37,578 nt of DNA from a virus: positions 1-37,578 of the IMG/VR virus record IMGVR_UViG_3300027971_000109; one strand, written 5' to 3'. The translations under genes were made by a program, and so were the position numbers. The notes below the pieces were generated by a model. That model saw nothing but the letters and a program-made list of their open reading frames with translations. It had not been told where the DNA came from and searched no databases. Positions within the stretch are counted from its first letter, which is position 1; every line of letters starts with the position of its first letter. Positions 1-37,578 of this stretch are shown here, piece by piece.

Positions 1-2
1 AA

Positions 3-311
3 GCCAGTTCTAATCAAAAAAGACTTAAAGAATATGATAAGCCGCTAGAAAAAGTTCATCCAGAAGATTATATTCCGGGCGGAGGCATGTTAAAGGGTTT
101 AGCTAAAGCAGCCGCCAGAAGTGCTGAAAAACAAGCCGCTAAAAAAGCCACTGAAAGTGCAGTTAAATCAGAACGCACAAGAGCAAGCGGAGCTATGAAA
201 GATGATTTTAAGCCAAGTGAAATTCGTGAGGGTTATAAATCTGGTGGTAAAGTTGCTGGTAAATTAGCTACTCGTGGGTATGGTATTTCTAAACATGGGA
301 AAGCAAGATGA
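3..311 (+). CDS. Small basic virion-region protein, 5' end cut by window
   Basis: The frame is open from the window edge, so the gene probably starts upstream. An internal ATG at 87 has no obvious ribosome site, and the codons before it read as plausible protein (KPLEKVHPEDYIPGGGM). The visible 102 residues are rich in Lys, Ala and Arg. They carry two glycine-pair motifs (PGGGM, KSGGKVAGK) and end in TRGYGISKHGKAR. A similar ending, TRGNGCATKGTKARG, closes the unrelated protein at 1984. Such short basic proteins are common between portal/capsid and connector genes of podovirus-like phages, and their role is not known. The stop overlaps the next start (ATGA), so translation is probably coupled. 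Confidence 0.8.
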   Translation, partial: ASSNQKRLKEYDKPLEKVHPEDYIPGGGMLKGLAKAAARSAEKQAAKKATESAVKSERTRASGAMKDDFKPSEIREGYKSGGKVAGKLATRGYGISKHGKAR

Positions 312-532
312 AAGCTAGTCGTGGTATGGGGGCGATGTCCCCTAAGAAAATACCTAAGACAAGTGAGTCAGCAGTGCTGTTGAAAAAGGGCGGTTTATAT
401 GAAAACATCCATAAAAAGCAAGCTCGTATTGCCGCTGGCTCTAAAGAAAAAATGCGGTCAGTTGGTGCAAAAGGCGCCCCTAGTAAACAAGACTTTATAA
501 ATTCAGCAAAAACAGCTAAAAAAGGTAAGTAA
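308..532 (+). CDS. Small basic conserved phage protein
   Basis: This 74-aa lysine-rich protein has no cysteine and no membrane segment. The pattern KKGGLYENIHKKQARIAAGS, followed by EKMR, GAKGAPS and AKTAKKGK, matches a small protein I recall from many tailed-phage structural operons, where it is annotated only as hypothetical. It starts within the stop codon of the preceding gene (ATGA) and ends 1 nt before the next small gene. The operon position, just before the connector genes, suggests a minor virion or assembly role; this is inference. The net positive charge would also suit DNA contact. Confidence 0.85.
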   Translation: MKASRGMGAMSPKKIPKTSESAVLLKKGGLYENIHKKQARIAAGSKEKMRSVGAKGAPSKQDFINSAKTAKKGK

Positions 533-533
533 A

Positions 534-668
534 ATGGGCGAATTCACTATGTACGTACACTTCATAAAAGGCGTTATGTTAGGTGCAGAAATAGTGCATG
601 AAGATGATTGCGATATGCTTGTGTTTGATTTTGTAATTGTACGTTTAATATTCGAGTTTCCAAAATGA
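534..668 (+). CDS. 44-aa small conserved phage protein
   Basis: A short reading frame (MGEFTMYVHFIKGVMLGAEI at the N terminus, ending LIFEFPK) exactly fills the gap between its neighbours. Its TGA overlaps the ATG of the connector gene at 665. The pattern of a hydrophobic strand, the FIKGVMLG turn, an acidic HEDD segment and a second hydrophobic strand FDFVIVRLIFEF resembles tiny phage proteins of about 45 residues that I recall from other tailed-phage genomes. Function is unknown. It might pack as a small beta sandwich or sit at a membrane, but no clear transmembrane helix is present. The tight coupling on both sides is the main support for translation. Confidence 0.7.
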   Translation: MGEFTMYVHFIKGVMLGAEIVHEDDCDMLVFDFVIVRLIFEFPK

Positions 669-1399
669 CAACAACTGGAACCAGTGCATTTAATCTAGAC
701 TTAGCAGACCTTATTGAAGAAGCGTTTGAGAGGTGTGGTCAAGAATTACGCTCTGGTTATGACTTTCGTACAGCAAGACGTTCTTTAAACTTATTAACTA
801 TTGAATGGGCAAACCGTGGAATTAATCTTTGGACAATTGAAGAAGGCACTATCCCAATGGTGCAGGGCACTAACACTTACGACTTACCTACGGATACGAT
901 TGATTTATTGGAACACCAGATTAGAACAAATGCTGGACAAACTAACAATCAAACCGATATCACCATCAGTCGCATCAGTATATCTACCTACTCTACAATC
1001 CCTAATAAACTAGCTCAGGGAAGACCAATTCAGGTATGGATTAATAGGCAGTCTGGCGCAACCTACCCTACCGGTGCAACACCCGATAGAAGCCCTCAAG
1101 TTACAGTTTGGCCCACCCCTGACCAGTCTAACTACTATACCTTTGTTTATTGGCGTATGCGCCGTATACAGGACGCTGGCAATGCTGTAAATACCCAAGA
1201 TATTCCGTTTCGTTGGCTGCCTTGTATGGTGGCTGGTTTAGCTTATTACTTGTCTTTAAAACTTCCTAATATGGACGTTAATAGGGTTATGGGCTTAAAA
1301 CAAGATTATGAACAGCAGTTTCAATTTGCTTCTGAAGAAGACCGTGAGAAGGCACCGATTCGTTTTATTCCGAGATTTACTTTTTTAGGTAATGGCTAA
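665..1399 (+). CDS. Head-tail connector / adaptor protein (P22 gp4-like or SU10 adaptor-like)
   Basis: This 244-aa protein opens with an acidic helix (DLADLIEEAFERCGQELRSG), then helix RTARRSLNLLTIEWANRGIN. Beta strands with the recurring NTYDLPTDTIDLL segment follow, then a PQVTVWPTPD turn and a C-terminal helical part. This order (N-terminal helices, LP-D motif, P-TPD turn) is typical of adaptors that form a ring under the portal in short-tailed phages, such as P22 gp4 and the SU10 adaptor. The assignment rests on remembered family patterns, not a search. A second protein of the same general design lies at 2656, so the neck may contain two rings. The stop overlaps the next start by one base. 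Confidence 0.75.
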   Translation: MTTTGTSAFNLDLADLIEEAFERCGQELRSGYDFRTARRSLNLLTIEWANRGINLWTIEEGTIPMVQGTNTYDLPTDTIDLLEHQIRTNAGQTNNQTDITISRISISTYSTIPNKLAQGRPIQVWINRQSGATYPTGATPDRSPQVTVWPTPDQSNYYTFVYWRMRRIQDAGNAVNTQDIPFRWLPCMVAGLAYYLSLKLPNMDVNRVMGLKQDYEQQFQFASEEDREKAPIRFIPRFTFLGNG

Positions 1400-1776
1400 T
1401 GACTACGATGTTTTCGTCTGGCAAGTTTTCAATTGCGGAGTGTGACCGTTGTGGATTTCGTTACAAACTTACAGAGCTTAAAAAACTTACTATTAAGACT
1501 AAAAACGTCAGTATTAAAGTTTGCCATGAGTGTTGGGAGATGGACCATCCACAGCTTCAACTTGGTATGTATCCGGTTAATGACCCTCAAGCAGTTCGTG
1601 AACCCAGAAGAGACAATAGTTATTATCAGTCAGGCTATGATGTTAATGGGTTTCCTAGCGGCGGTAGTAGGCAAATTCAGTGGGGTTTTAACCCGGTAGG
1701 TATGAAATATGATTTCAATGAGACCCCAAATGCGTTACAATCAAGGGGTGTAACTAATAGCGTAACAATCAGTTAA
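1399..1776 (+). CDS. Four-cysteine zinc-ribbon-like phage protein
   Basis: This 125-aa protein carries C15-x2-C18 and C42-x2-C45 on two short beta segments (AECDRCGF and VCHECWEMDH), a classic zinc-ribbon spacing. After the knuckles comes HPQLQLGMYPVNDPQAVREPRRDN, a Pro/Arg-rich linker I recall from similar small phage proteins next to connector genes, and then a low-complexity tail. It probably binds one zinc ion. The partner is unknown; as it sits between two connector genes, a neck or DNA-end role is possible but is inference. The ATG at 1399 shares a base with the preceding TAA; the fourth codon is a second ATG and could also start translation. Confidence 0.8.
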   Translation: MTTMFSSGKFSIAECDRCGFRYKLTELKKLTIKTKNVSIKVCHECWEMDHPQLQLGMYPVNDPQAVREPRRDNSYYQSGYDVNGFPSGGSRQIQWGFNPVGMKYDFNETPNALQSRGVTNSVTIS

Positions 1777-1786
1777 GGAGCTAAAA

Positions 1787-1981
1787 ATGGCAAAGATGGA
1801 AAAAGAAGATATTAAGCAAGATAAGGCAATCATTAAGAAAGCTTTTAAAATGCATGATAAACAAGAGCATAAGGGTGGTAAGGGCACAAACCTAACCAAG
1901 TTATCTAAAGGTGGCAAGACTAATGAAGACTTAAAGTCTATGGGTCGTAATATGGCTAAACTTAAAGCGAACGGTAAATAA
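1787..1981 (+). CDS. Small lysine-rich conserved phage protein
   Basis: This 64-aa protein begins about ten bases after a strong AGGAG ribosome site. It is dominated by Lys and Asp in the order EDIKQDKAIIKKAFKMHDKQ, then EHKGGKGTNLTKLSKGGK. This layout matches a very common small protein of phage structural operons (D-KQDK, K-A, H-K-H-G, TKL-KGG). Function is unknown; the amphipathic N-terminal helix and basic loops suggest protein or DNA binding inside the particle. It is followed after two bases by the next small gene. Confidence 0.85.
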   Translation: MAKMEKEDIKQDKAIIKKAFKMHDKQEHKGGKGTNLTKLSKGGKTNEDLKSMGRNMAKLKANGK

Positions 1982-1983
1982 TC

Positions 1984-2193
1984 ATGGGCAAATTCAGCGA
2001 AAAATTAATGGGTAAAGAAGTTGGCAACGCAGAAAAATATGCAGAGCCACATACACCCAAAGGAACAGAGTTAAATACCGCAGAACTAGGTGGCGGCGCA
2101 TTTGATTATTCTGGCATGAAAACTGAAGGTATTGTAACCCGTGGTAATGGTTGCGCAACAAAAGGTACTAAAGCTAGAGGACCGATGGCTTAA
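1984..2193 (+). CDS. Small protein with C-terminal RGxGxAxxG-type motif
   Basis: This 69-aa protein starts two bases after the preceding stop. The first half is charged (GKEVGNAEKYAEPHTPKG). The C terminus, TRGNGCATKGTKARGPMA, belongs to a short motif (RG-G-A-(K/R)GKT-GR) that I recall at the ends of many small phage proteins. A similar ending closes the first protein of this window. The motif has no known function that I can name. Its presence at the very end of otherwise different proteins suggests a recognition tag for assembly or packaging, which is speculation. Confidence 0.8.
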   Translation: MGKFSEKLMGKEVGNAEKYAEPHTPKGTELNTAELGGGAFDYSGMKTEGIVTRGNGCATKGTKARGPMA

Positions 2194-2197
2194 TATT

Positions 2198-2659
2198 ATG
2201 CCTTATAAAGACCCTAACGACCCTAGGCGCTACGAAAAAAATAAAGCGTGGACTGAAGCCAACAAAGAAAAAGTTGCGCTTTATAGAAAAACTTACGCTG
2301 AAAAAAATAAAGAAGAAACAAAAAATAGGCTAGTAAAGTGGAAAAAAGAAAATCCAGAAAAAATGCGTGAGATGCAAAAACAATGGGTTTTACGAAACAA
2401 GGGGCAACATTTGGCAACTGTTAGAAAAAGACAAACAGCAAAAATGAAACGTACTCCAAATTGGTTAACTGAATTTGATTTTTTAAAAATTAAATGTATA
2501 TATTCTATTTCCGCAATGCTTACTCGTGAAAACAAAGAGCCTTGGCATGTTGACCATATTATTCCATTGCAAGGTAAATTGGTGTCTGGACTTCACGTAC
2601 CTAGTAATTTGCAAGTAATCCGTGGTTCTGAGAATTGGAAAAAAGGTAATAGAGTATGA
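2198..2659 (+). CDS. Free-standing HNH homing endonuclease
   Basis: This 153-aa protein has a long, highly charged N-terminal helical region (repeats of WxxANKEKVALYRKTYAEKNKEE type). A C-terminal HNH fold follows, with WHVDHIIPLQGKLVSGLHVP, then SNLQVI and NWKKG. The DH pair, the LVSGLHVPxNLQ loop and the final N are the catalytic layout of small phage HNH nucleases. I place the start at 2198, not at the in-frame ATG 2141 inside the preceding gene, because the 2198 N terminus (MPYKDPNDPRRYEKNKAW) matches the family. The gene is more A- and lysine-rich than its neighbours, as expected for a mobile insertion, yet its stop overlaps the next start (ATGA), so it is well fitted into the operon. 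Confidence 0.9.
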   Translation: MPYKDPNDPRRYEKNKAWTEANKEKVALYRKTYAEKNKEETKNRLVKWKKENPEKMREMQKQWVLRNKGQHLATVRKRQTAKMKRTPNWLTEFDFLKIKCIYSISAMLTRENKEPWHVDHIIPLQGKLVSGLHVPSNLQVIRGSENWKKGNRV

Positions 2660-3381
2660 ACTACGAAACTCTTTTTCAAACCATTAAAAACTACGCAGAA
2701 AATGAATTCCCAAGTACTACATTTACTGGGACTGATGGAACTACGACTGTAACAACAGCAAGCGATACACAGGTTGATACCTTTATTACTGAAGCTGAAA
2801 CACGGATATACAATGCAATTAATATTCCAACACTGAGAAGAAACGTAACGGGAACTTTAACGGCAGGGAATCAGTATTTATCTTTACCAACTGATTGGCT
2901 ATCTGCTTATTCTGTGGCTGTTTATACTGCTGACTATTCAACACCTTTTACGTACTTACTTAACAAAGACGTTAGTTTTATTCGTGAGGCATACCCAACG
3001 CCGACAGTAACTGGAACGCCCAAGTTCTATTCATTATTTGGTACGCAGTACACTAACGTCAATGCTTTGTCATGTCTTCTAGGACCTACACCAGATGCTA
3101 ATTACCAAGTTGAAATGCATTATTTTTACTACCCCCCATCTATTACTACCGCTGGAGAGTCTTGGCTTGGTAATAATTATGACCCTATTTTACTTTATGG
3201 GGCGTTGATGGAAGCTGCTGTTTATATGAAAGCAGAAGCCGATATTATTGCTTTATATGCCAATAAATACCAAGAAGCGTTAGGAGAATTACGTAGAATG
3301 TGTGACGCTCTTGAACGGGGTGATAGTTATAGAGATGGTCAGCTTAAACTTAATGTTGCTCCTAAAGGCGGGGTTGCATAA
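2656..3381 (+). CDS. Second connector / adaptor-type protein (SU10 adaptor-like)
   Basis: This 241-aa protein has an N-terminal helix (YETLFQTIKNYAENEFP), a helix around FITEAETRIYNAINIPTLRR, a beta core with NQYLSLPTDWLSAYSV, a LGPTPDANYQVEMHYFYYPP strand pair, and two long C-terminal helices (LLYGALMEAAVYMKAEADI, YANKYQEALGELRRMCDALE). That is the domain order of adaptor proteins which bridge portal and nozzle in SU10-type podoviruses. The call comes from the family pattern; a structure prediction would be decisive. It differs in sequence from the connector at 665, so the two are probably successive rings or ancient paralogs. It is coupled to the HNH gene upstream and abuts the next gene. 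Confidence 0.75.
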   Translation: MNYETLFQTIKNYAENEFPSTTFTGTDGTTTVTTASDTQVDTFITEAETRIYNAINIPTLRRNVTGTLTAGNQYLSLPTDWLSAYSVAVYTADYSTPFTYLLNKDVSFIREAYPTPTVTGTPKFYSLFGTQYTNVNALSCLLGPTPDANYQVEMHYFYYPPSITTAGESWLGNNYDPILLYGALMEAAVYMKAEADIIALYANKYQEALGELRRMCDALERGDSYRDGQLKLNVAPKGGVA

Positions 3382-3800
3382 TGAGTTTTACACAAGGTCA
3401 ATGCACCATATTTAAACAGAACCTTTTGAATGGATTGGAGAACTTTACTAGTGGAACCTATAAAATTGCACTTTATACATCTCTGGCTAATCTGGACAAT
3501 ACAACTACTGCTTATAGTACTTCCAATGAGATTTCTGGAACGGGATACACCGCTGGAGGACAAACCCTAACCAACATCCCGCCAGCAAGTAGCACTAGCG
3601 ATAATTCGGCATATATTTCATTTAATAATGTTACTTGGACCGGCGCATCCTTTACTGCTAGGGGTGCTTTGATTTATAATGGGACTACAAATGCGGCTGT
3701 ATGTGTATTAGATTTTGGGTCTGATAAAATAGCGTCAGGCAATTTTACTGTAACTTTTCCAACAGCTACATCCACAACGGCTGTTATTATTCTTAACTAG
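3381..3800 (+). CDS. Beta-rich virion surface or fibre-associated protein
   Basis: This 139-aa protein is made almost wholly of predicted strands with a Thr/Ser/Gly bias: KIALYTSLANL, then GTGYTAGGQTL, VTWTGASFTARGALIYNGT, VCVLDFGSDK and NFTVTFPTATSTTAVI. The TGYTAGG, W-GASFTARGALIYN and LDFGSDK-NFTVTFP blocks form a pattern I recall from phage virion proteins of about 140 residues, usually annotated hypothetical or structural. It is probably a jelly-roll-like subunit on the tail or capsid surface. There is no signal peptide and no coiled coil. It begins one base into the preceding stop codon and is the first of about a dozen similar beta-rich genes. Confidence 0.8.
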   Translation: MSFTQGQCTIFKQNLLNGLENFTSGTYKIALYTSLANLDNTTTAYSTSNEISGTGYTAGGQTLTNIPPASSTSDNSAYISFNNVTWTGASFTARGALIYNGTTNAAVCVLDFGSDKIASGNFTVTFPTATSTTAVIILN

Positions 3801-3808
3801 GAGCAATT

Positions 3809-4588
3809 ATGAAACAAGAATTATCAAAATTTGGAGACACTTCAGTTGCCTCCGTAACTCGTGGAGCTGGCTCTAGCGAGACTTTAGGTATGCAGGGTGT
3901 TTATCACGTTGTTTGCCGTGATTCAGAAGGCAATATTAAATGGGAAGATACTGCTCCTAATGTAGTTACATCTATTGGTAAACAGTCTTTATTTGACTTT
4001 TACTTTGGCGCTACTGGTACAGGCGGTGGTACAGCTTCCGGTGCAAACTATTTAGGTCTTGTTGGTTACACGGGTACAACCGTAACTGCTGGTTCTTTTG
4101 TTACTGGCGCAACATATCAAATTTTAGTTCCCGGCACTACAAACTTTACTTTAATTGGTGCAGCTAACAGCACTGCGGGTACTGTGTTTGTTGCTACAGG
4201 TGCTGGTTCTGGTACAGGTACAGCTAATTTAATTGGTACATTCCTAGCTGCTGATACAATGGCTTCACACAGTGGATGGGTTGAAGTTGGTTTAACTAAC
4301 GCCCCTACATACACAGGTAACAGACAGTCAATCACTTGGACAGCCGCAACATCGTCTGGAACTTCACCATCTAACGTAACAACTAAGACAGGTTCTGCTG
4401 TAACATTTGCAATTACTTCTTCTGGTAGCGTTGGTGGTTGTTTTATTAACGGCGGTGCATCTGCATCTGCTACTAAGGATACAACTACAGGTGTTCTGTA
4501 TTCTGCTGGCGCATTTACTGGCGGATATAAAACAGTTGCAAACGGTGATTCGTTGGCAGTTACTTATTCAACTACAGCAACTAGTTAA
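3809..4588 (+). CDS. Beta-rich virion protein with inserted GTTNFTLIGA-type module
   Basis: This 259-aa protein has an N-terminal segment GVYHVVCRDSEGNIKWEDTA-PN and later FLAADTMASHSGWVEVGL, which resemble a family of phage structural proteins. Between these lies a module of about 50 residues (about 90-145) with ATYQILVPGTTNFTLIGA and GTVFVATGAGSGTGTA. It resembles a small repeat-like module seen inside many unrelated phage proteins, so it looks inserted. The rest is Ser/Thr/Gly-rich beta structure. A good AGGAG site precedes the ATG. Likely a fibre or decoration protein; the exact place in the particle cannot be read from sequence. Confidence 0.8.
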   Translation: MKQELSKFGDTSVASVTRGAGSSETLGMQGVYHVVCRDSEGNIKWEDTAPNVVTSIGKQSLFDFYFGATGTGGGTASGANYLGLVGYTGTTVTAGSFVTGATYQILVPGTTNFTLIGAANSTAGTVFVATGAGSGTGTANLIGTFLAADTMASHSGWVEVGLTNAPTYTGNRQSITWTAATSSGTSPSNVTTKTGSAVTFAITSSGSVGGCFINGGASASATKDTTTGVLYSAGAFTGGYKTVANGDSLAVTYSTTATS

Positions 4589-4601
4589 TTAGGAGCTTAA
4601 T

Positions 4602-4967
4602 ATGGCTCTTGTCTTAGCGGATAGAGTCCAACAAACGGGTACGGCTAATACTACTGTTAGCTTTACCCTAAGCGGTTCTGTGACTGGGTTTCAGTCTTTT
4701 GCCGTGGTTGGCAATACTAATACAACGTACTATAGTGCGTTTGATGCTTCTGGAAACTGGGAAGTAGGTCTTGGTACGTACTCAACAACTGGACCTACTC
4801 TAACCCGCACAACAATCCTTACATCATCAAACTCAAATGCCGCAGTTACATTTTCAGGAACGGTTAACGTATTTGTTACCTACCCATCTAGTAAATCTGT
4901 GTATGCTAATAACATAGATATATCAGCAACAAACATTGATATGCAACAAAATTATGGAGGCTTTTAA
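4602..4967 (+). CDS. Fibre-base-like virion protein, first copy of a paralogous pair
   Basis: This 121-aa protein begins MALVLADRVQQTGTANTTVS and continues with SVTGFQSFAVVGNTNTTYYS, NWEVGLGTYSTTGPTLTRTT and a final strand FVTYPSSKSVYAN. It is clearly paralogous to the protein at 6509: most residues agree over the first 95 positions, including the whole AVVGNTNTTYY and TYSTTGPTLTRTT blocks. Proteins with this start are common in phage fibre gene clusters. The short C-terminal tail after the shared domain (NNIDISATNIDMQQNYGGF) differs from its paralog. It probably acts as a small trimeric or adaptor-like base for fibre parts. AGGAG lies just before the ATG. Confidence 0.8.
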   Translation: MALVLADRVQQTGTANTTVSFTLSGSVTGFQSFAVVGNTNTTYYSAFDASGNWEVGLGTYSTTGPTLTRTTILTSSNSNAAVTFSGTVNVFVTYPSSKSVYANNIDISATNIDMQQNYGGF

Positions 4968-5378
4968 ATGCCAGCAAATACAACCCCTATTTTTCCGGTA
5001 ACGCCAATTGTTGGTATTGCCACATTAACTTCGGCAACAGCTATTACTTCCCGTGCTAACATTACGGGCACAACGGGCTTAGTTCAATTAACCGCTACGT
5101 CTACTAATGGTACAAGAGTTGATGCTATTACTGTTGAGGCTAAAGGAACAACTGTAGCAAACATTATTAGTATTTGGATGTATAACGGAACAACTTCTTA
5201 TTTATATACTGAGATTCCCGTCACGGCTATTACACCTAGTACAACAGTTTCTGCGTTTACAAGTACTACTACTTTTGCCAACTTGGTAATACCTCCAACA
5301 TATCAGTTGTATATTTCTGAGCAGGTAGGTACATCAAGTGCTGATTTTAACGTTTATGCTTTTGGTGGACAATACTAA
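4968..5378 (+). CDS. Beta-rich virion protein, unknown family
   Basis: This 136-aa protein contains no Cys and little charge. The predicted strands alternate through LTSATAITSRANITGTTGLV, DAITVEAKGTTVANIISIWM and YLYTEIPVTAI to LVIPPTYQLYISEQVGTSSA and a final FNVYAFGGQY. It looks like a single beta sandwich of the kind seen in phage fibre accessory or capsid decoration proteins. I do not recognise a named family. It starts directly after the preceding stop and its last base is the first base of the next gene. The gene in the matching position after the second fibre-base paralog (7062) has a similar layout, but the sequences are hard to align. Confidence 0.75.
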   Translation: MPANTTPIFPVTPIVGIATLTSATAITSRANITGTTGLVQLTATSTNGTRVDAITVEAKGTTVANIISIWMYNGTTSYLYTEIPVTAITPSTTVSAFTSTTTFANLVIPPTYQLYISEQVGTSSADFNVYAFGGQY

Positions 5379-5794
5379 TGGCTTTTGCTAAATCCTTTAA
5401 ACAAGATGCGGCTATAGTGCCGCAATCTGGCATTGCTAACATTACGGGCGAAATACGGGCAAGTGGGAACATAACTGCGTATTATTCTTCTGATGCTAAG
5501 TTTAAAGAAAACGTCAAACCAATTGAAAATGCACTAGAAAAAGTTATAGCCATTGGTGGCAAAGAGTTTGACTGGACAGATGAATACATTAACGCTCATG
5601 GTGGTATAGACGGTTATTTTGTTAATAAAAAAGATTTTGGTGTTATAGCTCAAGACGTTCAAAAAGTATTTCCAAAAGCTGTAAGAACTAGGTCAGACGG
5701 CACGTTAGCTGTAGATTATGAAAAACTAAGCGTATTAGCTTTTGCTGCAATATCAGAATTATTAAAACGTATTGAAGTTTTAGAGGCTAAATAA
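5378..5794 (+). CDS. Stand-alone S74-type intramolecular chaperone protein
   Basis: Residues about 37-138 of this 138-aa protein match the S74 / endosialidase-type chaperone domain: SSDAKFKENVKPIENALEKV, DFGVIAQDVQKVFPKAV, and DYEKLSVLAFAAISELLKRI ending in a short coiled coil. In the family this domain helps fibres trimerise and then cuts itself off using a Ser-Lys pair. Here S38-D39 with K43 sits in the right spacing for the self-cleavage site. Usually the domain ends a long fibre or tailspike; only about 36 residues precede it here. Those include GNITAY, the same six residues near the end of the fibre at 10447. It may therefore serve as a tiny fibre tip or act in trans. Confidence 0.9.
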   Translation: MAFAKSFKQDAAIVPQSGIANITGEIRASGNITAYYSSDAKFKENVKPIENALEKVIAIGGKEFDWTDEYINAHGGIDGYFVNKKDFGVIAQDVQKVFPKAVRTRSDGTLAVDYEKLSVLAFAAISELLKRIEVLEAK

Positions 5795-6507
5795 TGTTTG
5801 GCTATGCAGCTTTTGCTCAACCAGCGTTTGCGGGGTTAGGTAGCGCAAGTTTTGCAGTAGCGCTTACCGAAGCTTTTACTAGCGCAGATTCTTCTACAGG
5901 CGGTATTTTATTTTCAAGTGTACTTACTGAAATTTTAACTTCGGCGGATTCTTCAACAGGTATACCAACATTTGCAGGGTTAATTACTGAGGCTCTAACT
6001 TCAGCAGATTCACAGTCTTTAACAACGGCGTTTGCATCTTTAATAACAGAAGCTTTAACCGTAAACGATACACAAACCGTAGTAACAGCGTTTGTTTCAG
6101 CCATTACTGAAGTTATAACGGCGGCGGATGAATCAAGCCCATTACGAACACAGTTTTCTGACATATCAGAAGCAATAGCCCTAGAGGAATTAGAATCTGT
6201 AATTACTGCGTTTGTTGCGGCGACTAGTGAACCATTATCACCAGCGGATGCTCAGTCTGTTATAACATCTTTTGTGTCTGCAATTACTGAAAACATAAGC
6301 GTAGCAAACGTTCAAACAGTAGTAGCTGCTTTTGTTGGCGCTATAGCTGAAAATTTAAGTTTAAACGACCAAGAGACTTTAATAGCTAATTTTGTATCTT
6401 CCGCATCAGAACGAATAACGCTTGATTCCTTGCCAATAGGGTGGGGTTGGATTAGAATTGATGATAGTGAAACAACCGAATGGGTCTTAATAGACAATAG
6501 GCAATAA
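5794..6507 (+). CDS. Tandem 20-residue repeat virion protein, copy 1
   Basis: After an 19-residue Ala-rich start, this 237-aa protein consists of repeats of about 20 residues with consensus F-V-S-x-I-T-E-x-L-T-x-A-D-S-Q-x-V-x-x-A. Units begin at residues 20, 40, 60, 80, 100, 121, 140, 160 and 180, with a degenerate last unit at 200. A C-terminal cap, GWGWIRIDDSETTEWVLIDN, follows. The invariant Glu and near-invariant Asp at fixed spacing suggest a regular solenoid or stacked strands. The whole layout recurs at 9601. Its place among fibre genes suggests a virion surface spacer. No enzyme motif is visible. The gene overlaps the preceding stop by one base. Confidence 0.85.
   Translation: MFGYAAFAQPAFAGLGSASFAVALTEAFTSADSSTGGILFSSVLTEILTSADSSTGIPTFAGLITEALTSADSQSLTTAFASLITEALTVNDTQTVVTAFVSAITEVITAADESSPLRTQFSDISEAIALEELESVITAFVAATSEPLSPADAQSVITSFVSAITENISVANVQTVVAAFVGAIAENLSLNDQETLIANFVSSASERITLDSLPIGWGWIRIDDSETTEWVLIDNRQ
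5851..6390 (+). repeat. Nine tandem ~60-bp coding repeats
   Basis: Nine units encode F(V/A)SxITEALTxADxQ-type 20-mers. Two units differ by one residue (21 and 19), cancelling each other so the register is regained. The DNA units are clearly diverged at synonymous positions while the protein pattern is kept, so this is an old array under selection and not a recent slippage product. Confidence 0.85.
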
Positions 6508-6508
6508 T

Positions 6509-7060
6509 ATGGCACTTAATTTAGCAAATCGTGTACAGGAAAACGCTACCGTAAATACTACGGTAAGCTTCACGTTGACTGGAGCGGTTACAGGCTATCA
6601 ATCTTTTGCTGTTGTTGGTAACACAAATACGACTTATTATGGTGCTACAGACGGTGTAAACTGGGAAGTTGGTATTGCTACATACTCAACGACAGGACCA
6701 ACCCTAACCCGTACAACAGTTACATCATCATCTAATGGCGGTGCGGCTGTAAGTACGTTTAGTAACCCTGTTTTAGTTTATGTTGACTACCCTGCTGAAA
6801 ACGCAGCTTATTCTTCTAATAACCCCGGAACATTGGGTTATGCTTTATTATCAAACGGCACGGGTGTAGCTCCTTCTTGGCAACCGGTAACGGCAGGTGC
6901 TGCTGGCTCAACAACCGAAGTGCAGTATAATAACGCAGGGGCTTTAGCCGGTAATGCCAACTTTACGTACACTGGAAATGATGTTAATATACCGTTTGGA
7001 CCGTCAAATTCCGCCACACCTGCTTCTCGTGTGGCTTTAGCAATTTCTATGATGACTTAA
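6509..7060 (+). CDS. Fibre-base-like virion protein, second copy with fibre-type extension
   Basis: The first 95 residues of this 183-aa protein repeat the domain of the protein at 4602 (VNTTVSFTLTGAVTGYQSFA, VVGNTNTTYY, ATYSTTGPTLTRTT). The extension has GYALLSNGTGVAPSWQPV and STTEVQYNNAGALAGNANFT, the latter being a modular phrase very common in phage tail fibres just before the variable or S74 part. Here the protein stops about 35 residues later without a receptor-binding or S74 domain, so it looks like a fibre that has lost its distal end or hands over to a separate protein. It starts one base after the repeat-protein stop codon. Confidence 0.8.
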   Translation: MALNLANRVQENATVNTTVSFTLTGAVTGYQSFAVVGNTNTTYYGATDGVNWEVGIATYSTTGPTLTRTTVTSSSNGGAAVSTFSNPVLVYVDYPAENAAYSSNNPGTLGYALLSNGTGVAPSWQPVTAGAAGSTTEVQYNNAGALAGNANFTYTGNDVNIPFGPSNSATPASRVALAISMMT

Positions 7061-7061
7061 T

Positions 7062-7388
7062 ATGCCAACAAATTTTGTATCTGCTCAAGCTGCAAACGTT
7101 ACAACGATAACTACGGTGTATAACCCAACCACGGCTGGGGTTCAAGCTTCTATGTCAGGATGTCTGTTGGCAAATACAACAACAAGCACAGTAACGGCTA
7201 CAATCACTTTAACTAACGCAACTAATACTGTAACTACTAATATTGTTAAAAACGTCATTATTCCTGTAGGAACGTCTGTAAATATTCTTGTAGATGCTAG
7301 TAGAGTAAACGTACCACAAAACTACGCAGTCAAAGTCGTTGCTAGCGGCGCAACAGACGTAACCATCTCGGCAACGGAGGTCAGTTAA
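7062..7388 (+). CDS. Small beta-rich virion protein
   Basis: This 108-aa protein is mostly Thr, Asn, Val and Ala, arranged as strands (TTITTVYNPTTAGVQASMSG, TVTATITLTNATNTVTTNIV, KNVIIPVGTSVNILVD, NYAVKVVASGATDVTI). Such a short Ig-like or jelly-roll subunit fits a fibre or capsid accessory. I do not recognise a named family. Its order relative to the paralog at 6509 mirrors that of 4968 after 4602, so both may descend from one duplicated block. It ends one base into the next gene. Confidence 0.75.
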   Translation: MPTNFVSAQAANVTTITTVYNPTTAGVQASMSGCLLANTTTSTVTATITLTNATNTVTTNIVKNVIIPVGTSVNILVDASRVNVPQNYAVKVVASGATDVTISATEVS

Positions 7389-8728
7389 TGTCATCCTATA
7401 TTGGAATACCCTTTGCCGATAATACTAATTTATTTACAGGCACAGTAACGACTACTGGCGCAGGTTCTACGCTTGATGTAACAAGTTTTGAGTCAGTTCT
7501 TATTCAGGTAGATGGCAGTACCTTTTCAGGGATTATTACTTTTGAACGGTCTTTAGACGGTGTTACTTGGTACGATGCCTTAGTAACAGAACTTAATAGT
7601 ATGACGCAGAAAACCCAGATTGACAGCTTGGGTATATATTCGGTTCGTTCAGAAGCGCAGTTTTTAAGATATAACGTAGCTAATATTTCAGGTTCTGTAA
7701 GCATTATTATTGATGGCGGAACTGCTCTTGTATCACCTGTGGATAAGATTTCATGGGCGATGGATGAAACCAATAATACGCCTTTGCACGTTAAGTTAAT
7801 GCCACAAAACTCAGGCGTAAAACAAGATTTAACAGGTGCATTTATTTTATCGGATGCCCCACAGCCTGTAACGGTTAACCAACTTATCGGTGGTGTTACG
7901 ATTATTGATACGCAAGGCTATTCAACCCTACAATTAACAACAGGTGCGGGTTTTGCATCAACAACAGGTGTTCAGTTTTCTACTGACGGCGTAACCTTTA
8001 CTTCAGCACCAATGATGACAGGTGCAGGTGTATTTACAACGTCTTTAACAGCTAACGCTAATTTTACAGTACCTTGCTTGGGTAGGTTTGCAAGGATTAG
8101 TGCAACAACAGCCGGTCAATTTACTTACAACTTAAGAAACATTCAGGCACAGTTTTCTGAACAAAACTTAACGGCTATTAACGGTACTGCCGTTGCTCCT
8201 GCTTCGGCTCAGTTAGGTGTTGCTGTTGTTAACATGGGTACAGGAGCTGCTGTTGTATCAGGTGGTGTTGCAGGTACATTAGGCGTTGGTGGTACTAACT
8301 TAGTTGGTGTTACATCCGCATCAAACCCCGTTATTGTAGGTGGTGTTGACCCTACAGGTCTAGCAAGACGAGCCGCTTCAACAATGTTGGGTGATTTAAT
8401 AGCAGGTAATAGAACCATACCGACAAGTAATGCCACATTAGGTACGGCAACAACAGGTAATACCCCAATAGGTTCTGCTGGGTATAATAACCAAATACCT
8501 TTAGCTGTGCAAGATATAGAGCAGTATGAAGGACAAACACATTTAGAATTACTAGCACAATTGTTGCAGGAAGTTAAAATCATGAATCAACAATTGTATG
8601 AGTTACCACAAGTTTTAACTTTGGCTTTGCAAGGACCTACTGCTCCGCAACAAGGACCAAATGTTCAACTTGGCGATGACCCGTTTATTTTACGGAATGA
8701 TTCGTCTATTTTTATTAATCAGCAGTAA
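7388..8728 (+). CDS. Virion surface protein with two beta-sandwich domains and C-terminal helix
   Basis: This 446-aa protein seems to have two related beta domains. One lies near residues 10-105 (FESVLIQVDGSTFSGIITFE then RSLDGVTWYDA). The other lies near 165-265 (GYSTLQLTTGAGFASTTGVQ then FSTDGVTFTSAP, RFARISATTAGQFTYNLRNI). Both use the pattern of a binding-type sandwich, strand-S-DG-T/W. A Gly/Ala/Val-rich low-complexity linker follows (about 270-350). Last comes a helix-forming stretch (THLELLAQLLQEVKIMNQQL), which could trimerise, and a short tail. Similar proteins occur in aquatic phage fibre clusters. Probably a surface or fibre protein; receptor or glycan contact is possible but unproven. 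Confidence 0.75.
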   Translation: MSSYIGIPFADNTNLFTGTVTTTGAGSTLDVTSFESVLIQVDGSTFSGIITFERSLDGVTWYDALVTELNSMTQKTQIDSLGIYSVRSEAQFLRYNVANISGSVSIIIDGGTALVSPVDKISWAMDETNNTPLHVKLMPQNSGVKQDLTGAFILSDAPQPVTVNQLIGGVTIIDTQGYSTLQLTTGAGFASTTGVQFSTDGVTFTSAPMMTGAGVFTTSLTANANFTVPCLGRFARISATTAGQFTYNLRNIQAQFSEQNLTAINGTAVAPASAQLGVAVVNMGTGAAVVSGGVAGTLGVGGTNLVGVTSASNPVIVGGVDPTGLARRAASTMLGDLIAGNRTIPTSNATLGTATTGNTPIGSAGYNNQIPLAVQDIEQYEGQTHLELLAQLLQEVKIMNQQLYELPQVLTLALQGPTAPQQGPNVQLGDDPFILRNDSSIFINQQ

Positions 8729-8747
8729 AATTTTTAAGGAGCTTTAA

Positions 8748-9401
8748 ATGTTAATTCAAAACCAAGTAGGTCCAGTCGCTACTACTACAAGTATTTCCGC
8801 TGGCTTACAAGCACCATCTCGTGCAGGACAACTCGGCGATGTTATCACTTCCGAACTTCATGGTCGCTATTATGAGACTACATACAGACGTGCGCATTTT
8901 ACGGCTGGTGTTTCAACTCTGATTGCAACTGCTACAACTGCATCACCAACAACCACAATTACAGGCGCACAAGTTCTGTATAACCCAATTGGTAACACAC
9001 AAAACGTAGTTATCAACAAGGTTTCTTTAGGCTTTGCACTTGCTAACTTAGCCGGTGTTGTCGGTGTCGCTACAGGTTTTAACGGTGGTACAGCAATTTC
9101 TGGTACTTTGACGGCTTCTACAGCTACTGCTAAGAATAGATTTTTAGGCGGTGCAGCACCAACAGCGTTTAGTTATGCTTCTGCTTCTATCACTTTGCCA
9201 ACTGCTGTAACACTAGACACAATTTTGTTCTCAACAGGTTCACAGGCAACAACTGCGATTGCTACACAAGCAGGTATGGTTTTTGACTTAGAAGGTAGTA
9301 TTATTCTGCCACCGGGTGGCTATGCAACAATCTGGTCTAACTTTGTTATTCCTGCATCATCATTGTTGAGCACATTCTCTTGGGAAGAAGTTCCAATCTA
9401 A
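8748..9401 (+). CDS. Virion structural protein of unknown fold
   Basis: The ATG follows a good AAGGAG site in a 19-bp gap. The 217-aa protein has GDVITSELHGRYYETTYRRA near the N terminus, a pattern I recall from phage virion proteins of about this length, and ends with VFDLEGSIILPPGGYATIWS and a hydrophobic terminal strand. The middle is beta-rich with many Ala and Thr. The LPPGGYATI block resembles the end of a jelly-roll domain. It is the last gene before a strong intrinsic terminator, so it may be made in larger amounts than the genes downstream. Function beyond structural is not visible. Confidence 0.8.
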   Translation: MLIQNQVGPVATTTSISAGLQAPSRAGQLGDVITSELHGRYYETTYRRAHFTAGVSTLIATATTASPTTTITGAQVLYNPIGNTQNVVINKVSLGFALANLAGVVGVATGFNGGTAISGTLTASTATAKNRFLGGAAPTAFSYASASITLPTAVTLDTILFSTGSQATTAIATQAGMVFDLEGSIILPPGGYATIWSNFVIPASSLLSTFSWEEVPI

Positions 9402-9404
9402 TCT

Positions 9405-9425
9405 AAGGGGGTTCGCCCCCTTTTT
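9405..9425 (+). terminator. Rho-independent terminator inside the structural region
   Basis: Stem AAGGGGG / CCCCCTT with a TTCG tetraloop is followed by a run of five T that partly overlaps the stem. It lies 4 bases after the stop of the 217-aa gene. It is the only hairpin with a terminator-like T tract that I saw in the 27.8-kb rightward arm. Confidence 0.9.
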
Positions 9426-9434
9426 AAGGCTTGT

Positions 9435-9599
9435 ATGAATTTAAACGAAATCATTGTTGTGTTGCAGAACAAGGTTAAGGCTTTAGAAAACGCCAAAAAC
9501 GCTTCTATTGCGAATGGTGATATTGGTTCGCTCGCTCAGTTAGACGTAGAGATTTTAAGCACACAGGCATCGTTAGATAAAATACTAACCTTGAAGTAA
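9435..9599 (+). CDS. 54-aa helical protein, small conserved phage family
   Basis: This short frame fills the gap between the terminator and the second repeat protein. The product starts MNLNEIIVVLQNKVKALENA and continues through NGDIGSLAQLDVEILSTQAS to LDKILTLK. It should form a two-helix hairpin with heptad-like leucines around an NGD turn. I recall short phage proteins of the same design (helix, A-GD turn, helix with DAD/DVEI). Function is unknown; a chaperone or small coiled-coil spacer is possible. Its ATG begins only nine bases after the T run of the terminator, so its translation depends on readthrough or on a start of transcription that I cannot see. Confidence 0.75.
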   Translation: MNLNEIIVVLQNKVKALENAKNASIANGDIGSLAQLDVEILSTQASLDKILTLK

Positions 9600-9600
9600 T

Positions 9601-10437
9601 ATGTTTGGTAGACAATCCCTTGGTTCTGCCCCATTTATGAATCAGGGGTATAATTACTTTGTTGGTTCTATTTCAGAACCATTGTCATCTGCCGACATTA
9701 ATTCTGTACTTGCATCTTATTTAACGCTTTTAACAGAAAACATTAACAACGCTGACTCTGTGTCGGCAATTAAGAGTCTTTTGGCGGCAATATCTGAAAA
9801 TACAACGTTAAATGATGTAAAAAATGCAATTGCTTCTTATTTTGTAAATATAACTGAATCTACAGTTATAGCTGATGTTGCATCTGGTATAGCGTCTTTA
9901 CTTGTATCAATTACTGAAGCTGCTTCTTTAGCTGACGCACCTTCCGTTGTTCGTATACAAACTTCGGACATCACAGAAAACATTACGTTTGCAGATTCAA
10001 GTTCGTACACCATTACGTTTGCGGTAGTTACTTTAGAAAATTTAGATGTTGCCGATTCAGCAACAACCGTAGCCACTTTTGCAACAACAATAACAGAAGA
10101 TACTAACCTAGCCGATTTACAAGACGCATTAAGCGCATTTGTAGCAAGCTTAACCGAAGCAATCACGGCGGCAGATTCTAGCGTAGTAGTCAAAATCTTT
10201 AACTCAGCAATAACAGAAGCATTTACAACAGCAAATACCCAAACCGTAACAACTTCTTTTGTTAGCGCTATATCAGAAAATTTAAACCCAGCAGACTCTG
10301 TGGTAATAATTGCCCAGTTTAGTAGTCAAATAGCTGAAAATTTGGTATTATTAGATACGGCTGTACAACGAGGCTGGATTGTAATTAACGACAGTCAAAC
10401 TGTAACTTGGGTTCCTGTGTATAACAACTACCCGTAA
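9601..10437 (+). CDS. Tandem 20-residue repeat virion protein, copy 2
   Basis: This 278-aa paralog of the protein at 5794 also begins MFG, has its first repeat at residue 20, and ends with a cap GWIVINDSQTVTWVPVYNN. Eleven full units start at residues 20, 40, 60 and so on to 220, all exactly 20 long, with a twelfth merging into the cap at 240. Consensus is F-x-x-x-I-T-E-x-x-x-x-A-D-x-x-x-x-x-x-x; the Glu is kept in every unit and the Asp in nearly all. Repeat number differs from copy 1 while the ends are kept, which fits gain or loss of units by recombination. Probably a surface spacer or fibre element. Confidence 0.85.
   Translation: MFGRQSLGSAPFMNQGYNYFVGSISEPLSSADINSVLASYLTLLTENINNADSVSAIKSLLAAISENTTLNDVKNAIASYFVNITESTVIADVASGIASLLVSITEAASLADAPSVVRIQTSDITENITFADSSSYTITFAVVTLENLDVADSATTVATFATTITEDTNLADLQDALSAFVASLTEAITAADSSVVVKIFNSAITEAFTTANTQTVTTSFVSAISENLNPADSVVIIAQFSSQIAENLVLLDTAVQRGWIVINDSQTVTWVPVYNNYP
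9658..10317 (+). repeat. Eleven tandem 60-bp coding repeats
   Basis: Eleven consecutive 60-bp units encode the 20-residue (I/L)(T/S)E...AD motif without a single length change. Synonymous sites are strongly diverged between units. Confidence 0.85.
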
Positions 10438-10446
10438 GGATAAATA

Positions 10447-11034
10447 ATGGCAAGTACCTATTCAACCAATCTAAGAACAGAGCTAATCGGCTCAGGTGAC
10501 CAAGCAGGTACTTGGGGTACAACTACAAATACATCATTAGGTTCAATCTTAGAACAAGCCATTGCTGGTGTTTCTGGTGGTCCATATGTAAGCGGTACAT
10601 ACCCCGCTGTAAACTTCCCAACTGATGCGGATATTACTTTAACAGCTAATAATGGTTCAGTAGACCAGTCAAGAAGCATGGTTTTAGTAGTAACAAGCAC
10701 AGGTTCATTAACTGCAACACGCAACGTCATTGCTCCAGCATCAGCAAGTAAAGTCTATATTATCAAGAACTCCACAACTGGAGGACAAAGTATCCAGATT
10801 AAATACTCTACGGGTACGGGAGTCACGATTGGTAATGGTAATACGGCTATTGTTTATGGGGACGGTACTAATTTTTACGGTGCTTCAACAAGCTTGTCAA
10901 ACTCAACTGGGTGGTCTATAACGCCAACAGGCACAAAGCTTTATTTTAATTATAATGGTACAAACGTAGCTTCATTAGATTCAAGCGGCAACTTAATTGT
11001 TATAGGTAACATCACTGCTTACGGTACACCATAA
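10447..11034 (+). CDS. Tail fibre protein, short form ending at an S74-type junction
   Basis: The N terminus (MASTYSTNLRTELIGSGDQA then GTWGTTTNTSLGSILEQAI) is a very common start of tail fibre proteins in podoviruses of aquatic and soil bacteria. It is followed by a beta-rich region (VIAPASASKVYIIKNSTTGG, IVYGDGTNFYGA). The end, LYFNYNGTNVASLDSSGNLI followed by VIGNITAYGTP, is where longer fibres of this type continue into an S74 chaperone. Here the protein stops at 195 residues. The separate S74 protein at 5378 carries the same GNITAY phrase just before its cleavage site. AAGGA precedes the start. Confidence 0.85.
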   Translation: MASTYSTNLRTELIGSGDQAGTWGTTTNTSLGSILEQAIAGVSGGPYVSGTYPAVNFPTDADITLTANNGSVDQSRSMVLVVTSTGSLTATRNVIAPASASKVYIIKNSTTGGQSIQIKYSTGTGVTIGNGNTAIVYGDGTNFYGASTSLSNSTGWSITPTGTKLYFNYNGTNVASLDSSGNLIVIGNITAYGTP

Positions 11035-11043
11035 GGATAAATC

Positions 11044-12213
11044 ATGGCATTTACTCCAATTACAGGCGCAATTTCCTTCGCTAATATTAATACTGCTTTA
11101 GGTAGGTCATCTACTACGTCTTTTAGTTTAAACGATACGCTTGTAAGACAGTTAACAAACCAGCTTGCCGGCACAGTAACAATGGATAACGCTCACGCAA
11201 GTGAATATATTGGTACAACCACAACAAACGTAAACTTATTAACTAGATTTGGTTCACCTGCAACAGTAACTTCTTACAAAGCGTTAATTCCATCAGGCGT
11301 TACGGTTGGTGCTACAGCTGGTAATACAGCGTTTACTGTAGGTCAGTTTGCTACGGGTTCTACAATTGCTATTAATAACTACGGCGCTATTCAAGCTTAT
11401 GGTGGAGCAGCAAGTTCTGCTGGTGGCGATGCTATTAATGCAAATTATCCTAACCAAACTGTAACGATTAATAACCGGACTGGCGGCACTATATACGGTG
11501 GTGGCGGTGGCGGAGGTACAGGCGGTTCAGGTGGTACAGGCGGAGCCGGAGGTGGTGGATATTACACAGCTCTAAGTGGATTTAGTTATGCATTCCAACC
11601 ATTTGGCTGTAATGGTCCTGTCTATTATGCTTTCTATGCTGCCAACGGGCAGTGTGGGTGTGGATATCCTCCACCGGCTTCTTTTTATGTTTGGGCTTGT
11701 TCTATAGTCTACAGCGTATGTGCTGATGTACCCGGTCCCGTAGCAGGTAATGATGGTAACGTATATGTTCGTGGAAGTCTTGGCTACTACTACACCTATT
11801 ACACAATCGGTCAAGCTTACTACTACAACGTATACACATCAGGCGGTGCTGGAGGTGGCGGTGGTGCTGGCGGTGGAGGTGGTGTAGGTCAAGGCTACGG
11901 ACAAGCTGCTGCTGGTGGTGCTGGCGGTTCTTCCGGAGCTGGTGGCGCAGGGGGAGGAACTAATGCTGGTGCTGGCGGTCAAGGTGGTACTGGGGGCACT
12001 GGAGGTACAGGCGGAACTTACGGTAATGCTGGTGCTTCAGGGGCTTCAGGTGCTACAGGTAATACAGGTGCTTCAGGAAATAACGGTGGTGGTGCTGGTG
12101 GTTCAGCAGGTGCTGGTGGTGGCGCTGGAGGTTCCGCAGGTAGATACTTGGTCAAAGGTGCAAATTCAGTTACATTAAACAATTCAGGAACAGTCTTAGG
12201 AGGACTAGCGTGA
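11044..12213 (+). CDS. Glycine-rich adhesin, probable receptor-binding protein
   Basis: This 389-aa protein starts with a fibre-type segment (ITGAISFANINTALGRSSTT, FSLNDTLVRQLTNQLAGTVT). It then has a beta part ending TIYGGGGGGGTGGSGGTGG, a Tyr/Cys-rich middle (about residues 178-270, with seven Cys and runs such as YYYTYYTI), and a long second glycine island rich in GGAGG and GASG triplets. The last residues, VTLNNSGTVLGGLA, form a closing strand. Glycine islands around variable aromatic loops are the hallmark of T-even-type gp38 adhesins, where poly-glycine helices stack and loops touch the receptor. By analogy this should be a host-recognition tip; homology is not shown. Confidence 0.75.
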   Translation: MAFTPITGAISFANINTALGRSSTTSFSLNDTLVRQLTNQLAGTVTMDNAHASEYIGTTTTNVNLLTRFGSPATVTSYKALIPSGVTVGATAGNTAFTVGQFATGSTIAINNYGAIQAYGGAASSAGGDAINANYPNQTVTINNRTGGTIYGGGGGGGTGGSGGTGGAGGGGYYTALSGFSYAFQPFGCNGPVYYAFYAANGQCGCGYPPPASFYVWACSIVYSVCADVPGPVAGNDGNVYVRGSLGYYYTYYTIGQAYYYNVYTSGGAGGGGGAGGGGGVGQGYGQAAAGGAGGSSGAGGAGGGTNAGAGGQGGTGGTGGTGGTYGNAGASGASGATGNTGASGNNGGGAGGSAGAGGGAGGSAGRYLVKGANSVTLNNSGTVLGGLA

Positions 12214-12701
12214 GCGATTTAAAATACACAATTACAAAGTACGATGCGGAAAATAAAATAGTTGATGTTGTCTTTTCTGACAACGGTTGGGCTAACATCC
12301 ATTTAAGAGAACCCCTTCCAACAAACAAAGAAGAACTTGAAAAAATTATTAAACAGTTTGCTTCGCCTATTGAAGTGATACAGGCAAGAGAAGATACATC
12401 TGTTGACTTAAGCTATATTACACCATTAGTAGGGACGCAGTATACAACAACTCGTTTTAGCGTTAAAAATCCAGACGCAACAATGTCAGGACCGACAACA
12501 GGACAACCAGCTCCTGAGCAAATGCAACAGTTTCAAGAGTTTCAAAAATTACAGCAACAAAAACAAATGGGCGATTTCTTGGTAGAGCAAGGTCTTTTAC
12601 AAGCTAACCCAATTACATCCGAAATGATTGATGCCGCCAGACCGACTCCTCCAGAAGCAACACAAGCACAGCCTATGACACAAGGTATGCAAGAACTATG
12701 A
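12210..12701 (+). CDS. Adhesin-linked protein, possible fibre assembly helper
   Basis: This 163-aa protein overlaps the adhesin gene by 4 bases. The first half is beta-rich and charged (MSDLKYTITKYDAENKIVDV, VFSDNGWANIHLREPLP) with an acidic helix NKEELEKIIKQFASP. The second half is Gln-rich and helical (PEQMQQFQEFQKLQQQKQMG) and ends in a Pro/Thr tail. I do not recognise a named family. A gene placed right after the receptor-binding gene is often its chaperone (Tfa or gp38 types), so that is the best guess. A virion role is equally possible. Confidence 0.7.
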   Translation: MSDLKYTITKYDAENKIVDVVFSDNGWANIHLREPLPTNKEELEKIIKQFASPIEVIQAREDTSVDLSYITPLVGTQYTTTRFSVKNPDATMSGPTTGQPAPEQMQQFQEFQKLQQQKQMGDFLVEQGLLQANPITSEMIDAARPTPPEATQAQPMTQGMQEL

Positions 12702-12988
12702 GCGAAGTCATACCTTTAATGCCTAAACATAGCTTTGTTTATGATGGCGCTCGTGTGAATATTTATCACGCTAATAAAGGTCAAGGCTTACCAAAACACG
12801 CTCATACTTATGCTCATGCAACAGTTTGTAATTCAGGCTCTTGTGTTATCCGCAAGGAAGGTAAAGAAGTAATAGTAGATAAAAGTACACAGCCAATTAA
12901 TTTAAAAGAGATTGAGTGGCATGAAATAGAAGCATTAGAAGACGGCACAGTTTTTGTAAACATATTCAGCGACAGTAAAATTTACTAG
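12698..12988 (+). CDS. Small single-domain cupin
   Basis: This 96-aa protein has a cupin-like first motif, GQGLPKHAHTYAHATVCNSG, with H34-x-H36 and, where the usual Glu would be, H40. The second motif, NLKEIEWHEIEALEDGT, supplies H75. Four histidines could hold one metal ion. The rest fits a small double-stranded beta barrel (SCVIRKEGKEVIV, TVFVNIF). No substrate pocket can be read from sequence, and stand-alone phage cupins have no agreed function. It starts in an ATGA overlap with the preceding gene and lies 8 bases before the holin gene, so it is expressed with the lysis cassette. Confidence 0.8.
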   Translation: MSEVIPLMPKHSFVYDGARVNIYHANKGQGLPKHAHTYAHATVCNSGSCVIRKEGKEVIVDKSTQPINLKEIEWHEIEALEDGTVFVNIFSDSKIY

Positions 12989-12996
12989 GGGTTTTT

Positions 12997-13500
12997 ATGT
13001 CTTGGTTAGAACAAGTAGCACCTACAATAGCAACGGCTTTAGGCGGTCCTTTAGCTGGTTTGGCTGTAACTGCAATTGCTAAGGTTATCGGTATTGATGA
13101 AAAAGATGTACAGAATACGATAGATAGCGGTAAGATGTCGGCTGACCAGATTGCTCAGATTAAAATAGCTGAAATAGAGTTTCAAAAACAAACACAAGAA
13201 CTAGGTTTAAACTTTGAAAAACTTGCTACCGATGACCGTAAGTCTTCTCGTGAAATGCAGATAGCTACTAAGTCTTGGGTTCCGTCTGTATTATCAATGC
13301 TAGTTACTATTGGGTTCTTTGGTATTTTAATTTGGTTAATGGTTCACCCTGCCGATACTGCTAATACTCCGCTGATGATTATGTTAGGTTCACTTGGAAC
13401 TGCATGGACAGGTATTATTGCTTTTTACTTTGGCTCTAGCGCAGGTAACTCAAGAAAAGACGAAATGCTTTTTAACTCGGTGCCAGCAAATGTTAAATAA
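12997..13500 (+). CDS. Holin, 3-TM type
   Basis: This 167-aa membrane protein has a hydrophobic N-terminal segment (about 8-32, TIATALGGPLAGLAVTAIAK), a charged helical middle (DQIAQIKIAEIEFQKQTQEL) and two more segments (about 95-117, SWVPSVLSMLVTIGFFGILI; about 124-146, LMIMLGSLGTAWTGIIAFYF). It ends FGSSAGNSRKDEML. The W-P-L...FFGSS-GS-K layout is that of the 3-TM holin superfamily. It would make the inner-membrane lesions that let the endolysin out. The endolysin gene begins inside its last codons, a usual lysis-cassette arrangement. Confidence 0.9.
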   Translation: MSWLEQVAPTIATALGGPLAGLAVTAIAKVIGIDEKDVQNTIDSGKMSADQIAQIKIAEIEFQKQTQELGLNFEKLATDDRKSSREMQIATKSWVPSVLSMLVTIGFFGILIWLMVHPADTANTPLMIMLGSLGTAWTGIIAFYFGSSAGNSRKDEMLFNSVPANVK

Positions 13501-14026
13501 TTTTGAAAAATCTTTAGCCCTTGTGCTTAAATCTGAAGGTGGTTTTACTACAGACGTAAGAGATAACGGTAATAAATTACCAGACGGTAGAGCTGGTTCA
13601 ACAAACCTCGGCGTGACACAAGCAAATTGGGAAGCTTTTGTAGGACACCCTGTATCTTGGAATGATATGAAAGCATTAAATCCTACTACAGTAGCCCCTT
13701 TCTATAAGCGTAAATACTGGGATTTGGTGCGTGGTGATGACCTACCCGCAGGTTTAGATTACTTAGCGTTTGACTTTGCCGTTAATGCAGGTCCGGGTAT
13801 GGCTATTAAGACCATACAAAAAGCGATAGGCGTTGCGCAAGATGGTGCTATAGGTCCTATTACATTATCAGCTATTCGTGCAATACCAGCCACACAACTT
13901 ATCGAGCGTTTTTCAGATGCTAAAGAAGCTTTCTATAAAGGGCTTAAACAGTTTCCAATCTATGGCAAGGGGTGGCTTAGTCGAGTTGCCCACGTAGAAG
14001 TAGATGCTATGCATATGGTGGCTTAA
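13490..14026 (+). CDS. Endolysin, GH108 N-acetylmuramidase
   Basis: This 178-aa protein matches the glycoside hydrolase 108 layout. It has FEKSLALVLKSEGGFTTDVR with catalytic Glu16 in the EGG motif, then GSTNLGVTQANWEAFVG, a FYKRKYWDLVRGDDLPAGLD helix pair, and the C-terminal peptidoglycan-binding part with AIGVAQDGAIGPITLSAI. It should cut the glycan backbone of the host wall. No signal peptide or membrane segment is present, so export needs the holin. I chose the ATG at 13490 because the family begins right there. The frame is open to an ATG at 13394 inside the holin gene, but those extra 32 residues do not match the family. The holin stop lies 8 bases downstream of the ATG, so the two genes are translationally coupled. 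Confidence 0.92.
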   Translation: MLNNFEKSLALVLKSEGGFTTDVRDNGNKLPDGRAGSTNLGVTQANWEAFVGHPVSWNDMKALNPTTVAPFYKRKYWDLVRGDDLPAGLDYLAFDFAVNAGPGMAIKTIQKAIGVAQDGAIGPITLSAIRAIPATQLIERFSDAKEAFYKGLKQFPIYGKGWLSRVAHVEVDAMHMVA

Positions 14027-16215
14027 TGTTACAGAAAATACAGTTAAGACCGGGTGTTAATAGAGAGGGAACTACGCTTGCCAATGAAGGCGGCTGGTAT
14101 GGCTGCGATAAGATTCGGTTTCGTTCTGGTCAAGTTGAGAAGATTGGTGGATGGACATTAGATTCTGGTACGGTTCAAGCTACAGGGACCAACTACATTG
14201 GTGTTGGTCGTTCATTAAAAAACTGGATAGGTTTAAACGGCTATAATTATTTAGGCATAGGTACTAATCAGAAATTTTATGTACAACAAAGTTTAGGTGG
14301 TTATTTATATGATGTAACCCCAATTCGTGCGGTGTCTTCTGCGGGTGCGGCTACGTTTGCTGCTAGTACTGGCTCTTCTCTTATTACCGTTACACAAACA
14401 GCCCATAATACTCAAACAGGCGACTTTGTTACATTTACTAGTGCGGTTTCTTTAGGTGGCAACGTTACTGCGGCAGTTTTAAATAAAGCTGGTGGTTATC
14501 AAGTAACTTACATATCAGCAACACAATACTCTATTACAGTCGCAGTTACAGCTACGGCTGGGGATTCTGGTAACGGTGGTGGTGCTACAGTGGCAACATA
14601 TCAAATTACTTCAGGTAACGCTGTTTACACGCAGAACGTTGGTTGGGGTGCTGGTGGTTGGGGCGGTATAAGTGTAGGTGCTACAAGCACGGGATGGGGT
14701 TCATCTGCACCAGCTTCGCAAGGTATTGGTTCACAGCTTCGTTTATGGAGTCAAAGCAATTATGGACAAAACTTAGTATTTAATCCTAGGGGCGGTCCAA
14801 TTTATTACTGGGTGGTAGATACAAACCCTAACGTATATAACGTAGCGCAAGTTTTGGCTAAAAATAATACCAATACACAAAACTCTATAGCATATTGGGA
14901 TACGGATGTTTCTTGCCCAACACTATGTAACTACGTCATGGTGTCAGATGCAAGTCGTTTTGTTATTGCTTTTGGTACAGATACCTATGGGGACGGCATT
15001 CAAAACCCAATGCTTATTAGTTGGTCAGACCAAGAGAATCTTTTGACTTGGACACCGGCAATTACAAACCAAGCAGGTAACTACACATTAAGCCGTGGTT
15101 CACAGATTGTTTCAGCCGTACAAACCCGTCAAGAGATTATTGTATTTACTGATACTGCGCTTTATTCAATGCAATATTTAGGTGCGCCGTATGTGTGGGG
15201 ATTTAATATCCTTGCAGATAACATTTCGATTATGGGTCCAAACTGTGCTGTAGCGGTTAACAACGTAACCTATTGGATGGGTAAAGATAAGTTTTTCATG
15301 TATTCTGGACAAGTACAAACCCTACCATGCACACTTAGAGAATATGTATTCCAAGACATAAACTTAACGCAATCGTATCAGTTTTTTGCTGGCATTAACG
15401 AAGGCTTTAATGAAATCTGGTGGTTCTATTGCTCTTCCTCATCAAACGTTATTGACAAATATGTCATCTATAATCACTTAGAACAGACTTGGTATTATGG
15501 AAACTTAACTCGTACTGCGTGGGCTGATACACCGCTTAGAGGATTTCCAACAGCTTTAGGTTATGCTCCTGTAACTACAACAACACAAGCGGTTAGTTTA
15601 ACTGACACCACTATTTACGTAGCCAGCAAGAATGATTTTCCAACATCAGGTGTCGTGGAGATTGACCAAGAGCGCATTATATACACAGGCGGTACAAGCA
15701 CTACATTGACTGGATGCTCAAGAGGTGCTTATGGTACAACGGCAGCGGTACATGATTCTGGTGTTACTGTGACTGATATTGGGGTAGTGGACTCTGGCAT
15801 TATTTACCATGAGAGTGGTGTTGATAACGGCACTTCAAACCCTCCAGTACCTATTGATGCTTATATCCAGTCTTCTGATTTTGACATCGGTGACGGACAT
15901 AACTTTGGTTTTGTATGGCGTTTGATACCAGACATAAATTTTAACGGCTCAACAGTAGCTGCACCTAAAGTAACATTTACATTGCTTCCTAGACAAAACC
16001 CCGGTTCTTTATACGGTGAATCTGACTTACCAACGGTAACAAGTGCAAAATCTTATGTAGGACAAAGTCACTTTGATGTGCAAGAATTTACGCAGTATGC
16101 TTACTGTAGGCTTAGAGGTCGGCAGATGTCGTTGGTTATATATTCAAATACCTTGGGTGTGCAGTGGGGGCTAGGTGTTCCTAGAATTGATATCAGACCT
16201 GACGGACGTAGATAA
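14026..16215 (+). CDS. Tail hub / nozzle-like protein (P22 gp10-type pattern)
   Basis: This 729-aa protein begins MLQKIQLRPGVNREGTTLAN and EGGWYGCDKIRFRSGQVEKI, a conserved start of large virion proteins in podoviruses. The centre has blade-like repeats (FVIAFGTDTYGDGIQNPMLI, SWSDQENLLTWTP, EIIVFTDTALYSMQYLGAPY, NVTYWMGKDKFFMYSG) typical of the beta-propeller tail nozzle or P22 gp10 stabilisation protein. Two modules look inserted. One, at about residues 107-195 (SSLITVTQTAHNTQTGDFVT), resembles FCCH-like modules; the other, at about 526-583 (NDFPTSGVVEIDQERIIYTG, CSRGAYGTTAAVHDSG), recurs in many phage proteins. It probably forms the lower tail ring that seals the DNA channel. Confidence 0.8.
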   Translation: MLQKIQLRPGVNREGTTLANEGGWYGCDKIRFRSGQVEKIGGWTLDSGTVQATGTNYIGVGRSLKNWIGLNGYNYLGIGTNQKFYVQQSLGGYLYDVTPIRAVSSAGAATFAASTGSSLITVTQTAHNTQTGDFVTFTSAVSLGGNVTAAVLNKAGGYQVTYISATQYSITVAVTATAGDSGNGGGATVATYQITSGNAVYTQNVGWGAGGWGGISVGATSTGWGSSAPASQGIGSQLRLWSQSNYGQNLVFNPRGGPIYYWVVDTNPNVYNVAQVLAKNNTNTQNSIAYWDTDVSCPTLCNYVMVSDASRFVIAFGTDTYGDGIQNPMLISWSDQENLLTWTPAITNQAGNYTLSRGSQIVSAVQTRQEIIVFTDTALYSMQYLGAPYVWGFNILADNISIMGPNCAVAVNNVTYWMGKDKFFMYSGQVQTLPCTLREYVFQDINLTQSYQFFAGINEGFNEIWWFYCSSSSNVIDKYVIYNHLEQTWYYGNLTRTAWADTPLRGFPTALGYAPVTTTTQAVSLTDTTIYVASKNDFPTSGVVEIDQERIIYTGGTSTTLTGCSRGAYGTTAAVHDSGVTVTDIGVVDSGIIYHESGVDNGTSNPPVPIDAYIQSSDFDIGDGHNFGFVWRLIPDINFNGSTVAAPKVTFTLLPRQNPGSLYGESDLPTVTSAKSYVGQSHFDVQEFTQYAYCRLRGRQMSLVIYSNTLGVQWGLGVPRIDIRPDGRR

Positions 16216-16490
16216 TGACTGCGTTAATTAATACTAAAAACCCTCGACTACCTGCCGCACCGCTTGAATATAATAAGTTATTTATGGACCAGCTTGAACG
16301 AGTTTTAGGGCTTTATTTTAATACGGTAGATAACGCAGTAGCAGGACTTATTACACCGCAGTCTGGAACAACAGCAGATAGACCAACAATACAGCTTCAA
16401 ATAGGTCAGTTTTATTACGATACTACGTTACAAATTCCAATATGGTACAACGGTACTGTATGGAAAAACGCTAGTGGAACTGCGGTTTAA
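16215..16490 (+). CDS. Small tail-associated protein with DTTL-PIWYNG motif
   Basis: This 91-aa protein has an N-terminal helix (EYNKLFMDQLERVLGLYFNT) and a C-terminal beta part, QIGQFYYDTTLQIPIWYNGT followed by VWKNASGTAV. The phrase GQ-YYDTTL-PIWYNGT-W is one I recall at the end of many phage tail proteins. It follows the nozzle gene with an overlap of one base, so it may cap or trimerise that ring. No enzyme motif is present. The 34-bp gap after it holds AAGGAG for the next gene. Confidence 0.8.
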   Translation: MTALINTKNPRLPAAPLEYNKLFMDQLERVLGLYFNTVDNAVAGLITPQSGTTADRPTIQLQIGQFYYDTTLQIPIWYNGTVWKNASGTAV

Positions 16491-16524
16491 TATGTTAAAA
16501 TCACAATAATTGTAAGGAGATATT

Positions 16525-17817
16525 ATGTCAGGTGGCTCGGTAACCGGTAACCAACTTTTAGATACAGGCTTGATGATTGCCGCTGGGGTAGCTGCTCCTG
16601 AGATTGCTTTGGTTGTAGCTCCTGAAATGTTTGCTACTGCGGGCGGTGCTGCTTTGGCTACAGGTGTTGCTGGTGCTGGTACAAGTGCTTTAGCTGCGGG
16701 AATTACTGGACAAGATGTAGGAAAAGCTGCATTAATGGGCGGAGTTGCTGGCGGTTTAGGTGGTTACTTAGGTGGCGCTGCTACGCCGGGAATGGACTCC
16801 GCTACCCAAGCAGCGACTGAAATCGGCGCACAAAACGTTGGAACAGAGGCGGCTAAAAATGCTGCATTACAAGACCCTAATTTTTTAACAAACCCTGCAA
16901 ATTTTCAAGAAGGTGCTACATCCGCATTTAATCAAGGCGCTATTTCACCAAGTCAGTTAGGGACAATGAATTTAGGTGCCGATGCTAATACTGCATATGG
17001 ACAGGCGTATGGAGATGTATATAAAAATGTTTTAAACAATTCTGCTCCTGCTGGTTTGGCGCAATCTTCAATGTTTCCGGGAGTATCAAAGGCGGGAATG
17101 TATGGTGCTGGTATTCTCGGTGCAAATGAATTATTAAAGCCGCCTCAAGTTACAATGCCACAAAATGCTACGGGTGCTGGGGTTCCAGATGCTCTTAAAT
17201 ATTCTTTTAATAGAAACACATATCAACCAGCAATAGCGCCATACTACGGTGGGATAGCCTCTAATTATCCACAAACTCCGTATGCACAAAGACAGATGGG
17301 TTATGCTGATGGTGGTTCGGTTAATACTGTGGAGGAAATGTCTCGTAGAAATTCTTTGGGCAATAATCAAATGTTTCCGCAAGCTGGGCTAGGCACTTTA
17401 ACTAATACTAATGTTTATCAAAACCCAATTAATACACCAGAAAGTACTAATGTTATAGGTCCAACAGATAGAATGACTGACCCATATTCAGGGCAGATGC
17501 AGTTTGCTGAAGGTGGCATTATGGGCTATGCAAACGGGGGTAATTTAGGCTCTTATTCAGATGGTGGACGTATGCTTAAAGGTCCCGGTGATGGCATGAG
17601 CGATGATATACCAGCTCAAATTGGTAGCAAACAACCAGCCAGACTTGCAGATGGAGAATTTGTAGTGCCGGCTGATGTAGTTTCTCATTTAGGTAATGGT
17701 AGTACTGATGCAGGGGCAAAGCATTTATATGCAATGATGGACAAAGTAAGGAAGGCAAGGACAGGTCGTAAGGCACAGGGTAAGCAGATTAAACCTGAAA
17801 AGTACATGCCAGCATGA
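16525..17817 (+). CDS. Virion protein with ADGG motifs and GPGDGMSD C-terminal domain
   Basis: This 430-aa protein opens with an Ala/Gly-rich hydrophobic part (residues 10-90; GLMIAAGVAAPEIALVVAPE, GGVAGGLGGYLGGA) that could enter a membrane. Several glycine-pair signatures follow (YADGGSV, FAEGGIMGYANGGN, YSDGGRM). The C-terminal domain has GPGDGMSDDIPAQIG, QPARLADGEFVVPADVVSHL and GNGSTDAGAKHLYAMMDKVR. This domain is a recurrent phage structural element that I recall from many podoviruses; its fold and role are unknown to me. As it lies before the internal virion genes, it may be an ejected or core protein. A consensus AAGGAG lies 7 bases before the ATG. Confidence 0.8.
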   Translation: MSGGSVTGNQLLDTGLMIAAGVAAPEIALVVAPEMFATAGGAALATGVAGAGTSALAAGITGQDVGKAALMGGVAGGLGGYLGGAATPGMDSATQAATEIGAQNVGTEAAKNAALQDPNFLTNPANFQEGATSAFNQGAISPSQLGTMNLGADANTAYGQAYGDVYKNVLNNSAPAGLAQSSMFPGVSKAGMYGAGILGANELLKPPQVTMPQNATGAGVPDALKYSFNRNTYQPAIAPYYGGIASNYPQTPYAQRQMGYADGGSVNTVEEMSRRNSLGNNQMFPQAGLGTLTNTNVYQNPINTPESTNVIGPTDRMTDPYSGQMQFAEGGIMGYANGGNLGSYSDGGRMLKGPGDGMSDDIPAQIGSKQPARLADGEFVVPADVVSHLGNGSTDAGAKHLYAMMDKVRKARTGRKAQGKQIKPEKYMPA

Positions 17818-18218
17818 AAGTCCAAACCGTAAGTGTAGAATATATTACACAAATTTGGTCAGCAGTTGCGCCTTATATAGAACGTGCGCTACAATATACA
17901 GACGACTATAGTCTAGACCAAGTTAAGGTATTTTTAACCACAGGTGCTTGGATTTTGCTAGTTGCAGTTGATGATTTGCAACAAATTCACGGGGTGGCTA
18001 CCGTAGCGTTTCATAATGGTGTTAACGATAGAACCGCAATTATTACTACATTAGGTGGTAAACAAGTCGTTAATCAAGATATTTTTAACCAAGTATGTAG
18101 AATTGTACGGGGTATGGGCGCCACAAGAGTGCAAGTTTACACTAGAGATTCAGCTACTCGGTTGTATGAAAAAGTTGGGCTTACTAAAAAAGCCACATTA
18201 ATGGAGATTAGATTATGA
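17814..18218 (+). CDS. GNAT-fold acetyltransferase-like protein
   Basis: This 134-aa protein overlaps the preceding gene by 4 bases. The order of elements fits a compact GNAT fold: strand LLVAVDDLQQIHGVATVAFH, strand AIITTLGGKQVV, helix NQDIFNQVCRIVRGMG, strand TRVQVYTRDSA, helix TRLYEKVGL, strand ATLMEIRL. The acetyl-CoA loop (Q/R-x-x-G-x-G/A) is not clear; TLGGKQVVNQD stands at its place, so activity is uncertain. Similar proteins recur in phages between virion genes. It might acetylate a virion protein or act only as a structural relative of the enzyme. Confidence 0.75.
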   Translation: MKVQTVSVEYITQIWSAVAPYIERALQYTDDYSLDQVKVFLTTGAWILLVAVDDLQQIHGVATVAFHNGVNDRTAIITTLGGKQVVNQDIFNQVCRIVRGMGATRVQVYTRDSATRLYEKVGLTKKATLMEIRL

Positions 18219-21200
18219 GCGGCGGAAGTTCACCAGCACCAGCAGCACAACCATCACAACAAACAATAACATCTAATCCTATTGCGGAGTGGGCACAGCC
18301 TACAGCTACGGCTTTAATTGGCTCGTCAATGTCTAATGCGTTTAATATTGATGACCAAGGTAATATATTAGGTTCTCGTGGTTTTACTCCGTTTGGTGGT
18401 GCTACTAATGCTCAAGGTCAATTTACTGGTTCACCTATCAGTCAAGACCAATATAATCAACAACTAGCAGTAGCAGGACTTGGCGTTGCGGGACCTAGCG
18501 CACTACAACAGAAATCTTACCAAGGTGCAGAGAATCTTCAAATGCCGGGTCAGTTTGGTGCGGCTACGGGTGCTGCTGGTATGGGTACGCTACAAGCCTT
18601 AAATGCTGGTAATCAATACAATCAAATGGCTACAAACCCATATGCCCAACAAGCATTTATGTCGCCGTATATTCAAAACGCATTGCAACCACAATTAGCC
18701 GAGATGGAACGTCAGTATGGTATTACTGGCACACAAGAAGCTTCTAAGGCTACACAGCAAGGTGCATATGGCGGTGGTCGTGAAGCAATTATGCAAGCTG
18801 AAAATAACCGTAATAAGAATATGGCGATGAATCAAGCCATTGGACAAGGTTATCAGAACGCATTTACAGCGGCTCAACAAGCACAACAATATGGTGCTGG
18901 GTTAGGGTTACAGGGCGCTCAAGCAGGTATCCAAGGTGCAAATGCATTAGCGGGCATAGGTGGTCAACAACTCGGTGCAGAACAAGGTATTATTGGTACA
19001 CAAAATCAAATGGGCATGCAACAACAGCAGAACCAACAGAACGTTATCAATCAAGCGATGCAGAACTATAGTAATCAGCAGCAATACCCACAACAACAAA
19101 CTGCTAACATTATGAATTTGTTACGTTCTACACCAACTACACAGACACAAACACAATATGCAGCTCCTCCAAGTGCTTTAAGTCAAGCCGCTGGGTTAGG
19201 TACAACTGCTGTTGCAGGATATAAATTGGCTACTATGGCAGGGGGAGGCATAGCCAAAGCAAAAAAGTTTGATGTAGGTGGTGAGGTTGAACATGATTTA
19301 TATAATTTACCAACTGACCGCCTAGCAGAAGAAGTAAAAAATACAACAAGCCAAAAGCTTAAACAAATGGGTACCGCCATACTTAGAGAACGTGCTTTAG
19401 GTACCGAGCCACCACCTCAAGGTTTTGCTCCGGGTGGTATTGTTGCGTTTGCTGGTGGAGGTGACTTAGAAGACGATGACGAAGATTATGAAGAGGCAAA
19501 AAGACTAGTTGGTAACCCAATGGGTGAATTTGAAATGCCAAAACTAATTGCTAAAAGTCCAAGCACTACTTCTATGGGTCAAGAAACTCCAAGTACAACA
19601 TATTCCGGTAAAGCATCCCCAGCGTCTTCTACAGGTAAAGCATTTTATAATGAAATTTTAGGTTCTGCTAGAGAATACGCTGAAAAAATGGGAGCTAAAA
19701 ATCCTGACGCTGTAGCACACGTAATCGCTACTCAAGCCGCCGCTGAATCTGGTTGGGGTAAGAGTTTATCTGGACAGAACAATATATTTGGTATTAAAGG
19801 TAAAGGCACAGTTCGTTCAACGCTTGAAGATTTTGGGCAAGGTAAAGTACGTGTTAACCAAGAGTTTAAAGACTATGACAGTATTGCTGACGCTACAAAA
19901 GACGCTGTTCGTTTAATGGCAACAAGCCCAAGATATGCAAAAGTTTGGAATGCTCGTGACCCAATAGAAGGGTTAAACGCTCAATCAACGTCTGGTTATG
20001 CAACCGCTAAAGATTATGGTCAGTTATTACACGGTGTTTATAAGAGCGCTAACATGGCTGAAGGTGGGGAAGTTAAACATTTTGATGGAAAAGATGGAAG
20101 TGAAGTTAAAGATTTATATCCCGGTGCTACTAGAGATAAAGAGTTATATGAAGGGATAGCGGCATTCCCCGGAAAAGTTGGGCGTTATTTTTCACCTACA
20201 AGAATTATAGATGATTTTGATTTACTAAGAAAATGGGGTCAAAAACCAAAACAACAACAATATAAAGATTACTACCCAGAAAAGTATGCGGCATCGCAAG
20301 AAAAAAATGCTGCTCAAAATGGTATGATTCCAGCACCAAAAGTTGTTTCTTCAAATGCTCCTAATGCTCAATGGGATGATGAGTCAGGTAGTGTTGGTAT
20401 ATATAAACCACCAACAGTGGATATGGACAAGCTTGTAAAAGAAAATGCTATAGCATCAGAGTCTGGTAATGTATATACACCAAAAAATAATGTTAACCCC
20501 CAAAAGAAACAAAATAATGCAGGTATTGCTAGCGCACTTAAAAATCAACCTTCAGCATCAGAAATGGGTCCATCTAAAGATTTAATGGGTTTAGAACAGA
20601 CTAGTGAGCAAGCACCAAAAGAAATGTCGTCTAGAGATTTAATACAAAGTTATTTGATGGATAAATGGAATAAACAAGGCGAAGACGCTAAACAAGATAA
20701 ATGGATGTCTATACTTAGTGCTGGGCTTGGTATGATGGGTGGTACATCGCCTTACGCTGCGGCAAATATTGGTCAAGGTGCACAAGCTGGTATTGCAGCT
20801 CATATGGCGGCTAAGAAAAATCAACAAGAAGAACAGAAAGCTTTGTTAAGTGGTATGTCTGCGCTAGATAAACAGAGATTTATGGAAGACTACTATAAAG
20901 GTGAAACTGCTCACAAAAAGGGTATGTTAGGAATTTACGGCGATAAAAACAATATTATACAACAGAGAAATGAGGGTGTTTTAGAAGTTCAACAAGGTAA
21001 ATTAAGAAATGACCAAGAAAAAGTTGCACAGGGATGGGAAAAAATACAACAAGCAGAAGCTAAATTACAATCATTAACTACTAAAACAGATGATTATTTT
21101 AAGTCCGCAAATGCTGTAGATAATCTAGTAAAAAATTATAATGCTTTTAAAAATGGTAAAGACTATCAAGCTGCTGCTAATATAGTAAAAAATTATGGCA

Positions 21201-21427
21201 TGATTAAAAAACGTACACCAGAGATGGAAAAAACTTATCAAGCTGCGTTAACTACTATTAATAAAGCTGAAAATGAATTTAATGCAAGCAAAGAACAAGC
21301 TATAAAAGCGCATTTAGGTGTTGTAGATGAACTTAAAAAACATGGAAAAGAATTTACACCTAGATATAATTTAGAAAGTAGTTCTGGTAGTAGCAAAAAT
21401 GTAATTAATCTAGATAATATTAAGTAA
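18215..21427 (+). CDS. Internal virion protein with glucosaminidase domain
   Basis: This 1070-aa protein has a Gln/Ala/Gly-rich N-terminal third (YMSPYIQN-like helix FMSPYIQNALQPQLAEMERQ, and GAYGGGREAIMQAENN). Glycine-pair signatures follow at about 340-424 (MAGGGIAKAKKFDVGGEV, FAPGGIVAFAGGGDLEDD). An FlgJ/GH73-type glucosaminidase domain lies at about 470-612, with HVIATQAAAESGWGKSLSGQ and NNIFGIKG and probable catalytic Glu near 510. Another signature, MAEGGEV, lies at about 614, and a long charged coiled-coil C terminus completes it. It would travel in the virion and cut peptidoglycan during genome entry, as internal core proteins of podoviruses do. It follows the GNAT-like gene with a 4-base overlap. 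Confidence 0.85.
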   Translation: MSGGSSPAPAAQPSQQTITSNPIAEWAQPTATALIGSSMSNAFNIDDQGNILGSRGFTPFGGATNAQGQFTGSPISQDQYNQQLAVAGLGVAGPSALQQKSYQGAENLQMPGQFGAATGAAGMGTLQALNAGNQYNQMATNPYAQQAFMSPYIQNALQPQLAEMERQYGITGTQEASKATQQGAYGGGREAIMQAENNRNKNMAMNQAIGQGYQNAFTAAQQAQQYGAGLGLQGAQAGIQGANALAGIGGQQLGAEQGIIGTQNQMGMQQQQNQQNVINQAMQNYSNQQQYPQQQTANIMNLLRSTPTTQTQTQYAAPPSALSQAAGLGTTAVAGYKLATMAGGGIAKAKKFDVGGEVEHDLYNLPTDRLAEEVKNTTSQKLKQMGTAILRERALGTEPPPQGFAPGGIVAFAGGGDLEDDDEDYEEAKRLVGNPMGEFEMPKLIAKSPSTTSMGQETPSTTYSGKASPASSTGKAFYNEILGSAREYAEKMGAKNPDAVAHVIATQAAAESGWGKSLSGQNNIFGIKGKGTVRSTLEDFGQGKVRVNQEFKDYDSIADATKDAVRLMATSPRYAKVWNARDPIEGLNAQSTSGYATAKDYGQLLHGVYKSANMAEGGEVKHFDGKDGSEVKDLYPGATRDKELYEGIAAFPGKVGRYFSPTRIIDDFDLLRKWGQKPKQQQYKDYYPEKYAASQEKNAAQNGMIPAPKVVSSNAPNAQWDDESGSVGIYKPPTVDMDKLVKENAIASESGNVYTPKNNVNPQKKQNNAGIASALKNQPSASEMGPSKDLMGLEQTSEQAPKEMSSRDLIQSYLMDKWNKQGEDAKQDKWMSILSAGLGMMGGTSPYAAANIGQGAQAGIAAHMAAKKNQQEEQKALLSGMSALDKQRFMEDYYKGETAHKKGMLGIYGDKNNIIQQRNEGVLEVQQGKLRNDQEKVAQGWEKIQQAEAKLQSLTTKTDDYFKSANAVDNLVKNYNAFKNGKDYQAAANIVKNYGMIKKRTPEMEKTYQAALTTINKAENEFNASKEQAIKAHLGVVDELKKHGKEFTPRYNLESSSGSSKNVINLDNIK

Positions 21428-21428
21428 A

Positions 21429-24400
21429 ATGCCTATCTACGAATACCAAGGTCAGCAGTTTGAGATGGCTGAGGAAGACCCTCTTAAAGCAAAGGGCAGG
21501 ATTTTAGACTATCTAAAACAATCAGAGCCTAAACAACCGCCAAAAGAACGTACATATGGTGAAGCCGCTCAAGACGTTGGGGCAGGGTTAATTAAGGGAT
21601 TAGGGGGACTTGCCGCACTTCCAAGTCAACTTGGTCAATTAGCTGGCATAGAAAAAAATTTACCTCTTAAAGAAACTAGTGAAAGTATTAAAGAATACGG
21701 GGAGTCTTTAAAGTCAGGTACATTAAAAGAAAAAGAAAAAGCCAGAGATGCATTAGTTGATGAGGCGGCTAAAAAAGGTGTATTAGAAGCGGCTTGGGCA
21801 GCGTTTAAAGAAACAGGCAAAGACCCAGCATTATTTACAAGTTTCTTAGCTGAGATGTTACCTAACTTGATTCCGGGTACAGCTGTTGGTAGAGGTTTAA
21901 AGTTAGCTGGTGCTGGTGCTAAAACAATGTTAGGTGCAGATATTGGTGTAAATGCAGTAATGCAAGGGGCTGATGTTAGTTCAGAAGCATACGAGGTTGC
22001 ACTAAAACACTTAATAGATAAAGGTGTACCTGAAGCAGAGGCTAAAAAACAAGCATTAACTGTAGCCAGAGAAGTTGCGGTGGGGGCTGGTGGTATATCT
22101 GCATTAGCCCAAAGATTACCGGGCGCTAGAGAATTAGAGAAAAGTCTTTTAGGTATTAAAGGGACTAAAGGAAAAGCTGCAACTATTACTGGTACTGCAT
22201 TAGGCGAAGCTGGTAGCGAAGTTTTTGAAGAGGGTGGTGGTAAGGCTTTAAGTAACGTAGCGTTGCAACAAGTAAATCCTGAGCAAAGTATAACAGAAGG
22301 TCTTGGTCAAACTATTGGTATGGCTGCATTAGGTGGCGCTGGTCTTGGTACTACTTTTGGTGCGTTGCGTGGTAGAGAACAAGTTGAAGCACCTAAAGAA
22401 GAAATTAAAACAGAAGAAGATAAACAAAAAGAAATACTAGAAACAAACGACCCAGATAAATTAGCTGAGTTAGCCAAAGAAAAAGAAACACAAGACAAAA
22501 TTAATAGTTTGTTAGGGGATATAACTCCGCCACAGATACCAGTTGCTAAAGAAGAAATTAAAGATAAAACAATACCGCCTAGCCCGCTTGCTCCTCAAGA
22601 CGAAACAATACCTGAACCTACTCCCGTACTAAAAGAAGATAATACTAAATTTGTACAGTCTCTTAGTGACTATGTAAATAATGCTACGCAAAAAATAGCT
22701 GAAAATAGAATAACGGGACCTTTTTTAGTTAATACAAAAGCAAAGATAGAAAGGTTTAGTAATGCACTTAAGCTTATTAATGAAAGAAAAAATTTAGAAG
22801 CTTCAGCGTTACTTACAGATAGCGATAAGAAGAGTTTAAAAAGTAAAGGCGTAGATATTAATGAGTTATTAAAAGGAGAGCAAAATGTTAGAAGAGATGA
22901 CAGTGGAACAATTGGAAATGGCGCTCCTGTACCTCCACAAACGCCAAGCAAAACCACCACCAGCAATACTACTGTGGCTCCAACCGGAGGACTGGGAGGA
23001 GATATACCAACTGAAACAAAGCCTGGAGTGGGAGAAGAAACTCAGCCAAGTGCATTAACAGAAGAAGCGTCTAAACAAAAACGGTTAGAAACAATTAAAA
23101 AAATTAAAGACCCAATTAAATCTTTTTTTACTTGGGCACCAGGTTTACCGGAAGACGCAGCTACTACTGATTTTCCTGAACTTGTAAAACAATGGGGTTT
23201 AGAAACTAATCAACCACAAAAAATAATTAATGAACTTAGTGGTGAAGAAGAAGTACCGCAAGGGACAAAAGCATTGCCTCCTGTAGCGCCCATAGTAGCG
23301 CCCATAGTAAAACCAAAACCTCCGGCTAAAACAACGCAAAAAACTTTAGAAGAAGAGCTTGAAGACCAAGCAGAAGCGTATTTTGCTGAAGAAACTGAAG
23401 AAGAGACTACTGAAAGACTTGCAAAAGCACCCCGTACAGTAGCACAAGAAGTACAAAAAAGACAAAAAAATCTTAGCGTAAGAGATACTATAATTAAAGA
23501 AATTAGGGCTGATAAAGACTTCACTAAAGCAGAACAAGATGCTCAGATTGCTATTCAAGATTATATGTTAGCGGGTCAAGGTAATTTAAAAATAGCTTTA
23601 GATTATTTGGCTGGGGACTTACATAGTGATGAAGCATATAATGCTAACCCAAATGCACCACATACTGGTGGTAAAGCTGCTGCTGCTTTTTATAAAAGTT
23701 TAAATAATAAAAATAAAAAATATGTTGACAATAAATTAGCGTTTTTAAAAGCCGAAGAAAAAAGGCTTAGTAAGTACCGCGGCGAAGAAAAAGATAGGGC
23801 TAAGTCTGAAAAAATATCTTATGATAGGTCTATTGAGCTTGCTAACGACCCTGATGCTCAGTTAAGCCCAGCCGAACTTAAAATGCTTAGTAGGCATAAT
23901 AAATCAGTTATAGCAAAAAACAAAAAAGAAGTTTCTGAACTTGGTGCTATTGAAGAAGGTACTGGAGGAACTACGCCTAAGTTAATGGCGGCTATGTTAA
24001 GGGGTGATACTCGTGCCGCGTTACGCGAAATTGCTAATGATACTACAGGGGCGTTTACTAGTTTAGATAAATTAATAGCTAAAAGATTATTACTTAACGA
24101 TTCTTTACCCGTAATACATGTGGTTAAGAATTTAAAAGGTAACGGTAATTATAATAATGATACAGACGTAGCTACTATTAGAGAAGACTCTCTTAATTCA
24201 CATACTTTTTTACACGAAACATTGCATGGTTTTACTTTAACGTACATGAGGGCTTATAGTGATAACAAGTCAGTTAAAGAATTAAACGAGCTATACAAAT
24301 ACTTGCAAGAAAACCACCCTGAACTTGCAGATGAATATGGGATGAGAAAAAATGATATAGCTGAATTTATTGCTGAAGTATTTTCTAACCGTCTATTCCA

Positions 24401-27400
24401 AGAAAAATTAAATAAGATACCTTATAAGCGTGGTAATGTATTTACTGAGTTTGCGCGTAAAGTGTTGCAGATGTTGGGGATTAGTCCTACTGATAAATTT
24501 ACAGCGTTAGCTCAAGCATTAATATCAACTGAAAGTATTTTAACTGAAGGTAGAAAGTTCCAAGATACAACTGAAATAATTGAACCAGAAGTATCAAAAT
24601 TAGAAAAAGAACCACCTAAATCAGAAGCAGATAAAAAAGCTGAGCATGCTGCTAAAAATATTGTAGACGTAGATTTAAATTCTTCTGATAAAGACTTAAA
24701 AGAAGCTGGCTACAAGCTCGGTGAAAAAGAAAAACCTAGAACTGTAAAGGAAGCGGCTAGATTTTTTACTACTAGACAAGGTAGAGAAAGATTAGTTCAA
24801 AAATTGCAAAATAGAGCCTACCCAATATTAGCATGGTCAAACAATAACAACAAAGCCGGGTTAACAAAGTACGGTAAAAATGATATGAACAATATTGCTG
24901 ACTGGTTAACGTTGGCAAGTAGTAAAGCAAGAAACTATTTTACAGAAGAAATACAACCTCATTATGAATCTTTAGAAACTAATCTAAGTGATTTAGCTAA
25001 AGCGTTAAATAAAAGTACTGAAGAGACTTTGCAATTTATGTCTTTGGTTATTGAGGGTTTACATGAGCCAGAACGCCGCATGGTTAAGTATTTATTATCC
25101 GTGCCTTTGAAAGCAGAAGCACATGCAAGAAGAACAGAGATACTAGAATTTTTAGATAAAAATAAACTCAGTAAAGAACAAGCAGAGTCACTAAGAAATA
25201 AATTAAATCAAATAGTGTTTGAAACTGATACTAATGGCAATATTGTACGTGATGCAAAGGGTGACCCAAAACCAAACTTAAATAACGTAAATGAATTTGG
25301 TGAGTATAAAGATAAACCAAGCGGTGGTAAAAAGCCTATAGAATTTGATTCTATTTACTATAACGTAATTGGTGTGGCACCTGAAGCTATTAAAAGACGT
25401 ATTGAGCAATATAATAGTCACCCACAAAAAGATAAGATTGATGCCATATTAAAAGATGTAAAAGATATAAATAATGGTGTAGTAAAGCTTAATAAGGTAT
25501 CTAATTATTTTTCTGACCCTGTAGACAATCGTGTAAACTTTTACGGATTTAATTACTATGCGCCTTTTAAAGGTAGAAATAGTTTTAAGAAAGATAGTGA
25601 AGTTGACGAAGACATAGACCCACAAGAAAAGATTAGTAGAACATTGCAGTCTGGTGAGGTAGGTATGGAAGGTCGTGTAACTAGGTCTAATAATCCAATA
25701 TTACAAATGTTATCAGAAGCTGCGCAAGCTGCCGCTAGAGCTGGGCGTGGTACAGAACTTACTCAGTCCATAAAAAACTCTGTTAGAGCTAATAAACTAA
25801 ACCCTAATGGACAAGAGCTAATACAAGGCAGTGTCATAGACCACATAGAATTTAATGATAGGGATATGAGCAAGCTTGAAAAACATAAAGCCAGCGAGAG
25901 GGTTGTTTTTCACTATAACAAAGACGGTAGCATAGATGTTATTGAGATTAATGAGTTACCATTAATGAGGTCTATAAAAGGTACCTATAAACACAATGAT
26001 ATTTTTACTGAGGTTGCTAATAGATTTACTAGCGGTCTTGGTCAGATGCATACTAGATACAATCCTAAATTTGCACCATTAAACTTTGTACGAGATATAT
26101 TAACTAACGCTTGGACAATAGGTGCTGAAATGGGTCCTGCTAAAGCAGCTCAGTTTATTGGTACTGTAAGCTCACAAATAATACTAAATAACAGTATGGG
26201 TAAGGCGGCTAAGGTTGCGTCTTTGTATGGTAAAGGTAACATGGCGGCAATCAATGCATTAAAAGAAAAAGAAGGCTATAAAGAAATAATAGAATATATC
26301 CAACAAGGTGGTATGGTTGAGTATATGCAGTCCTTATCATTAAAGTCTAATTTCCAACAGTTACAAAAAGAATTAGGTAGAAATAAAATACTTAAGACTA
26401 AAGACCAGATAGAAAAACTGCTAGACACTTGGACAAATATGTTTGAGATTGCTAGCCGAAGCGCTGCGTATAAGGTTGTTAAACAACAATATATTAATGA
26501 CAAAATAGGGGATAAGGCGGCAGCTACAAAAGCGGCGGCGTATGTTAAGAACCTAGCTAACTTTGAACAAGTTGGTGAAATGGGTAAAGTCCTAGGTGGT
26601 TTTTACATGTTCTTTAGACCATCTATGACAGGTGCCGTTAGAGCAATTGAAGCAGTATCGCCGGCATTTAGGAACGTAGACAAAGTAATAGAAGAATTAC
26701 CAGCACATATTTACGGTAATGAACAGGCTAGAGAAAAGTATAGAGAAGAATACACTGCTAAAAAGCGTAGCGCTCAAGTTATGACAGCGGGGCTCATAGG
26801 TTTAGGTTTTGTTGCATACTCATTAGCTAGAATGACTGCCCCAGATGACGATGACGGTAGAAATGAAGTAGACACAGACAACATTGATTTATGGACTAGA
26901 TTTTTAAGGATATCAATACCTAAAGAACTAACTGGGCTAGAAAAAAATATATCGTTTCAGATTCCTTGGGGGTTTGGTTTAGGAGCATTTGCTGCCATAG
27001 GCGCTCAATTAGCAGCCGTAGCACATGGTAATACTAGTTTACCTCATGCAGTTGGTAACATAGCCACACAGATTAGTTTAGATTCTTTTATGCCATTGCC
27101 TATATCTCGTATGGATGCAACGGAAACTCCTATTGCTTGGCTTGTAGATTCTGTGACACCTAGCGTTGGCAGACCATTAGTTGAGTTTGTTATGAATAAA
27201 AATGGTCTTGGTCATGAAATTAAGAACGATGCTGCGTCTAGAAAACTAGGTGATGCTTATACTGGTGGCGACAACATACCTGAAATATATAAACAAGCCG
27301 CAGCTTATATGGCGGAAGCAACACTAGGTGCAATCAATATATCGCCTAATGTACTTTATTTCTTTGCTAATAGTTATATGGATGGTATATCTGTACTTGC

Positions 27401-27824
27401 TGAGCAGTCCTATGGCACACATGATTTGCTTACTGGCAGAAAAGATTTTGACCCTAAGACTGATTTAATATTACTTAATTCATTTATTGGAAGTAAGTCT
27501 AGCGTAGATTCTAGAGAATTTAGTAAGGTAACTAAACAGATTGAAAAGATACAAGAAAAATTAAATATGTTTAAGGACAGAGCGCCAGAGGCATATGTAG
27601 AATACATAACAGAAAACCCATTTGCAGAAATTATATCAGAGTCTTATAACAAGCAAGTTAACGGGGAATTAAGAGACCTAAGAGCTGAAGCTAATAAAAT
27701 TAGAACAGAAAGAATCTATACTCCAGCCGAAAGAAAAGACTTATTGCAAGTCAATTTGAGGATGCAGAATATAATTAAACGAAACATGATAGAAGAGTTT
27801 AAAGCTTTTGGTATTGAACCTTAA
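21429..27824 (+). CDS. Giant internal virion polyvalent protein with zinc metallopeptidase motif
   Basis: At 2131 aa this is the largest gene here. The N terminus (MPIYEYQGQQFEMAEEDPLK) is followed by an Ala/Gly-rich region that may insert in membrane (about 130-315). A long charged linker with Pro/Thr runs leads to a zincin site, H929-E-T-L-H933, with likely third ligand in DIAEFIAEVF (E979 or E983). A large helical part follows. Near 1540 the segment RYNPKFAPLNFVRDILTNAW and later LDTWTNMFEIASRSAAYKVV resemble the LPD38-type domain of phage polyvalent proteins. A hydrophobic helix (about 1780-1800, TAGLIGLGFVAYSLARM) and acidic DDDDGRNE come next. It is probably ejected with the DNA to form a conduit and to cleave a host or phage protein. 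Confidence 0.88.
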   Translation: MPIYEYQGQQFEMAEEDPLKAKGRILDYLKQSEPKQPPKERTYGEAAQDVGAGLIKGLGGLAALPSQLGQLAGIEKNLPLKETSESIKEYGESLKSGTLKEKEKARDALVDEAAKKGVLEAAWAAFKETGKDPALFTSFLAEMLPNLIPGTAVGRGLKLAGAGAKTMLGADIGVNAVMQGADVSSEAYEVALKHLIDKGVPEAEAKKQALTVAREVAVGAGGISALAQRLPGARELEKSLLGIKGTKGKAATITGTALGEAGSEVFEEGGGKALSNVALQQVNPEQSITEGLGQTIGMAALGGAGLGTTFGALRGREQVEAPKEEIKTEEDKQKEILETNDPDKLAELAKEKETQDKINSLLGDITPPQIPVAKEEIKDKTIPPSPLAPQDETIPEPTPVLKEDNTKFVQSLSDYVNNATQKIAENRITGPFLVNTKAKIERFSNALKLINERKNLEASALLTDSDKKSLKSKGVDINELLKGEQNVRRDDSGTIGNGAPVPPQTPSKTTTSNTTVAPTGGLGGDIPTETKPGVGEETQPSALTEEASKQKRLETIKKIKDPIKSFFTWAPGLPEDAATTDFPELVKQWGLETNQPQKIINELSGEEEVPQGTKALPPVAPIVAPIVKPKPPAKTTQKTLEEELEDQAEAYFAEETEEETTERLAKAPRTVAQEVQKRQKNLSVRDTIIKEIRADKDFTKAEQDAQIAIQDYMLAGQGNLKIALDYLAGDLHSDEAYNANPNAPHTGGKAAAAFYKSLNNKNKKYVDNKLAFLKAEEKRLSKYRGEEKDRAKSEKISYDRSIELANDPDAQLSPAELKMLSRHNKSVIAKNKKEVSELGAIEEGTGGTTPKLMAAMLRGDTRAALREIANDTTGAFTSLDKLIAKRLLLNDSLPVIHVVKNLKGNGNYNNDTDVATIREDSLNSHTFLHETLHGFTLTYMRAYSDNKSVKELNELYKYLQENHPELADEYGMRKNDIAEFIAEVFSNRLFQEKLNKIPYKRGNVFTEFARKVLQMLGISPTDKFTALAQALISTESILTEGRKFQDTTEIIEPEVSKLEKEPPKSEADKKAEHAAKNIVDVDLNSSDKDLKEAGYKLGEKEKPRTVKEAARFFTTRQGRERLVQKLQNRAYPILAWSNNNNKAGLTKYGKNDMNNIADWLTLASSKARNYFTEEIQPHYESLETNLSDLAKALNKSTEETLQFMSLVIEGLHEPERRMVKYLLSVPLKAEAHARRTEILEFLDKNKLSKEQAESLRNKLNQIVFETDTNGNIVRDAKGDPKPNLNNVNEFGEYKDKPSGGKKPIEFDSIYYNVIGVAPEAIKRRIEQYNSHPQKDKIDAILKDVKDINNGVVKLNKVSNYFSDPVDNRVNFYGFNYYAPFKGRNSFKKDSEVDEDIDPQEKISRTLQSGEVGMEGRVTRSNNPILQMLSEAAQAAARAGRGTELTQSIKNSVRANKLNPNGQELIQGSVIDHIEFNDRDMSKLEKHKASERVVFHYNKDGSIDVIEINELPLMRSIKGTYKHNDIFTEVANRFTSGLGQMHTRYNPKFAPLNFVRDILTNAWTIGAEMGPAKAAQFIGTVSSQIILNNSMGKAAKVASLYGKGNMAAINALKEKEGYKEIIEYIQQGGMVEYMQSLSLKSNFQQLQKELGRNKILKTKDQIEKLLDTWTNMFEIASRSAAYKVVKQQYINDKIGDKAAATKAAAYVKNLANFEQVGEMGKVLGGFYMFFRPSMTGAVRAIEAVSPAFRNVDKVIEELPAHIYGNEQAREKYREEYTAKKRSAQVMTAGLIGLGFVAYSLARMTAPDDDDGRNEVDTDNIDLWTRFLRISIPKELTGLEKNISFQIPWGFGLGAFAAIGAQLAAVAHGNTSLPHAVGNIATQISLDSFMPLPISRMDATETPIAWLVDSVTPSVGRPLVEFVMNKNGLGHEIKNDAASRKLGDAYTGGDNIPEIYKQAAAYMAEATLGAINISPNVLYFFANSYMDGISVLAEQSYGTHDLLTGRKDFDPKTDLILLNSFIGSKSSVDSREFSKVTKQIEKIQEKLNMFKDRAPEAYVEYITENPFAEIISESYNKQVNGELRDLRAEANKIRTERIYTPAERKDLLQVNLRMQNIIKRNMIEEFKAFGIEP

Positions 27825-28027
27825 TTTAAACGCCAAGCCCTTACCCCAACCATATCATCTTTAACTGTAACGAAAGCTTTTACCCGAACACCAGCTCGTT
27901 TAGAACCACAATCTATAGCATACATTAACTCTGCTGGGCGCAAAGTGGGGATAAAGAAACTATCCCCTACCGACATTCCTTCAAATGGCAGTAACCACTC
28001 AGGCTCAATCAATTCTTCTGGTGTCAT
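27821..28027 (-). CDS. Small conserved phage protein at the end of the replication arm
   Basis: This 68-aa protein has an acidic start (MTPEELIEPEWLLPFEGMSV), then DSFFIPTLRPAELMYAIDCG and KRAGVRVKAFVTVKDDMVGV ending RAWRLN. The FIPTLR, K-AGV-VK and GVRAWRL blocks form a pattern I recall in small phage proteins of DNA-metabolism operons; function is unknown. It looks like an alpha-beta-beta fold. Its start overlaps the primase stop (ATGA). Its own stop overlaps, on the other strand, that of the giant virion gene within a TTAA, and no terminator separates the two arms. Confidence 0.8.
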   Translation of the reverse strand: MTPEELIEPEWLLPFEGMSVGDSFFIPTLRPAELMYAIDCGSKRAGVRVKAFVTVKDDMVGVRAWRLN

Positions 28028-30855
28028 TCTTCTACGATTACTTTATCTAAGTTAGTTTTAAATTCATAAACCCAGATGTTTTCAGGCTGAGCCGCACCTT
28101 TCCAACCAGTAGTAAGCCTAGTTTTCTTAGTGCCAACCAGTATACCTTTTTCAGACATATCACGTTCAAACTCAGAATAGTTAATGTTTTTACTTCTAAG
28201 ATAGTCTTTAAACTCGGTCTTAGATACTAGGTAAGTGCCTTTGTCTTGTTCTACCCTTGCAACTAACTTACCTCTAGGTTCCATCTTAACTGCACCATCC
28301 CTAATATTAAGCTGGTTTTGAACGTGCTGAACCATAAAGTCACCAAGCACGGATTCATAGTCATTGCGGTTTACTTTAATAATATTTTCACGGATATTTA
28401 TCATCTCATTTACAACATGTTTATAGACTCTTTCAATATCTAAAGTAATAATTCCTGACTCCGATGCTATGGTCCCTGCGGTAAACGTTGACATAATTAA
28501 GTTCTCATAGAAACGATACGTAGAGTCATCGCCGAAATCGCCAATAAATCTAGCCCTCCACATTTCCATCGTATTATCAATATAATTATCTCCTACACGA
28601 AAGACTTCTCTAATAAAATCTGGCCCCGCCCACCCAAAGTTTGTTCTGAATGTATCAAATATTTGACGACCAAGTAAACCACCACCATCACCCTGCAATA
28701 TTTCAGGCTTCTTAACAATAAACTCAAGTATCCTTGCAGACTCACCGTCAGGGCTAGATTTAATACCCTCCAATTTACCGTAAACAGATTCATTAGTGGT
28801 AAAGATTGCAATTAAAGATGCTACCATTTCATGTTCACGTTCCGCATTTACTGATGCTTGCATACGAATTTTAGCTTTACCGTGTGATACTTTATGAATA
28901 AGCTGTGACATAATTTTAGGGTCTTTGTTACCAACTTCGTCAATGCCCAACATTAAATTATGTAATCCAAGATAGCGACCTGTCATACCATTATCTGTGG
29001 AATCAAAAACGCTAAGTTCTTTTGGGTTACCAAAAACGCTAAGTCCAGCATACATAGCACCTGTCTTAGCAGTGCCTGACCTACCTAGTAATGATACGGA
29101 TACACCTGATGTTGAAGTGTATGGCATAAGAGGAGAACCAAACCCACATAGCATAGTAAATGCATGCATCTCAAGTCCGGGTCTGTTTAATTGGTCTGCG
29201 GCACTTCTCCATTTTTCATAACTACCAACAGGGTTTAAAAACTTAGCAATACTTCTTACATAAGGTGAAGCCGCCGCATCTACAATCCTACCTGTATTTT
29301 CTACTTCTTTATAGCCAATAACAAAGCTACGTTCTGACCAATCTGCTTCTGTCTTTTCTATTGTCCAACCCATTTGCATACGCATAATATCTGCCTTCTC
29401 TGTATTCTCTAAATACTGACCCCACTTAACTAAATACTTTGTTAAATACCCTATGTGTTCTGGGTCATATAAAACACCGTTACTCGACATAATTTCTTTG
29501 AGTTTTTCTTGGGCATAAACTGATTTCATTGGTAGCAAAAATTCTCTTATACCATCCATAGGCAAAGTAAACCGCATCATCATACAGTCACCGTCTAGTT
29601 TACTAGTGAGTCTTCTAAAAGGCTGTAAATCATGGGCTAGTAATAACACTGGGTCTTGCGTTATAGATTTCTTTTCCTTTTTGTCATATTTAGGTGGTGG
29701 TATGTAGTAGATACCACCAAGCTGACCTTTTATAAATGGTTTTAAGAAGTCTGGTAGAGGTGTTACTTCTGTCTCCACCTGCCGTACTGAGTCCTCCTTG
29801 GAGGGCGTGGCTGCTGGTGTAAATTCTTTTCCGAGTACGATGGGGGTTTTGATTTTTCCTCTGTGCTTACATCCTTCGCAGTGTTCTGGGAAGTTGTCAA
29901 TAAACCATTCGCAGGTTCTAGGGGCGTCAAAAGAATTGGCAGTTTTTGTTGTTTCTTCGGCATCATAATTTTTATATTCGTTAGACATCTCGTGAATAGC
30001 GGTATCACCGTCTGCACAATGGATAGCAATTGTAAGCCCTGCCGCCCAGTGGTCTCTACTCACATCATTTTGATTTAAAAGCATGTATTTGATTTGGTTA
30101 CAACCGCCCTTATCATTTACGCTTTTATCTGCTAATTCATTAAAGGTATATTTAAAATTGTCCATGTGTAACATGGCTCTTGTTTCATCATCTAAGCCTT
30201 TACTAGCTAATGCCAATACATCTTTTACTTCTGGTTCAACTAAGCCTAGAAACTCTTTAAATTCATCAAAGTCATAGACATTTAATTCTTCACTAACTAC
30301 GGTTGCTTCTCTAGGGGGGTCGTATCTTTGATTAAAAGTATTTGGGCAACGCATTAACCTAGCGCCATCCGCCGTTACATTTTTATCAATACTGATATGT
30401 TTAAGGCATAAATACTTAAGTTTTTCCGCATATGGTTTCCACTCAGCGTAAGGTATGTCCCTATCCATAATCCAATAAGCATGCATACCACCGCCTGAAT
30501 CTACATATACTGGTTCAGGTAAACCTGTAGCTTTTAGTAAATCATTAATAGCATCTACTGTATTTTCTTTGTTTTCATACGCATCTTTACCATGCGTATC
30601 TACATCTATAAAAAATGACCTACTATATAAACAGAAATCAGAATCTCTCTTTTCTCCATTTTTGTTTTTCTCCCCACTAAAAGTTGCTGGGGTTATGTAT
30701 ACATTTTGTTTTTTATTCTTAAAATATTCAACGTGTTCAAAAACTTCTTCAAGTGTTTCACCGTATTTGTGTTTAACCGTACCGCTTTTAGTTATACCTG
30801 CAACACAATAAACACCCTGCTTTGGTAATACTTTGTCATAGAATTGTTTTAGCAT
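28024..30855 (-). CDS. Primase-helicase (AEP-type primase + DUF927-like helicase)
   Basis: This 943-aa protein joins two parts. Residues 1-190 carry the archaeo-eukaryotic primase pattern: FFIDVDTHGKD (D84, D86), SGGGMHAYWI (H125), and DGARLMRCPNTFNQR with D163. A small cysteine cluster, CEWFIDNFPEHCEGCKHRG (about 316-336), looks like a zinc knuckle. The C-terminal half has Walker A GRSGTAKT (about 590-598) and Walker B LMLGIDEVG (about 632-640), with VFDSTDNGMTGRYLG between. This is the layout of DUF927-like helicases fused to phage primases. It should prime and unwind at the fork. The start follows tandem hairpins and has no visible ribosome site, so expression may be restrained. Confidence 0.9.
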   Translation of the reverse strand: MLKQFYDKVLPKQGVYCVAGITKSGTVKHKYGETLEEVFEHVEYFKNKKQNVYITPATFSGEKNKNGEKRDSDFCLYSRSFFIDVDTHGKDAYENKENTVDAINDLLKATGLPEPVYVDSGGGMHAYWIMDRDIPYAEWKPYAEKLKYLCLKHISIDKNVTADGARLMRCPNTFNQRYDPPREATVVSEELNVYDFDEFKEFLGLVEPEVKDVLALASKGLDDETRAMLHMDNFKYTFNELADKSVNDKGGCNQIKYMLLNQNDVSRDHWAAGLTIAIHCADGDTAIHEMSNEYKNYDAEETTKTANSFDAPRTCEWFIDNFPEHCEGCKHRGKIKTPIVLGKEFTPAATPSKEDSVRQVETEVTPLPDFLKPFIKGQLGGIYYIPPPKYDKKEKKSITQDPVLLLAHDLQPFRRLTSKLDGDCMMMRFTLPMDGIREFLLPMKSVYAQEKLKEIMSSNGVLYDPEHIGYLTKYLVKWGQYLENTEKADIMRMQMGWTIEKTEADWSERSFVIGYKEVENTGRIVDAAASPYVRSIAKFLNPVGSYEKWRSAADQLNRPGLEMHAFTMLCGFGSPLMPYTSTSGVSVSLLGRSGTAKTGAMYAGLSVFGNPKELSVFDSTDNGMTGRYLGLHNLMLGIDEVGNKDPKIMSQLIHKVSHGKAKIRMQASVNAEREHEMVASLIAIFTTNESVYGKLEGIKSSPDGESARILEFIVKKPEILQGDGGGLLGRQIFDTFRTNFGWAGPDFIREVFRVGDNYIDNTMEMWRARFIGDFGDDSTYRFYENLIMSTFTAGTIASESGIITLDIERVYKHVVNEMINIRENIIKVNRNDYESVLGDFMVQHVQNQLNIRDGAVKMEPRGKLVARVEQDKGTYLVSKTEFKDYLRSKNINYSEFERDMSEKGILVGTKKTRLTTGWKGAAQPENIWVYEFKTNLDKVIVEE

Positions 30856-30868
30856 ATGGGCAGAGTTT

Positions 30869-30890
30869 AAAAAAGCGGATTTCTCCGCTT
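30869..30890 (-). terminator. Intrinsic terminator upstream of primase
   Basis: On the leftward strand this reads stem AAGCGGA, loop GAAA, stem TCCGCTT, then further T (six in a row counting those in the stem). The GNRA-type loop makes it very stable. It ends 13 bases before the primase ATG, so it should cut or attenuate transcription between the HTH gene and the primase. Confidence 0.85.
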
Positions 30891-30901
30891 CGGTTAATCA
30901 A

Positions 30902-30916
30902 AGGGGTTTTACCCCT
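30902..30916 (-). terminator. Second hairpin just after the HTH gene stop
   Basis: A perfect inverted repeat AGGGGT/ACCCCT with a 3-base loop starts 1 base after the stop of the HTH gene on the leftward strand and is followed by TTTG. Alone it would be a weak terminator; it stands in tandem with the stronger one 11 bases further on. Confidence 0.6.
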
Positions 30917-30917
30917 A

Positions 30918-31217
30918 CTAGTTATTTATTTCTTTTAAGTACTCTTTAGCTTGCAATATGTTTTTAGCTGGTAGTTTTCCTTGTTCTAAATCGGTTTCTA
31001 AAGTTTTTATGAATGACTCAACTAACTTACTATTTTTGTGTCTAATAGGACTGCCACGGAACCAGCTATGAATAGTCATCCTAGATACTTTTAAGACCTT
31101 TGCTAGATAAATCGCTGGTAAATTAGCTTCAATACAAATCTTTGCTAGCTGGGTACCTAATGTATTATCTACTATATCTAATGAATCAATTAATTCTTTA
31201 CTGTACTTCCGTGGCAT
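30918..31217 (-). CDS. HTH DNA-binding protein (XRE-like)
   Basis: This 99-aa protein has a helix-turn-helix at about 24-55 (LAKICIEANLPAIYLAKVLK then VSRMTIHSWFRGSPIR), followed by helices KLVESFIKTLETDLEQGKLP and AKNILQAKEYLKEI. The order N-LP-YLA-VL-VSR-TI-WFRG-PIR is a pattern I recall from small phage regulators near primase or SSB-like genes. It probably binds DNA as a regulator of the replication operon; the binding site is unknown. AAGGA lies 6 bases before the ATG. Two hairpins follow its stop, so it is the last gene of its main transcript. Confidence 0.8.
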   Translation of the reverse strand: MPRKYSKELIDSLDIVDNTLGTQLAKICIEANLPAIYLAKVLKVSRMTIHSWFRGSPIRHKNSKLVESFIKTLETDLEQGKLPAKNILQAKEYLKEINN

Positions 31218-31226
31218 ACTTATTCC

Positions 31227-32081
31227 TTATTTTTTAGACCATTTTTTAACAACATCAGAGATGTCTTTTTCTTCTACCACAGGTGTAGCAACAGAAGCAC
31301 GTTTTACTGGGGCTTCAACCGCTTCCTCTTTAACTTCTTCAGTATCAGCAGTCTCAACACTATCAGTCTGAAATACACTCATCTTGATAGCTAATTCAGC
31401 CGCTGGACTTTTAGCTTGTCTTGCTATTATATCTAAATCAGCTTCAGGAACTGCGGCAACTGGAGAAAATAAAACCTTTGGTGTAGGAGATTTTGTATCA
31501 AAAGCCATCTTTGTTACTACACGGCTCGCCGCTACATTGTGTGACGCTAAGTGCTGGATGTAAGGGCGGAAAGGCCATCTATTATTATCTTCTTTACCGA
31601 AGACTGAGGTTGCTGGTAAAACTAACTGCATTACATCACCCGCTGGGTCGTTAGGCAATACAACCGCAGTTCTCCATGACAGTTTGCACTTAGTACCTAA
31701 ACCGTTATCACCTGAACCTTTTGCACTATTTGGGCAACTATTACAACTTGTTGCTATTGGAAACTTAACATCTTCATCAGGCTTATCGGAATCAGATGAC
31801 CAGCAAGCTGGGCTAACCTTTTCACCTTCTTTGTACCCTTTGTCATAAAACATACGAGATGCTTTGTGAGCCATCTTAACTATAATAACATTCATGTGAC
31901 GGTCTTCAATAGCACCGATTTCTTTACCACCAGCGTACTTACGGAATACACCGCCTTTAATTGAGATGCGTCTACCACCACTTCTACCGCCACCACCAGC
32001 TACGGCTAATGTATCTTCATCGAGACCAGTTCCAGACAACGCTGGGTTATTTGCTAATAGTGTTGCTAATTCGTTTGACAT
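31227..32081 (-). CDS. Four-cysteine protein, possible ssDNA-binding protein
   Basis: This 284-aa protein has a glycine-rich loop (AVAGGGGRSGGRRISIKGGV), a beta core with MNVIIVKMAHKASRMFYDKG, and a likely zinc site from C93, C113, C116 and C132 (SPACWSSDS, ATSCNSCPNS, GTKCKLSWRTAVVLP). The core ends near 210, and the rest is a charged Ala/Glu/Val tail ending in KKWSKK. The PxCWSSD...C-x2-C...C layout is one I recall in phage proteins beside primase and helicase genes, often suggested to be ssDNA-binding; the tail is not the acidic tip of typical SSBs. No OB fold can be proven by eye. AAGGA precedes the start. Confidence 0.75.
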   Translation of the reverse strand: MSNELATLLANNPALSGTGLDEDTLAVAGGGGRSGGRRISIKGGVFRKYAGGKEIGAIEDRHMNVIIVKMAHKASRMFYDKGYKEGEKVSPACWSSDSDKPDEDVKFPIATSCNSCPNSAKGSGDNGLGTKCKLSWRTAVVLPNDPAGDVMQLVLPATSVFGKEDNNRWPFRPYIQHLASHNVAASRVVTKMAFDTKSPTPKVLFSPVAAVPEADLDIIARQAKSPAAELAIKMSVFQTDSVETADTEEVKEEAVEAPVKRASVATPVVEEKDISDVVKKWSKK

Positions 32082-32106
32082 ATAATTTCCTTTAACTGAA
32101 TTTAAC

Positions 32107-32502
32107 TTAATTTGAAGGCTTACGGACTGTTATACCGAATTCCCTCATTACATTCACACCGGGCGGCAAACCTTCATTTGCATGCTCAGCCATGAATTCT
32201 TTAAAATTGCCCTGATGTAATCTGCTTTCAAACAACTCGATTGCGTCATACTCTCGGACAAACTTATTAAAATTATCTCTGTCAGAACAAGTAAATCTTT
32301 CTTTAAGAGACTTGATAATTGTACCTTCTGTTGTCTTAATGCTTGTAGCATTGGTGTCATTACATATACCTAACATCATTTGTTCTAGCTGAGATAAATC
32401 ATTTTGAAACTCTTTATCTTTTATTTTCCACTCAGCTTCTATTCTCTCACGTTCACTTCTAATTGTCAAGTATATTTTTACTAATTCGTCTGTATTACTC
32501 AT
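32107..32502 (-). CDS. Conserved phage protein of replication operons
   Basis: This 131-aa protein has an N-terminal coiled-coil helix (VKIYLTIRSERERIEAEWKI, DKEFQNDLSQLEQMMLGICN), a short beta hairpin (ATSIKTTEGTIIKSLKERFT) and a C-terminal part, FNKFVREYDAIELFESRLHQ, then GNFKEFM, GLPPGVNVMREFGITVRKP. This order (helical hairpin, T-GT, W/F-F, D-LE-R-HQGN, PPGVNV, VR) is one I have seen many times between helicase and SSB-like genes in phages. Its job is unknown; the hairpin and fixed neighbours suggest a helicase or SSB partner. The ATG overlaps the helicase stop (ATGA), with TTAGGAG upstream. Confidence 0.85.
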   Translation of the reverse strand: MSNTDELVKIYLTIRSERERIEAEWKIKDKEFQNDLSQLEQMMLGICNDTNATSIKTTEGTIIKSLKERFTCSDRDNFNKFVREYDAIELFESRLHQGNFKEFMAEHANEGLPPGVNVMREFGITVRKPSN

Positions 32503-34061
32503 ACTCCTAACTCCTCTCTATATAGGTCAACTAACTTTTCATGGGTACTAATTTTATTTTTTAACATACTATAAATCTTTCTTTCTACTTCAGAGCCTTG
32601 TAGATGAACTACAGTCATACTATTAACTTGTCCTACACGCTCTATACGAGCCACGCATTGAAGGTAAGTTTCTACGCTCATTACAGGAGACCAAAAAACA
32701 ACAGTATCTGCGGCGGTCAACGTAACACCATGTGATGCGGCTTGTGGTTGTATTAATAAAACTCTAGGTAACTCCGCAGTTTGAAAGCGATTTATAATTT
32801 CACCTCGTTCCCTAGCTGATACACTTCCGTCTATGATTTCATTGCTAACTCCTTCCTGTATTAAATGTTTTCTAACTAAATGTATTGTGTGAGTATAAGG
32901 TATAAATATAATTACTTTATGTTCTGTTTCATCTAGCACTTCCATCAAAGTATTAAGTCGTGGGCTAACGTCAAACTCTATTACTTCTTTTGTATCGGTA
33001 TACACAGCGCCACCTGATATTTGTAGTAACTTAGATAACTTCGCCGCCGCATTAACTGCGCTAATCTGTTCACCCGCCGCTTCTACACACATCTCATGTT
33101 TAATAGCGTTATAGTATTTTTGTACTTGATAACTAAGTGGTACTTCTCTAGTCTGATACATAATCGGTGGTAGGTCTAGACAGTCTGCTTTAGTAAATCG
33201 TATGGCTGGTTGTAGTGCATTAAACACTTCATCTTTTGCAGTTGGTTTTGGAACCCATTTAAATCTAGTAAGTTGATGCATTACTCTGTCACGCCACGCG
33301 GTAAAGTATTTAGGTACGTTTCCGGGAGAAACTAATTTAGCGAGACCGAACGCATCTAGCGGTGACTGAGACGCTGGTGTTCCAGTTAGCATCCATAATT
33401 TTGTATCAGATTTTATTACTTTGGAAAGCGCCCTGAATCTTTTAGTGGTTGCAGTTTTATATGCGTTGGCTTCATCGACAACAACTAAATCAAACTTGGC
33501 TTTTATGATATCTTCCAGCACTATGTTTACACCGTCATAATTCATAATGACAAAATCATAAACACCATTAATAATCTTTCTTCTCTTATTAACATCCCCA
33601 TATGCTACACCAACGCTTCTGTGCATAGCGGTTTTAAATATATCTGCTTGCCATGCTGAATACATAATAGATAGTGGGCATATAATCAATACTCTTTTTA
33701 CTTTACCCAAACTCATTAAGTAGTCCGCCGCCCAAATTACAGATGAAGTTTTACCTGTACCTGCCTCATTGAAGCAGAACGCTTTGTCGTACAATGTAAG
33801 GAATGATGCGGTTTTTTCTTGGTGGTTAAATGGTGTATACATACCTGGCCAAGAATATTCTTTACTGATAGGTGACGGTATGTTTGTACCGCCTATGACC
33901 TTTGCCAAATGTTTAACTTCTTCTAACCCATAGTAAACTAGAACATCTGCAATCTTGCCATTATCATTTATTACTTGGCTTTTTTCTATGTAGTTTGTTA
34001 TGTCTGGTACTCTACTAGATTCAATCTTAAATCTTAACGCTTCGTTATCAACTATTTTCAC
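32499..34061 (-). CDS. SF2 DNA helicase, SNF2-like
   Basis: This 520-aa protein has helicase motifs in order: TPFNHQEKTASFL (Q81), Walker A FNEAGTGKTS (97-106), RVLIICPLSIMYSAW (Ia), VVVDEANAYK (II; D196, E197), WMLTGTPASQSP (III), the second domain HKVIIFIPYT (IV), and QCVARIERVGQ (VI) near residue 475. DEAN and the ARIxRxGQ ending place it with SNF2/UvsW-type translocases, which remodel forks and recombination intermediates. Translation starts at GTG 34061 with GAGGA six bases upstream; the nearby ATG at 34063 is followed directly by TGA and cannot be used. The 34062-34232 segment before it is non-coding and structured. Confidence 0.9.
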   Translation of the reverse strand: MKIVDNEALRFKIESSRVPDITNYIEKSQVINDNGKIADVLVYYGLEEVKHLAKVIGGTNIPSPISKEYSWPGMYTPFNHQEKTASFLTLYDKAFCFNEAGTGKTSSVIWAADYLMSLGKVKRVLIICPLSIMYSAWQADIFKTAMHRSVGVAYGDVNKRRKIINGVYDFVIMNYDGVNIVLEDIIKAKFDLVVVDEANAYKTATTKRFRALSKVIKSDTKLWMLTGTPASQSPLDAFGLAKLVSPGNVPKYFTAWRDRVMHQLTRFKWVPKPTAKDEVFNALQPAIRFTKADCLDLPPIMYQTREVPLSYQVQKYYNAIKHEMCVEAAGEQISAVNAAAKLSKLLQISGGAVYTDTKEVIEFDVSPRLNTLMEVLDETEHKVIIFIPYTHTIHLVRKHLIQEGVSNEIIDGSVSARERGEIINRFQTAELPRVLLIQPQAASHGVTLTAADTVVFWSPVMSVETYLQCVARIERVGQVNSMTVVHLQGSEVERKIYSMLKNKISTHEKLVDLYREELGV

Positions 34062-34090
34062 ATTATCCTCAACTAAATAAACTAAACTGG

Positions 34091-34195
34091 TGACTCCTTA
34101 CGGGAGTCAATCGGTTAAACCTGCCGTGCGAAAGAGGAGAAGTAATAACTTCAGGACACCGTTTAACTGACATGGTTATAAAGGGAAACCTAACC
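34091..34195 (+). ncRNA. Candidate structured RNA between helicase and HNH-like genes
   Basis: The 171-bp gap 34062-34232 holds several consecutive helices: hairpin TGACTCC/GGAGTCA (34091-34109); a 10-bp stem TCGGTTAAAC (34111-34120) with GTTTAACTGA (34161-34170) enclosing hairpin GAAGT-AATA-ACTTC (34139-34152); and GGTTA/TAACC (34174-34195). The 10-bp stem pairs fully only in RNA from the rightward strand, where one pair is G-U; on the leftward strand it is A-C. That favours a rightward RNA, opposite to both flanking genes, but a leftward leader cannot be excluded. A 34-codon frame on the leftward strand (34069-34173) crosses it without a ribosome site. The class is not recognised. Confidence 0.4.
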
Positions 34196-34232
34196 CTCGC
34201 CATCTACTCATGCCTTATGATGACTATAGCAA

Positions 34233-34487
34233 CTATTTCATTGACCCATCAGACTTTCTTTTAAATGACCTATTTTTGTGTGGAGATTCCAAGCGTACAC
34301 CGTCTTTGTTAGAACCTCCTTTTGATAGTGCCTTAACATGGGCGACATCTTTTCCAGTTCTATCAACTCCTTTTGCATCAAGCTTACGTCTTGCTTTCTG
34401 TCTTTCCATTCTATTTTCATGCTCGCCACGGGCTTTCTGTTGTTCATATTCTTTTTTGTATGGTCTTGGTTTGTTAACGTATGGCAT
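34233..34487 (-). CDS. Small HNH-like phage protein
   Basis: This 84-aa basic protein (MPYVNKPRPYKKEYEQQKAR, then RMERQKARRKLDAKG) ends in DVAHVKALSKGGSNKDGVRL and SPHKNRSFKR. The D-V-x-H, GG-N and final N-R-SF pattern is the reduced HNH core of a small phage family (D-H-...N...KNRS). The usual central Asn of HNH may be lost (KDGVRL in place of xDNL), so nuclease activity is uncertain; it may be a DNA-binding relic. There are two adjacent ATGs (34490 and 34487). The second lies 5 bases after AAGGAG, against 2 for the first, so I choose it. It overlaps the nuclease gene stop. Confidence 0.75.
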   Translation of the reverse strand: MPYVNKPRPYKKEYEQQKARGEHENRMERQKARRKLDAKGVDRTGKDVAHVKALSKGGSNKDGVRLESPHKNRSFKRKSDGSMK

Positions 34488-35143
34488 CATCGCTCCTTAT
34501 GAAATTCACATTTTTTAACTGGACACCAACCACATAATCCAGTAGGGTTAGCAATCCACAAATTATTATCAAAAGATATTTCTAGTCTTTTCAAATCACC
34601 TAAAAAGTAATCCCATAATTTATCAATATCTTTTACATCATATTCCTCTGGCATAAAACTATCATGCATAACGAATAACAAACCAGCTTTAATTTTCTTT
34701 ACTTCAGGAAAATGTATAAACGTCATGATTGCCATTAACTTCAATTGCTTTGGGTCTGGGTATTTATTACTCCCAGTTTTGTAGTCAATTATGTAGGCAG
34801 TATCACCATCTATAATTAATAAGTCTATTATACCTCGAACCCACCTATCTTTAGAATCAAAGTTACATATTTTTCTGTCATAAGTAATGGCTAATTCATG
34901 CTCAGGGTATTTCGTTCCTTCAATTGCTAGTAAACTATCTAACACCGCTTTAAATCTTCGGTAGTTTTTCTCTAGTGGTTTACTTTCTTTTACATAATCT
35001 TCACATGCTTTATGAACTTCTAAACCATACAACATCTGTTCTGTTTGTTTTTTCTCGTAGTTCTTTAATACTTTTATCTCATGATATTGTCTAGGACAGT
35101 TTAGATATTCTTTTAAAGAAGAGTAAGACCAAGTAAATTTCAT
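34487..35143 (-). CDS. PD-(D/E)XK nuclease, Cas4/RecB-like with four cysteines
   Basis: This 218-aa protein shows the PDDEXK_1 order: SYSSLKEYLNCPRQY, YGLEVHKACEDY (H44), HELAI (E83), VRGIIDLLII (D107), AYIIDYKTGS (D120, K122) and QLKLMA (Q133). C16 near the N terminus and C204-x2-C207-x4-C212 at the C terminus stand where Cas4 and AddB-type nucleases bind an iron-sulfur cluster. It probably processes DNA ends during replication or recombination as an exonuclease. No Cas1 or CRISPR array is near. It starts in an ATGA overlap with the HTH gene before it and is coupled to the HNH-like gene after it. Confidence 0.92.
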   Translation of the reverse strand: MKFTWSYSSLKEYLNCPRQYHEIKVLKNYEKKQTEQMLYGLEVHKACEDYVKESKPLEKNYRRFKAVLDSLLAIEGTKYPEHELAITYDRKICNFDSKDRWVRGIIDLLIIDGDTAYIIDYKTGSNKYPDPKQLKLMAIMTFIHFPEVKKIKAGLLFVMHDSFMPEEYDVKDIDKLWDYFLGDLKRLEISFDNNLWIANPTGLCGWCPVKKCEFHKER

Positions 35144-35361
35144 AGTAAGTCGTCCATAGAAGAAACATTATACCTAGCTAAAAGTTTTTTACGCACATTT
35201 TCCTTTGCCCTTTTTTCTATATTAACTACTGTAGCGCGGCTAATATCTAAAGCTTTTGATACTTCTTCCTGCGTCATGTCAGATTCCTCACTAATCATTT
35301 GCAAGTGTTCACTTTGTGACAGCCATTTACTTATGTATTTTTTAAACTCAAAGTCATTCAT
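35140..35361 (-). CDS. Small HTH protein resembling sigma-70 region 4
   Basis: This 73-aa protein contains DMTQEEVSKALDISRATVVN followed by IEKRAKENVRKKLLARY (residues 28-64). The TQEEVSKALDIS-ATVVNIEKRA-E-VRKKL pattern is that of sigma factor region 4, which contacts the -35 box, although XRE-like HTHs look similar. It has no region 2, so it cannot act as a full sigma factor; it could be an activator that redirects host RNA polymerase or an ordinary regulator. The ATG lies 8 bases inside the preceding gene. Its position amid tiny early-type genes supports a regulatory role. Confidence 0.78.
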   Translation of the reverse strand: MNDFEFKKYISKWLSQSEHLQMISEESDMTQEEVSKALDISRATVVNIEKRAKENVRKKLLARYNVSSMDDLL

Positions 35362-35572
35362 TTTTAGGGGTGTTAAAAGTTAAAATAGGTTTTTCTAGGG
35401 ATTTACGCATCATCTCTAGTACAGTTTCTATTTCGCCTAGAGTCTCACCACTTATTGTAGCATCACAGTACCCCATTGGCTTGCCTAGAGTATTGTAGTA
35501 TACCTCGTTAATTTCTAAGTACTCTTCTTGTGTTTCTCCATCTTTATGCTTGACAACTCTATAGTTCCACAT
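35354..35572 (-). CDS. Small alpha-beta phage protein (WNYRV-type)
   Basis: This 72-aa protein begins MWNYRVVKHKDGETQEEYLE and continues INEVYYNTLGKPMGYCDATI with a C-terminal helix TLGEIETVLEMMRKSLEKP. WNYRVV, the EVYY-LGKPMG turn and the E-L-MM-L-KP helix form a pattern I recall from many small phage and prophage proteins of unknown function. I start it at 35572, where AAGGAG lies 9 bases upstream; an in-frame ATG 30 bases further back would run deep into the preceding gene and lacks the family start. It overlaps both neighbours. Confidence 0.82.
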   Translation of the reverse strand: MWNYRVVKHKDGETQEEYLEINEVYYNTLGKPMGYCDATISGETLGEIETVLEMMRKSLEKPILTFNTPKNE

Positions 35573-35747
35573 CTTTATTCTCCTTGAGTTCAGGTTTGAC
35601 ATATGACTCAGATGTATCTAACGCCCGTCTAATTACGGCAAGAAAGCCCTCACCAATTAGATACTCTTTAGCATCTTCATCCATGTCCAATGTGCAGATA
35701 GCACCGCCATCGTCTAACTCTTTAATCATTTTTACTTCGATATTCAT
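35559..35747 (-). CDS. Small acidic phage protein, unknown function
   Basis: This 62-aa protein reads MNIEVKMIKELDDGGAICTL then DMDEDAKEYLIGEGFLAVIR and a charged tail. Two strands with a DDGGA turn followed by a helix (EDAKEYLIGEGFLAVIRRAL) match a small family (ELDDGGA...D-D-E-...L-G-GF) that I recall in phages. Function is unknown; the size and fold suggest a protein-binding or inhibitor-like role. GAGGA lies 7 bases before the ATG. It overlaps the stop of the gene before it by 4 bases (ATGA) and the next gene start by 14 bases. Confidence 0.8.
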   Translation of the reverse strand: MNIEVKMIKELDDGGAICTLDMDEDAKEYLIGEGFLAVIRRALDTSESYVKPELKENKDVEL

Positions 35748-35917
35748 TTTGATTCCTCATGTTTTTGGGTTAATTGATACTTCAAGTCTTGGTTTGCTAA
35801 ACGTAAATCCATAATCTGTTCTTCTTGTTGCCTAATTATTGTAGCTAGTTTATGGTTCTGAGCCTCAAGAAAAGTACGTTCAGCCTTAAGTATTTCATTC
35901 ATTTCTTCGTGATTCAT
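35744..35917 (-). CDS. 57-aa coiled-coil microprotein
   Basis: This short frame fits exactly between its neighbours with ATGA overlaps at both ends. The product (MNHEEMNEILKAERTFLEAQ, NHKLATIIRQQEEQIMDLRL, ANQDLKYQLTQKHEESK) is nearly all helix with Leu/Ile at heptad spacing, so it should form a coiled coil. It has no cysteine and no membrane part. An AAGGAAAG site precedes the ATG. Function is unknown; such helices often serve as dimerising or inhibitor subunits. The overlaps on both sides and full use of the gap make translation likely. Confidence 0.78.
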   Translation of the reverse strand: MNHEEMNEILKAERTFLEAQNHKLATIIRQQEEQIMDLRLANQDLKYQLTQKHEESK

Positions 35918-36177
35918 TTCTTTCCTTTCGTTGCTTTAATGGCTACGGGTGTTGCTTGTTCGGCAACAATTTTTGATTCTCTATGTAATTCCATTGCCTC
36001 TGCGGATAAATCTTCTAACTGTTTTGAATATATGTCCATCATTTCAGCACAACCCCACAACGGGCTACTATATGCGTTGTCTGAAACGTTCTCAGCAACT
36101 AACTCAATAATTGCCTTAATTGAATCCATCCGAAAACTTACCGCTTCAATCTTATTTGCTAAATCCCAATAACTCAT
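35914..36177 (-). CDS. Small helical phage protein
   Basis: This 87-aa protein (MSYWDLANKIEAVSFRMDSI, KAIIELVAENVSDNAYSSPL, WGCAEMMDIYSKQLEDLSAE) is predicted to be three helices with a basic Ala-rich tail (KATKGKK). The layout, K-E-V-F-M-S---IELVAE then W-CAEM, resembles a diffuse class of phage proteins in which two helices are joined by an N/S-rich loop; no named function. I place the start at 36177: GGGGGGAG lies a few bases before it and the preceding microprotein stop overlaps it by one base. The frame extends 12 codons further up without its own ribosome site. Confidence 0.78.
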   Translation of the reverse strand: MSYWDLANKIEAVSFRMDSIKAIIELVAENVSDNAYSSPLWGCAEMMDIYSKQLEDLSAEAMELHRESKIVAEQATPVAIKATKGKK

Positions 36178-36251
36178 CACTCCCCCCTGTAGATAAATAA
36201 AATTAAAAAACACACAACTAATATAGAACCGATAACATATTCTTCCACCAT
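36177..36251 (-). CDS. 24-residue single-pass membrane peptide
   Basis: The frame begins ATG with AGGGGGAAGT just upstream and encodes MVEEYVIGSILVVCFLILFI ending YRGE. Residues 6-20 are an uninterrupted hydrophobic helix, with acid at the N terminus and Arg after it. Its TGA shares one base with the ATG of the next gene (TGATG), a clear coupling. It is the first gene after the 373-bp control region, so it is probably the first product of this operon. Function is unknown. Tiny phage membrane peptides can act on host membrane enzymes or in lysis control, but nothing here decides. Confidence 0.6.
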   Translation of the reverse strand: MVEEYVIGSILVVCFLILFIYRGE

Positions 36252-36266
36252 ACTTCCCCCTAAAAT

Positions 36267-36311
36267 TGATACCTATAAGTTAAAAAATAGACTACAAAAT
36301 GATACCTATAA
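36267..36311. repeat. Pair of 12-bp direct repeats, 33 bp apart
   Basis: TGATACCTATAA occurs at 36267-36278 and again at 36300-36311; on the leftward strand it reads TTATAGGTATCA. The 33-bp spacing, about three helical turns, puts both copies on one face of the DNA. The nearer copy ends 16 bases upstream of the membrane peptide start, so these look like operator sites or extended -10 elements. Confidence 0.75.
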
Positions 36312-36337
36312 TGCACAAAAACGATAACGGATGTACA

Positions 36338-36361
36338 AAATGTGTAACAAACCACACATTT
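36338..36361. promoter_or_regulatory. Inverted repeat, 8-bp arms
   Basis: AAATGTGT, 8-base spacer AACAAACC, ACACATTT: perfect arms. It lies about 90 bases upstream of the first gene of the leftward operon. Candidate operator for a dimeric regulator; no T tract, so not a terminator. Confidence 0.6.
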
Positions 36362-36380
36362 ATTCAAAATTCATGAATAC

Positions 36381-36532
36381 CGAATGACTCATAAATGAAT
36401 CCTTAACCCACTTAATGCTCAACTTATGAATCATTACCGTTCGGTAATTAAACCCATTCTTACACCCGAATACACCCAATATTCCCGAATGATAAATAAA
36501 CTGCACTTTAAACCACTTAACACTCAATATAT
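36381..36532. repeat. 47-bp imperfect direct repeat, copies 105 bp apart
   Basis: Copies at 36381-36427 and 36486-36532 agree at 33 of 47 positions without a gap. Best blocks are CGAATGA, ATAAA, CCACTTAA and CTCAA. The offset of 105 bp is ten helical turns. A 16-bp palindrome (36433-36448) lies between the copies. Confidence 0.65.
36433..36448. promoter_or_regulatory. 16-bp palindrome, candidate operator
   Basis: ATTACCG-TT-CGGTAAT has perfect 7-bp arms around two bases. Its half-site CGGTAAT is close to the CCGAAT/ATTCGG motif repeated three times nearby. It suits binding by a small dimeric HTH protein such as those at 30918 or 35140; no direct link is shown. Confidence 0.65.
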
Positions 36533-36567
36533 TCCCTATCGGGAAACCCTAACTTTTTGTAGGGTTT
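36532..36567. promoter_or_regulatory. Overlapping hairpins downstream of the 241-aa gene
   Basis: TTCCC-TATC-GGGAA (36532-36545) shares bases with AAACCCTA-ACTTTTTG-TAGGGTTT (36544-36567; perfect 8-bp arms). The two cannot form at once, so they could switch. They lie 58-93 bases past the stop of the leftward 241-aa gene, but no T run follows on that strand, so termination would need another factor. Confidence 0.55.
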
Positions 36568-36624
36568 GTAACTACTTGTTAGAAAATCGTACTGTTTTTT
36601 CCTTTTTGTCATTTTTCACAGGCT

Positions 36625-37350
36625 TTAGCCAGTATATGGACACTTCGCTTTTTCTTTAAACTTATTTAAAATTTTGTTTGAGTTAATAAAAGAACAATTT
36701 AAACCTATTGACTTCCTGCCTCTCATTTCTTGCTCTGAGATTAAGTGGTTAACAAATTTAATTTTCCCATCATACATTGGGGTCATATGTACCATTGGCT
36801 GACCGGCTTTAACAAAAATGTTTCTTGCTCTCATAATATTGAGCGCAAAATTTATGTTAGTATCTGACTGGTTATAGTAATCTACAACTCCCGGAAGTAT
36901 TATGATGTCATCAAGGGTTTCAGAGTTATATGTTGGTTGAGACCATACCCATTTGATGGATTTTTTACAGCTTAAAAACCAAGGTGATTGTATTTTTAAA
37001 TGTGCAAACTTATCTACAGGTAAAAAATCTCCTCGTTGCTCGGATGGATGTAAATCTATTTCTGTTAGTGAATCCGAAAACTGCCACCTGTAGCTTGCAT
37101 CGGGAGATACTTGAATTGCCAAGTCAGACCACATAGGTATAGTGTATGAATACTTATATAGATTTAATAACCCAGTACAAGTTTTCATTGTTGGTCTTGA
37201 AAAAAAGTCTATCTTCATTTCTTTTGGTATTGTATGCCACCAATCGGGCATATGTTTTAAGGATGTTTCAATTGGGAATGCCTCGTATACTGTTGCATAC
37301 TGAGTAAAACAATCCAACACTATTTCTTTTTCTTTAAATTTAAATATCAT
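36625..37350 (-). CDS. Conserved phage protein of unknown function, beta-rich
   Basis: This 241-aa protein has W-rich blocks: DWWHTIPKEMK, TCTGLLNLYKYSYTIPMWSD, DLHPSEQRGDFLP, HLKIQSPWFLSCKK, WVWSQPTYNSETLDDIIILP, GVVDYYNQSDTNINFALNIM and KAGQPMVHMTPMYDGKI. The order (C-GL, IP-WSD, H-EQ, K-PW, P-Y, PGVVD-Y, G-P) recalls a family of cyanophage and other phage proteins, and more distantly DUF6065; none has a known job that I can state. It may be a jelly-roll or cupin-like barrel. The C-terminal tail is lysine-rich. It overlaps the gene before it (ATGA) and is followed by the repeat-rich gap. Confidence 0.8.
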   Translation of the reverse strand: MIFKFKEKEIVLDCFTQYATVYEAFPIETSLKHMPDWWHTIPKEMKIDFFSRPTMKTCTGLLNLYKYSYTIPMWSDLAIQVSPDASYRWQFSDSLTEIDLHPSEQRGDFLPVDKFAHLKIQSPWFLSCKKSIKWVWSQPTYNSETLDDIIILPGVVDYYNQSDTNINFALNIMRARNIFVKAGQPMVHMTPMYDGKIKFVNHLISEQEMRGRKSIGLNCSFINSNKILNKFKEKAKCPYTG

Positions 37351-37553
37351 TTTTCACTCGCCTTTTTTAGTATCGCCCGTGCGAAATCTATTTGGTAGTA
37401 GCCCCAGTTTTGGTATGTATTAAACACTTCATTAGCCACTTCCATAATTTCTTCGTTTGTTAGTTCACGCACTACCTTGACCTCAACACCTTCGTCAACC
37501 CTAACGTCATAGCAAGCACAACCACGCTCGGCACAACCCTTTTCTAGTATCAT
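37347..37553 (-). CDS. Small phage protein with N-terminal Cys cluster and FARAI tail
   Basis: This 68-aa protein starts MILEKGCAERGCACYDVRVD with three Cys in eight residues. It goes on VKVVRELTNEEIMEVANEVF and ends QIDFARAILKKASEK. The LTNEEI...FARAI-KK half is a phrase I have seen in many small phage proteins, usually of unknown role. The Cys cluster may bind metal. GGGGGTG lies about 5-11 bases before the ATG. Its stop overlaps the ATG of the 241-aa gene. The gene is close to the right edge, and further leftward genes may lie upstream of it outside the window. Confidence 0.72.
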   Translation of the reverse strand: MILEKGCAERGCACYDVRVDEGVEVKVVRELTNEEIMEVANEVFNTYQNWGYYQIDFARAILKKASEK

Positions 37554-37578
37554 TCCTTCACCCCCGATAGTTCTTTTT

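Follow-up and report, generated by a model that had tools for sequence, protein, structure and literature searches.

The 373-bp gap at positions 36252 to 36624 of the window (the whole 37,578-nucleotide stretch analysed, virus record IMGVR_UViG_3300027971_000109) is read here, with confidence slightly short of even, as a composite, single-copy, cis-acting region of origin type. Four classes of site are present in the gap, three consisting of palindrome pairs (E, C and A) and one of iterons (D). Together they make up a portable cis element, recognisable by its exact geometry of 33, 31, 49-50 and 20-22 bp, and over 30 contigs of uncultured phages were found to carry it. Should this strip prove to be an origin, it would help in locating origins in uncultured phages.

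Position, conservation and repeat content of the gap

The gap is AT-rich (G+C 33%). Its upstream neighbour is a leftward ORF (36625-37350, minus strand) homologous to phrog_7084, of unknown function, and a second leftward ORF (37347-37553) lies further upstream; thus the gap lies within the leftward arm, a minor correction to an earlier, sequence-only reading that had rightly described a repeat-dense gap upstream of the small genes. Downstream, the ribosome-binding site of a 24-aa membrane-like ORF adjoins an E site of the gap, and beyond this ORF come small genes, a PD-(D/E)XK exonuclease, an SNF2 helicase and a DUF927 primase-helicase. Among the downstream genes, a 73-aa protein (35140-35361, minus strand) has weak matches to phrog_351 and TIGR02937 and resembles sigma-factor region 4 or a small HTH protein; homologs of it are encoded by several E-bearing phages.

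Related contigs were located with a DNA pattern and via two small genes, p99 and p62; these phage records are uncultured fragments, and their gene contexts rest on ORF calls. Six of them have the region, ahead of the same small genes but among differing flanking genes; the repeats are kept in L082, L083, L097, L155 and L100, and in part in L086, in which only about 150 bp of the region remain. The downstream 263 bp or so of the gap are 95% identical to L097 and 93% identical to L082, and the 24-aa ORF is 95.8-100% conserved in L082, L083 and L097. Upstream, p68 abuts the region in L083, L097, L155 and L100; in the window the phrog_7084 homolog is inserted between p68 and the gap, a position from which it is absent in the close relatives. 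At the other end, E immediately precedes the ribosome-binding site of the following gene, which is the 24-aa ORF in the window, L082, L083 and L097, p99 in L155 and another ORF in L086. L082 keeps the gap, with a downstream gene that reads as another ORF of replication type. A DNA search of an annotated phage collection gave no real match to the region, and no prophage relatives of p62 were found in genomes.

No conserved coding frame is present among the relatives, in agreement with the earlier statement that the gap is without convincing genes. The only long frame, of 62 codons on the minus strand, is interrupted in four of seven sequences compared (L083, L097, L100 and L086), and differs between the window and L082 by eight nonsynonymous changes and one synonymous change; a protein-coding gene in the gap was rejected on these grounds. 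A conserved 10-codon mini-ORF (ATGAGTCATTCGGTATTC...) was dropped because nearly all of its differences change amino acids. The sequence-only reading had named loss of the repeats in relatives, or a conserved frame across the gap, as outcomes that would speak against an origin or control region, and neither occurred. No Rfam family (E-value up to 1), tRNA or intrinsic terminator (a G+C-rich stem with a T-run) was found in the gap; the hairpin at 36544-36567 has no T-run and is therefore not a standard terminator. Nor was a sigma-70 promoter (-35/-10 hexamers) found on the minus strand inside 36252-36624.

All of the inverted repeats named earlier are present, at 36338-36361 (with 8-bp arms), 36369-36378, 36433-36448, 36532-36545 and 36544-36567. 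Inverted repeats with arms of at least 6 bp number four in the gap, compared with 1.1 in dinucleotide shuffles (2.7% of which reach four) and 0.48 in other stretches of the window (maximum 2); with arms of at least 7 bp there are three, compared with 0.35 (0.3%). No stretch of equal length sampled in the rest of the window has as many long inverted repeats as the gap. The direct repeats stood up less well: the 23 repeated 7-mers are mildly enriched over shuffles (12.2; 0.7%) but ordinary beside other stretches of the window, 11% of which reach the same level. Three copies of CCGAAT are indeed in the gap, but the window total of eight is that expected by chance (8.6). The most meaningful direct repeat is TGATACCTATA, which occurs twice (36267 and 36300), 33 bp apart. 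The CCGAAT motifs and ATTCATGAAT, which had been stressed, are minor, and it is the phased pairs and iterons that carry the signal.

Site classes and their recurrence in other phages

Class E is the palindrome TTGATACCTATAGGTATCAA, with two sites 33 bp apart; class C is the palindrome GACTCATNNATGAGTC, with a spacing of 31 bp; class A is the palindrome TTCCCGAACGGGAA, with a spacing of 49-50 bp; and class D consists of TTTTGT iterons every 20-22 bp. These spacings are near whole helical turns for E, C and D, with A excepted. The features are listed in the table.

Table. Features of the gap and of the first gene downstream (window positions; the strand given for the whole region is the reading direction of the flanking leftward genes)
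Feature	Position	Strand	Remarks
Conserved noncoding multi-site region	36252..36624	-	No conserved frame; alignments with relatives
24-aa membrane-like ORF MVEEYVIGSILVVCFLILFIYRGE	36177..36251	-	First gene downstream; ATG at 36251; gap directly upstream
E site, gene-proximal (TTGATACCTATAAGTTAAAA)	36266..36285	.	Member of 33-bp pair
E site, distal (ATGATACCTATAATGCACAA)	36299..36318	.	Centre 33 bp from proximal E
D iterons, three TTTTGT(A/G) direct repeats, 20 + 21 bp spacing	36293..36343	-	TTTTGT cores invariant in alignment of the window group (W group); spacing spectrum
TTACACATTTTGTACA conserved block, overlapping the 36338-36361 inverted repeat	36332..36347	-	
ATTCNNGAAT inverted repeat (ATTCATGAAT in the window)	36369..36378	.	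Half-sites kept in relatives
C palindrome, strong copy (GACTCATAAATGAATC)	36386..36401	.	
C palindrome, weak copy (GCTCAACTTATGAATC), 31 bp away	36417..36432	.	31-bp spacing dominates in independent loci
A palindrome (TTACCGTTCGGTAA)	36434..36447	.	
A palindrome (TTCCCTATCGGGAA)	36532..36545	.	Copies 98 bp apart here; 49-50 bp in relatives
Pair of GGGTGTA motifs between the A sites, 10 bp apart	36461..36477	-	Kept in L082, altered in L083
Hairpin AAACCCTA-8nt-TAGGGTTT	36544..36567	.	Near end of upstream gene

Viral contigs were searched with the half site TATAGGTATCAATTT, with no spacing imposed, and scored against the palindrome TTGATACCTATAGGTATCAA; a second viral search, with the E pair itself, added more loci. 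Partner sites lie at exactly 33 bp in 41 instances, and at any other distance in at most 4. About 33 phage contigs were found to carry E, as a rule at a single place in each record. The E pair is at one place in 16 of 20 whole records, at two places in one (G016) and missing in three; since these records were mostly picked for carrying the pair, the informative part of this count is the single place per record. In 33 pair-bearing loci, where about 11% would be expected, matches within 500 bp of E account for 16 of 16 for A, 16 of 16 for C and 10 of 10 for the TTACACATTTTGTACA block (which stands for D in this count), several of the motif definitions having been refined on the same loci used for counting them. 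Least affected by this refinement are the 33-bp spacing spectrum and the mob_myst_A control described below.

Outside the close relatives, C is found near E in L141, L148, L160, L178, L235, L237 and L243, and A in L093, L148, L160, L235 and L237, with a weaker match in L234. Pairs of C sites are 31 bp apart in 13 cases, compared with at most 2 for other spacings. The TTTTGT iterons with a 20-22 bp period are shared by the window group, L092, L132, L141, L235, L237, L247 and L248; other phages have TTTTGTAAAG iterons every 21-22 bp, and the iteron sequence differs between phage groups.

In nine loci (L092, L093, L132, L141, L160, L178, L237, L243 and L247) the region lies between convergent ORFs, several of which are conserved genes (e.g. 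SprT-like and metallophosphoesterase), so that the E pair cannot be a promoter of either neighbour. A SprT-like gene recurs ending at the composite region (L092, L160, L178 and L247), with a metallophosphoesterase gene then in most of these loci. In six others (L115, L142, L147, L159, L171 and L188) the E pair alone lies inside a coding frame and encodes an (E/Q)IDTYKxQNxxQIDTYxYE-like peptide; the genes concerned are mostly of the p68 family, with an IDTYK...IDTYK repeat of 11 residues. The function of a single promoter does not fit these three contexts (convergent, in-frame and before a start codon) and a position-independent cis function does. Thus, a position-independent, origin-like cis site is favoured over an ordinary promoter.

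Palindrome arrays upstream of mobile mystery protein A

Bacteria were scanned for the exact E pair with one genome per species (84,980 species). Twelve contigs were returned, and palindromic sites are present only in L260, a Pseudomonadales MAG; the other 11 of the 12 bacterial contigs, and in general the degenerate-pattern matches without palindromic units (L230, L231, L240-L242 and L246), were set aside as ordinary repeats. L260 has five E-type sites, with successive sites separated by exactly 33 bp, immediately upstream of an operon encoding mobile mystery proteins A (TIGR02612, 144.9 bits against a cut-off of 122.6; an HTH protein) and B (TIGR02613, Fic-type). In about 770 other sampled bacterial genomes the E-type pair is absent. 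A second E-like case upstream of mob_myst_A was found in L306.

As a rule, a palindrome array of about 33-bp period lies upstream of mob_myst_A genes (L260 1172-1800; L281-L312), and the unit sequence of the arrays varies between lineages. At 24 mob_myst_A loci of the same class, 33 is the strongest upstream period in 11, compared with 13 of 960 control windows drawn from the same loci, and a period of 32-34 is strongest in 16, compared with 35 of the 960. The 33-bp period is also present in several of eight plasmid copies of mob_myst_A. No paper describing these arrays was found in the literature searched, within which this is apparently their first report; they make the DNA target of the MobMystA regulator directly testable.

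The phage strip shares with the arrays a palindromic E unit and the exact 33-bp period of L260, but has two sites rather than five, is flanked by other site classes, is located in some phages within coding sequence or between convergent genes, and is accompanied by neither mob_myst_A nor mob_myst_B: no protein of the window and 19 related records exceeds the TIGR02612 or TIGR02613 cut-off. As mob_myst_A operator units are diverse, the match to the E sequence by itself may be a coincidence; with unit and spacing matching together, a binder of a common kind is plausible, short of proof.

Candidate functions of the region

The sites are observed, as are their spacing, conservation, clustering and lack of dependence on gene context; from these we infer protein binding, unwinding, replication start and regulation. 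Several DNA-binding proteins would dock on the phased iterons (D) and the tandem palindromes (A, C and E), and would bend and open the AT-rich DNA, as in iteron origins; they would also load the replication machinery, and the overlapping palindromes would let regulators time the start of replication. In this phage, the regulators would also time expression of the small leftward genes, the ribosome-binding site of which adjoins E. The gap resembles iteron-type origins (the phage lambda ori with its O-protein iterons, and iteron plasmids) in its phased direct repeats, AT-richness and single copy, but adds three tandem-palindrome classes, and no matching initiator gene was found. Origins such as that of lambda may lie inside coding sequence.

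Points for the origin-type reading are the AT-richness, the occurrence of the region usually at one place per genome, its independence of promoter context, and phased direct repeats in the window group and in other phages. The proposal of an origin or master control region is thus borne out in part: recurrence, convergent settings and iterons with a 20-22-bp period argue for a cis site of origin type, but GC skew, which had been suggested as a check, follows gene strand and has no sign change at the gap. A shared initiator was not found in a comparison that covered the DUF927 primase-helicase of the window, which is present in only 2 of 22 records, these being fragments. The differing gene downstream of the gap in L082, and the six loci with E alone in a coding frame, also count against an origin.

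The gap could instead be a multi-operator promoter. The tandem palindromes would then be occupied cooperatively by regulators, one or more of them supplied by the host, that turn the operon of small genes and replication genes on or off, in the way that some phages are controlled by CtrA or LexA of the host. This would suit the location of E in the window group, immediately ahead of the ribosome-binding site of the next gene, whichever that is, and the match of E to the operator arrays upstream of mob_myst_A. E is more like bacterial promoter operators than like any origin. The NrdR consensus differs in sequence from E, and E is not upstream of ribonucleotide reductase genes (that of L169 ends toward the pair). 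A pair of palindromes about three helical turns apart is a feature shared with NrdR boxes, and suits cooperative repressors of this kind (PMC12051234). There is also precedent in the LPEG phages of alphaproteobacteria, the intergenic gaps of which are dense in host CtrA sites, with binding shown by experiment (PMC9437464). The present gap is likewise large, intergenic and crowded with sites of regulator type, and is found in different gene contexts, but it is without a CtrA motif, has several site classes with 31/33/50/21-bp phasing, and is known here from its sequence. Given the nine loci between convergent ORFs, the six with E in coding frames, and the lack of a minus-strand sigma-70 type promoter inside the gap and of any HTH gene common to the E-bearing records, a multi-operator promoter is plausible but doubtful, and ranks second to the origin. 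The origin and operator readings may both hold at once.

Two further possibilities follow from the bacterial arrays. The strip could be a docking site of many uncultured phages, usually present once per genome, with one of its phased sites mimicking the sequence and 33-bp geometry of mobile mystery A/B operators; the phages would in this way use or neutralise the host regulator of a mobile Fic module without encoding it. This is considered unlikely. Still less probable is that E pairs serve as decoys or sensors, titrating or engaging host MobMystA-like HTH regulators of a Fic protein wherever they are placed. Such a role is consistent with the five-site array of L260 and the similar L306, with the lack of both mob_myst genes in the phages and with the position-independence of E, including inside genes; but one pair per genome, the usual number, is weak for titration, the pair is confined to one of the sampled bacterial genomes, a single match among many widely varying arrays could be coincidence, and A, C and D are left unexplained. 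Binding of MobMystA-type regulators to the phage E sites, if it occurs, would link these phages to a poorly understood Fic module.

A decayed gene or plain intergenic DNA, with chance repeats, would account for the near-background levels of short direct repeats and CCGAAT, but is very improbable considering the 93-95% identity to L082 and L097 despite broken frames and the recurrence of exact spacings in unrelated contexts. With regard to the hosts of these phages, the small genes beside the region in L236, L238, L115 and L092 are presumably phasin-like, and may point to bacteria that store polyhydroxyalkanoate.
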